Origin: Bacteroidales bacterium
GTDB lineage: Bacteria; Bacteroidota; Bacteroidia; Bacteroidales; UBA932
Direction: 5' to 3'
Assembly (NCBI GenBank): GCA_028708215.1
Contig: JAQVZL010000006.1
Location: 1-44,701 of the forward strand
DNA: 44,701 nucleotides
Shown: piece by piece, positions 1-44,701 of the stretch
Position numbering within the stretch: position 1 is the stretch's first letter
Layout: each line of letters opens with the position of its first letter
Notes under the pieces: model-generated
Database searches by the model: none
Seen by the model: the letters and a program-made list of their open reading frames with translations, nothing else
What the model was told of the DNA's origin: nothing
Made by a program: the position numbers and the translations under genes

Positions 1-261
1 GAGAATGAACTCAAAACAGGTAACTTCATTGAAACTAAAGATTCTTTGTACAATTATTTTGCTTTCTTTACAGAAAAATTTGCCCCAGGCGAGACTCCTC
101 CTTTTGAATTTTATCTCCCTAAAATCAAAGAGATTATTATTGGAAAACGTAAACAAAGCCTTATTAAAGAACTTGAACAAGAGCTTATAAAAGAAGCGCT
201 AATAAACAATACTATTAAAACAAATATTAACGATAATCGCAAAAATGAAAATCTGTACTAA
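1..261 (+). CDS. C-terminal part of a hypothetical/SurA-like (PpiC-type) peptidyl-prolyl isomerase, truncated by the window start
   Basis: Frame 1 is open from base 1 (ENELKTGNFIETKDSLYNYFAFF...IIIGKRKQSLIKELEQELIKEAL) to the stop at 261; overlaps the next SurA-like gene by 17 nt. Confidence 0.6.
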   Translation, partial: ENELKTGNFIETKDSLYNYFAFFTEKFAPGETPPFEFYLPKIKEIIIGKRKQSLIKELEQELIKEALINNTIKTNINDNRKNENLY

Positions 262-1615
262 AACAGTCATCGTTACACTGGCTATCATATTTACTCAGGT
301 AACCACTATCTACTCACAGAGATACCACAATGGGCTCGTAGATAAAACTATAGCCCTAATAGGGAACGACATGATTCAACTATCTGAATTAGAAACAGAA
401 GTTCAAATGATGATGCTCCAAGGTGTTACATCAGATAAAAATCTTAGATGTGAAATATTGCAAAATATGCTCACTCAAAAAATATTTCTAACACAAGCTC
501 GTCTAGACAGCATTCAAGTTAGTCCAGATAATGTAGAAAACGAACTAAATAGGAGAATCTCCAATGTAATGACACAGCTTGGAGGGGAAAAGGCCGCAGA
601 AGAGTATTTTAAAAAACCTATGTTTCGGTTAAAAGAGGAGTGGAGAAGTGCTCTCCATGAGCAATTTCTCACACAAGAGATGCAGAGCAAAGTTGCACAA
701 ACAGCCCCTGAGCTAACACCCTCAGATGTAAAAGAGTTCTATAACACCACCTCCGAAGATAGTCTTCCAATTATCCCAACACAATATAAATATAGACAAA
801 TAGCAGTCTATCCAGATAGGGAAAGTGCCGAGTTAGCTGTAAAAGAGAGATTACTAGGTTTCCGTGAAAGAGTAATGAAGGGAGAACGCTTTAGTACATT
901 AGCAACACTCTACTCTCAAGACCCAGGTAGTGCTACCAGAGGAGGCGAACTAGGAATGGCCTCAAAAACTATGTATTGGCCAGCCTTTTCAGATATTGCA
1001 ATAGCTTTAAAAGAGGGGCAAGTTTCCCAAATTGTAGAGACTCCAGATGGCTTTCACATTATCCAAATGATAAGTAAAGAGGGAGAGATGTTCAATGCTA
1101 GACATATATTAATACGCCCAGAATATACAAACGAAGATAGATCAAAAGCATTTAAGAGATTAGACAGCATTAAAAACCTAATAGAGGCCGATTCTGTTTC
1201 ATTTGAGATGGCTGCACGCAGGTTTTCTCACGATACAAAATCATATATAAACGGAGGGTTAGTTGCCGATAAAAACTCAGGGTCGGCCTATTTCGATAAA
1301 GAGAACCTTAAAATACTAGATTATAACATTATTAGAGGTCTTAAAGAGGGAGATATTTCTGAACCTTTTGAGACCACAGACAACGAGGGTAGAGATGGAA
1401 ATACAATCTATAAAATCATTAAATTAGAGAAGATTATTCCTTCCCACCCAGCAAATTACATAAACGATTTCTCTGTTCTTCAAGATGAAGCTAGAAATAA
1501 ACTTGCAATGGAGGCTATAGAAGAATTTGTCAATCAAAAGAAAAAGACAACATATATTAAAATTGACCCTCTATTTCAATATTGTCCTTTTCTTAAAGAG
1601 GGTTGGATAAAATGA
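245..1615 (+). CDS. Peptidylprolyl isomerase, SurA-like with parvulin domains
   Basis: 456 aa, signal peptide, parvulin motifs (LYSQDPGSATRGGELGMASK...GFHIIQMISKEGEMFNARHILI). Confidence 0.9.
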   Translation: MKICTKTVIVTLAIIFTQVTTIYSQRYHNGLVDKTIALIGNDMIQLSELETEVQMMMLQGVTSDKNLRCEILQNMLTQKIFLTQARLDSIQVSPDNVENELNRRISNVMTQLGGEKAAEEYFKKPMFRLKEEWRSALHEQFLTQEMQSKVAQTAPELTPSDVKEFYNTTSEDSLPIIPTQYKYRQIAVYPDRESAELAVKERLLGFRERVMKGERFSTLATLYSQDPGSATRGGELGMASKTMYWPAFSDIAIALKEGQVSQIVETPDGFHIIQMISKEGEMFNARHILIRPEYTNEDRSKAFKRLDSIKNLIEADSVSFEMAARRFSHDTKSYINGGLVADKNSGSAYFDKENLKILDYNIIRGLKEGDISEPFETTDNEGRDGNTIYKIIKLEKIIPSHPANYINDFSVLQDEARNKLAMEAIEEFVNQKKKTTYIKIDPLFQYCPFLKEGWIK

Positions 1616-3582
1616 AATTAAGGTGTCTATACTCTGTTTTTTTAATACTCCTTACCTTCACTCTTAATGCTCAACAGGCAGAAGATCAAGGGAGGCTTGT
1701 TAGACTAATTAAAGCAGAAACTGCCGAAACTTACGAAAACGAGCTTTTAAATATAAAGAAAGTTACAGGAAATGCCCAGTTTTTACATAATAATGCTTTA
1801 ATAATCTGTGACACGGCCATATGGGATGTAAGTAAAAATATTATAGATGCAATAGGTAATGTTAAAATTATACAAGAATCTACAACTTTATCTGGAGACC
1901 GAATTCACTATATTGCCGATAGTTCACTGGCTCAGGTAAGAGGATCTATTGTAGAACTTCTAGACGGAGACAGTAACCGTCTAAGAACATTTTTTTTAGA
2001 TTACAACACAAAAGATAGCATAGCCTACTTCTACAAAGGAGGAAGCATGATGGACACTGCTGGTAGAGTTATTGAGAGTTTAAGAGGCTATTACCACTCT
2101 AAAATAGATAGATTCAAATTCCTAGAAGAGGTAGAGATGGCTACTAGTGATATGGTTCTTAAAAGTGATTCACTAACCTTCTGGACTCAAACCAATAAAG
2201 TTGATTTTCTTGGTCAAATCATGGCTTGGCAAAATAGTGCTTTTCTCACTTCTAAGACAGGATGGTACAACAAAGAAGAGGAGACCTACAACTTTGTAAA
2301 AGACGCATATATTTTAAACTCTCAGAATGAAATTTGGGGGGACCGCATTTTATATCAAAAAGCTCTATCTACTGCACAATTATGGGATAATGTTCAAATT
2401 GTAGATACTGCACAATCTATTATACTATTCTCTGATTACGCTATATATCAAGACAACAAAAGCCCATCTAAAGATAGTTTAACATGGGTCAAGCTCTACA
2501 ATAATCCTTCTATTGCATATTATTCCATTGAAAATGAAACCCCAGACACTCTTTTTTTTAGTGCAGACACTATTCACTATAGAGATATGCCACTCTACCT
2601 AGTAGACTCTGCTACAATAGCGTCTTCAAATAAAAGGTATAAAAACAGCCAGCGCGACCCAATTAAAGAGATGTATGGCCAGCCCATTGAACCAGTTGTT
2701 GCAGACTCAATCCCTCTTAGTAAAGAGAAAGAGTTACTCAAAAGTATAAAAGAGAGTACACTAATAACAGACAGCACATTACAGACCGAGTCAGCAAAAT
2801 TAAGCATAGACTCTACTACCTTTGTAAAAGAGCCTACACTGGTAAAAGATACCACATTGATTAGATTTGTAGATGCTAAAAATAGTGTAAAGTTTTACCG
2901 TAGCGATTTTCAAGGTAAATGCGACTCTCTTAGATTTAACTCTATAGACTCAATTATAAGACTTTACAAAGAACCCGTTCTTTGGAATGAAAATAATCAA
3001 TTTTTAGCCGATAGTATACAGTTACTTGTTGCTCAAAACTCTCTTAAAAGAGTTGACTTTATGTCCAACTCTTTTATAATTGCTCCCGAAGACTCTATTC
3101 ATAACAACCAAATAAAATCTACAGATATGGTAGCTTTTTTTACAGAAGGAGATCTTTCTAGGTTCGATGCATACGGTAGTGTTTCATTAATTATTTTTCT
3201 CCAAGAAGATAGTATTATAACAACTATGAACAAAAAGGAGTGTAAAGTAATGACAGCTAAAATTAAAAACAGAGCTGCAGAGAGAATAAAGTATATAGAC
3301 AATATTCCTAGCGATGCATATCCAATTATTGATTTAGAGCCAGACCAAAAACTACTAAAAGATTTTAAACTATTTACCGAACAGAAGCCTAAAGATAGGT
3401 ACGCTGTTTGCGACAGGTCAATTATCCCTTCTAAAAGAGAAGAAGTTACTAATACAGAACTCCCTCAATTCAAATATACATGGATACTATTCCGTATTAA
3501 ACCTCAATTACCTATTAGCACCATAGACCAAATAGAGAAAGAGCCCCCTATCAAACAAAAAGAAGAGAGCTCTTTACCTTAA
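1603..3582 (+). CDS. OstA-like / LPS-transport (LptA/LptD-N type) protein
   Basis: 659 aa with signal peptide and beta-jellyroll-like repeats (NAQFLHNNALIICDTAIWDVSKNIIDAIGNVKIIQ); overlaps the upstream SurA-like CDS. Confidence 0.8.
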   Translation: MDKMKLRCLYSVFLILLTFTLNAQQAEDQGRLVRLIKAETAETYENELLNIKKVTGNAQFLHNNALIICDTAIWDVSKNIIDAIGNVKIIQESTTLSGDRIHYIADSSLAQVRGSIVELLDGDSNRLRTFFLDYNTKDSIAYFYKGGSMMDTAGRVIESLRGYYHSKIDRFKFLEEVEMATSDMVLKSDSLTFWTQTNKVDFLGQIMAWQNSAFLTSKTGWYNKEEETYNFVKDAYILNSQNEIWGDRILYQKALSTAQLWDNVQIVDTAQSIILFSDYAIYQDNKSPSKDSLTWVKLYNNPSIAYYSIENETPDTLFFSADTIHYRDMPLYLVDSATIASSNKRYKNSQRDPIKEMYGQPIEPVVADSIPLSKEKELLKSIKESTLITDSTLQTESAKLSIDSTTFVKEPTLVKDTTLIRFVDAKNSVKFYRSDFQGKCDSLRFNSIDSIIRLYKEPVLWNENNQFLADSIQLLVAQNSLKRVDFMSNSFIIAPEDSIHNNQIKSTDMVAFFTEGDLSRFDAYGSVSLIIFLQEDSIITTMNKKECKVMTAKIKNRAAERIKYIDNIPSDAYPIIDLEPDQKLLKDFKLFTEQKPKDRYAVCDRSIIPSKREEVTNTELPQFKYTWILFRIKPQLPISTIDQIEKEPPIKQKEESSLP

Positions 3583-3607
3583 TAATTATATACAATTTGG
3601 TAAAATA

Positions 3608-4888
3608 TTACCAAATATTAAGTGGTAAGCCGTGCATCTTCTTTCTTACTTGCTCTCTAACCTCGGCAATAACAGCCTCGTTATCTATATTAGAAAGCAC
3701 CTTATCTATTAACTCCACTATAAAAGGCATATCTTTTTCTACTAATCCTCTGGAGGTAACAGCAGGAGTTCCTACTCTAATTCCCGAAGTTTGAAAAGGA
3801 GATCTAGAGTCGAATGGAACCATGTTTTTATTCACAGTGATATCTGCAGAAACAAGTACTTTTTCTGCTACTTTACCTGTCAAATTTGGGAATTTACCCC
3901 TTAAATCAATCAACATAAGGTGATTATCTGTTCCTCCCGAAACTACTTTATATCCTTTTTCCATAAAAGACTCAGCCATCGAAGTTGCATTCCTTTGAAC
4001 TTGAGCCTGATAGGTTTTAAATTCTGGTTGCAATGCCTCGAAAAAAGAGACAGCCTTAGCTGCAATACAATGCTCTAAAGGGCCACCTTGGATACCTGGG
4101 AATACACTAGAATTTAATACAGCAGACATTTTTTTAATTGCTCCTTTAGGAGTTTTTATTCCAAAAGGATTGTCAAAATCTTCTCCCATTAAAATAACAC
4201 CGCCTCTTGGGCCTCTAAGTGTTTTATGAGTAGTAGATGTAACAATATGGGCGTGTTTTACAGGATTAGAAAGTAAGCCAGCAGCTATAAGGCCAGCAGG
4301 GTGAGCCATATCTACCATAAATATTGCTCCAACTTTATCTGCAATAGCTCTCATTCTCTCCCAATCCCACTCTTTTGAATAGGCAGAAGCTCCCCCAATA
4401 AGCATTTTGGGTTTATATTCTAGAGCTTTAGCTTCCATATGGTCATAATCTATAACCCCTGTCTCTTCATTTAATTGGTAAGAGACCGCATTATACAATA
4501 TACCAGACATGTTTACAGGCGACCCATGAGTAAGGTGCCCACCATGGGCAAGATCTAGTCCCATAAATGTATCTCCTGGCTTTAGACATGCCATAAATAC
4601 AGCCATATTTGCCTGTGCTCCTGAATGTGGTTGTACATTGGCATACTTAGCATCAAATAATTCACATAAGCGATCTATAGCTAGTTGTTCTACTTGATCT
4701 ACCACCTCACAACCGCCATAATATCTAGCTCCAGGATACCCCTCGGCATATTTATTTGTTAAAACAGAGCCTAAAGCAGAAAGAACTTGTGGCGTAACAA
4801 AGTTTTCCGAAGCAATGAGTTCTATGCCGTGTAATTGGCGATTCTCTTCCTTCTTAATGAGTTCAAAAATTTGAAGATCTTGTTTCAT
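3608..4888 (-). CDS. glyA: Serine hydroxymethyltransferase
   Basis: 426 aa; SHMT motifs ([45 protein letters not shown]). Confidence 0.97.
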
Positions 4889-5027
4889 TATGTAATATTT
4901 TTTCTTTAAATAGCTTATAAAAATGTCTCCAAAGGTACGAATAATATTCTTTTATTTACCTTTTAAACAAATAATTATTATACCCAATGTAGGGAAATAA
5001 CTTGTACTTGCAAACAATAAATATACT

Positions 5028-5058
5028 AAAAAAGGTGCCTAAATACTCTTTAGACACC
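5028..5058 (-). terminator. Intrinsic terminator of the OmpA-family gene
   Basis: On the minus strand GGTGTCTAAA-gagta-TTTAGGCACC (10-bp stem with one G.U) followed by TTTTTT. Confidence 0.8.
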
Positions 5059-5099
5059 CTCTTCTTATATCTTAATATTCTACGAATAAGGCATAAGGC

Positions 5100-6266
5100 C
5101 TACTCAAGAATAACTACGCGGTTAAGAATAGGTTTGTCAAACGGCTCGTTCTCCTCGCCTTTTGCAATTACTTGCAACTGACTACCTTTTACACCAAACT
5201 TGTTTACAAGCGCATTATAAACTGCATCTGCTCTAGCTTGGCTAAGCTTCTGATTAATTGCTTTACTACCTGTAGCTTTATCTGCAGATCCCATAATTTT
5301 ATATGACTTTCCAGACTTCTTAAGAACCTCTGCAAAACTAGCTAAGTTAATTAGATCTTTATCTGTAAGCCTAGCTTGACCTATAGGGAAGAAAATAGCT
5401 AATGGTGCTGCAACATACTCTACAGATGTAATAGTTTCTGGTTTCCTTGCCTTTTCTGCAGCTAAGTCAGATGCTAGTTTTTTAGCTTTTGCATCGGCAT
5501 CGGCAATTCTCTTATCTAGCTCAGCAATCTTGTTATTGTAAGAAGAGTAATCTGGTGCAATTGGCTCAACATATCTATCAAAGCCTCTTTTAGCAAAATT
5601 ATAGGTAAAACCTATAGTTGCAGAGACAATCTCTTCTATACCTTGGCCAACTTGGTACCCGTCAAAGCGATCATTAACCATAAGAACTCTAAGCTCAAGA
5701 TTCAAATTTACAGCGTCTGACAATCTAAGTTCATTTAATAATCCTGCAGTAGCAGAAACCTCTTTGTACTCTGGGTTTACATTCTTTTTCCAAGACTTAG
5801 CATAACCAAAACCAACAAACGGAATAAAGTCCCAAGTTCTGTCCATTCTGTAGCCACCTATGGTATTTGAGATATTCCAAAGTAAATCACCATGTAAATT
5901 AAAGAAGTTAAACTCCTCGTCATAATAACCTGCAAGGTCGCTAGAAGCTCCTGTTACAAACTTTGCAGATGAACTAGTGGTAACACCTTTTGCCTTTAAA
6001 CCTGCATATTGAGTTCTAACACCTATACTAGGAGTAATCCATTTACCTAGAGATATATCAAGCGCTGGAGCTAGCCTATCTGCGAAATCAGCTTTTGTAT
6101 CATGCTCTCCATAAAGAACCTGGACTCCTCCACCTACAGAGATGAACCAGTTATCAAAGAATTTATTAGTTACATAAGGGCCATATTTATTGGCCTGTGG
6201 CTGCTGCTGCGCAATTGCTGCAACAGTAAACAGCATAATAGTGAAAGTAAGTAGTTTTTTTATCAT
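5100..6266 (-). CDS. OmpA-family outer membrane protein
   Basis: 388 aa, signal peptide, N-terminal beta-barrel, C-terminal OmpA domain (IMGSADKATGSKAINQKLSQARADAVYNAL). Confidence 0.9.
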   Translation of the reverse strand: MIKKLLTFTIMLFTVAAIAQQQPQANKYGPYVTNKFFDNWFISVGGGVQVLYGEHDTKADFADRLAPALDISLGKWITPSIGVRTQYAGLKAKGVTTSSSAKFVTGASSDLAGYYDEEFNFFNLHGDLLWNISNTIGGYRMDRTWDFIPFVGFGYAKSWKKNVNPEYKEVSATAGLLNELRLSDAVNLNLELRVLMVNDRFDGYQVGQGIEEIVSATIGFTYNFAKRGFDRYVEPIAPDYSSYNNKIAELDKRIADADAKAKKLASDLAAEKARKPETITSVEYVAAPLAIFFPIGQARLTDKDLINLASFAEVLKKSGKSYKIMGSADKATGSKAINQKLSQARADAVYNALVNKFGVKGSQLQVIAKGEENEPFDKPILNRVVILE

Positions 6267-6362
6267 AAATTTTTAATCTTAAGTTTTATTAATTGACAAA
6301 TTATTCTAACATTTATTTAACTATAACAACTTAAATATAACATTGTTCACTTTGCCAGATAC

Positions 6363-6396
6363 AAAAAACTAATGTACCCTCTCCTGAGTACCTTAG
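6363..6396 (-). terminator. Intrinsic terminator of the rpsF-rpsR-rplI operon
   Basis: Minus strand CTAAGGTACTC-aggaga-GGGTACATTAG (one mismatch) followed by TTTTTT. Confidence 0.75.
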
Positions 6397-6416
6397 TCAA
6401 TTATTAGAGTGGAAAA

Positions 6417-6869
6417 TTAATCCTCTCCTACTACTTCAATTTTAATATTTGCTTTAATATCACGATGGCATTTAACCGTAGCATCGTAAATACCAATCTC
6501 TTTAACAGTATCTTTCTCTGTGATAGAGATATTTCTTCTGTCTATTTCAAACCCCTTTGCTGCTAGAGCCTCGGCAATTTGAATGTTGTTTACAGAACCA
6601 AATATCTTACCTGTGGCGCTTACCTTTGTAGCTAAAGTAACCTGTATTCCTTCTAACTTATCTGCAAGAGCAGTTGCCTCTTCTCTTAACTTAGCATCTT
6701 TATGCGCTCTTTGCTTAAGATTCTCGGCATGCATCTTCTTTACAGAAGGAGTAGCCATAATAGCAAAGCCTTGAGGAATAAGATAATTAGTAGCGTATCC
6801 ATTACGAACAGTTACCATATCGTCTTTGTCTCCTAGATTAGGGACATCTTGCTTTAATATAATTTCCAT
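6417..6869 (-). CDS. rplI: 50S ribosomal protein L9
   Basis: MEIILKQDVPNLGDKDDMVTVRNGYATNYLIPQGFA. Confidence 0.97.
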   Translation of the reverse strand: MEIILKQDVPNLGDKDDMVTVRNGYATNYLIPQGFAIMATPSVKKMHAENLKQRAHKDAKLREEATALADKLEGIQVTLATKVSATGKIFGSVNNIQIAEALAAKGFEIDRRNISITEKDTVKEIGIYDATVKCHRDIKANIKIEVVGED

Positions 6870-6886
6870 TTTATCTTCTCCTTAGC

Positions 6887-7159
6887 TTATTTCATTAAAT
6901 CGGTTACGTATGGAAGCAAAGCTAAATGTCTTGCGCGCTTAACGGCTTGTGCAACTTTCTTCTGAAATTTCAGAGAGGTGCCAGTGAGCCTGCGTGGAAG
7001 AATTTTCCCTTGTTCATTAAGAAACTTCTTCAAGAATTCTGCATCCTTATAGTCTATATACTTAATACCAGCCTTTTTAAAACGGCAATATTTCTTCTTT
7101 TTTACCTCTACTGTAGGGGGGGTAAGATAACGAATTTCACTTTTTGATCCTATAGCCAT
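6887..7159 (-). CDS. rpsR: 30S ribosomal protein S18
   Basis: [62 protein letters not shown]. Confidence 0.97.
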
Positions 7160-7161
7160 AA

Positions 7162-7509
7162 TTATGCCTCCTTTGCTTTAGATTTATTTGCTCTTCTTTT
7201 CTGGGCATAAGCTGCTGCATGTTTGTCTAGCGCAAATGTTAGGAAACGAATTATACGCTCGTCGCGACGATACTGAAGCTCAAGCTTTGCAATCAATTCA
7301 GGAGCAGCCATAAACTCAATTAGATAATAAAACCCAGTGGTTTTTTTCTGAATTGGGTATGCCAGTTTCTTAAGGCCCCAATCTTCTTCTTGCACAATTT
7401 CACCACCATTATCTGTGATAAAATCGCGATACTTTTTTACCGCTTCCTTTATCTGCACGTCAGATAAAACGGGAGTTGCAATGAAAACGGTTTCATAATG
7501 ATTTAACAT
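7162..7509 (-). CDS. rpsF: 30S ribosomal protein S6
   Basis: [19 protein letters not shown]...[22 protein letters not shown]. Confidence 0.96.
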
Positions 7510-7531
7510 ATTTCTCTTTACTTTTATAATT

Positions 7532-7570
7532 AAAAAAGGGCTGCAAATATAAAATAATATTTTCAGCCCT
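7532..7570 (-). terminator. Possible intrinsic terminator downstream of pepD, overlapping the rpsF promoter
   Basis: Minus strand AGGGCTG (7564-7570), 20-nt loop, CAGCCCT (7537-7543), then T-run; the long loop lowers confidence. Confidence 0.45.
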
Positions 7571-7575
7571 GCAAA
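7544..7575 (-). promoter_or_regulatory. Bacteroidota primary-sigma promoter for rpsF-rpsR-rplI
   Basis: Minus strand TTTG (7572-7575), N20, TATATTTG (7544-7551), matching TTTG-N~19-TAnnTTTG. Confidence 0.65.
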
Positions 7576-7601
7576 TTAATCTGCTTTACTAAAAATGCTA
7601 A

Positions 7602-9059
7602 CTATTTTTTAACAGGAGCATTTTTTAGTACCTCTATCATATATTTCCACCATTTCTCTACAGTAGCAATATTTACTCTCTCGTCTGGAGAGTGAGGAGA
7701 ACGAATTGTTGGACCACAAGAGATCATATCCCAATTAGGGTAAGCACCACCTAAAATACCACACTCTAAACCTGCATGAATAGCTTTTACTTTAGGCTCA
7801 TTTCCATACAAATCTTTGTAAACAACCTTCATTGTCTTCAAAATATCTGAGTCCATATTTGGCTGCCATCCTGGGTAACCACCACTGAATACAACCTCGG
7901 CTCCAGCCAACTCAAACAGACACTGTATAGATGTAGCATAAGCCTCTTTAGCACTATCTACAGAGCTTCTCATCAAAGTTTTAATCTCTATAACACCATC
8001 TCCAGATTTTACTATTGCAAGGTTATTAGAGGTTTCTACCAACCCTGGCATAGCATCACTCATACGCTCTACGCCATTAGGGCAAGCATACACAGCTTTA
8101 ACCATATTTAGTGCAGTAATATTATCTATTATAGTATCGGGAGTGTCGCACTTATCTAGAGTAATTGTAAGGTCTGGCTCATGAGCTGCAAGCTCCTTTT
8201 TAATATATCCAAGTTGTTCACTTACAATTTCCTTTGCTTTTTCTGCCTTTGCGGCTGGTATAGCTAAAGTAGCAAAAGCCTCTCTTGGTATTGCATTTCG
8301 TAGACTTCCGCCCTCTACAGAAGATAATCTAGCATGCAAGTCTGTAATTAGGGGAAGAAGAATTCTTACCATAACTTTATTGGCATTACCTCTACCTAAA
8401 ATAATATCCATACCAGAGTGACCTCCCTTAAGACCAGTTATATTTAATTTATAACCTTCGTAACCAGCACGTACTCTCTCTTCGGTATACTTAAAAGTAA
8501 CATTGGAATCTAACCCCCCAGCACAACCTACATAAAGCTCACCTTCATCTTCTGAGTCTAGGTTAATTAAAATATCGCCCTTCAAAATACCAGGCTTAAG
8601 ACCTCTTGCACCTGTCATTCCAGTCTCTTCGTCCATAGTGAAAAGAGCCTCTACTGGGCCATGCACCATCTCTTTATCTTCTAAAACAGCCATTGCAACA
8701 GCAACTCCTAAACCATTATCTGCTCCAAGAGTAGTTCCATTTGCATATACCCACTCATCTACAATTTTTGTTTCAATAGGGTCCTTTTCAAAATCATGAA
8801 CTTTATCGCTATTTTTTTGAGGAACCATATCTATATGCGCCTGAAGGATTATTCCTTTTCTATTTTCCATTCCAGGGCTTGCAGGCTTACGAATAATAAC
8901 GTTACCTAACTCATCTTTTATTGTTTCTAGACCAAGATCATTCCCAAATTTCTCTAAAAAAAGTATCGCTTTTTCCTCTTTCTTTGAAGGCCGAGGTATT
9001 TGCGTTAGAGAATAAAAATGGTTCCAAACCCTCTGGGGGTTTAATTTTTTAATGTCCAT
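7602..9059 (-). CDS. pepD: Aminoacyl-histidine dipeptidase / cytosol non-specific dipeptidase (M20C)
   Basis: 485 aa; GIILQAHIDMVPQKN, LGADNGLGVAVAMAVLED, LFTMDEETGMTGA, HAGLECGI. Confidence 0.95.
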   Translation of the reverse strand: MDIKKLNPQRVWNHFYSLTQIPRPSKKEEKAILFLEKFGNDLGLETIKDELGNVIIRKPASPGMENRKGIILQAHIDMVPQKNSDKVHDFEKDPIETKIVDEWVYANGTTLGADNGLGVAVAMAVLEDKEMVHGPVEALFTMDEETGMTGARGLKPGILKGDILINLDSEDEGELYVGCAGGLDSNVTFKYTEERVRAGYEGYKLNITGLKGGHSGMDIILGRGNANKVMVRILLPLITDLHARLSSVEGGSLRNAIPREAFATLAIPAAKAEKAKEIVSEQLGYIKKELAAHEPDLTITLDKCDTPDTIIDNITALNMVKAVYACPNGVERMSDAMPGLVETSNNLAIVKSGDGVIEIKTLMRSSVDSAKEAYATSIQCLFELAGAEVVFSGGYPGWQPNMDSDILKTMKVVYKDLYGNEPKVKAIHAGLECGILGGAYPNWDMISCGPTIRSPHSPDERVNIATVEKWWKYMIEVLKNAPVKK

Positions 9060-9121
9060 AATTTATTTTATTTTTTAATTAATAATTGACAAAGTTCAAA
9101 ATTAGCAAAAAAAGGTTGAAA

Positions 9122-10240
9122 TTACAACCTGCCTGTTGCCACTCCAAGAGGGAAAGAGAGTAACTCTCCCAGCTGATAAACAGGAATCCTAGACTGAACT
9201 AAAAGCTCTTGTCCATCCATAACTCTAGCGTTCACTACAATTGGTTTTCTGTAGATTACTTTATCTTTCCCTGTAATAGATACATCCATATTAACTACAC
9301 CTAATTGCTCCTCTTTTATTAACTCTAGAACAACAGGCCTACCAGAAAGATTATTTGCTGGCATTAAACCAGAAGTTTCAGATAACCTAAAAGCTATATA
9401 TATCTGCTTTTCGTTATTAGATTTTGGAACAACATCAAAACTCATCTTTTGAACACTTGTAGTACTCTTTCCCATAAAAAGACTTAAGTATTCATCTTCT
9501 AAACGGTTAATCTCTTCTACTGCTGCTCTTAAAGCATCGCCACTAAAAGTAGCATCTGTGTCTCCCGTAATAATGCTTAGTCTCTTTGCCCTTAAATGAA
9601 ATATCTGTGAGGCAATTTCCTGAGCCCTCTTTTCTACACTCTTCTCTACTACCTGGCTCTGCTGCACAGCAACTCTCTCTGAGCCGGTTCTACTCTGAAC
9701 TGTTCTATAAAGGGTACTCTTCTCACTAGTTAGGTTTGAACCAGACATAGCCTTAACGTAAAGCTCATTGCTATTTAAATTAGGGTACTGCATTTTTTGA
9801 GATTTACCAGCATATGAGTCAGACCACATAATAAGACCTTGATTTATCATTTCTAAAAAATTGGCCGACGCATTTCTTTGATTGCCTAAATAGAGTGCTA
9901 TATTAACAGAAGGGTCTGCCTCTATATAAGGAATCAACTCCACAGAACTCAACTTATAACTCTCTCTGCTCTCTTGAAGAGCCTCTACTCCTAAATATTT
10001 TTGAGCATATTTAGCATAAGGGCCAGCTACAAAAGAGTCATGAGTTGCCTCTACTACAAGATGAATGTTAGTAATAGGTAATGAATAGACAATAGCACCT
10101 ACTGGGACTCTATCTCCAGGGTTTAAAATTTGAGAACTTAAATTCGATGTTATTAGCAAAACTAATAGTGCTAGCAAAATTTTCAAACTACTTTTCATCT
10201 TAATTATGTTTTTTGTATTTAATATGTTATATAACACCAA
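9122..10240 (-). CDS. DUF4831 family protein (likely start at the ATG at about 10198, MKSSLKILL...)
   Basis: 372 aa, signal peptide; LNPGDRVPVGAIVYSLPITNIHLVVEATHDSFVAGPYAKYAQKYLG resembles Bacteroidota DUF4831 proteins. Confidence 0.75.
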   Translation of the reverse strand: MVLYNILNTKNIIKMKSSLKILLALLVLLITSNLSSQILNPGDRVPVGAIVYSLPITNIHLVVEATHDSFVAGPYAKYAQKYLGVEALQESRESYKLSSVELIPYIEADPSVNIALYLGNQRNASANFLEMINQGLIMWSDSYAGKSQKMQYPNLNSNELYVKAMSGSNLTSEKSTLYRTVQSRTGSERVAVQQSQVVEKSVEKRAQEIASQIFHLRAKRLSIITGDTDATFSGDALRAAVEEINRLEDEYLSLFMGKSTTSVQKMSFDVVPKSNNEKQIYIAFRLSETSGLMPANNLSGRPVVLELIKEEQLGVVNMDVSITGKDKVIYRKPIVVNARVMDGQELLVQSRIPVYQLGELLSFPLGVATGRL

Positions 10241-10247
10241 ACATCAC

Positions 10248-11147
10248 TTATTGTGCGATGGTGCACTCTCTTTTCCATCTTTTGTGACTCCAAAGCCAAT
10301 TATCTGGTTGTTGTTGAATAGCCTTTTCTAATAGTCTTGCAAAAGTTTGAGTAACATAACCAGGCTCACATTCAGCTGCATTTTCTGTAATATCGTGGAA
10401 CCTAACAATATACTCTCCTCTTTTCTCTCTTACCATCTCAATAAAAACAACAGGACAACCAATAGAACGAGAAATAACCTCAGGTCCATTTAGCATTAGA
10501 GTTGGCTGGTTCAAAAAAGAGAGGGAAAATCTAGAGCCAGGCTTAGGAGATTGATCTGAGAAAAGAAAATAACACCCACTTTTCTCTCTACTTTTTATGA
10601 TACTCCTTGCAGCACTTTTAGACTCAATTAATTGCACATTAGAATTAGCCTTTCTTATCCACTTTATAATATCATCGGCAACTGTTGAACGCTGTTTTTT
10701 ATATATAAAATTAATATGATGGCCCGTAAAGCCCATTAAGTCACTATTTTTAAAATGCTCAATCTTACCTAACAATTCCCAGTTTCCCATATGCCCCCCT
10801 ACTACAATTACCGGGCACCCTTTTTTATAGTATTTACTAAGAATTTCTGGGTTTTCTATATATCCCATTTTAGAGATAGTTTTTTTTGAAAGAGAGGCTG
10901 CTTTAATATTTTCTGCAATTATTTCTGCAAAGTTTTTATAAAACTTTTTACTAGTCTCCTCTATGGCTCTATACCTGAAACTAGGGAATGCTCTAGAGAT
11001 GTTTACAGTTACCACAGAACGTCTATACCTAAGAACTCTAGATATAAAAAACACTACTATGCCAGAGACAAAATATAAGAGCCCTATTGGAAGGATAGAA
11101 ATTAAATAAATTGGCGAAATTGCTATCAAAAATAAAATTTTACGCAT
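10248..11147 (-). CDS. Lysophospholipid / lipid A acyltransferase family protein (LpxL/HtrB-like)
   Basis: 299 aa; VVGGHMGNWELLGK, FLFSDQSPKPGSRFSLSFLNQPTLMLNGPEVISR. Confidence 0.9.
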   Translation of the reverse strand: MRKILFLIAISPIYLISILPIGLLYFVSGIVVFFISRVLRYRRSVVTVNISRAFPSFRYRAIEETSKKFYKNFAEIIAENIKAASLSKKTISKMGYIENPEILSKYYKKGCPVIVVGGHMGNWELLGKIEHFKNSDLMGFTGHHINFIYKKQRSTVADDIIKWIRKANSNVQLIESKSAARSIIKSREKSGCYFLFSDQSPKPGSRFSLSFLNQPTLMLNGPEVISRSIGCPVVFIEMVREKRGEYIVRFHDITENAAECEPGYVTQTFARLLEKAIQQQPDNWLWSHKRWKRECTIAQ

Positions 11148-11235
11148 AATAAGCTTTGATTGTTAAACAAAGTTATTCAAATTTTACTATTTTTGCGTGC
11201 ATTAGACTTTATAAACTAGTTAATAATTTGATTTT

Positions 11236-12843
11236 ATGTTCAAAAAACATCCAAAAGGATTACTAGCGGCGGCTCTCACCAATATGGGCGAACGCTTCGG
11301 CTTTTACATTATGATGGCTATTCTAACGTTATTCATCTCGTCAAAATTTGGCTTGTCTGAAGTAACTACAGGAATTATCTATTCAATTTTTTATGCCTCT
11401 ATATATGTATTGGCATTAATAGGAGGCTTAATTGCCGACAAAACTCAAAACTACAAGCACACTATTATGTGGGGACTTGTTCTTATGGCAGTAGGTTATT
11501 TTGTTATTGCCTTCCCAACCCCTACTCCAGTACCAAATCTACCACTTTATTTAGCATTAACATGCTTTGGTCTTTTGATTATTGCATTTGGCAACGGCCT
11601 TTTTAAAGGTAACCTCCAAGCCCTAGTTGGACAGATGTACGACAAAAAAGAGTACAAAGAGAGAATGCTTGCCGAATATGGAACAGAAAAAAATGGCAAA
11701 CCTATAGATATGAGAGACTCCGGTTTCCAGTTGTTCTATATGTTCATTAACATTGGCGGGTTCTTTGCTCCTTTTATAGCAATTGGCGTAAGAAACTGGT
11801 TCTTGAAAATCAAAGGATTTGACTATAATGCACACCTTCCAGAGCTTGCTCATAAGTTTTTAGGTGACCCTACTGCTATGAGTGTAGACCAAGTTAACAA
11901 CCTTCAAACATATGCAAATGAAGCTACTCTAGATGGTAGTGTAGTTACAAATTTAACTGAATTTACAACCAACTACTTAGATACTTTCAACAAAGGTTTC
12001 CAATATGCTTTCTTTGCAACAATAGTTGCACTTGGTATCTCACTTGTAATCTACCTGTTAAATCTAAGCAAACTTCCAGATCCTGGAAAATCTGATGTTA
12101 AACTTAAGAAAGGAGAAAAGCCTGCTAAAGAAGAAATCACAATGGCTGCCTCAGAAATAAGACAACGCATATATGCTCTTTTTGCTGTTTTTGGAATTGT
12201 AATTTTCTTCTGGTTCTCGTTCCACCAAAATGGTTATTCTTTAACATATTTTGCAAGAGACTATATTAACTTAGATGCAATAGACATTAATTTAGGCTTT
12301 ACTTCAATTAAAGGTGCAGAGATATTCCAATCTATAAATCCATTCTTTGTAGTAGTGTTAACACCTATAATTATGTTTATATTTGGTGCTCTAAAGAGAA
12401 AAGATAGAGAGCCATCTACTCCAAAGAAAATTGGAATAGGCATGGGTATTGCTGCACTAGCATATCTATTTTTCTTAGTTGTATCATTAGCTCTTCCAGA
12501 TAAATCTTCATTAGCTACAATGTCTGCTACAGAACTAAGCATGATGAAGCTAACCCCGTGGGTTATGGTAGGGATGTACTTTATGCTCACAGTTGCAGAG
12601 CTCTTTATCTCTCCTTTAGGGCTATCATTCGTATCTAAAGTAGCACCTCCGCACCTTCAAGGAGTGATGCAAGGTGCATGGCTAGCAGCTACAGCTATAG
12701 GTAATAGCATCCTCTTTATTGGAGGTATTCTTTACACCTCAGTTCCACTATGGGCATGTTGGATGGTATTTTCAATAGCATGTGCTCTCTCTATGATTGT
12801 AATGCTCTCAATGGTTAAGTGGCTAGAAAGAGTATCGCAGTAA
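11236..12843 (+). CDS. POT/PTR-family proton-dependent oligopeptide MFS transporter
   Basis: 535 aa, multiple TM segments, NMGERFGFYIMMAILTLFI (ExxERFxYY-like) and C-terminal VAELFISPLGLSFVSKVAP. Confidence 0.92.
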   Translation: MFKKHPKGLLAAALTNMGERFGFYIMMAILTLFISSKFGLSEVTTGIIYSIFYASIYVLALIGGLIADKTQNYKHTIMWGLVLMAVGYFVIAFPTPTPVPNLPLYLALTCFGLLIIAFGNGLFKGNLQALVGQMYDKKEYKERMLAEYGTEKNGKPIDMRDSGFQLFYMFINIGGFFAPFIAIGVRNWFLKIKGFDYNAHLPELAHKFLGDPTAMSVDQVNNLQTYANEATLDGSVVTNLTEFTTNYLDTFNKGFQYAFFATIVALGISLVIYLLNLSKLPDPGKSDVKLKKGEKPAKEEITMAASEIRQRIYALFAVFGIVIFFWFSFHQNGYSLTYFARDYINLDAIDINLGFTSIKGAEIFQSINPFFVVVLTPIIMFIFGALKRKDREPSTPKKIGIGMGIAALAYLFFLVVSLALPDKSSLATMSATELSMMKLTPWVMVGMYFMLTVAELFISPLGLSFVSKVAPPHLQGVMQGAWLAATAIGNSILFIGGILYTSVPLWACWMVFSIACALSMIVMLSMVKWLERVSQ

Positions 12844-12864
12844 TCATATTATTAAATATATTTT

Positions 12865-12899
12865 AAAGAGACTCTCTTAAAAAGGGAGTCTCTTTTTTT
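12865..12899 (+). terminator. Intrinsic terminator after the POT transporter
   Basis: Perfect 10-bp stem AAAGAGACTC / GAGTCTCTTT followed by a T-run. Confidence 0.88.
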
Positions 12900-12936
12900 G
12901 TAAATTTGTTCAATTCCTCACTTTTAATTTATTTAC

Positions 12937-13465
12937 ATGAACTCATATAGCAAAATCTCTATTATATTTTTCTGCTTGGTTGCAGGGTTATATACTACAA
13001 GCAGCACTGCATACGCACATAATAGAGACACCTTAATAAGTAGGTATTCTGAATTTACAGAGCTCTATTCTCCCGAAAAACTATTTATTCACACAGATAA
13101 ATCTTTGATATATCTAGAGTAAAGATTAAACGGAGCCAAAATAGATTCGAGGGTAATTTGCAACTACCTCATAATCTTAAAAGTGGTCTTTACACTATTA
13201 GAGGATACACACAATGGATGCAAAATTACTCTAATGATTATATGTTTCACAAACAGGTTTTTATAATTAACCCCCTTGAGAAAGAGATTGGCACATACAA
13301 AACAGAACATAATGGAATGGGGTGGTTCAAGTTTTACTCATCAGATAGGTTCACTCGCCTAAATATAAATGTACAAGGAGTAACCCAAGACGGAAGATAT
13401 TTTATCCTAGAATGAAATTAATATCTTTGTAAGAGAAAAGGGCCAATTTAAAAATAGAAGACTAA
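12937..13465 (+). pseudogene. Decayed remnant of a large MG2/alpha-2-macroglobulin-like (carboxypeptidase-regulatory type) secreted protein
   Basis: Frame 1 fragment has a signal peptide and PEKLFIHTDKSLIYLE*; frame 3 fragment reads VKIKRSQNRFEGNLQLPHNLKSGLYTIRGYTQWMQNYSNDYMFHKQVFI...*. Both match successive parts of one N-terminal architecture, with a frame change, stops and a missing segment. Confidence 0.7.
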
Positions 13466-13479
13466 TTTAAGAGAAGATA

Positions 13480-14196
13480 ATGCAAAACAGAAAATTCAAT
13501 AGCGAAATAAAACTAATAGCATTTGACGCAGACGACACCTTATGGGTAAATGAATATCACTATAGAAGGGCCGAGGAAAATTTTGCCGAATTAATGTCAA
13601 TTTGGTGCGATAAAAAAACGGCTATAGATGTACTCTTAAAAAAGGAGAAAGAGAATCTCCCTCTGCTAGGGTATGGCTCAAAAGCATTTATTATAGCTCT
13701 TGTAGAGAGCGGTATAGAGATAAGCAGGGGAAATCTTTTAAATGAAGAGATAACAGATCTTATAGAGCTGGGCAAAAGCACTATTGGGCAAGAGATTGAA
13801 TTGCTGCCAAATGTAAAAGAGGTTTTAGAAACTCTTCAAAATAGATATCCTCTACTACTTGCCACCAAAGGAGACCTTAAAGAACAGGAGTCAAAAATAG
13901 AGCGCTCTGGCTTAAAAAAATACTTTAACCATGTAGAAATTATGAGCGAAAAAGAGAGCGATAGATACCTAAATATAATTGAAAAATTAAGAGTAGAACC
14001 CCAAAATTTTTTAATGATAGGGAACTCTTTTAAGTCAGATATTCTTCCCGTTTTAGAGATAGGAGGGAATGCAATTTATATTCCTGCAGAGATAACTTGG
14101 GCGCATGAAATAGTAGAAGAAAAAGAACACCCAAACCTAATTAAAACAGATAGTTTGAACAAGATTCTCCCATTTTTTAATATTCACAAGAGTTAA
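13480..14196 (+). CDS. HAD-family hydrolase
   Basis: 238 aa; KLIAFDADDTLWVNE, LLLATKGD, FLMIGNSFKSDILPVLEIGGNAIYIP. Confidence 0.9.
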   Translation: MQNRKFNSEIKLIAFDADDTLWVNEYHYRRAEENFAELMSIWCDKKTAIDVLLKKEKENLPLLGYGSKAFIIALVESGIEISRGNLLNEEITDLIELGKSTIGQEIELLPNVKEVLETLQNRYPLLLATKGDLKEQESKIERSGLKKYFNHVEIMSEKESDRYLNIIEKLRVEPQNFLMIGNSFKSDILPVLEIGGNAIYIPAEITWAHEIVEEKEHPNLIKTDSLNKILPFFNIHKS

Positions 14197-14213
14197 GTTA
14201 AACAGCATTAATT

Positions 14214-14777
14214 ATGATACCTTTTAAGATAAACAGAAGTTATAGAAGATTTCATCAAGAGGTAGAGATACCTCAGGAACATCTTATCTCTATGGTAGAG
14301 GCAGCTAGGTTTTCACCCTCATCTAGAAATGTTCAGCCAATAAAATTTTATTTAAACAACAGTAGGGAGATGAATGCACGTATCTTCCCTCACCTTGCGT
14401 GGGCTGGATACCTTAAAGAGTGGGAAGGGCCACAAGAGGGAGAGAGACCGGCAGGATATATAGTTTTTTTACACGACAAATCTATCTCGGCAACCTACTC
14501 TTGCGACAACGGAATATTTGCTCAGAGTATTCTACTACAAGCAGTAGAGCTGGGTTGGGGTGGTTGCATTATAGCCTCAATAAATAAACAAGAGATAGCT
14601 AGCCTTTTAGAGCTACCCCAAAATCTAGATCCAATTTTAGTAATAGCATTAGGAAAGCCTAAAGAAAAAATAGTTATAGATAATGTAAAAGGGGGAGATA
14701 TAAAATACTGGAGAGATCAAGATGGAACACACCATGTTCCAAAAAGAACTCTTGAAGAGTTAATTTGGAAGCCTTAG
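14214..14777 (+). CDS. Nitroreductase family protein
   Basis: 187 aa; SYRRFHQEVEIPQEHLISMVEAARFSPSSRNVQPIKFYL, GGCIIASINKQEIASLLELPQNLDPILVIALGKP. Confidence 0.9.
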   Translation: MIPFKINRSYRRFHQEVEIPQEHLISMVEAARFSPSSRNVQPIKFYLNNSREMNARIFPHLAWAGYLKEWEGPQEGERPAGYIVFLHDKSISATYSCDNGIFAQSILLQAVELGWGGCIIASINKQEIASLLELPQNLDPILVIALGKPKEKIVIDNVKGGDIKYWRDQDGTHHVPKRTLEELIWKP

Positions 14778-14822
14778 TTTGCATGCGAGTTTTGACTATC
14801 TATTATAAAATTTATTAGCCAA

Positions 14823-15926
14823 TTGAATATAAAACCCTTAGATATATTAAGAGTTACAGAGAAAAGCTTTGTAATAGCAGGGCCATGCAGTGCAGAGAGT
14901 CTTGAACAGACCTTAACTACTGCTAAAGAACTTAGCTCACTAGGAGTAAAAGTATTCCGTGCTGGGCTTTGGAAACCAAGATCAAAACCTGGTTCTTTTG
15001 AAGGAGTAGGTACAAAAGGATTAGAGTGGCTACAAAAGGTTAAAGAGAGTACTGGAATGCTCATAGCAACAGAGATTGCAAATGCAATTCACACAAGGGA
15101 GGCTCTGAAAGCTCAAGTAGACATACTATGGATAGGGGCAAGAACAACTGCCAACCCATTTGCTGTACAAGAGATTGCAGATGTGCTAGAGACGCAAATT
15201 AAATCTAAGAAAATAAAGAGAAACCAAATCACCATTCTTGTTAAAAACCCGGTTAACCCAGATTTAGACCTTTGGATTGGAGCAATGGAGAGAATTGCAA
15301 ACGCTGGTATAGAGCAAATAGGTGCAATTCATAGAGGTTTCAGTACATATGAAAAGGGATTGTTCCGTAACCTTCCACATTGGCATATTCCAATTGAGCT
15401 TAAAAGAAGAGTGCCTCAACTTACAATCATTTGTGATCCAAGCCATATAGGAGGTAGAAAAGAGCTCATTCACCCTATCTCTCAACAAGCCTTAAATATG
15501 GGTTTTTCTGGACTTATGATAGAAAGTCATATTGAGCCAGAAAGGGCCTTAAGTGACAAAGAACAGCAAATTACACCCAAAATGCTCAAAAGCATAATGG
15601 AGCTACTTGTTGTTCGTGAATCCATAGATAACTCAGAGAGTTTAACAGAGCTAAGAAGAGAGATTGACGAGCTAGACCAGATGCTTCTTAATTTACTATC
15701 GAAAAGAATGGCAATTTCACGAGAGATAGGGCGCTATAAAAAAGAGTATAGCATACCCGTATTCCAACCCTCTAGGTACAACCATATGGTTATAAGAAGA
15801 ATTTCTCAAGCTTCTGAACTAATGGTAGATCCAGATTTTGTCAAACTCATTTTACAAGCAATACATCAAGAATCTGTTAGACAACAACTAGAGATATTTA
15901 ACTCCACTAAAAACAAGAACCAATAG
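14823..15926 (+). CDS. Bifunctional 3-deoxy-7-phosphoheptulonate synthase / chorismate mutase type II (TTG start)
   Basis: 367 aa; IAGPCSAES, GVKVFRAGLWKPRSKPGSFEGVG, WIGARTTANPFAVQEIAD, then C-terminal chorismate mutase (LRREIDELDQMLLNLLSKRMAISREIGRYKKE). Confidence 0.93.
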   Translation: MNIKPLDILRVTEKSFVIAGPCSAESLEQTLTTAKELSSLGVKVFRAGLWKPRSKPGSFEGVGTKGLEWLQKVKESTGMLIATEIANAIHTREALKAQVDILWIGARTTANPFAVQEIADVLETQIKSKKIKRNQITILVKNPVNPDLDLWIGAMERIANAGIEQIGAIHRGFSTYEKGLFRNLPHWHIPIELKRRVPQLTIICDPSHIGGRKELIHPISQQALNMGFSGLMIESHIEPERALSDKEQQITPKMLKSIMELLVVRESIDNSESLTELRREIDELDQMLLNLLSKRMAISREIGRYKKEYSIPVFQPSRYNHMVIRRISQASELMVDPDFVKLILQAIHQESVRQQLEIFNSTKNKNQ

Positions 15927-15976
15927 TAGAGCACACTCCATAGAACTATTTATATAAACTTTTAATATAAACTATT

Positions 15977-16708
15977 ATGAAAAAAACTAAACAATACCTA
16001 CTAACTGTACTTACAACACTAACCCTATCTGCACTGCTTTTAACTGGGTGTAAAGAGAGAGTCATAAAAGAGAAAGACCCTAATCCCTATAATTTAGAAA
16101 TTGTAGCAACAGCAAATGAATACTACAAAGCAGTAGAGGCAGATAGTAGCAACCTACTTGTAAACCTAGAAACCTACATACCAAATGTTGTTCTTGACAT
16201 AAGATATGCAACAGAGAACAATTTTACCCAAACAGCCATCTATACTTCACCAAAAGCGTGGCTAAGAAAAGAGGCTGCAGACTCTCTACTCAAAATACAA
16301 CAAATATTAAATGCCGAGGGCTTAGGAATTAAAGTATTTGACGCCTATAGGCCATATGCAGCAACTCTATATTTCTACGAAGTATATGAAGATACAACAT
16401 TTGTAGCATCGCCAAGAAGCGGCTCAATTCACAACAGAGGGGGAGCAATAGACCTCACAATTATAGATCTAGAAACAGGCGAAGAACTAGAAATGCCCAC
16501 TCCTTTTGATGAGTTCTCTGAAAGAGCATCTCACAGCTACACAGATTTGCCTTCAAATGTAATTGCTAATAGAGAAAAATTATGCAAAATAATGACAGAT
16601 AATGGGTTCACTAAATACGAACATGAGTGGTGGCACTACAACATTAAAGGGCGCAACAAATATACATTAATGGATATCTCTTTTGAAGATTTAGAAAATT
16701 TAAAGTAG
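15977..16708 (+). CDS. VanX/DdpX-family D-alanyl-D-alanine dipeptidase, predicted lipoprotein
   Basis: 243 aa; lipobox LLTGC; SIHNRGGAIDLTI and EHEWWHYNI zinc/active-site motifs. Confidence 0.9.
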   Translation: MKKTKQYLLTVLTTLTLSALLLTGCKERVIKEKDPNPYNLEIVATANEYYKAVEADSSNLLVNLETYIPNVVLDIRYATENNFTQTAIYTSPKAWLRKEAADSLLKIQQILNAEGLGIKVFDAYRPYAATLYFYEVYEDTTFVASPRSGSIHNRGGAIDLTIIDLETGEELEMPTPFDEFSERASHSYTDLPSNVIANREKLCKIMTDNGFTKYEHEWWHYNIKGRNKYTLMDISFEDLENLK

Positions 16709-16754
16709 CATTAAACAAAAAATTCTATAAAACTTTTTAATGAGAAATATAGTT

Positions 16755-16771
16755 TTGGCACAGCTTTTGTA
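16755..16771 (+). promoter_or_regulatory. Candidate sigma-54 (-24/-12) promoter
   Basis: TTGGCACAGCTTTTGTA against consensus YTGGCACGrNNNTTGCW; GG and GT separated by exactly 10 nt; lies in an intergenic region. Confidence 0.55.
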
Positions 16772-16781
16772 ATTTATTGAG

Positions 16782-16862
16782 GTGAGAAGTTTTTCATAGT
16801 TTAAGTTTTAGGTTAAGTAAGAAGATTGGCATCGTCTAAAAAGACGTTGCCTCTCTTTTTTT
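16782..16862 (+). ncRNA. Candidate small RNA (about 80 nt) transcribed from the sigma-54-like promoter
   Basis: Predicted +1 is 12 nt after the -12 element; ends in a strong hairpin plus T-run; no convincing ORF in the interval. Confidence 0.4.
16828..16862 (+). terminator. Intrinsic terminator (of the candidate sRNA and/or the upstream ddpX-like gene)
   Basis: GGCATCGTCT-AAAA-AGACGTTGCC (9 of 10 paired) followed by TCTCTTTTTTT. Confidence 0.85.
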
Positions 16863-16885
16863 AAACTATTTATCTCTTTAAATCT

Positions 16886-16915
16886 TTTGATATTATATAA
16901 AAAGTAGTATATTTG
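16886..16915 (+). promoter_or_regulatory. Bacteroidota primary-sigma promoter for rpsP-rimM
   Basis: TTTG (16886-16889), N18, TATATTTG (16908-16915). Confidence 0.7.
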
Positions 16916-16977
16916 CAGGCCTTTTCTCGAGAAGATTAGGAAGTTAATTTAATTACAACTTTAAAAATCAACACATT

Positions 16978-17592
16978 ATGGCTGTTAAAATTCGTCTGTC
17001 AAGACAAGGTAAAAAGAATTACGCATTTTATCACATAGTTATAGCAGACAGCCGCGCACCAAGAGATGGTCGCTTAATTGAACGCATTGGCGTTTACAAC
17101 CCAAACATTAACCCTGCAGTAATAGAGTTAGATAACGACAAAGCCCTCGATTGGCTTTATAAGGGTGCACAACCAACAGAAACTTGCAGAAGAATTCTCT
17201 CTTTTAAAGGAGTCCTTTTAAGAAAACACCTACAAGAAGGTGTGAAAAAAGGGGCAATAACTCAAGAAGTAGCAGACCAGAAATGGAACGCTTGGGTAGA
17301 AGAGAAAGAGTTGAAACTTAGCAGTAAAAAATCTGAGCTTGAACAGAGCAAACGTGAAGCAAAAAAATCTGCTCTTGAAGAAGAGGCTAAGGTAAATCAA
17401 GCTAGACAAGAAGAGATTGCTAAGAATAAAAGAGAAGAAGAAGAGGCCATAGCAAAAGCTGCTGCTGCAAAAGCTGCAGAAGAAGAGGCTGCTGCTGCAG
17501 AGATTGCTGCAACAAAAGAGGCTATCTTAGCAGAGAAAGCAGAGGGAGAAGCTCCTGCTACAGAATCGGCTGAAACTAAAGATAAAGAGTAA
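16978..17592 (+). CDS. rpsP: 30S ribosomal protein S16 with a long Ala/Glu/Lys-rich C-terminal extension
   Basis: [43 protein letters not shown]; about 100 aa charged tail after the S16 domain. Confidence 0.96.
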
Positions 17593-17597
17593 GTGAA

Positions 17598-18122
17598 ATG
17601 TTGACATCGGCAAATAAATTATTGCCTGTCGCAAAGGTCATAAAATCTTTCGGAACCAAGGGCCAAGTAATTATACGATTTGCTCCCACATTCCAAGAAG
17701 AGATAAACCCTAGAAAACCGGTATTCATCACATTTGATGAACTACCGGTTCCTTTTTTTATAGAGAGTATTACCTCTAAAGGAGCCAATCAATCTGTAGT
17801 CAAATTAAAAGGGATAGACAATATAGATCTTGCCGAAGAGATTACTGGGCAAGATGTAATGACAGAGTATAGTAATCTAGAAGCAGAAGAGCCAAACCTT
17901 GCAGATTTTATTGGATTCCATGTAGAGGAGCCCACAGGAGCACATATTGGAACAGTGACAGACTTTTACGATTACCCAAATAACCCCTGTTTTGAGATAA
18001 CGCTAGCAGATAAAAGTGATAAAAAAATTCTACTCCCTGTTCACGAACATATTGTTTTAGGCTCAGACTCTGCGTCAAAAACCATTTTCGCACAACTCCC
18101 AGAAGGTCTCTTAGACCTATAG
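17598..18122 (+). CDS. rimM: Ribosome maturation factor RimM
   Basis: 174 aa; LLPVAKVIKSFGTKGQVIIRF...LADFIGFHVEEPTGAHIGTVTDFYDYPNNPCFEI. Confidence 0.92.
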   Translation: MLTSANKLLPVAKVIKSFGTKGQVIIRFAPTFQEEINPRKPVFITFDELPVPFFIESITSKGANQSVVKLKGIDNIDLAEEITGQDVMTEYSNLEAEEPNLADFIGFHVEEPTGAHIGTVTDFYDYPNNPCFEITLADKSDKKILLPVHEHIVLGSDSASKTIFAQLPEGLLDL

Positions 18123-18132
18123 AGCGTCACAA

Positions 18133-18930
18133 CTACCAATTAAACTGAATTCCAATAGATAACTCAGGTAACTCGGGCTCTAACTCCAAAGGATTAAAGA
18201 GATTAGTCAATCTATATCTAAGGTAGAGCGAATAGTCTCCCTTTGTTATTGCTCCATACAACCCTGCCTGCAAAGGGTTAAATTTAGAGGCATCTCTATA
18301 TTTATATTTACGAGTTTTACCTCTCTCTAAAGTCTTAACATTATATCTTTTACTAAAAGAAAAATCTACATAAGCACCTAAATCTAGCATAAAAGGATTT
18401 CTCTTTAATGGGAACAAGTAAAACCTATTAATAAGACCAGTACCAATATTGTCTGTTCTAAAATACTCTTTTTTAACCTCTCCTGGCACATCTTGGACAA
18501 TCAAATTATTTTGAGCAGCATTATTTAGCTTATAATTATAGTAGGTATATTGGAAGGTTGTTCCTAAAGCATAACGTCTAGAAAACTTGTAGAAATACTT
18601 ATAGCCCATCTCAATGGTATTTATTCTACCATACTGCATATCTATATAGCTCTCTCTATCTGTAGGAATTATAGTACCCAGTCCAAAGAAAAAATCGCTA
18701 TATTTTCTAGGATATCTAGGCTTAGCAAGCTTTTTATCTGCTTTATCATATGGTTCGCTCCAAAAGTAGTGCAAAGAATCCTGTTTTTTAACTGTAATTG
18801 GAGGTTGAACAGAAATCTCTGCTTGTCCAATTTTTATTACTCTTTGTGCATAAGCTCTATTACTTACAGAAACCACTGCAAAACAAAATATAAGAGCAGT
18901 TGTAAAATATTTGATATTATCTCTTTTCAT
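18133..18930 (-). CDS. Outer membrane beta-barrel protein, hypothetical
   Basis: 265 aa, signal peptide, alternating aromatic beta-strands, C-terminal ...ELSIGIQFNW. Confidence 0.65.
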   Translation of the reverse strand: MKRDNIKYFTTALIFCFAVVSVSNRAYAQRVIKIGQAEISVQPPITVKKQDSLHYFWSEPYDKADKKLAKPRYPRKYSDFFFGLGTIIPTDRESYIDMQYGRINTIEMGYKYFYKFSRRYALGTTFQYTYYNYKLNNAAQNNLIVQDVPGEVKKEYFRTDNIGTGLINRFYLFPLKRNPFMLDLGAYVDFSFSKRYNVKTLERGKTRKYKYRDASKFNPLQAGLYGAITKGDYSLYLRYRLTNLFNPLELEPELPELSIGIQFNW

Positions 18931-18954
18931 CTTTTTTAAATATTAGGTCTAAAA

Positions 18955-19455
18955 TTATTTAACTTTAATCTCACCAGAAATAGCAGCATTAATAACAGAT
19001 TTATCTATCTCCCCAAAAATCGAGATAACAGAGAACTCTTTACTCCCACTTGCTATAAAGAGCAGAACCCCTTTTGTGCTTTGAGTAATGAACATCTCCA
19101 ATAGCTCATCATTATCTTGTACCCTAATTATCCTGTTTAACTTTTCCTTCTCAATTAACTGGTCTAGATCTTCCCTAAGTAGTTTACTCAAGGGAACCCC
19201 ATTCTCCATAGCAGAAGATTTTATATTTAAAATTCTCAATTGAGATATTTTGGAGAGTAGCTCATTTGTAGTTATATCTACATTAGAGCCTCCTGCCAAC
19301 TGCAGCAAAGCTGGAGAGATAAGAATTGATTCTACATTTTTCTTTTTCTCGTATTTATCTAGAATATCATTAACCTGCTTAGCTTGCCCAGTTCCCACTA
19401 TTGGGAAGAGCAAAACAACCATTATTATAAACACTCTTTTCATTATTCTATCCAT
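18955..19455 (-). CDS. DUF4252-like protein (probable start MKRVFII at about 19443)
   Basis: 166 aa, signal peptide, ILNIKSS...LDQLIEKEKLNRIIRVQDNDELLEMFITQSTKGVLLFIASGSKEFSVISIFGEID. Confidence 0.75.
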   Translation of the reverse strand: MDRIMKRVFIIMVVLLFPIVGTGQAKQVNDILDKYEKKKNVESILISPALLQLAGGSNVDITTNELLSKISQLRILNIKSSAMENGVPLSKLLREDLDQLIEKEKLNRIIRVQDNDELLEMFITQSTKGVLLFIASGSKEFSVISIFGEIDKSVINAAISGEIKVK

Positions 19456-19994
19456 TATAACTGTTTATCATTAAGACGACTTCCTTCACTGTTTTGTTTC
19501 AACACATTTTCCATTGACATAAGAGGTGAGATTGCCTCACCCACCCTATTTAAATCTTCTAACTGATTATTGCTCTGTTTATACTTGCCCAACATAGAGT
19601 TGACCCTAGTTAGTTGAGTCTGGGCCATAGAGGTAGCTAGTTCACTATTTCTAACAGTAACTCCATTAATTAGAAGATGTAAAGAGTCACTCTGTTTTGG
19701 CCATATAGAAAACATTAATACAACCAAGGCAGCTGCAGATATAACTGAGATACGGCTAAACCAATAATGCAGTTTTTTTGAAGAGGTACTCTTTACATTT
19801 TTATCTACTTTTACATTATTTAAAGATTCCCTCTCGTTAGAAAAAGAGTTGAAAAGTGGCTTATAAATAGCATACTCAGGAGCAACCTCTCCCGCAAAAT
19901 AGTCTCTTAGTTGCTGCTCCTCTTCTAAAGAGGTTAGTGCCTCAAAATATTTATCTAAAATAGCACTAATATTATTTTTCTCTATTGATTTCAT
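19455..19994 (-). CDS. Single-TM protein translationally coupled to the ECF sigma factor; possible anti-sigma factor
   Basis: 179 aa, one TM (ISVISAAALVVLMFSIWP); stop/start overlap with the sigma-factor gene. Confidence 0.55.
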   Translation of the reverse strand: MKSIEKNNISAILDKYFEALTSLEEEQQLRDYFAGEVAPEYAIYKPLFNSFSNERESLNNVKVDKNVKSTSSKKLHYWFSRISVISAAALVVLMFSIWPKQSDSLHLLINGVTVRNSELATSMAQTQLTRVNSMLGKYKQSNNQLEDLNRVGEAISPLMSMENVLKQNSEGSRLNDKQL

Positions 19995-20482
19995 TGCTTT
20001 ATTAGTTTATCTCTTAATTTTTGTCTTGCTCTTGAAAGCAAAGTTCTTACATTACCCTCAGAGGTGTCAAGAATTGTTGCAATCTCACTCATTTCATACC
20101 CCATTACATCTCTTAAACGTATCGCTAGCATCTGGTCTTTAGGAAGAGAGTCAATCTGAGATAAAACCCTATCAAGAGAATCTTTGCTCTCCAACAGCTG
20201 AGCTGGATTACTCTCTGAATAAGTTTTATAGTTGGGGTTGAGCTCCTCCATACTATTTTTCTTAAGCTTTATGTAATCTAGACATACATTTTTTAAAATT
20301 TGAATAGTTAGAGCTTCGGGGTTTCTCACCTTTTGCAACTCATTAGATTTCCACAGTTTAATAATTGCCTCCTGCACCATGTCTTCTGGTGTAGATGGGC
20401 CACCCTTCACAAATTTGCTTGCAAATCCAATAAGCCTAGGCCTCAGCTTAGTTATTATTATATTAAACTCTTTACCTGTCAT
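19991..20482 (-). CDS. ECF-family RNA polymerase sigma factor
   Basis: 163 aa; sigma70 r2 (PEDMVQEAIIKLWK) and r4 (LPKDQMLAIRLRDVMGYEMSEIATILDTSEGNVRTLLSRARQKLRDKL). Confidence 0.93.
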   Translation of the reverse strand: MTGKEFNIIITKLRPRLIGFASKFVKGGPSTPEDMVQEAIIKLWKSNELQKVRNPEALTIQILKNVCLDYIKLKKNSMEELNPNYKTYSESNPAQLLESKDSLDRVLSQIDSLPKDQMLAIRLRDVMGYEMSEIATILDTSEGNVRTLLSRARQKLRDKLIKQ

Positions 20483-20525
20483 TCGAATAAAAGACGAATA
20501 AGATAAGAAATTGTTACACTTCTAA

Positions 20526-21809
20526 TTAAAAAATAAAGTTCAAACCAATGCTAAGTCCATTTGTACCATCTCTTTTATCAAAAGGTTTACCCCACTCTGC
20601 AGAAATAATAAAATTGCGATTCATAACCGCTTTAAAGCCCAGCCCAGCACTCATATGAAGAGCCTCATTATCTCCACTATAGAGGGGATTAGTGGCTAAA
20701 CTCTCCATAAGCTCTTTCTTATGATACTGAATAACTCGGCCAGCATCAAAAAAAGGATTAAGAACTAAATACCAATTTTGTCCCAGAAAAGGGAAATAGG
20801 CAAAACGGTACCTTAACTCAATATTTGCCCAAGCAATACCAGCCCCCACAATCCTATTTCTCAAGACTCCTCTAACTGTATTTAAACCACCTAGCCCTTC
20901 ATTAGTAATTTGCTTATAATAGAGAGTAGAGATATTTTGTAACATAAAAAAAGGCTGCTCTCCATAGATTGTAGCTTGCAAAGAGCCCTTGGCAGCAAAA
21001 GTGAGCCTCTCTCCCCAAATGGGAATAAATCCAGATGCCGAGGCAAATACTTTTCCATAACTATCTATCTCCTTCCCACTCAAAGAGTAGAGGGTTAGCA
21101 ACTCCCCTTTAAATCCTTTATAAGGGTCGGCCTCATTATCTCTAGTGTCATATACAGCGCCAAGTTTAAACTCGGCAACACTTCCTCCATCCTTCTCATT
21201 ATCTCCTATCAATCCAGTAGCTACATACATATCATATAAATTGGGATCATCTTGATATTGCTCCAATTTTACAGAAGCAGCTTTATATCCATAAAACCCA
21301 ATCCCAGCTACCCAACTAAAATGCCCCCCCAAAGAACCTTGAACATCTACTGTAGATCTAAAAAGATTTCTATTAAACTTGTAAAAGGCATCGCTACTAC
21401 TAGAATTATAAGGCGAGAGATAACCATTAAATCCATAGAAATCCATCATTGTATCTGTTAAATAGCTAACATCTGCAGTAACTCGTAATCCTGGAAAGAG
21501 ATAGCGAGAATCATAAAAAAAGTGATAAACTCCAGACCCTTTTGTATAACGAGAAACCTCTATATTGAATTTATGTAAATACTCTGGATATGTTGAACCA
21601 TCTCCAAACCAATAGATATCACACAACAAACCATATTGAAAGCCCAAATCGCTATTATAGCTTACTGCAGGAAGTGGCCCAAAATTCCACCCTTTTTTCA
21701 CCTTTTGAGAATAGAGCGGAGTGGCAATTAGAGAGGCCCCAATTAGAATAATTATCTGCAGAAGACCTGCATAAAAACTTTTTTTAAAAAAACTCTTCAT
21801 ATCTATCAA
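20526..21809 (-). CDS. BamA/TamA-like (Omp85 surface antigen) outer membrane barrel protein without obvious POTRA domains
   Basis: 427 aa; DTRDNEADPYKGFKGELLTLYS, NTVRGVLRNRIVGAGIAWANIELRYRF, C-terminal SIGLNFIF. Confidence 0.8.
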   Translation of the reverse strand: MIDMKSFFKKSFYAGLLQIIILIGASLIATPLYSQKVKKGWNFGPLPAVSYNSDLGFQYGLLCDIYWFGDGSTYPEYLHKFNIEVSRYTKGSGVYHFFYDSRYLFPGLRVTADVSYLTDTMMDFYGFNGYLSPYNSSSSDAFYKFNRNLFRSTVDVQGSLGGHFSWVAGIGFYGYKAASVKLEQYQDDPNLYDMYVATGLIGDNEKDGGSVAEFKLGAVYDTRDNEADPYKGFKGELLTLYSLSGKEIDSYGKVFASASGFIPIWGERLTFAAKGSLQATIYGEQPFFMLQNISTLYYKQITNEGLGGLNTVRGVLRNRIVGAGIAWANIELRYRFAYFPFLGQNWYLVLNPFFDAGRVIQYHKKELMESLATNPLYSGDNEALHMSAGLGFKAVMNRNFIISAEWGKPFDKRDGTNGLSIGLNFIF

Positions 21810-21838
21810 ATTTAAGAAATAAATTAAGGAGATAGTAA

Positions 21839-22996
21839 TTATAGAATAAGAGCTAACAGAAAACCCAGATAATTGCCTAATGCATACCCTACAAGGCCTA
21901 CTGTTAAACCTGTAATAATAACGCCACGATTTTTCATTGCAGTAGCTACAAGAGGAACAAATGGGGGGGAGTTTACTAAAGAAACCGAAGAGATAAGAAC
22001 AGTATCTGCATCTAATTTCATAATCTTTGCTAAAACCAACTGAACTGCAAGCGAACAGAAAACCACAAAAGCAATATAGAGAAGCAAATAAAAACCTCCC
22101 GTAAGATTCAAATTACTTAAATTTGCCATAGAGGCAACAACAATACTAAAGACATATACCAGATACATCCCAGCATCGTAACTCAACTTTATCTCTCTCA
22201 CTTTTTTTACAAAAGATGCAGCTATGCCTAGTGTAGTTATAGTTAAAATAACTGTAACCATTTGGAGCTTTTGGGGAAGCAACAACGAGAGACCACCAGC
22301 AATAGCAAAAATAATCACAGATAATAACAAAGCGCCCATTAGAGGTTTAAAATTTTTACGTTTAAAAAACTCTCTATAGGGTTGTTCCTCTGGAATCTCT
22401 AAAGGCATATGTTTCTCTAAAGGAGCTCCATTTCTAGGATTGTACCATAAAATTTTCCTGAAGAGCTTTATTCCAAACGAAAGTACAAATGTAAGATAGA
22501 TAAGACTAATTGCCATATCATAGGAGTGCATCATAATATAGATCTCATTAGGCACTCCCAACATTATTTTGATTGCCGCTAAATTGGGCGTTCCTCCAGT
22601 ATATACCCCAGCAAGCATTCCAGAAATTTTATTCATATGCTCTCCATAAACAGGATCACTACTTAAAACAGAAGAAAAAATAAAATGGCCACTTACAACA
22701 GCAATAACAACAGCAAACAAGCCAGCAAAAAGAGTAAGTAATGCATTTTTAATATCCCACTGCAAAAAATTACAAGAGAATAGCATTAAAGGAATGGCTA
22801 GAGGAATAATAATTGTAACAATCATATCTTGAAGCTCATACGCGCCATTAGGGACTAAGCCCGAGTTACCCAATAAAATACCAATGAGATAAAGAAGCAA
22901 CACAGGACCTATCTTTTTAAGTATACTATATTTATCACATAATTTAAGAACCAATGCAGGTGCCAGAAGATATATTAAAACTAATAGAACGGTCAT
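21839..22996 (-). CDS. DUF819 family integral membrane protein
   Basis: 385 aa, multi-TM; MLAGVYTGGTPNLAAIKIML; SSVSLVNSPPFVPLVATAMKNRGVIITGLTVGLVGYALGNYLG. Confidence 0.85.
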   Translation of the reverse strand: MTVLLVLIYLLAPALVLKLCDKYSILKKIGPVLLLYLIGILLGNSGLVPNGAYELQDMIVTIIIPLAIPLMLFSCNFLQWDIKNALLTLFAGLFAVVIAVVSGHFIFSSVLSSDPVYGEHMNKISGMLAGVYTGGTPNLAAIKIMLGVPNEIYIMMHSYDMAISLIYLTFVLSFGIKLFRKILWYNPRNGAPLEKHMPLEIPEEQPYREFFKRKNFKPLMGALLLSVIIFAIAGGLSLLLPQKLQMVTVILTITTLGIAASFVKKVREIKLSYDAGMYLVYVFSIVVASMANLSNLNLTGGFYLLLYIAFVVFCSLAVQLVLAKIMKLDADTVLISSVSLVNSPPFVPLVATAMKNRGVIITGLTVGLVGYALGNYLGFLLALIL

Positions 22997-23008
22997 ATGA
23001 ATATTCTT

Positions 23009-24253
23009 TTATGCTCTCCAGTAAACTTTTTTTTCACTAAACTTTGCCACTATAGCCATTGTAAACAATACAATACAAAATGCTCTTGCAACCCCTATCC
23101 AAGGATAACCAGATGGATATGCCGCCTCATAGATATAGATAATTGATGTAAGCTTAAATAGAGGCATTAGAAAGTTTCCAAATATCACATAACTCATTAA
23201 AGGGTTACTCCCAGCTCCTACAAATATTCTAACAAAATAAGATCTCCTAAATCGCTCCACTATCAAATCTGCAACAATAAGAAGAAAGATTGCAATAGCG
23301 GGTGTTATTAAACAATAAGAGAGGGTACAAGGCACTTTTTTTATTGACCCCTCAATAAAAAAGGCAACACCACCACCTAGAGCTAAAATCAAGGCCAATA
23401 ACAGCTCCTTTTTAATCACCTTTTTAAAACCAACCGAAGAGATATCTGAAGAAAGTGATAATTGCCTATGTAGAAGATCTCCAATATATGTAGCAGGCAA
23501 AAGAATAAGCAAGAAATAGATATACTCCATATTAAAGAACCATCTAATTTCCTTAATAGCATAGAGTTTCCCTTGAAGCTCAAAAGGGAGTGTAACAACC
23601 ATAAATAGAAGAATAGCAATAAATACAATTAGTCTTCTTTTCAAACTATCTCTAGTAAAATACCAAATTAACGAGCCAAAAAGATAAAGAAAAGCTAATA
23701 AAAATATTATAATTCCACTACGGTAAATTGAGATCTCTTGGTCAAAAACAAAATACCCCACTAGAACCAACGAAACCATTGAGACTACACCAATACCTCT
23801 TATAAGTAGCACTCTCTTTTTAGAAAATTGCTTTCCATATCTGTAATAAAATAAAAAGAGAGAGATAAATCCCAGTATGGTAAGAAATTGAGGCAATAAA
23901 CCCTTAGCCCAAGAGAAGTTAAGAAAAAGATAGAGATATGAGAAGAGCCATAACATAAAAAACCTCTCTATAGTCTCTTTTACATAAACCAATGTTATAC
24001 TCTTTCTCTGGTTCTTTTTAATTTTCTCTCTTCCAGAGAGAGGGATTGCCACTCCCATGCAAAAAATAAAAATTGGAAAGACCAAATCTACCCAGCTAAT
24101 ACCAGAAATAGTTATATCTAGATTATGATTTGGAGGAGGATTCTGGATATGATACATCCAAGCAGGTAGCACCCCAAAAGGGACCAAAGCAGAAAAGACC
24201 ATTCCAAAAATAGAGAGCCCTCGTAATAAATCTAATGATAAATATCTATTCAT
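23009..24253 (-). CDS. DUF5009 / heparan-alpha-glucosaminide N-acetyltransferase-like membrane protein
   Basis: 414 aa; RYLSLDLLRGLSIFGMVFSALVPFGVLPAW, multiple TM helices. Confidence 0.8.
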   Translation of the reverse strand: MNRYLSLDLLRGLSIFGMVFSALVPFGVLPAWMYHIQNPPPNHNLDITISGISWVDLVFPIFIFCMGVAIPLSGREKIKKNQRKSITLVYVKETIERFFMLWLFSYLYLFLNFSWAKGLLPQFLTILGFISLFLFYYRYGKQFSKKRVLLIRGIGVVSMVSLVLVGYFVFDQEISIYRSGIIIFLLAFLYLFGSLIWYFTRDSLKRRLIVFIAILLFMVVTLPFELQGKLYAIKEIRWFFNMEYIYFLLILLPATYIGDLLHRQLSLSSDISSVGFKKVIKKELLLALILALGGGVAFFIEGSIKKVPCTLSYCLITPAIAIFLLIVADLIVERFRRSYFVRIFVGAGSNPLMSYVIFGNFLMPLFKLTSIIYIYEAAYPSGYPWIGVARAFCIVLFTMAIVAKFSEKKVYWRA

Positions 24254-24277
24254 AGACTCAAAAACTAACCCCTACGG

Positions 24278-25630
24278 TTATACAAATTGTTGTAAGAGCT
24301 CTTTAACTTTTGATACTCTGTTTTGCAAAAGTTCTTTAGAAGATGCTTCTGCAATAAACCTTAAATATGGCTCAGTATTAGATGGCCTAATATTAAACCA
24401 CCACTCCTTAAATTCTACTCTATATCCATCAAAATCAAAACTTGCCAGAGCCTCTTCTCTAGAGATAAAATAGTCTCTAATTACATCCATTGCCTGCTGT
24501 TTTTTCTCTATCCTAAAGTTTATCTCTCCCGAGTTTTCATATTTTGCTATAGTTGCAATTACATCTGAAACAGACCTTCCTTTGCTCTTCATTTTAGCAA
24601 AAACTCCAAGAATAATTAAAGCCGCCATAATACCAGAGTCACTGTAGAAAAAATCCTTAAAATAGTAATGCCCTGCTAATTCCCCACCAAAAACTCCATC
24701 AATCTCTCTTAGCTTATGAGCAGCAAATGCCCTCCCTACTCTCCAAGTATGAATTGTTGCCCCCATTGGTTCCAAATATTCACCTACAGCCTTAGAACTT
24801 CTTATGTCTTGTAAAACATTCCCTTTTATCCCTTTCTCTTCTAAGAAATAGTGCCCAATAACAGCAATCATAAGATCTGGAGAGATAAAGTTCCCTTTCT
24901 CATCTGTAAACATTACCCTATCTGCATCGCCATCAAATATAACACCAATGTCGCACCCTTTCTCTTTAACCAGGTTCTGAAGATCTACAACATTCTCTGG
25001 AACAAGAGGGTTGGCATCGTGATTGGGAAAAGTACCATCTGGCTCATCATAAATATAATGCAACCTCTGCGACTCTTTACCCAGCACATCTTTAATTAGA
25101 ATCCCAGCCATACCGTTAGAGATATCTACTCCAATATTCAATGAAGAGAGATCCTTCTTATATTTTAGAAGAAAAGAGATATACTCCTCTTTTATATCTT
25201 TCTCATGCACAACACCTTTTTTTTCTGACAGGGTTACTTCTCTATTTTTAACCCACTCCTCTAAAGTCCCTAAACCAGTATCGTACCCTACTGGAAGAGC
25301 TTTCTCTTTAGAAACTTTTAATCCATTATACTCCTTAGAGTTATGAGAAGCTGTTATCTGTACAGATGCAGCAAACCCATATTTCCCTGTTGCAAAATAG
25401 AGCATAGGAGTAGTAGTAAGCCCCAAGTCATAAACATCGGCTCCACTATCTGTAATCCCCTTAACCAAATACTCTCTTATCTCAGGAGAAGAGAGGCGTA
25501 CATCTCTCCCAATAAGTACTTTTTTTGAATTCAAAAGCTTTGGCAAGAAAAAACCTATTTTATAAACATCTTCTTTATTAAAATCTACATTATAGATTCC
25601 TCTAATATCATATGCATGAAATGCTCCCAT
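24278..25630 (-). CDS. Phosphomannomutase/phosphoglucomutase
   Basis: 450 aa; FHAYDIRGIYNVDF, QITASHNSKEYNGLKV, GVIFDGDADRVMFTDE, GGELAGHYYFKD, RPSNTEPYLRFIAEA. Confidence 0.95.
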   Translation of the reverse strand: MGAFHAYDIRGIYNVDFNKEDVYKIGFFLPKLLNSKKVLIGRDVRLSSPEIREYLVKGITDSGADVYDLGLTTTPMLYFATGKYGFAASVQITASHNSKEYNGLKVSKEKALPVGYDTGLGTLEEWVKNREVTLSEKKGVVHEKDIKEEYISFLLKYKKDLSSLNIGVDISNGMAGILIKDVLGKESQRLHYIYDEPDGTFPNHDANPLVPENVVDLQNLVKEKGCDIGVIFDGDADRVMFTDEKGNFISPDLMIAVIGHYFLEEKGIKGNVLQDIRSSKAVGEYLEPMGATIHTWRVGRAFAAHKLREIDGVFGGELAGHYYFKDFFYSDSGIMAALIILGVFAKMKSKGRSVSDVIATIAKYENSGEINFRIEKKQQAMDVIRDYFISREEALASFDFDGYRVEFKEWWFNIRPSNTEPYLRFIAEASSKELLQNRVSKVKELLQQFV

Positions 25631-25639
25631 AATTAAAGT

Positions 25640-26200
25640 TTATTTAGCAATTTTATAACTTGGATGAACCTTACCAGCCTCAATATTTTTCAATTTTGAG
25701 CTAAGCATCTTCTTTCTAATTGGGGCAGCTTTATCTGTAAATAGAATTCCTTCTAGATGGTCCATCTCATGCTGAACCATTCTGCAAGCAAATCCATCTA
25801 GCTCCTCTGTAACCTGTTTAAAATGGTCATCTAAATAAGAGATCTTTATTCTCTTAGGTCTCTCTACATAGGCATTTATGTTGGGAACACTCAGGCACCC
25901 TTCATTAAACTCTACTATCTCTTTACTCTCTTCTAACAACACAGGGTTTATCATAGCCCTTTTAAACTCTTTTAACTCTGGCATATCGTCTGATAATAAC
26001 GACCCATCAACTACAAGAACCCGCATAGATTTGCCAACCTGAGGCGCTGCGAGCCCAACACCATCGGCATTATACATAGTTTCCCACATATCAGAAATAA
26101 AATTTTTTATCTCTAGCTCTATCCCGGGCTTTTTTATATCTACCTCAAGGGCCTTTTGCCTTAAAACCTGTGCGCCGTAAACATATATAGGTAAAATCAT
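25640..26200 (-). CDS. def: Peptide deformylase
   Basis: 186 aa; GVGLAAPQVG, EGCLSVP, QHEMDHLEGILF. Confidence 0.97.
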   Translation of the reverse strand: MILPIYVYGAQVLRQKALEVDIKKPGIELEIKNFISDMWETMYNADGVGLAAPQVGKSMRVLVVDGSLLSDDMPELKEFKRAMINPVLLEESKEIVEFNEGCLSVPNINAYVERPKRIKISYLDDHFKQVTEELDGFACRMVQHEMDHLEGILFTDKAAPIRKKMLSSKLKNIEAGKVHPSYKIAK

Positions 26201-26223
26201 TACTTTGAATTTTATTATTTAAA

Positions 26224-26655
26224 CTACTCTCTTCGCTCTCTTATTGCAGCACTATCTAAATAAGATTGTAAAATAATTGCTGCGCTAATTTTATCTACCA
26301 TAGATTTGTCTCGCCTCTCCATTTTTTTAACACCACCATCTATCATTGTCTGAAATGCCATCTTTGAAGTAAAGCGTTCATCTTCTAAAGTAACAGGTAT
26401 TTTAGGAAAATGTTTCTTTAAAAGGTTTAAAAACTGATCTACAAACTTTGCCCCTTCAGATGGAGTGTTGTTTAGATTCATTGGGTAGCCAACCACAAAC
26501 CTAGAGACACTCTCTTTTTGGATATATTTTTTAAGATATTCTACAATGGTTCCAGAGGGGACAGTGCATATAGGTGTAGCAAAAACACCCAGAGGGTCAC
26601 TTACTGCAACTCCAGTCCTCTTTTTTCCATAGTCAATTCCAACAATTCTCTGCAT
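26224..26655 (-). CDS. ruvX: Holliday junction resolvase-like RuvX/YqgF
   Basis: 143 aa; MQRIVGIDYGKKRTGVAVSDPLG, VGYPMNLNNTPSEGAKFVDQF, LEDERFTS. Confidence 0.95.
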   Translation of the reverse strand: MQRIVGIDYGKKRTGVAVSDPLGVFATPICTVPSGTIVEYLKKYIQKESVSRFVVGYPMNLNNTPSEGAKFVDQFLNLLKKHFPKIPVTLEDERFTSKMAFQTMIDGGVKKMERRDKSMVDKISAAIILQSYLDSAAIRERRE

Positions 26656-26703
26656 AATGCAAAGTTAGTTTTTTTTTGTACATTTGAAGTTTATTTTACC
26701 ACT

Positions 26704-27084
26704 ATGCCAAGACTATTTTCATACAAAGATTTTGCCAGTGGCAGCCCTACTGTAGAAGCTTTTGCCAACAAACATAGCCCTATAATAATTTGCAATTTAG
26801 AGGCTAAAAGAGACAAACCCTTTAACGTTAAGGTTAAAATAGGCAAAACTATTAAACACCCTAACTCCCCAGAACATCACTACCAATATATACAACTTTG
26901 GAGTCTAGAGACTCTCATTGCTACTGTCAAACTAGAGCGAGCAAGCTTTGGAGACCTTCCAGTTCACGTAGAGGCTAACTTTACATTTATACCTAAAGTG
27001 AGCCTGCGCCTCATAGCCCTTGCATATTGCAATAAACATGGGCTATGGCAGAGCGAAGAGGTTTTTATTAAAGTTAAAGAATAA
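26704..27084 (+). CDS. Superoxide reductase (1Fe, neelaredoxin/desulfoferrodoxin ferrous-binding domain)
   Basis: 126 aa from the ATG at 26704 (the listed ORF over-extends upstream); NKHSPII...IKHPNSPEHHYQYIQLW...LAYCNKHGLWQSEE matches the SOR four-His/one-Cys iron site. Confidence 0.88.
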   Translation: MPRLFSYKDFASGSPTVEAFANKHSPIIICNLEAKRDKPFNVKVKIGKTIKHPNSPEHHYQYIQLWSLETLIATVKLERASFGDLPVHVEANFTFIPKVSLRLIALAYCNKHGLWQSEEVFIKVKE

Positions 27085-27119
27085 ATCAATAAAGAGATAA
27101 TTAAATAGCTCCTAATTAA

Positions 27120-27989
27120 ATGGCAAAAATAAAAAAAGAGAAGAGAAATAGATTACGGAATAAATTCCGCTTTTCAATTTTCAATGACACCTCTCATGAG
27201 CAAGTATTTGCTTTTCGTTCAAGCGGCCTTATGATGCTAATAAGTATAGTTATTGCAATATTTATACTTATTGGCTCAGTTACTCTCTTAATTTCACTAA
27301 CTCCTCTTAGAGAATTTATACCAGGTTACCCCAATGCACAAACAAGACATGCAATAGTGCAAAATGCACTCAAAGCAGACTCTCTTGAGCAGTCAATGAA
27401 GCTATGGGATTTTCACCTAAACAACATTCAGAGAATAGTAGTAGGTATGGAGCCACTAGACCACCAAGAGATTACAGCTTCAAATAAACTTATAGACACC
27501 TCTTCTACTTTATTTGCAAAAGATTCAACCACAAATAGCGACTCTCTTCTACGCCAAGAAGTTTTAAAACAAGAGCAACTTATTTTAAAGGCTCAAGAGA
27601 GAAAAATAAACCAGATAGAGGGGCTCCACTTCTTCTCTCCAGTAAAAGGGATTGTCTCTAACGGTTTTAATATTGCAATAAATCACCCTTTTATTGATAT
27701 TGCAGCGCCAGCAAACTCAGCAGTATCTGCTGTTTTAGATGGGACTGTAATTCTCTCTACTTGGACAGAAGAGACTGGTTACACCATACAAATTCAACAC
27801 AGCAATAATTTAATTTCTATATATAAGCACAACTCAAAACTCTTAAAAAAATCTGGAGAAAAAGTAAAAGCTGGAACTGTAATTGCACTTGTAGGAGACA
27901 CAGGTTCGCTTAGTAGCGGCAACCATTTGCATTTTGAATTATGGCATAAAGGGGTTCCCATAGATCCTCAACTATATATCAATTTCTAA
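27120..27989 (+). CDS. M23 family (LytM-type) peptidase with N-terminal TM
   Basis: 289 aa; HPFIDIAAPANSAVSAVLDGTV, GDTGSLSSGNHLHFELWHKGVPIDPQLYI. Confidence 0.9.
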   Translation: MAKIKKEKRNRLRNKFRFSIFNDTSHEQVFAFRSSGLMMLISIVIAIFILIGSVTLLISLTPLREFIPGYPNAQTRHAIVQNALKADSLEQSMKLWDFHLNNIQRIVVGMEPLDHQEITASNKLIDTSSTLFAKDSTTNSDSLLRQEVLKQEQLILKAQERKINQIEGLHFFSPVKGIVSNGFNIAINHPFIDIAAPANSAVSAVLDGTVILSTWTEETGYTIQIQHSNNLISIYKHNSKLLKKSGEKVKAGTVIALVGDTGSLSSGNHLHFELWHKGVPIDPQLYINF

Positions 27990-28007
27990 TAAGCTCCTAG
28001 GATAAAT

Positions 28008-29183
28008 ATGAAGAGACGAATAGCAATTTTAGGCTCCACAGGTTCTATTGGGACACAAGCTCTGGATGTTATCTCAAAGCACCCAAGTTTACTCTGCGCC
28101 GAGGTTCTTACTGCAAAATCAAATGCTTCGCTACTAATAGAGCAAGCAATTAAACATAACGTAAATGCGGTAGTTATTGCCGATGAGTCTAAATACGAAC
28201 AAGTTTTCAAAGCCTTAGACCCTTATGATATAAAAGTTTTCACAGGAAAAGATTCCATTGGGAAGCTTGCATCTGGCCAAAATATTCATATAGTACTCAC
28301 CGCTATGGTTGGCTTTAGCGGTTTAAAGCCTACTATAGAGGCAATAAAAGCAGGCAAAGCAATTGCCCTTGCAAATAAAGAGACTTTAGTTGCAGCTGGT
28401 TCAATTATTATGAAACTTGCAAAAGAGTATAATGCCCCAATTATTCCTGTAGATTCCGAACATTCAGCAATTTTTCAATGTCTTCAAGGAGAACGGGCAG
28501 GCATAGAAAAAATACTACTAACAGCATCGGGAGGTCCATTTTTGGGTAAAACAGAGAGAGAGATGGAAGAGGCCACCATTGAAGATGCTCTTAACCACCC
28601 TAAATGGAATATGGGTTCAAAAGTCTCAATAGACTCTGCAACCATGATGAATAAAGGGTTAGAGATGATAGAAGCACATTGGTTGTTTGACACAGAACCT
28701 TCAAATATAGAGATTGTAGTTCACCCGCAATCAATAGTCCACTCAATGGTTCAATTCTCAGATGGGTCTGTAACTGCTCAAATGAGTACTCCAGATATGA
28801 GACTCCCAATTCAGTATGCCTTAACATACCCTCACAGAGTTTCTCTAAATACAGAGAGAATAAACTTTTCTTCACTATCTAAATTAGAATTTTTTAAACC
28901 CAATTTTAATAAATTCCCTACTTTAAAGATAGCATATAAAGCTATAGAGAGAGGTGGAAATATCCCTTGCGCAATGAATGCTGCAAACGAAGCTGCAGTA
29001 GAATGCTTTCTAAGTGGTAAGATAAAGTTTACCCAAATAGTTAAAATAATTGAAGAGACAATTAAAGAGACTTTATTTATAAAGGAACCCTCTTTAGAAG
29101 AAATTTTTGAAACAGATAAAACTGCCTATAAAACAGCAACAAAACTCTGTTATGCTCTAACAAATAAAAATCAAACTAAATAA
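28008..29183 (+). CDS. dxr: 1-deoxy-D-xylulose-5-phosphate reductoisomerase
   Basis: 391 aa; RRIAILGSTGSIGTQALDVI, ALANKETLVAAG, PVDSEHSAIFQCL. Confidence 0.97.
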   Translation: MKRRIAILGSTGSIGTQALDVISKHPSLLCAEVLTAKSNASLLIEQAIKHNVNAVVIADESKYEQVFKALDPYDIKVFTGKDSIGKLASGQNIHIVLTAMVGFSGLKPTIEAIKAGKAIALANKETLVAAGSIIMKLAKEYNAPIIPVDSEHSAIFQCLQGERAGIEKILLTASGGPFLGKTEREMEEATIEDALNHPKWNMGSKVSIDSATMMNKGLEMIEAHWLFDTEPSNIEIVVHPQSIVHSMVQFSDGSVTAQMSTPDMRLPIQYALTYPHRVSLNTERINFSSLSKLEFFKPNFNKFPTLKIAYKAIERGGNIPCAMNAANEAAVECFLSGKIKFTQIVKIIEETIKETLFIKEPSLEEIFETDKTAYKTATKLCYALTNKNQTK

Positions 29184-29219
29184 TAAATTAACATAATTTT
29201 AAACAGCAAATAAATCTAA

Positions 29220-30542
29220 ATGGAGACATTGTTAAAAATATTGCAAGTAATTCTTGCACTTTCAATACTAGTTATAGTACATGAATTTGGGCACTTTTTC
29301 TTTGCTCGGCTTTTTAAAATTAGAGTAGAAAAATTTTACCTCTTCTTTGATGCTGGGTTCTCACTTTTTAAATTTAAACCCAAAAATAGCGAAACTGAAT
29401 ATGGGATTGGATGGCTTCCATTAGGAGGGTATTGCAAGATATCTGGAATGATAGACGAGAGCATGGACAAAGAAGTTATGAAGCAAGAACCTAAACCATG
29501 GGAGTTTCGCAGTAAGCCTGCATGGCAACGTTTTATTGTAATGTTTGGTGGGGTCTTCTTCAACTTTATCTTAGCAATCTTAATCTATGCTGCAACACTC
29601 TTTACTTGGGGCGAAGAGTACCTAAAACCACAAGATGCCACTTTTGGAGTTCACTGTAACCAGCTAGCGTTAGATATGGGCTTTAAACATGGAGATAAAA
29701 TTATCTCTTTCGATGGCCAAGAGGTAGAGAAGTTTCGCGAGCTCCAAATAGTATTAGCGCGCAACCAAGCAACCCAAGCAGAGGTAATTAGAGATGGGGA
29801 AAGAGTCACTATAGAGCTGAACCAAGAGTATCTCTCTCTAGTATTAAAAACCCCCGAAATGTTCACTTTAAGAATTCCATTCCAAGTTCTAGAAGTGCCA
29901 GATACATCTCTTAACGCAGGCACCCTTTTACCTGGAGATAGATTTATTTCTGTTAACTCCCAAGTGGCAACAACTATACAAGATGTTCAACCAATATTAG
30001 CCCAAAACAAAGAGAAGACTCTACCTGTCTCACTACTAAGAGATGGTAAAGTTATAGAAAGCGAGATCTATATAAACTCAAATGGATTAATAGGCATAAT
30101 TCTTGATGGAGATTATACTAAGTTCTTTAACATTACAACTAAGAGATACTCGCTTACAGCTTCTATCCCTGCTGGGTTAAACAAAGCACAAACTACAATA
30201 AGCAACTACTTTAAAGAGTTAGGGCTTATATTCTCTCCCAAAACAGAGGCATATAAATCTGTTGGCAGCTTTATTGCTATAGGAAAAATATTCCCCTCCT
30301 CTTGGAATTGGGAAATCTTTTGGAACATAACAGCCTGGCTTTCAATAATGCTAGCTGTATTAAACCTTCTTCCTATACCAGCTCTAGATGGAGGTCACAT
30401 TTTATTCCTTCTCTACGAGATTATTACCAGAAGAAAACCTAGCGACAAATTTTTAGAAAATGCGCAAATAGTAGGAATGATGATTCTTTTTGGAATTATG
30501 TTCCTGGCATTTGGTAACGATATTTATAGACTTTTTAAATAA
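29220..30542 (+). CDS. rseP: RIP metalloprotease RseP (site-2 protease, PDZ domains)
   Basis: 440 aa; IVHEFGHFFFARLFKIRVEKF, LNLLPIPALDGGHILFLLYE. Confidence 0.95.
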   Translation: METLLKILQVILALSILVIVHEFGHFFFARLFKIRVEKFYLFFDAGFSLFKFKPKNSETEYGIGWLPLGGYCKISGMIDESMDKEVMKQEPKPWEFRSKPAWQRFIVMFGGVFFNFILAILIYAATLFTWGEEYLKPQDATFGVHCNQLALDMGFKHGDKIISFDGQEVEKFRELQIVLARNQATQAEVIRDGERVTIELNQEYLSLVLKTPEMFTLRIPFQVLEVPDTSLNAGTLLPGDRFISVNSQVATTIQDVQPILAQNKEKTLPVSLLRDGKVIESEIYINSNGLIGIILDGDYTKFFNITTKRYSLTASIPAGLNKAQTTISNYFKELGLIFSPKTEAYKSVGSFIAIGKIFPSSWNWEIFWNITAWLSIMLAVLNLLPIPALDGGHILFLLYEIITRRKPSDKFLENAQIVGMMILFGIMFLAFGNDIYRLFK

Positions 30543-30549
30543 AATTGAG

Positions 30550-31536
30550 ATGAAAGCTTTCAAACTACTTTTGATTATTATTGCTATTGCTTCAATAGAA
30601 TCTTGTAAATGTACTGGAGGGCCACAACTAATGCCTAATGTTAGCGGCAAAGCTGGTGAGGTGGTTATTGTAATTAGTAAAAGTGAATGGGAAGCCGAAG
30701 TTGGTGCCAAATTAAGATCAATACTCGCAATTGACCAACCACACCTCCCACAAAAAGAGCCAATGTTTACCCTTGTCAATATTCCCGAAAGTGCCTTTTC
30801 TAAAATATTTCAAACGCACAGAAATATAATAATGGTAAACATATTGCCAGATTTAGAGAAGCCAAAAATGGTTTTCCAAGAAAATGTATGGGCAGCACCT
30901 CAAATAGTAACAACAATCTCTGCCTCTAGCAGCAGTGAATTAGCGAAGATAATTAATCAGCAACAAGATAGGCTTACTGGTGCTATTTTAATGGCAGAGA
31001 GAAATAGAAATATCCAAAATGCTAAAAGGTATGAAGATAGGGAATTAAGAGCATTAGTAACCAGCGAATTTGGTGGTTCGCCCTATTTCCCAAAAGGGTA
31101 CAGTTTAAAAAAGAAGACCGAAAACTTTATATGGATCTCGTATGAAACTACCTATACAAACCAAGGTATCTTTATATACCGTTTCCCTTATAAAGACTCT
31201 ACAGATTTCTATCTAGAGAACTTAGTAGCCCGCAGAAACGATGTTCTCTTCAGAAATGTTCCTGGTCAAATAGAGAAATCTTATATGACAACCAACCCTC
31301 ACGAAGAGCCTTCACTAAGATGGATTAGATATAATAAAAGAGACTTTGCCGAACTTAGAGGTCAATGGGAAGTTCAAAATGATTTTATGGGAGGCCCATT
31401 CATAAGCCATTTTTTTATGGACAAAAATAACCGTAACATAATAGCATTAGAGGCTTTCGTCTATGCTCCAAGGTACGATAAAAGAAATTATCTACGTCAA
31501 GTAGAGTCTTTGATATACTCTTTTGAACAATTTTAG
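30550..31536 (+). CDS. DUF4837 family protein, predicted lipoprotein
   Basis: Start at the ATG at 30550 (in frame with ORF 30490..31536); MKAFKLLLIIIAIASIESCKCTGGPQLMPNVSGKAGEVVIVISKSEWEAEVG. Confidence 0.85.
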   Translation: MKAFKLLLIIIAIASIESCKCTGGPQLMPNVSGKAGEVVIVISKSEWEAEVGAKLRSILAIDQPHLPQKEPMFTLVNIPESAFSKIFQTHRNIIMVNILPDLEKPKMVFQENVWAAPQIVTTISASSSSELAKIINQQQDRLTGAILMAERNRNIQNAKRYEDRELRALVTSEFGGSPYFPKGYSLKKKTENFIWISYETTYTNQGIFIYRFPYKDSTDFYLENLVARRNDVLFRNVPGQIEKSYMTTNPHEEPSLRWIRYNKRDFAELRGQWEVQNDFMGGPFISHFFMDKNNRNIIALEAFVYAPRYDKRNYLRQVESLIYSFEQF

Positions 31537-31545
31537 TCAACTTTT

Positions 31546-31576
31546 TTTGGAACAATAAAAAAAACATATATCTTTG
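31546..31576 (+). promoter_or_regulatory. Bacteroidota primary-sigma promoter for tRNA-Glu/rpsT
   Basis: TTTG (31546-31549), N19, TATCTTTG (31569-31576): ideal spacing. Confidence 0.85.
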
Positions 31577-31632
31577 CACTCCCAAGATCAAAAAGATTTA
31601 TTCTGTAATGATAAGATCTATTTGTTTTTGAC

Positions 31633-31704
31633 GGTCCGTTCGTCTAACGGTTAGGACTCAAGATTTTCATTCTTGCAATAGGGGTTCGATTCCCCTACGG
31701 ACTA
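31633..31704 (+). tRNA. tRNA-Glu (anticodon TTC)
   Basis: Cloverleaf: acceptor GGTCCGT/ACGGACT, anticodon arm CAAGA-TTTTCAT-TCTTG, T arm GGGG-TTCGATT-CCCC; CCA not encoded. Confidence 0.95.
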
Positions 31705-31722
31705 CAAATAAAAAATTAAAAA

Positions 31723-31977
31723 ATGGCAAATCACGCATCAACAAAAAAGCGGGCGCGTCAAAGCGCAAAACGCAGAATTCATAACAGGTACTATGCACGC
31801 ACAACTCGTAATGCTATTAAGGCACTACGTAACACTACCGATAAAGATGCAGCAATAGCTCTGTTACCAAAAGTATCCTCAATGTTGGATAAATTAGCTA
31901 AAATTAACGTCATTCATAAAAACAAAGCAGCAAACTTAAAAAGTGGTATTACTGCTCATGTTAACAAATTGAGTTAA
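31723..31977 (+). CDS. rpsT: 30S ribosomal protein S20
   Basis: MANHASTKKRARQSAKRRIHNRYYARTTRNAIKAL. Confidence 0.96.
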   Translation: MANHASTKKRARQSAKRRIHNRYYARTTRNAIKALRNTTDKDAAIALLPKVSSMLDKLAKINVIHKNKAANLKSGITAHVNKLS

Positions 31978-32006
31978 TTTTTACGATTTGTCTTAGAAGT
32001 ATAGAG

Positions 32007-32037
32007 AATGCTTCCCAATTTTGGGAAGCATTTTTAT
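32007..32037 (+). terminator. Intrinsic terminator of rpsT
   Basis: Perfect 10-bp stem AATGCTTCCC-aatttt-GGGAAGCATT followed by TTTATTTT. Confidence 0.88.
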
Positions 32038-32048
32038 TTTACTTAGCC

Positions 32049-32738
32049 ATGAAAAAAAGAGTTCCCATTAAAGAGTGGAAAAAAGACGAAAGACCTAGAG
32101 AGAAACTTTTAGAAAAGGGACCAGAAGCACTTACAGATGCCGAACTAATTGCTATTCTTATTGCAAGCGGAACCAAAAAAGAGAGTGCTTTAGATATCTC
32201 TAGAAATATTCTCACTAAGTGCGATAATAACCTTAGAGAATTAGCCAAAATAGACCTAGAAAAACTCAAAGAAATTAGTGGAGTTGGCCCAACTAAAGCA
32301 GTAACTCTACTCTCTGTCTTGGAGCTTTTTAAAAGATTTACAGTAACCTCTGGGAAAGAGATGCCCAAGATTCAATCTTCTGACTATGCTGCTAAGGCTA
32401 TAAGCCCACTATTAAGAGACCTCCCACATGAAGAGTGTTGGGTTCTCTACTTAAACCGCGCAAATAAGCTTATTTCAAAAGAGAGATTGAGTATAGGAGG
32501 AGTTTCATCTACAGTAGTAGATGTAAAAATTATTATAAGAAACGCACTAGCAAAACTAGCTAGCGGTTTAATTTTAGTTCACAACCACCCCTCTGGCAAC
32601 GCTTCACCTGGAGAAAACGATAAAATTCAAACCAAAATTCTTAAAGATGCTGCATCTCTTTTTGATATTGCACTATTAGACCATTTAATTATTGCAGGAG
32701 ATAGATATTTTAGCTTCGCCGATGATGGTATGATTTGA
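32049..32738 (+). CDS. radC: RadC family (JAB/MPN domain) protein
   Basis: 229 aa; KEISGVGPTKAVTLLS HhH and LVHNHPSGNASPGENDKIQTKIL...LLDHLIIAGDRYFSFAD. Confidence 0.95.
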   Translation: MKKRVPIKEWKKDERPREKLLEKGPEALTDAELIAILIASGTKKESALDISRNILTKCDNNLRELAKIDLEKLKEISGVGPTKAVTLLSVLELFKRFTVTSGKEMPKIQSSDYAAKAISPLLRDLPHEECWVLYLNRANKLISKERLSIGGVSSTVVDVKIIIRNALAKLASGLILVHNHPSGNASPGENDKIQTKILKDAASLFDIALLDHLIIAGDRYFSFADDGMI

Positions 32739-32781
32739 TAAATTTGTATATTTGATGCAAATACATCTTAAATAACCGTAA

Positions 32782-33435
32782 ATGAAAATTATAGACCTTG
32801 GTAAAAAGAACTCTGTGCTGAATAATTTTATTGCAGAAATTAGAGACACAGTAGTACAAAAAGAGAGCATGAGATTTCGCACAAATCTTGAAAGAATTGG
32901 TATGATTTTCGCGTACGAAATTAGTAAAGACCTAAGCTATACAACTCAAGAGATAACTACACCATTAGGAATTGCAGAATGTAATGTTATTGATGGCAAT
33001 ATTGTTATTGCGAGTGTTCTAAGAGCAGGCCTCCCTCTTCACCATGGAATATTAAATGTTTTTGACAAATCTCAAAATGCCTTTATAGCTGCATATAGAA
33101 AATATGGCAAAGATAATAAGTTCACCATTCAACTAGAGTACAGTAGCAGCCCAAGTTTAGAAAACAAAGTTCTTATTCTGGCAGACACTATGTTGGCTAC
33201 TGGATCTTCATTGGTTCTTACTTATAACAAGCTATGCGAAAATGAAAACCCTATACATACACATATAGTTTGCCCTATTGTGAGCAAAGATGGGGTAGAG
33301 TACCTATCTAAACATCTACCACACAAAAAAGTGACATTATGGGTTGGAGCTATAGACGAAGAGCTCACTATTAAATCATACATAGTGCCAGGCTTGGGAG
33401 ATGCAGGCGATCTTGCCTACGGAAGCAAACTGTAA
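32782..33435 (+). CDS. upp: Uracil phosphoribosyltransferase
   Basis: 217 aa; VIASVLRAGLPLHHGILNVFD, LILADTMLATGSSL, PGLGDAGDLAYGSKL. Confidence 0.92.
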   Translation: MKIIDLGKKNSVLNNFIAEIRDTVVQKESMRFRTNLERIGMIFAYEISKDLSYTTQEITTPLGIAECNVIDGNIVIASVLRAGLPLHHGILNVFDKSQNAFIAAYRKYGKDNKFTIQLEYSSSPSLENKVLILADTMLATGSSLVLTYNKLCENENPIHTHIVCPIVSKDGVEYLSKHLPHKKVTLWVGAIDEELTIKSYIVPGLGDAGDLAYGSKL

Positions 33436-35048
33436 ACTTTTTGACCATTAACAAAGGTCATTGTTACTTTAATATCTGGAATCTCTTTTCCAGGAGCTGT
33501 CATAATATCTTTATCTAAGACAACAAAGTCTGCAAACTTACCTGGTTCTAAGCTACCCTTTAGGTTCTCTTCAAAAGAGGCTTTTGCTGCCCAAATAGTC
33601 ATAGACCTCAATGTCTCTTCTTTTGTCAATGCATTTTCCATTTGGAACCCTTCTGAAGGGACAAAATCTAAATTCTTCCTATATACGGCAGAATGAAAAG
33701 TATACATAGGGTTAACTGCCTCTACAGGAAAATCTGTACCAGAAGGAAGCCACCCAACTTGGTCTAGAAGCTCCTTATAAATATATGCACTCTTCAACCT
33801 CTCTCCTACTCTTTCATCTGCCCAAAGCATATCTGAAGTTGCGTGTGTTGGTTGTATAGAAGGTACTATTGAATATTTACCAAAAAGAGGGACATCTTCG
33901 GGTGCAATAATCTGGGCATGCTCAATTCTCCAACGTCTATCATTTCCAGGCTCCAAAAACTTAGCGTATGTATTTAGGGCTTGCCTATTTGCAGCATCAC
34001 CTATACAGTGCATAGAAACTTGAAAATTATGATTATAAGCCCATTTGCACAATCTATCGAACTCCTCTTGAGCAATAACCGAAATCCCTTTGGTAGTGCT
34101 CTTATCTGAATATGGCTCCAACATTAAGGCACCCCTTGAGCCTAATGCACCATCGGCAAATAATTTAATTGAAGATATTTTTATTCTACCATTATTGTAA
34201 GGTTCAGTAAATCTCTCTAAGTTTTCCTGACTTGGAGTAAGTGCCAGGTTTGTTCTTATTTTAAGATCTCCATTATTATTAAGCTTTTCAACAACCTTAA
34301 TTAGAGAGAGAGAGCCTCCTGCATTTGTTACAGATGTCAAACCATTTTTAAAGCACTCCTCTTGTGCTATAAGAATCATATCTGCCATCTCTTGCTCTGT
34401 TGGCTCTGGTAGAACAGATTCGAACCTCTCTGCTGTATTCTCAAGAAATACTCCTTTAAATTTATTACCCTCCATTATTGCCTCCCCCTCTGGAATTGAA
34501 GAGTCTCCAGGAGTAATTCCAAGTAACTTTATTGCTACATCGTTTACAATAACAGCATGGTAATCTATCCTAAAAAGCACCACTGGAATATCTGGAAAAA
34601 GTTCGTTTAGTTTTCCATTACTAGGAAACTCATCACTGCCCCATAATGTTTGATCCCAACCATCACCTGCAAGGAAAGATGGTTTAGAGTGGTCATATCT
34701 CTCTTTTAACCTTTCCAAAATCTCTTCAAAAGAGGAGGCCTCTTTAAGGTCTACTCTTGAGAGAGCTACTCCCAACATAGAGAGATGGCAGTGAGCATCA
34801 TTAAAACCCGGATAGAGAGGCGCTCCTTCTAAATCAAGAACCTCGCTAGCCCTATAGTTGGCAATTATATAATTATCTTCCCCTACCTCTAAAATCTTTC
34901 CATCTTTAACTGCAATTGCAGAACAGGTAGAGAACTCTTTATCTACAGTATAGCCCTTGGCATTTATAATTAAAAAATCGGCCTTTTGTTTCATCTCACA
35001 ACTAGTTAAAAAGGACATAATAAATAGTCCAAAAACAATCTTTTTCAT
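33417..35048 (-). CDS. Amidohydrolase family protein (YtcJ-like), predicted lipoprotein
   Basis: 543 aa; lipobox-like FLTSC; LYPGFNDAHCHLSMLG, MHCIGDAANRQALNTY, RIEHAQIIAPEDVPLF, PSGTDFPVEAVNPMYTF. Confidence 0.9.
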   Translation of the reverse strand: MKKIVFGLFIMSFLTSCEMKQKADFLIINAKGYTVDKEFSTCSAIAVKDGKILEVGEDNYIIANYRASEVLDLEGAPLYPGFNDAHCHLSMLGVALSRVDLKEASSFEEILERLKERYDHSKPSFLAGDGWDQTLWGSDEFPSNGKLNELFPDIPVVLFRIDYHAVIVNDVAIKLLGITPGDSSIPEGEAIMEGNKFKGVFLENTAERFESVLPEPTEQEMADMILIAQEECFKNGLTSVTNAGGSLSLIKVVEKLNNNGDLKIRTNLALTPSQENLERFTEPYNNGRIKISSIKLFADGALGSRGALMLEPYSDKSTTKGISVIAQEEFDRLCKWAYNHNFQVSMHCIGDAANRQALNTYAKFLEPGNDRRWRIEHAQIIAPEDVPLFGKYSIVPSIQPTHATSDMLWADERVGERLKSAYIYKELLDQVGWLPSGTDFPVEAVNPMYTFHSAVYRKNLDFVPSEGFQMENALTKEETLRSMTIWAAKASFEENLKGSLEPGKFADFVVLDKDIMTAPGKEIPDIKVTMTFVNGQKVYSLLP

Positions 35049-35109
35049 ATTAAGTTAATCATAAGTTTCATTATATGACTAGGAAAACAAACTACACCTC
35101 TAAGACAGA

Positions 35110-36513
35110 CTAAAGCTCCTTTCTTAGACGTGCAATTGGCACATTCAACTGCTCTCTATATTTAGCAACAGTTCTTCTTGCAACTCTATATCCTTTCTCA
35201 TTTAAAACAGACACTAATTCTTCATCTGTAAGAGGTTTTCTTTTATCCTCTACATCTACACTCTCTAATAAGATATTTTTAATTTCTCTAGTAGAAACCT
35301 CCTCACCAGAGTCTGTCATTAACCCTTCAGAGAAAAAGTACTTTAAAGGATAAACTCCAAAATGAGTTTGAATGTACTTGCAATTTACAACCCTAGAAAT
35401 AGTTGAAATATCTAAATTTGTCATTTCTGCTATATTCTTTAATACCATAGGCTTAAGCTTACTCTCGTCGCCTTCAATGAAAAACTCACTTTGAAATTCC
35501 AAAATAGCATTCATAGTGTTATTAAGAGTATTATGGCGCTGCCTAATTGCCTCTACAAACCACTTTGCCGAATCTAACTTCTGCTTAACGAAAGTTGCAG
35601 CCTCCTTTCCAGACTTATCGTTATTGGCAGATTTCATTAAAATATCGGCATATCTTCTATTAATCCTTAACTCAGGAACAGAAAATCTTGGCATAGTCAT
35701 AACTAATTCCCCATCTTTATAGTCCAATAAGAAATCTGGAACAATCTGCTGCGCTTGCTCTGTATAGGAATCGTCTATCTGACCACCAGGGCGAGGGTTC
35801 AATCTAACAATCTCTTCTATAGCATCTCTTAACTGATCTTCAGATAAAGAGAGCTTGGTCATTATCTTTTCATAATGCTTTTTAGTGAACTCAGCAAAAT
35901 GACTCTGTAAAATTGTTTTTGCTAGCTCAACAGATGGAGAGCTTTCTTTTAGTTTAATCTGTATTAGCAGACACTCCTTAAGATTCCTTGCACCTATACC
36001 AGCAGGTTCAAACTCCTGAATTTTCATAAGAATAGCCTCTAGCTCCTTTTCGTTAGTATCAATGCCTTGCCTAAAGGCAATATCATCTACCAACGATTCT
36101 AAGTCTCTTCTAAGATAACCATCGTCGTCTAAACTGCCAATTAGAAAACCAGCAATAGATTTTGAACGACTATCCATCTGGCTATAGCCTAGTTGAGTTT
36201 CTAAACTTTGGTAGAAACTCTCCTTTACAGAAAACACATTATACTGAGGCTTTAAATCTTTCCCTTGATTATTAACATAGAGCTTATAAGAGGGTATCTG
36301 ATCTTCTGAACTATAGTCACTTAAAGAGACATCCCCTGTGGTTTCGTCTTGCTCTTCTCCATCTGTAGCTTCATCAAGTACTGGGTTCTCTTCCAGCTCT
36401 TTCTTGATTCGCTGTTCTAACTCCATAGTAGGGAGCTCCAATAACTTGATAGTCTGTATCTGAAGAGGAGATAGTTTCTGCTGTAATTTTTGTTGTAATC
36501 CCTGTTTTAACAT
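35110..36513 (-). CDS. rpoN: RNA polymerase sigma-54 factor
   Basis: 467 aa; N-terminal LKQGLQQKLQQKLSPLQIQTIKLLELPTMELEQRIKKELEENP, C-terminal RPN box-like RRTVAKYREQLNVPIARLRKEL. Confidence 0.96.
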   Translation of the reverse strand: MLKQGLQQKLQQKLSPLQIQTIKLLELPTMELEQRIKKELEENPVLDEATDGEEQDETTGDVSLSDYSSEDQIPSYKLYVNNQGKDLKPQYNVFSVKESFYQSLETQLGYSQMDSRSKSIAGFLIGSLDDDGYLRRDLESLVDDIAFRQGIDTNEKELEAILMKIQEFEPAGIGARNLKECLLIQIKLKESSPSVELAKTILQSHFAEFTKKHYEKIMTKLSLSEDQLRDAIEEIVRLNPRPGGQIDDSYTEQAQQIVPDFLLDYKDGELVMTMPRFSVPELRINRRYADILMKSANNDKSGKEAATFVKQKLDSAKWFVEAIRQRHNTLNNTMNAILEFQSEFFIEGDESKLKPMVLKNIAEMTNLDISTISRVVNCKYIQTHFGVYPLKYFFSEGLMTDSGEEVSTREIKNILLESVDVEDKRKPLTDEELVSVLNEKGYRVARRTVAKYREQLNVPIARLRKEL

Positions 36514-36601
36514 ATATCTTGGAGCATTTATGCAAAGATATGATTTTTATTTAACTTCGCACTTGATAACCTTCCTAAAAAGAGAGTGAGTACCTTTCAA
36601 T

Positions 36602-37405
36602 ATGAAGATAGACGTAGAAAATGTAATAAAGAGCAAAAACCCTGACCTACTAAGAGTTATACCTAGATTCTTACTCAAATGGGTTGAGAAACTAATTCAT
36701 CAAGATGAACTTAATACCCTCCTTAAAGAGTCTGGGCATCTCAAAGGCGCCAAGTTTGCAACAGCTGCTCTTGAAAAATTCAACATAACCTACACAATTC
36801 ATGGCCTAGATAGTTTAGATAAAACAAAACGTTACATAATTGTATCTAATCATCCATTAGGAGGGTTAGATGGAATTATTATGATTGAACTATTTGGGAA
36901 ACTATTTAAAGAGGTACGTTTTGTAGTTAACGATTTACTCTACCATGTAGAACCCCTAAGGCCAGTTTTTATTCCTGTTAATAAGTATGGCAGGCAAAGT
37001 GTACAGACAGCACAAATGATTCATGAAAGCTATGAGTCAGACGCTCAAATATTGTACTTTCCTGCTGGTCTTTGCTCTAGGTTAACAAAAGGGAAAATAG
37101 AAGATTTAGAGTGGAAAAGAAGTTATATAAATCAAGCTATCAAATATGAAAGAGATATACTACCTCTTTTTTTTGAGGGTAAAAACACACCTCTGTTTTA
37201 CAAAATAGCTAATCTCCGCAAAAAAATAGGAATTAAGTTTAATTATGAAACAGTTCTTTTACCTCGCGAAATGTTTAAAAAGGAAAACTCCCAATTCAAT
37301 ATTTTTATAGGGGAACCTATAACACACCAACAGCTTTCCAAAGAGAAAACAGTTAAAGAGTGGAATAAAATAATACGGGATAGAGTCTATTCATTTAATA
37401 AATAA
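36602..37405 (+). CDS. PlsC/OlsA-like 1-acyltransferase (GlsA-like O-acyltransferase)
   Basis: 267 aa; acyltransferase motif VSNHPLGGLDGIIMIELFG, ILYFPAGLCSR; adjacent to an OlsB-like gene. Confidence 0.8.
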   Translation: MKIDVENVIKSKNPDLLRVIPRFLLKWVEKLIHQDELNTLLKESGHLKGAKFATAALEKFNITYTIHGLDSLDKTKRYIIVSNHPLGGLDGIIMIELFGKLFKEVRFVVNDLLYHVEPLRPVFIPVNKYGRQSVQTAQMIHESYESDAQILYFPAGLCSRLTKGKIEDLEWKRSYINQAIKYERDILPLFFEGKNTPLFYKIANLRKKIGIKFNYETVLLPREMFKKENSQFNIFIGEPITHQQLSKEKTVKEWNKIIRDRVYSFNK

Positions 37406-37407
37406 TT

Positions 37408-38364
37408 ATGGAACCAGTAATTAAACCAGTAGATAGAAAACTCATAATTGAGGAACTTCACAACGATAAATTCATTAGAAACACTCGTAAAGGTGATAAC
37501 AAAATATATGAAATAACAGCACATGACTCCCCACACACCATGCGTGAAATTGGAAGGTTAAGAGAGATCTCTTTTAGACTAGGCGGTGGAGGAACAGGAA
37601 AATCTATAGATATAGATGAGTTTGATACTAGCTCTCAAAACGCCTATAAACAGCTTATAGTTTGGGATCCAAAAGATCAAGAGATATTAGGTGGGTACAG
37701 ATATATACAATGCTCTGGGCTAGAGGTGAAACATATGGCAACAAGTGAGCTCTTCACTTTTTCAGATGAATTTAAAAATGAGTATATGCCATTTACTATA
37801 GAGCTAGGCAGGTCTTTTATACAACCTAACTACCAAAGCACAAATATTAGACGTAAAGGGCTATATGCTTTAGATAATCTATGGGACGGACTTGGCGCCC
37901 TAATGTTAAGGTACCCCCATATTGAATTTTTCTTTGGCAAAGTAACTATGTACTCTTCATATAACCTAAGAGCAAGAAACATTCTTCTTAACTTTCTAAA
38001 TAAATATTTTAACGACCCAGATAATCTAATAGTCCCAATCTCTCCTCTAAAATATGACTCAGATAACCCATACTACACACAACTTTTTGAACATGAAGAT
38101 TACAAAGAGTCGTATAAAAAACTCTCTAAAGAGATAAGAAATCTAGGCGAAAATATCCCACCACTAATAAACTCCTATATGAATCTCTCACCAACAATGA
38201 AGGTTTTTGGAACAGCAATTAACCACAACTTTGGAGGCGTAGAAGAGACAGGTATAATGATAAACATCTCTGAAATTTATCCCGAAAAAATAGAGAGATA
38301 CCTCTCTCCGCTAAGGAGACTAGCAGCAAGATTACATACAAAATGGTGGCAAGGAAAAAGATAA
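37408..38364 (+). CDS. OlsB/GlsB-like GNAT N-acyltransferase
   Basis: 318 aa; MREIGRLREISFRLGGGGTGKSIDIDEFD...QLIVWDPKDQEILGGYRYI, FTIELGRSFIQPNYQ. Confidence 0.8.
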   Translation: MEPVIKPVDRKLIIEELHNDKFIRNTRKGDNKIYEITAHDSPHTMREIGRLREISFRLGGGGTGKSIDIDEFDTSSQNAYKQLIVWDPKDQEILGGYRYIQCSGLEVKHMATSELFTFSDEFKNEYMPFTIELGRSFIQPNYQSTNIRRKGLYALDNLWDGLGALMLRYPHIEFFFGKVTMYSSYNLRARNILLNFLNKYFNDPDNLIVPISPLKYDSDNPYYTQLFEHEDYKESYKKLSKEIRNLGENIPPLINSYMNLSPTMKVFGTAINHNFGGVEETGIMINISEIYPEKIERYLSPLRRLAARLHTKWWQGKR

Positions 38365-38373
38365 AAAACTCTA

Positions 38374-38904
38374 TTACAACGGAGGGAAGTTAATATCTTC
38401 TCTAACTATAAATGCCGAGGGGTAGTCTTGTTCAATTTTTTTTAACATCTTAACAGCATCAGACTTAGTTCTTAAATCACCCACAGTTACCTTAAAGTAA
38501 GGGTTATCGTAAGTTCTATAGACTCCAATAGTAGGGTAGGCTTGTGAAAAAGACTCTACTAACTCATCAGATCTAACTCTGGCATGTTGGTCGTTATTAA
38601 AAAAAATCCTTACCCTAAAACCTGGAATAGCACGTTTAGAGGCAGTTGCAATATAATTGTTGAGCAACTCTCTTGTAGTTGCTCTTTGGGTTACCTCTAT
38701 TTGCGACCCATAATAGCTGTACTCATTTATTAGCTCAATTATATCTTTATTTAGATAGGTAGAGTCCAATATAACAACTCTCTGTGGAACTACTGTATCA
38801 CCTAAAGGAACACTACTAAATGTAAAGTCGCCATTTTGAGAACTCAACCTTGCTGTAACAGCCATTAATATGAAAAGAAAACTATACTTTATAATTGTTC
38901 GCAT
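38374..38904 (-). CDS. SPOR-like domain secreted protein
   Basis: 176 aa, signal peptide, C-terminal GFRVRIFFNNDQHARVRSDELVESFSQAYPTIGVYRTYDNPYFKVTVGDLRTKSDAVKMLKKIEQDYPSAFIV. Confidence 0.7.
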   Translation of the reverse strand: MRTIIKYSFLFILMAVTARLSSQNGDFTFSSVPLGDTVVPQRVVILDSTYLNKDIIELINEYSYYGSQIEVTQRATTRELLNNYIATASKRAIPGFRVRIFFNNDQHARVRSDELVESFSQAYPTIGVYRTYDNPYFKVTVGDLRTKSDAVKMLKKIEQDYPSAFIVREDINFPPL

Positions 38905-38931
38905 TTTATTAAATTATAAATTATTGAAAAT

Positions 38932-39399
38932 TTAAAGCCTTCTAGCTAACTTCTCTAAAGGCATATCTTTCATCTTAAGAACTCTTCTCCTACCATTAGA
39001 GGGTCTTATAACAGCTCGCAAATCTATATTAAAGTCAGAAAACTTCCATTGAGACAAATTCAAACCCATAGAGAGCAAAGAGAGAGGGTCTACAAGATCC
39101 ATTCTAAATGTCATATTGTTCACACTTATTCTATTAGCAACTACAGTGTCACATTGTATCAAAGTAATATTTGCAAAATCTACTCCCCCCCTTTTCAAAA
39201 CACCTTTAGCATCACATAAAAATAGATCTCTATTAGTTGGGTTATGCACACTAAACTCAACATCAATATCTGCAGTACTAGTATTTCGCAACTGAAAACT
39301 TTTTACTTTAATCTCTTTAAGTTCTACCTCTCCAAGCTTGGTACAACTTGTAAAAAGTAGAGATGCAAAAAGCAGAAAACCTAAAAATCTTTTCATCAT
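38932..39399 (-). CDS. LEA type 2-like lipoprotein
   Basis: 155 aa; lipobox LLFTSC; VELKEIKVKSFQLRNTSTADIDVEFSVHNPTNRDLFL. Confidence 0.6.
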   Translation of the reverse strand: MMKRFLGFLLFASLLFTSCTKLGEVELKEIKVKSFQLRNTSTADIDVEFSVHNPTNRDLFLCDAKGVLKRGGVDFANITLIQCDTVVANRISVNNMTFRMDLVDPLSLLSMGLNLSQWKFSDFNIDLRAVIRPSNGRRRVLKMKDMPLEKLARRL

Positions 39400-39463
39400 T
39401 TTTATTTTGAATTATTACAAAGGTATAAAAAAGCATATATTTGCAGAATAATATATGTAGGTA

Positions 39464-40828
39464 ATGACAAACAAATTCTATTCCGTAAAACCTATCTTAA
39501 ACAAAAACCTCAAACAAGTATATATAGAAACTTATGGTTGCCAAATGAATGTGAGCGACAGCGAGGTGGTTTTAGCTGTTCTACAAAGCAACAATTACTC
39601 TCTATGCAAAGATATAAATAGTGCTTCACTAATATTTATTAACACCTGCTCTATAAGAGAAAATGCCGAACAGAGAATCTGGGCACGTCTAGAGTATTTT
39701 CGCTCTTTAAAGAAAAAGAAGAGAGAGCTTAAAGTAGGCATTCTAGGTTGTATGGCCGAAAGGCTAAAAGAGAAGCTCATAGATCATGGAGTTGTAGACA
39801 TTGTAGCTGGCCCAGATTCATACCGCCATCTACCAAAACTTATAGAAGGAATAACCAAAGGTGAAAAACAGATAAATACAATTCTCTCAGAAGAGGAGAC
39901 CTATGCAGACATCTCACCTATAAGGATGGACAAAAACGGAGTGAGCGCCTATATCTCTATAATGAGAGGGTGCAATAACTACTGCTCATACTGTGTTGTC
40001 CCTTACGTTAGAGGGAGAGAGAGAAGCCGAAACCCTCAAAGCATAATTAAAGAAGCAAAACAACTTTTAGAAAATGGATACAAAGAGGTAACTCTTCTTG
40101 GACAAAATGTTAACTCATACAGTTGGAACAATAGCAACCAGCACATTACATTTGCCATGCTCTTAGAAATGGTTGCTCAAATAGCCCCTTCACTAAGAGT
40201 TCGGTTTTCTACTTCACACCCAAAAGATATAGATGAATCGGTTATAAAGGCTATTGTTAAATATCCAAATATTTGCAAACATATTCACTTACCAGTTCAA
40301 TCTGGGAGCAATACTGTTCTTAAAAGAATGAATAGGAAATATACAATAGAGGAGTATTTAGAGAGAGTAAAACTAATTAAAGAGCTTATTCCCGAATGCA
40401 CCCTAAGTACAGATATAATTACAGGCTTTTCAGGAGAGAGTGAGCAAGACCACCAAGAGACTCTCTCTATTATGAAAGAGGTTGGATACTATACTGCCTT
40501 TATGTTTCAATATTCCGAACGGCCAAACACTACTGCAGCAAAAAAATATCCAGACAGTGTATCTGAACAAGATAAAAACAGAAGGTTAAATGAGATTATA
40601 GAGCTGCAGCACAAACTCTCTAAAATATCTAATAATGAAGATCTTGGCAAAACATTTGAAGTTCTTATAGAGGGAACCTCTAAACGCTCTAAAGAGGAAT
40701 TATCTGGAAGAACTTCACAAAATAAAGTTTGTATTTTCCCTGCAGGTGAACATAAAGTAGGCGACTATGTTAATGTAAAAGTTACCTCCTGTTCATTAGC
40801 AACTCTCAAAGGAGTTGCAGTTAACTAA
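39464..40828 (+). CDS. miaB: tRNA (i6A37) methylthiotransferase MiaB
   Basis: 454 aa; YIETYGCQMNVSDSEVVLAVL, SIMRGCNNYCSYCVVPYVRGRERSR, LPVQSGSNTVLKRMNRKYT. Confidence 0.96.
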   Translation: MTNKFYSVKPILNKNLKQVYIETYGCQMNVSDSEVVLAVLQSNNYSLCKDINSASLIFINTCSIRENAEQRIWARLEYFRSLKKKKRELKVGILGCMAERLKEKLIDHGVVDIVAGPDSYRHLPKLIEGITKGEKQINTILSEEETYADISPIRMDKNGVSAYISIMRGCNNYCSYCVVPYVRGRERSRNPQSIIKEAKQLLENGYKEVTLLGQNVNSYSWNNSNQHITFAMLLEMVAQIAPSLRVRFSTSHPKDIDESVIKAIVKYPNICKHIHLPVQSGSNTVLKRMNRKYTIEEYLERVKLIKELIPECTLSTDIITGFSGESEQDHQETLSIMKEVGYYTAFMFQYSERPNTTAAKKYPDSVSEQDKNRRLNEIIELQHKLSKISNNEDLGKTFEVLIEGTSKRSKEELSGRTSQNKVCIFPAGEHKVGDYVNVKVTSCSLATLKGVAVN

Positions 40829-40900
40829 GTAGGGAACCTTTATTTATTAACTCAATTACAAATCAAATAATTAACAATAATTTAAGATAAATTTTGCACT

Positions 40901-41311
40901 ATGACAAAAATGCGAACAACATATATAGGTGAGCTTAAAACAGAAGCAATCCATCTAAAATCTGGAAGCAAAGTTATAACCGAGGCCCCAGAAGATAATA
41001 ATGGGAAGGGCCAAAAATTTTCTCCTACAGATCTTTTTGCAACCTCTTTGGGCTCATGCATGCTCACAATAATGGGTATCTCTGCACAAGCTCACGGCTT
41101 TTCAATTGAAGGCACACGTGTAGAGGTAGAGAAAATAATGGCTGCCAATCCGCGCAGAGTATCTGAGATAAAACTAGAGATACACCTGCCTCGTAAAGAT
41201 TATACAGACAAAGAGATGAGGCTAATAGAGTCTGCAATAAAAACCTGCCCTGTAGCAAATAGCATTCACCCAGATATTGTTAAAACAATATCTTATCACC
41301 TTCCAGAATAG
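40901..41311 (+). CDS. OsmC family protein
   Basis: 136 aa; SPTDLFATSLGSCMLTIMGISAQAHG, KTCPVANSIHPDI. Confidence 0.93.
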   Translation: MTKMRTTYIGELKTEAIHLKSGSKVITEAPEDNNGKGQKFSPTDLFATSLGSCMLTIMGISAQAHGFSIEGTRVEVEKIMAANPRRVSEIKLEIHLPRKDYTDKEMRLIESAIKTCPVANSIHPDIVKTISYHLPE

Positions 41312-41322
41312 CATCACACTAA

Positions 41323-42402
41323 CTAAAAGAAAAGATAACGGCAAGTACCAACCCCAGCAACAGCAGAAGATACCAACTCTCCTGTTGGCGATACTACTTT
41401 CATTAGTGAGTTAGATGTAAAACTAACCTCGGCAGTAAAAATATTATCTGTAGAGGGGCTTACTCCCACTCCATAAAAATAGGTTCCACTAAAAAGTGTA
41501 GAGACACTACCAGAGGAGGTCTCAACAGCATAGATAGAGGAACTCTCTGCCATATAACTTGCATTAAAAACTGTATGATAGGTATATATCTTCTCTCCTT
41601 TAAAGTCTGAACTAATATAACCATCCATCCCATCTACTGGAACCTCAACTACCTTTGTTACAGCTAGAGAGTTTGGGTTTATTTGTACAATGCCTTTGTC
41701 TGGAAATGAAGCCCACAACATTAAATTGTTATCAATCACTAGATGCTTTGCTGCACCAGAAACATCTGCAGATCTTATTAGCCCTTTTGTTGACATATTA
41801 TCTGCCGTAGCATCTAACACTTTAACTCCTTCTCTGGTAGCAACAAATAAGCTACTCCCATAGAGAAGCAACCCCTCGGCATCTGTTCCAACTAAAACCT
41901 TTTTAATTAACTGCTTTGTTTGTAAATCATAAACCGCAACATAGGAGTTAGGGTATTTCCAAAATCCATCTGAGCCAACTATATAGTCATAATCCCAATT
42001 GGTAACATAAATTCTTCTATCTGTAACAACAGCAGCCCTAGGAGAAGCAAGCCCCTCTGTGATAGGGTCTGTTACAATTTTTGCCGTTCTAGAATCTACA
42101 ACCTCTATCTTATCTGGGTAGTTACATATAATGAGAGCTTGTTTATTTGGAGCCACAGCACCAGAGATAACTGTTGCACCAATAGCAACACCATTTGCTT
42201 GCTCATAAACTCTATTTTGTATACTCCCATTAGCCTCGTCGTAGAGAGAGATGCTTGCAGAGTGCTCTGTAAAGTTACCTTGATTTATAACAATAACTTT
42301 TTGGTCCATAGGAATTACCTGGTCTGTTATCTCTTTTGAACAAGCTACTAGAGAGATAGCAACTAATAGGCATACGAATAATTTAAATCCTCTTGTTTTC
42401 AT
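41323..42402 (-). CDS. Beta-propeller (DUF5074/YncE-like) surface lipoprotein, BtuG-like cobalamin-binding candidate
   Basis: 359 aa; lipobox LVAC; propeller-like repeats (VIVINQGNFTEHSASISLYD..., SYVAVYDLQTKQLIKKVLVGTDAEGLLLYGSSLFVATREGVKVLD); directly downstream of a riboswitch-controlled TonB receptor. Confidence 0.72.
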   Translation of the reverse strand: MKTRGFKLFVCLLVAISLVACSKEITDQVIPMDQKVIVINQGNFTEHSASISLYDEANGSIQNRVYEQANGVAIGATVISGAVAPNKQALIICNYPDKIEVVDSRTAKIVTDPITEGLASPRAAVVTDRRIYVTNWDYDYIVGSDGFWKYPNSYVAVYDLQTKQLIKKVLVGTDAEGLLLYGSSLFVATREGVKVLDATADNMSTKGLIRSADVSGAAKHLVIDNNLMLWASFPDKGIVQINPNSLAVTKVVEVPVDGMDGYISSDFKGEKIYTYHTVFNASYMAESSSIYAVETSSGSVSTLFSGTYFYGVGVSPSTDNIFTAEVSFTSNSLMKVVSPTGELVSSAVAGVGTCRYLFF

Positions 42403-42445
42403 TTTGTTTATTAATATTAATTTTCTGTTAAAATATTATTGTCTA

Positions 42446-44428
42446 CTAAAAAAAATATCTCAATGCCACTTGCCAGTTCCTACCAGGCATAGCATAGAAT
42501 TTTATATTCTCATAATGTTCATTAGTAATGTTTTTAAGTGCAATATTTAACGAATATCTATTACCTCCCAACACTCCCTTCAAAGCAACTCCAACATCTA
42601 CCAAAAAATAGGGTTTTAAAATATCATATATATCTAAAGTTGTTCTCTCTCCCGTATATGAAAGATTTATAAAACCAGTTATAGCATCTTTACTAGCAGT
42701 GAAAGAGCTTCTTAAAGAGTGCTTTGGTTGAAAAGCAAGTTGCTCATCAATAGAGGGATCTTCACTCCAGAGCCCTCTTATCATTCTAACATTTGTATAA
42801 CTATAATTTAGAGAAGCACCTAGCTTCCATTCTACAAACTCTTTTTTATAATTAACCCCCAACTCTGCACCTTGTGAAAGCACCTCTGGTATATTCTGAG
42901 GACGCCATACCTGTCCAGCAGGAAGCCATCTAATCCAGTTGTTCACCTCACTCCTATAAAAAGTTAGATATCCAGTAAAGGAGCTACTTTGCCCAATATG
43001 ATTGTTCATTCCAAACCAGCTATAGTTAACTCCCGCCTCGGCAGTAAAAGATTTTTCACTTTTAAGATAGGTGTGTGTTCCCCCCCAATATCGGTCGTTT
43101 AAAGAGGGAACTTTGCTATTTCTAGATAACGAAGCTTTTAATGAGAGTGAGTGCCCCTGATTGCGAATTGGTGTAAATTTTATATCTAACGAGGGCATAA
43201 AAGGGACCTCGCTATTAGTCACCCACCCTGCTCTTGCTCCAGCAGAGACAACTAAATTAGAGATAAAGTAGGGATTATACCTAGCTAAGAAAAAGAGATA
43301 CCCCCTGTTCTCTTGAACAGAATGGGCAAAAGATTTTGCAGAGGGAGCAATATATTCATACGAGCCCCCTCCTTTTAAGATAAATTGAGTGGAAGTCAAC
43401 TGAGCCTCAGCACTCCCCAACACCTTAGAGGCCTCTATTACATCTTCTTTATATCTCTCATAGTCATTTGCAAAAGAGGCCCTTGCGCTATAAGATAACA
43501 GCGAACTACTCCCACTATAACTTAAAGAAGCTCTTAAGTTTCTATCTAAAATAGATGCAAATGTCTCTGGCCTATCATTCAAAGAGACAGAGGGTTGAAT
43601 CTCTCTATCAAAAGAGAGGTACCATAAATTAAATACCAGCAGAGACGAATCTTTGAACTTTCTATATAACTCCTGTAACACTCCTCCATTTAAATATCCA
43701 CTATTATTAAGGTATTCTTTAGGAAGCCCAGGCTTAGTATTATTTAGAAAAGAGTAATTATTTTTGGCCGATGTGTAAAATAGACTAGTTCTAGATTCAG
43801 TAGTATTGTTTGAGTACCTGAGCGTAGCCCCAGTGTAGAGAGTAGAGTAACTTCCTAGACTCACAAGAACATCTCCGCTATATCCTTTTTCCCACGTAGG
43901 AGCAGTTTTCAACTGAAGGCTCCCACCAATAGATCCGTCGCCGTATAGAGCAGAACTTCCACCTATATGAATATCTAATTTATCAAAAAAATAGATAGGT
44001 ACATGAGATAAATTTGTTTGCCCCAAGGTAGGCACAGAGAGGCTCATTCCATTCCAAGCCACCGTTGTATGCGAAGAAGATGTTCCCCTAACAGAGAGAT
44101 ATGAACCCGCACCTCTACCATACTCTTTAATATAAATTGCACTTTGCTCTTTAATAAAATCTGCCAAAGAGTTAGTTTTCATCTGTGAAAGAATCTCTTG
44201 AGAAGCACGTATTATATTTGAACCAACAGCAAAAGAGCTATTAGGTACAATAGAACGTCTTATACCACTGTTAATTATAACTGAGTCTAAATTATATGTT
44301 TTTACACTATCTATAATTGGAGCTTTCTCATCTTTAAAAATAAAAAGAGATTGCGCCGAAGCTGGAGCTCCTGCTAGAATTGCAATAGATGCAAAATAAA
44401 AAACAATAAAAGATATACCTCTGTACAT
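42446..44428 (-). CDS. TonB-dependent receptor, BtuB-like (cobalamin uptake)
   Basis: 660 aa; plug domain (SLADFIKEQSAIYIKEYGRGAGSYLSVRGTSSSHTTVAWNGMSLSVPTLGQTNLSHVPIYFFDKLDIHIGGSSALYGDGSIGGSLQL), C-terminal WQVALRYFF; downstream of a cobalamin riboswitch. Confidence 0.88.
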   Translation of the reverse strand: MYRGISFIVFYFASIAILAGAPASAQSLFIFKDEKAPIIDSVKTYNLDSVIINSGIRRSIVPNSSFAVGSNIIRASQEILSQMKTNSLADFIKEQSAIYIKEYGRGAGSYLSVRGTSSSHTTVAWNGMSLSVPTLGQTNLSHVPIYFFDKLDIHIGGSSALYGDGSIGGSLQLKTAPTWEKGYSGDVLVSLGSYSTLYTGATLRYSNNTTESRTSLFYTSAKNNYSFLNNTKPGLPKEYLNNSGYLNGGVLQELYRKFKDSSLLVFNLWYLSFDREIQPSVSLNDRPETFASILDRNLRASLSYSGSSSLLSYSARASFANDYERYKEDVIEASKVLGSAEAQLTSTQFILKGGGSYEYIAPSAKSFAHSVQENRGYLFFLARYNPYFISNLVVSAGARAGWVTNSEVPFMPSLDIKFTPIRNQGHSLSLKASLSRNSKVPSLNDRYWGGTHTYLKSEKSFTAEAGVNYSWFGMNNHIGQSSSFTGYLTFYRSEVNNWIRWLPAGQVWRPQNIPEVLSQGAELGVNYKKEFVEWKLGASLNYSYTNVRMIRGLWSEDPSIDEQLAFQPKHSLRSSFTASKDAITGFINLSYTGERTTLDIYDILKPYFLVDVGVALKGVLGGNRYSLNIALKNITNEHYENIKFYAMPGRNWQVALRYFF

Positions 44429-44474
44429 CGCTCCCTATCTCCCGAAAGTTCGATTAAAATGTTAAGCTCTCAAT

Positions 44475-44602
44475 AGGTTTTCTGACTCAGCTTTTAGATT
44501 CGCACCTTCCCGCCGTTTTTGGCAGTGGTTGGGAAGCGAAAAACCCATTCGGGTAAGCATTACAGCAGCGGGTACTGTTTCCGATTCTCACGAAATTCCC
44601 TT
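44475..44602 (-). promoter_or_regulatory. Cobalamin (B12) riboswitch
   Basis: Minus strand AAGGGAATTTCGTGAGAATCGGAAACAGTACCCGCTGCTGTAATG...CCACTGCC...GGCGGGAAGGTGCGAATC...GAGTCAGAAAACCT matches the cobalamin riboswitch order, including the B12-box-like CCACTG. Confidence 0.93.
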
Positions 44603-44701
44603 ATTAGATTGCAATGCAAAGGTAATTAATTAATTTAATTTTGCCACCTTTCCAAAATTAACTACTTTTGCACACCAAAGTTTATCAAAGCAAAAACTGC
44701 C

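Follow-up and report, generated by a model that had tools for sequence, protein, structure and literature searches.

Organization of the ddpX-rpsP intergenic region

The window, that is, the whole stretch of 44,701 nucleotides analysed here, carries a gene for a ddpX-like D-Ala-D-Ala dipeptidase followed by rpsP, which encodes ribosomal protein S16. The interval between the two genes accommodates a putative sigma-54-dependent promoter, a short predicted sRNA ending in an intrinsic terminator, and a second promoter for rpsP (Table 1). Within the -24/-12 element, the GG (16757-16758) and the GT (16769-16770) are read as being separated by N10, and placing the transcription start 12 nt past the C/T position of the -12 box gives G16782. 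The terminator hairpin, GGCATCGTCT-AAAA-AGACGTTGCC, has a GC-rich stem of 10 bp. The rpsP promoter is made up of TTTG (16886-16889) and, after N18, TATATTTG (16908-16915), and fits the -33/-7 motif known from B. thetaiotaomicron (PMC7366714).

This layout had been anticipated in the original prediction, which named a -24/-12 match with GG-N10-G(C/T) spacing, a hairpin plus T-run about 80 nt after the promoter, a separate TTTG-N18-TATATTTG promoter for rpsP, and rpoN within the same window; all of these are present at or close to the positions given there, and all three sigma-54 domains were found in the rpoN product. The interval is devoid of a convincing ORF, as had also been described, and its core is rich in stop codons. 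For the same reason, a peptide encoded by the sRNA or by the reverse strand was rejected; reverse-strand ATG frames in the genome's own copies comprise 5-7 codons. At the far end of the window, a cobalamin riboswitch (RF00174, 69 bits, 44455-44641, minus strand) lies immediately 5' of a TonB-plug receptor gene (42446-44428, minus strand).

Table 1. Predicted features of the ddpX-rpsP region, together with rpoN, in window coordinates.
Feature	Position	Strand	Remark
D-Ala-D-Ala dipeptidase gene, ddpX-like (Peptidase_M15, PF01427)	15977-16708	+	upstream neighbour
Putative sigma-54 -24/-12 promoter element TTGGCACAGCTTTTGTA	16755-16771	+	
Predicted sRNA, ~81 nt	16782-16862	+	predicted +1 at G16782, 3' end within the T-run
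Conserved single-stranded core/seed GAAGTTTTTCATAGTTTAAGTTTTAGGTTAAG with anti-start-codon CAUAG	16786-16817	+	
Intrinsic terminator	16828-16862	+	hairpin 16828-16851, T-run 16856-16862
rpsP housekeeping promoter (sigma-ABfr-type), TTTG-N18-TATATTTG	16886-16915	+	
rpsP, ribosomal protein S16	16978-17592	+	conserved downstream neighbour
rpoN, sigma-54	35110-36513	-	AID, core-binding and DNA-binding domains

Conservation of the promoter and copies of the sRNA gene

Within the 44.7-kb window alone, single -24/-12 matches with one mismatch are unremarkable. Across the organism's own genome, the strict motif TGGCAYN5TTGYW occurs 14 times, as opposed to 2 matches for the reversed control. When 61 relatives were searched at the DNA level, the segment from the -24 element through the core (16754-16820 in the window) proved conserved, with copies in about 40 of them, and the element is retained in relatives with the same gene order. 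TGGCA and TTG are invariant and at fixed spacing in 42 of 42 distinct copies, while the spacer drifts and the sixth base is either C or T, a combination that marks a -24/-12 promoter. Of 200 genomes in the window's family, 121, representing 15 of 26 genera, match a strict joint pattern of -24/-12, spacer and TTTTTCATAG, and the reversed pattern that served as control has no match, a result well outside chance; genomes usually hold 1-5 such copies, the maximum of 5 being found in genus g7. Candidate copies of the sigma-54 type were also detected in families f111, f18 and f29 (L226, L227, L218, L215). Further pattern matches at the order level (G370, G339, G148, G166, G143) have no matching core after TTTTTCATAG and were discarded as chance hits.

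Two types of copies can be distinguished by their surroundings. Type A copies precede rpsP, with 152-198 nt between core and rpsP (20 loci), and at the loci checked, type B copies follow pcrA/uvrD. The organism's own genome harbors three copies, namely the one in the window and two near-identical type B copies arranged in tandem on contig C67, 181 bp apart (L038, G000:C67, 3260-3322 and 3441-3503); the pair is evidently a recent duplication that includes promoter and hairpin.

The synteny of type A with rpsP would also fit a cis-acting leader or attenuator of this gene, and the RNA could in principle be a product of the ddpX 3'-UTR. That the RNA acts in one of these ways instead of in trans is very improbable, and both readings are already largely refuted. 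The sRNA has its own terminator and rpsP a separate promoter, while the same core, promoter and co-varying hairpin recur downstream of pcrA/uvrD, in tandem in the organism's own genome. Moreover, some relatives have a gene other than ddpX next to the RNA on the upstream side.

A different objection concerns the promoter itself. In many type A relatives it overlaps the 3' end of the upstream coding gene, so that coding constraint may add to the conservation there. A conserved ATGAAAAC box upstream of the -24 element in type A relatives likewise turned out to be the 3' end of the upstream coding gene and was dropped as a candidate element. At four loci (L002, L006, L014, L016) the overlap involves the C-terminal codons (..FENIFIYENKTLAHDL..) of the upstream gene, which is not adjacent in the window. 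The -24/-12 element might thus owe its conservation to a coding sequence (..TLAHDL..) in the upstream gene, with the RNA being made from another promoter. This is extremely improbable, since the window copy of the element lies between genes, and type B copies, in which the upstream pcrA frame stops before the -24 box, retain it; the genome-wide enrichment of the strict motif speaks against it as well.

Promoter, core and terminator, their conservation and the presence of several copies can be read from the sequences themselves, and at this level a conserved, multi-copy sRNA gene with a sigma-54 promoter is confirmed as real. Comparative evidence strongly supports the original view, in which RpoN controls a short regulatory RNA that has a terminator of its own and is followed by an independent rpsP promoter.

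Structure of the predicted RNA

The core (16786-16817) shows 97% identity across genera. In an alignment of 27 copies, it forms a single-stranded 5' seed that is followed by one terminator hairpin, and the 81-nt RNA folds better than shuffled sequences (z = -3.3). In type A terminators, 98.9% of cells are paired and 4 pairs have changed on both sides, with a covariation score of 0.437 compared to 0.262+-0.029 in shuffles (0/500). In type B stems, pairing reaches 97.9%, and 7 pairs have changed on both sides. After the type B hairpin comes a conserved UGAAAUUUUA-like tail in place of a plain T-run (e.g. L041, L045, L046), and this tail is possibly a second element or an unusual terminator.

Resemblance to FopS and GibS

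An Rfam scan, which had been proposed along with the original prediction, was run at relaxed threshold and aligned 16782-16865 to the whole FopS model (RF04319, 1-71) with 38.2 bits and an E value of 2e-4, i.e. over the full length and below the gathering score of 56 bits. The match to GibS (RF04182) is weaker, with 28.4 bits against a gathering score of 115. In B. thetaiotaomicron, FopS comprises 14 sRNAs. Through a 5' seed, they pair with susC mRNAs, which code for nutrient transporters, at the start-codon region and block translation, an action that is countered by the RRM protein RbpB (PMC11697453). Similar to FopS, GibS pairs with start-codon regions and represses (PMC7366714).

The window sRNA resembles FopS in several respects. 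Both are multi-copy RNAs, with three paralogues in the organism's own genome (G000), both measure about 70-80 nt, and both begin with an unstructured 5' seed of the R1/R1' kind, UUUUUCAU.GU..AGGUUAA, before a single terminator hairpin. An RRM protein is encoded in either case, the organism's own genome holding one of 85 aa that is RbpB-like. The differences are equally distinct. The core reads CAUAGUUUAAGUUUUAGGUUAAG in the window sRNA and CAUGGUAUUAGAUUUAAGGUUAA in FopS, copy numbers are usually 1-5 per genome compared to 12-15 for FopS, and pairing with start-codon regions is demonstrated for FopS, whereas it is predicted for the window sRNA. Above all, a sigma-54 -24/-12 element takes the place of the canonical sigma-ABfr promoter TAnnTTTG. 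In 27 FopS loci from several Bacteroidales families, TAnnTTTG invariably stands exactly 15 bases before TTTTTCAT, while in the window's family the T of the -24 box sits 29-36 bases before TTTTTCAT. Almost all Bacteroidales genomes (380 of 394) contain rpoN, so that the sigma-54 wiring characterizes the sRNA gene and not the possession of this sigma factor. The FopS model passes its cut-off in 75 of 394 Bacteroidales genomes; six genomes of the window's family were sampled, and none of them reaches it.

With GibS, the window sRNA shares the 5' GUUUUUCAUAGU seed and, presumably, start-codon pairing. GibS is longer (145 nt compared to ~81 nt), carries an R2 seed and extra hairpins, and is transcribed from the non-canonical PM2 promoter (-10/-30) instead of a -24/-12 promoter; the GibS combination of R1 and R2 seeds, a length of ~145 nt and PM2 was not found in the window sRNA.

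It could be argued that the RNA is a sigma-54-dependent sRNA unrelated to FopS and GibS, and that the shared TTTTTCAUAG core arose convergently from start-codon blocking in the A-rich leaders of Bacteroidota. The sub-threshold Rfam score is in line with such convergence, as are the facts that the window copy is the only one in its own genome to pass an E value of 1e-3 for FopS, that the promoter class is entirely different, and that the sequence after the core varies among sigma-54 copies of other families. Nevertheless, we regard convergence as unlikely, given that the similarity extends over the 5' core (UUUUUCAU.GU.., ..AGGUUAA), the linker and the terminator layout, and that intermediate forms (43 bits) exist in a genome of another family (G050), whose seed-bearing copies have no clear -24/-12 element. 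In the same genome, a Flavo-1 RNA (RF01705, 62 bits, L057 1523-1610) is located close to two tandem FopS-like copies. The window sRNA is probably best described as a divergent relative of FopS that would work like FopS, yet stands outside the family as Rfam defines it.

Predicted start-codon pairing and targets

The core carries CAUAG, the complement of CUAUG, together with U-rich flanks. Among 340 genes of the organism's own genome, taken from sampled stretches and the window, seed duplexes of -18 kcal/mol or below are predicted for 3.2% of start regions, compared to 0.5+-0.4% for shuffled seeds (0/40). No such excess was seen in upstream, coding or antisense stretches. The preference vanishes with a masked ATG and becomes marginal (3/40) if CAUAG is kept constant. 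On these grounds, the idea of a seed adapted to start sites over and above the anti-start codon was rejected; the general start-site preference is due to CAUAG itself.

One start site goes further. The best-supported predicted target is an SNF-family Na+/amino-acid symporter, whose start site in the organism's own genome offers 17 contiguous pairs (-25.8 kcal/mol), better than all 340 genes. In 13 of 19 orthologues from the genus, the predicted duplexes are of a strength reached by only ~1.5% or fewer of the sampled start regions, the background being genes of the organism's own genome and the orthologues not being independent of each other. The distance between the AACTTAAAC motif and the ATG varies among these orthologues. 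No SNF symporter was found in G002, in which the start site of a Na+/alanine symporter matches more than 20 bases of the seed with nearly full complementarity. Matches are likewise predicted at the start sites of SusC-like and lipoprotein genes. A formate/nitrite transporter (L070), second among the predicted targets in the organism's own genome, was discarded as a conserved target because its match is private to this genome, and over-representation of the target pattern in relatives was dropped, as counts there were no higher than for the reversed control. Two further start sites were noted in three species each: that of a conserved protein without Pfam match (MGIRKKISLGFVVIGAILFLSS..; L115, L117, L118), where AAAACTTAAACTATGGG matches the seed, and that of a conserved small membrane protein (..RYTLGVLLTFGALNAFGGGYYGMSG..; L134, L135, L144), which fits with one mismatch.

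From these features, a mode of action can be proposed. Sigma-54 RNA polymerase would transcribe the sRNA from the -24/-12 promoter and its own terminator would end the transcript. Because sigma-54 needs an activator, the sRNA would be made only on signal. The unstructured 5' core, i.e. CAUAG and its flanks, would then pair with start-codon regions and thereby block translation initiation of selected mRNAs, possibly with involvement of the RRM (RbpB-like) protein. Overall, we consider it likely that the interval encodes a sigma-54-dependent, FopS/GibS-like, trans-acting sRNA that blocks start codons.

Candidate activators and possible signal

Among the hallmarks of a sigma-54 transcription unit, the predicted sRNA gene has GG-N10-GT at the correct spacing to the predicted 5' end, and rpoN as well as PF00158 activators are present in the genome. 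Four strong PF00158 activators are encoded, and one or more of them may control the sRNA. One of their genes adjoins lptE, and another is divergently oriented to a gene for outer-membrane efflux that carries a -24/-12 element itself. The genome's activators include one NtrX-like protein. A conserved activator (enhancer) site was not seen between -150 and -24 across relatives, and the weak inverted repeat CATTAAA...TTTAATG (16709-16742), originally put forward as a possible activator site, is not conserved in them.

A link to cell envelope or nitrogen status, as first suggested, is plausible. Strict -24/-12 elements are located 43 bp before a gene for an HtrA-like protease (L156, G000:C34:25154) and 48 bp before an outer-membrane efflux gene (L157, G000:C36:7936), and in Flavobacterium psychrophilum, the sigma-54 regulon as mapped by experiment serves protein quality control and the response to envelope stress (PMC9723704). 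Based on these promoters and this regulon, envelope stress is the first guess for the signal and amino-acid or nitrogen supply the second. Control by nitrogen or amino acids through an NtrC-like signal, in place of envelope stress, is conceivable though doubtful. The best predicted targets are amino-acid symporters (SNF in the organism's own genome, Na+/alanine in G002), and the NtrX-like activator would suit such a role; against this stand the positions of the other strict intergenic sigma-54 promoters, before HtrA and efflux genes, the additional matches at SusC-like and lipoprotein start sites, and the Flavobacterium regulon.

Parallels in Proteobacteria and implications

Qrr and CrcZ are sigma-54-dependent sRNAs of Proteobacteria. 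The same applies to GlmY/GlmZ (PMC3162934). The window sRNA shares with all of them an expression that would be gated by RpoN plus an activator; it differs in its phylum, has no known relation to them in sequence or targets, and has an anti-start-codon seed of its own. In enterobacteria, MicA and RybB depend on sigmaE, so that an envelope-linked sigma factor makes sRNAs that switch off translation initiation of membrane proteins. What the window sRNA has in common with these is the proposed logic, as an analogy, while sigma factor and seed differ, and MicA/RybB use Hfq, compared to the RRM protein as presumed chaperone of the window sRNA.

Previous work placed FopS in the Bacteroidaceae, under control of the housekeeping sigma factor, and no earlier report of a sigma-54-driven FopS-like sRNA was found in the literature searched. 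Sigma-54-driven counterparts in a second family of Bacteroidales (121 of 200 genomes) would mean that the same regulatory idea is connected to different inputs in different lineages. As a tentative proposal, anti-start-codon sRNAs of Bacteroidales may thus operate under two sigma factors: the housekeeping factor for FopS in Bacteroides-like organisms and sigma-54 in the Rikenellaceae-type family of the window, with candidates in at least three further families (f111, f18 and f29). The sigma-54-driven copies could serve as the RNA branch of a sigma-54 regulon for envelope stress, in functional parallel to sigmaE and MicA/RybB. Sigma-54 in Bacteroidales would thereby gain a concrete output, with four candidate activators and conserved predicted targets.
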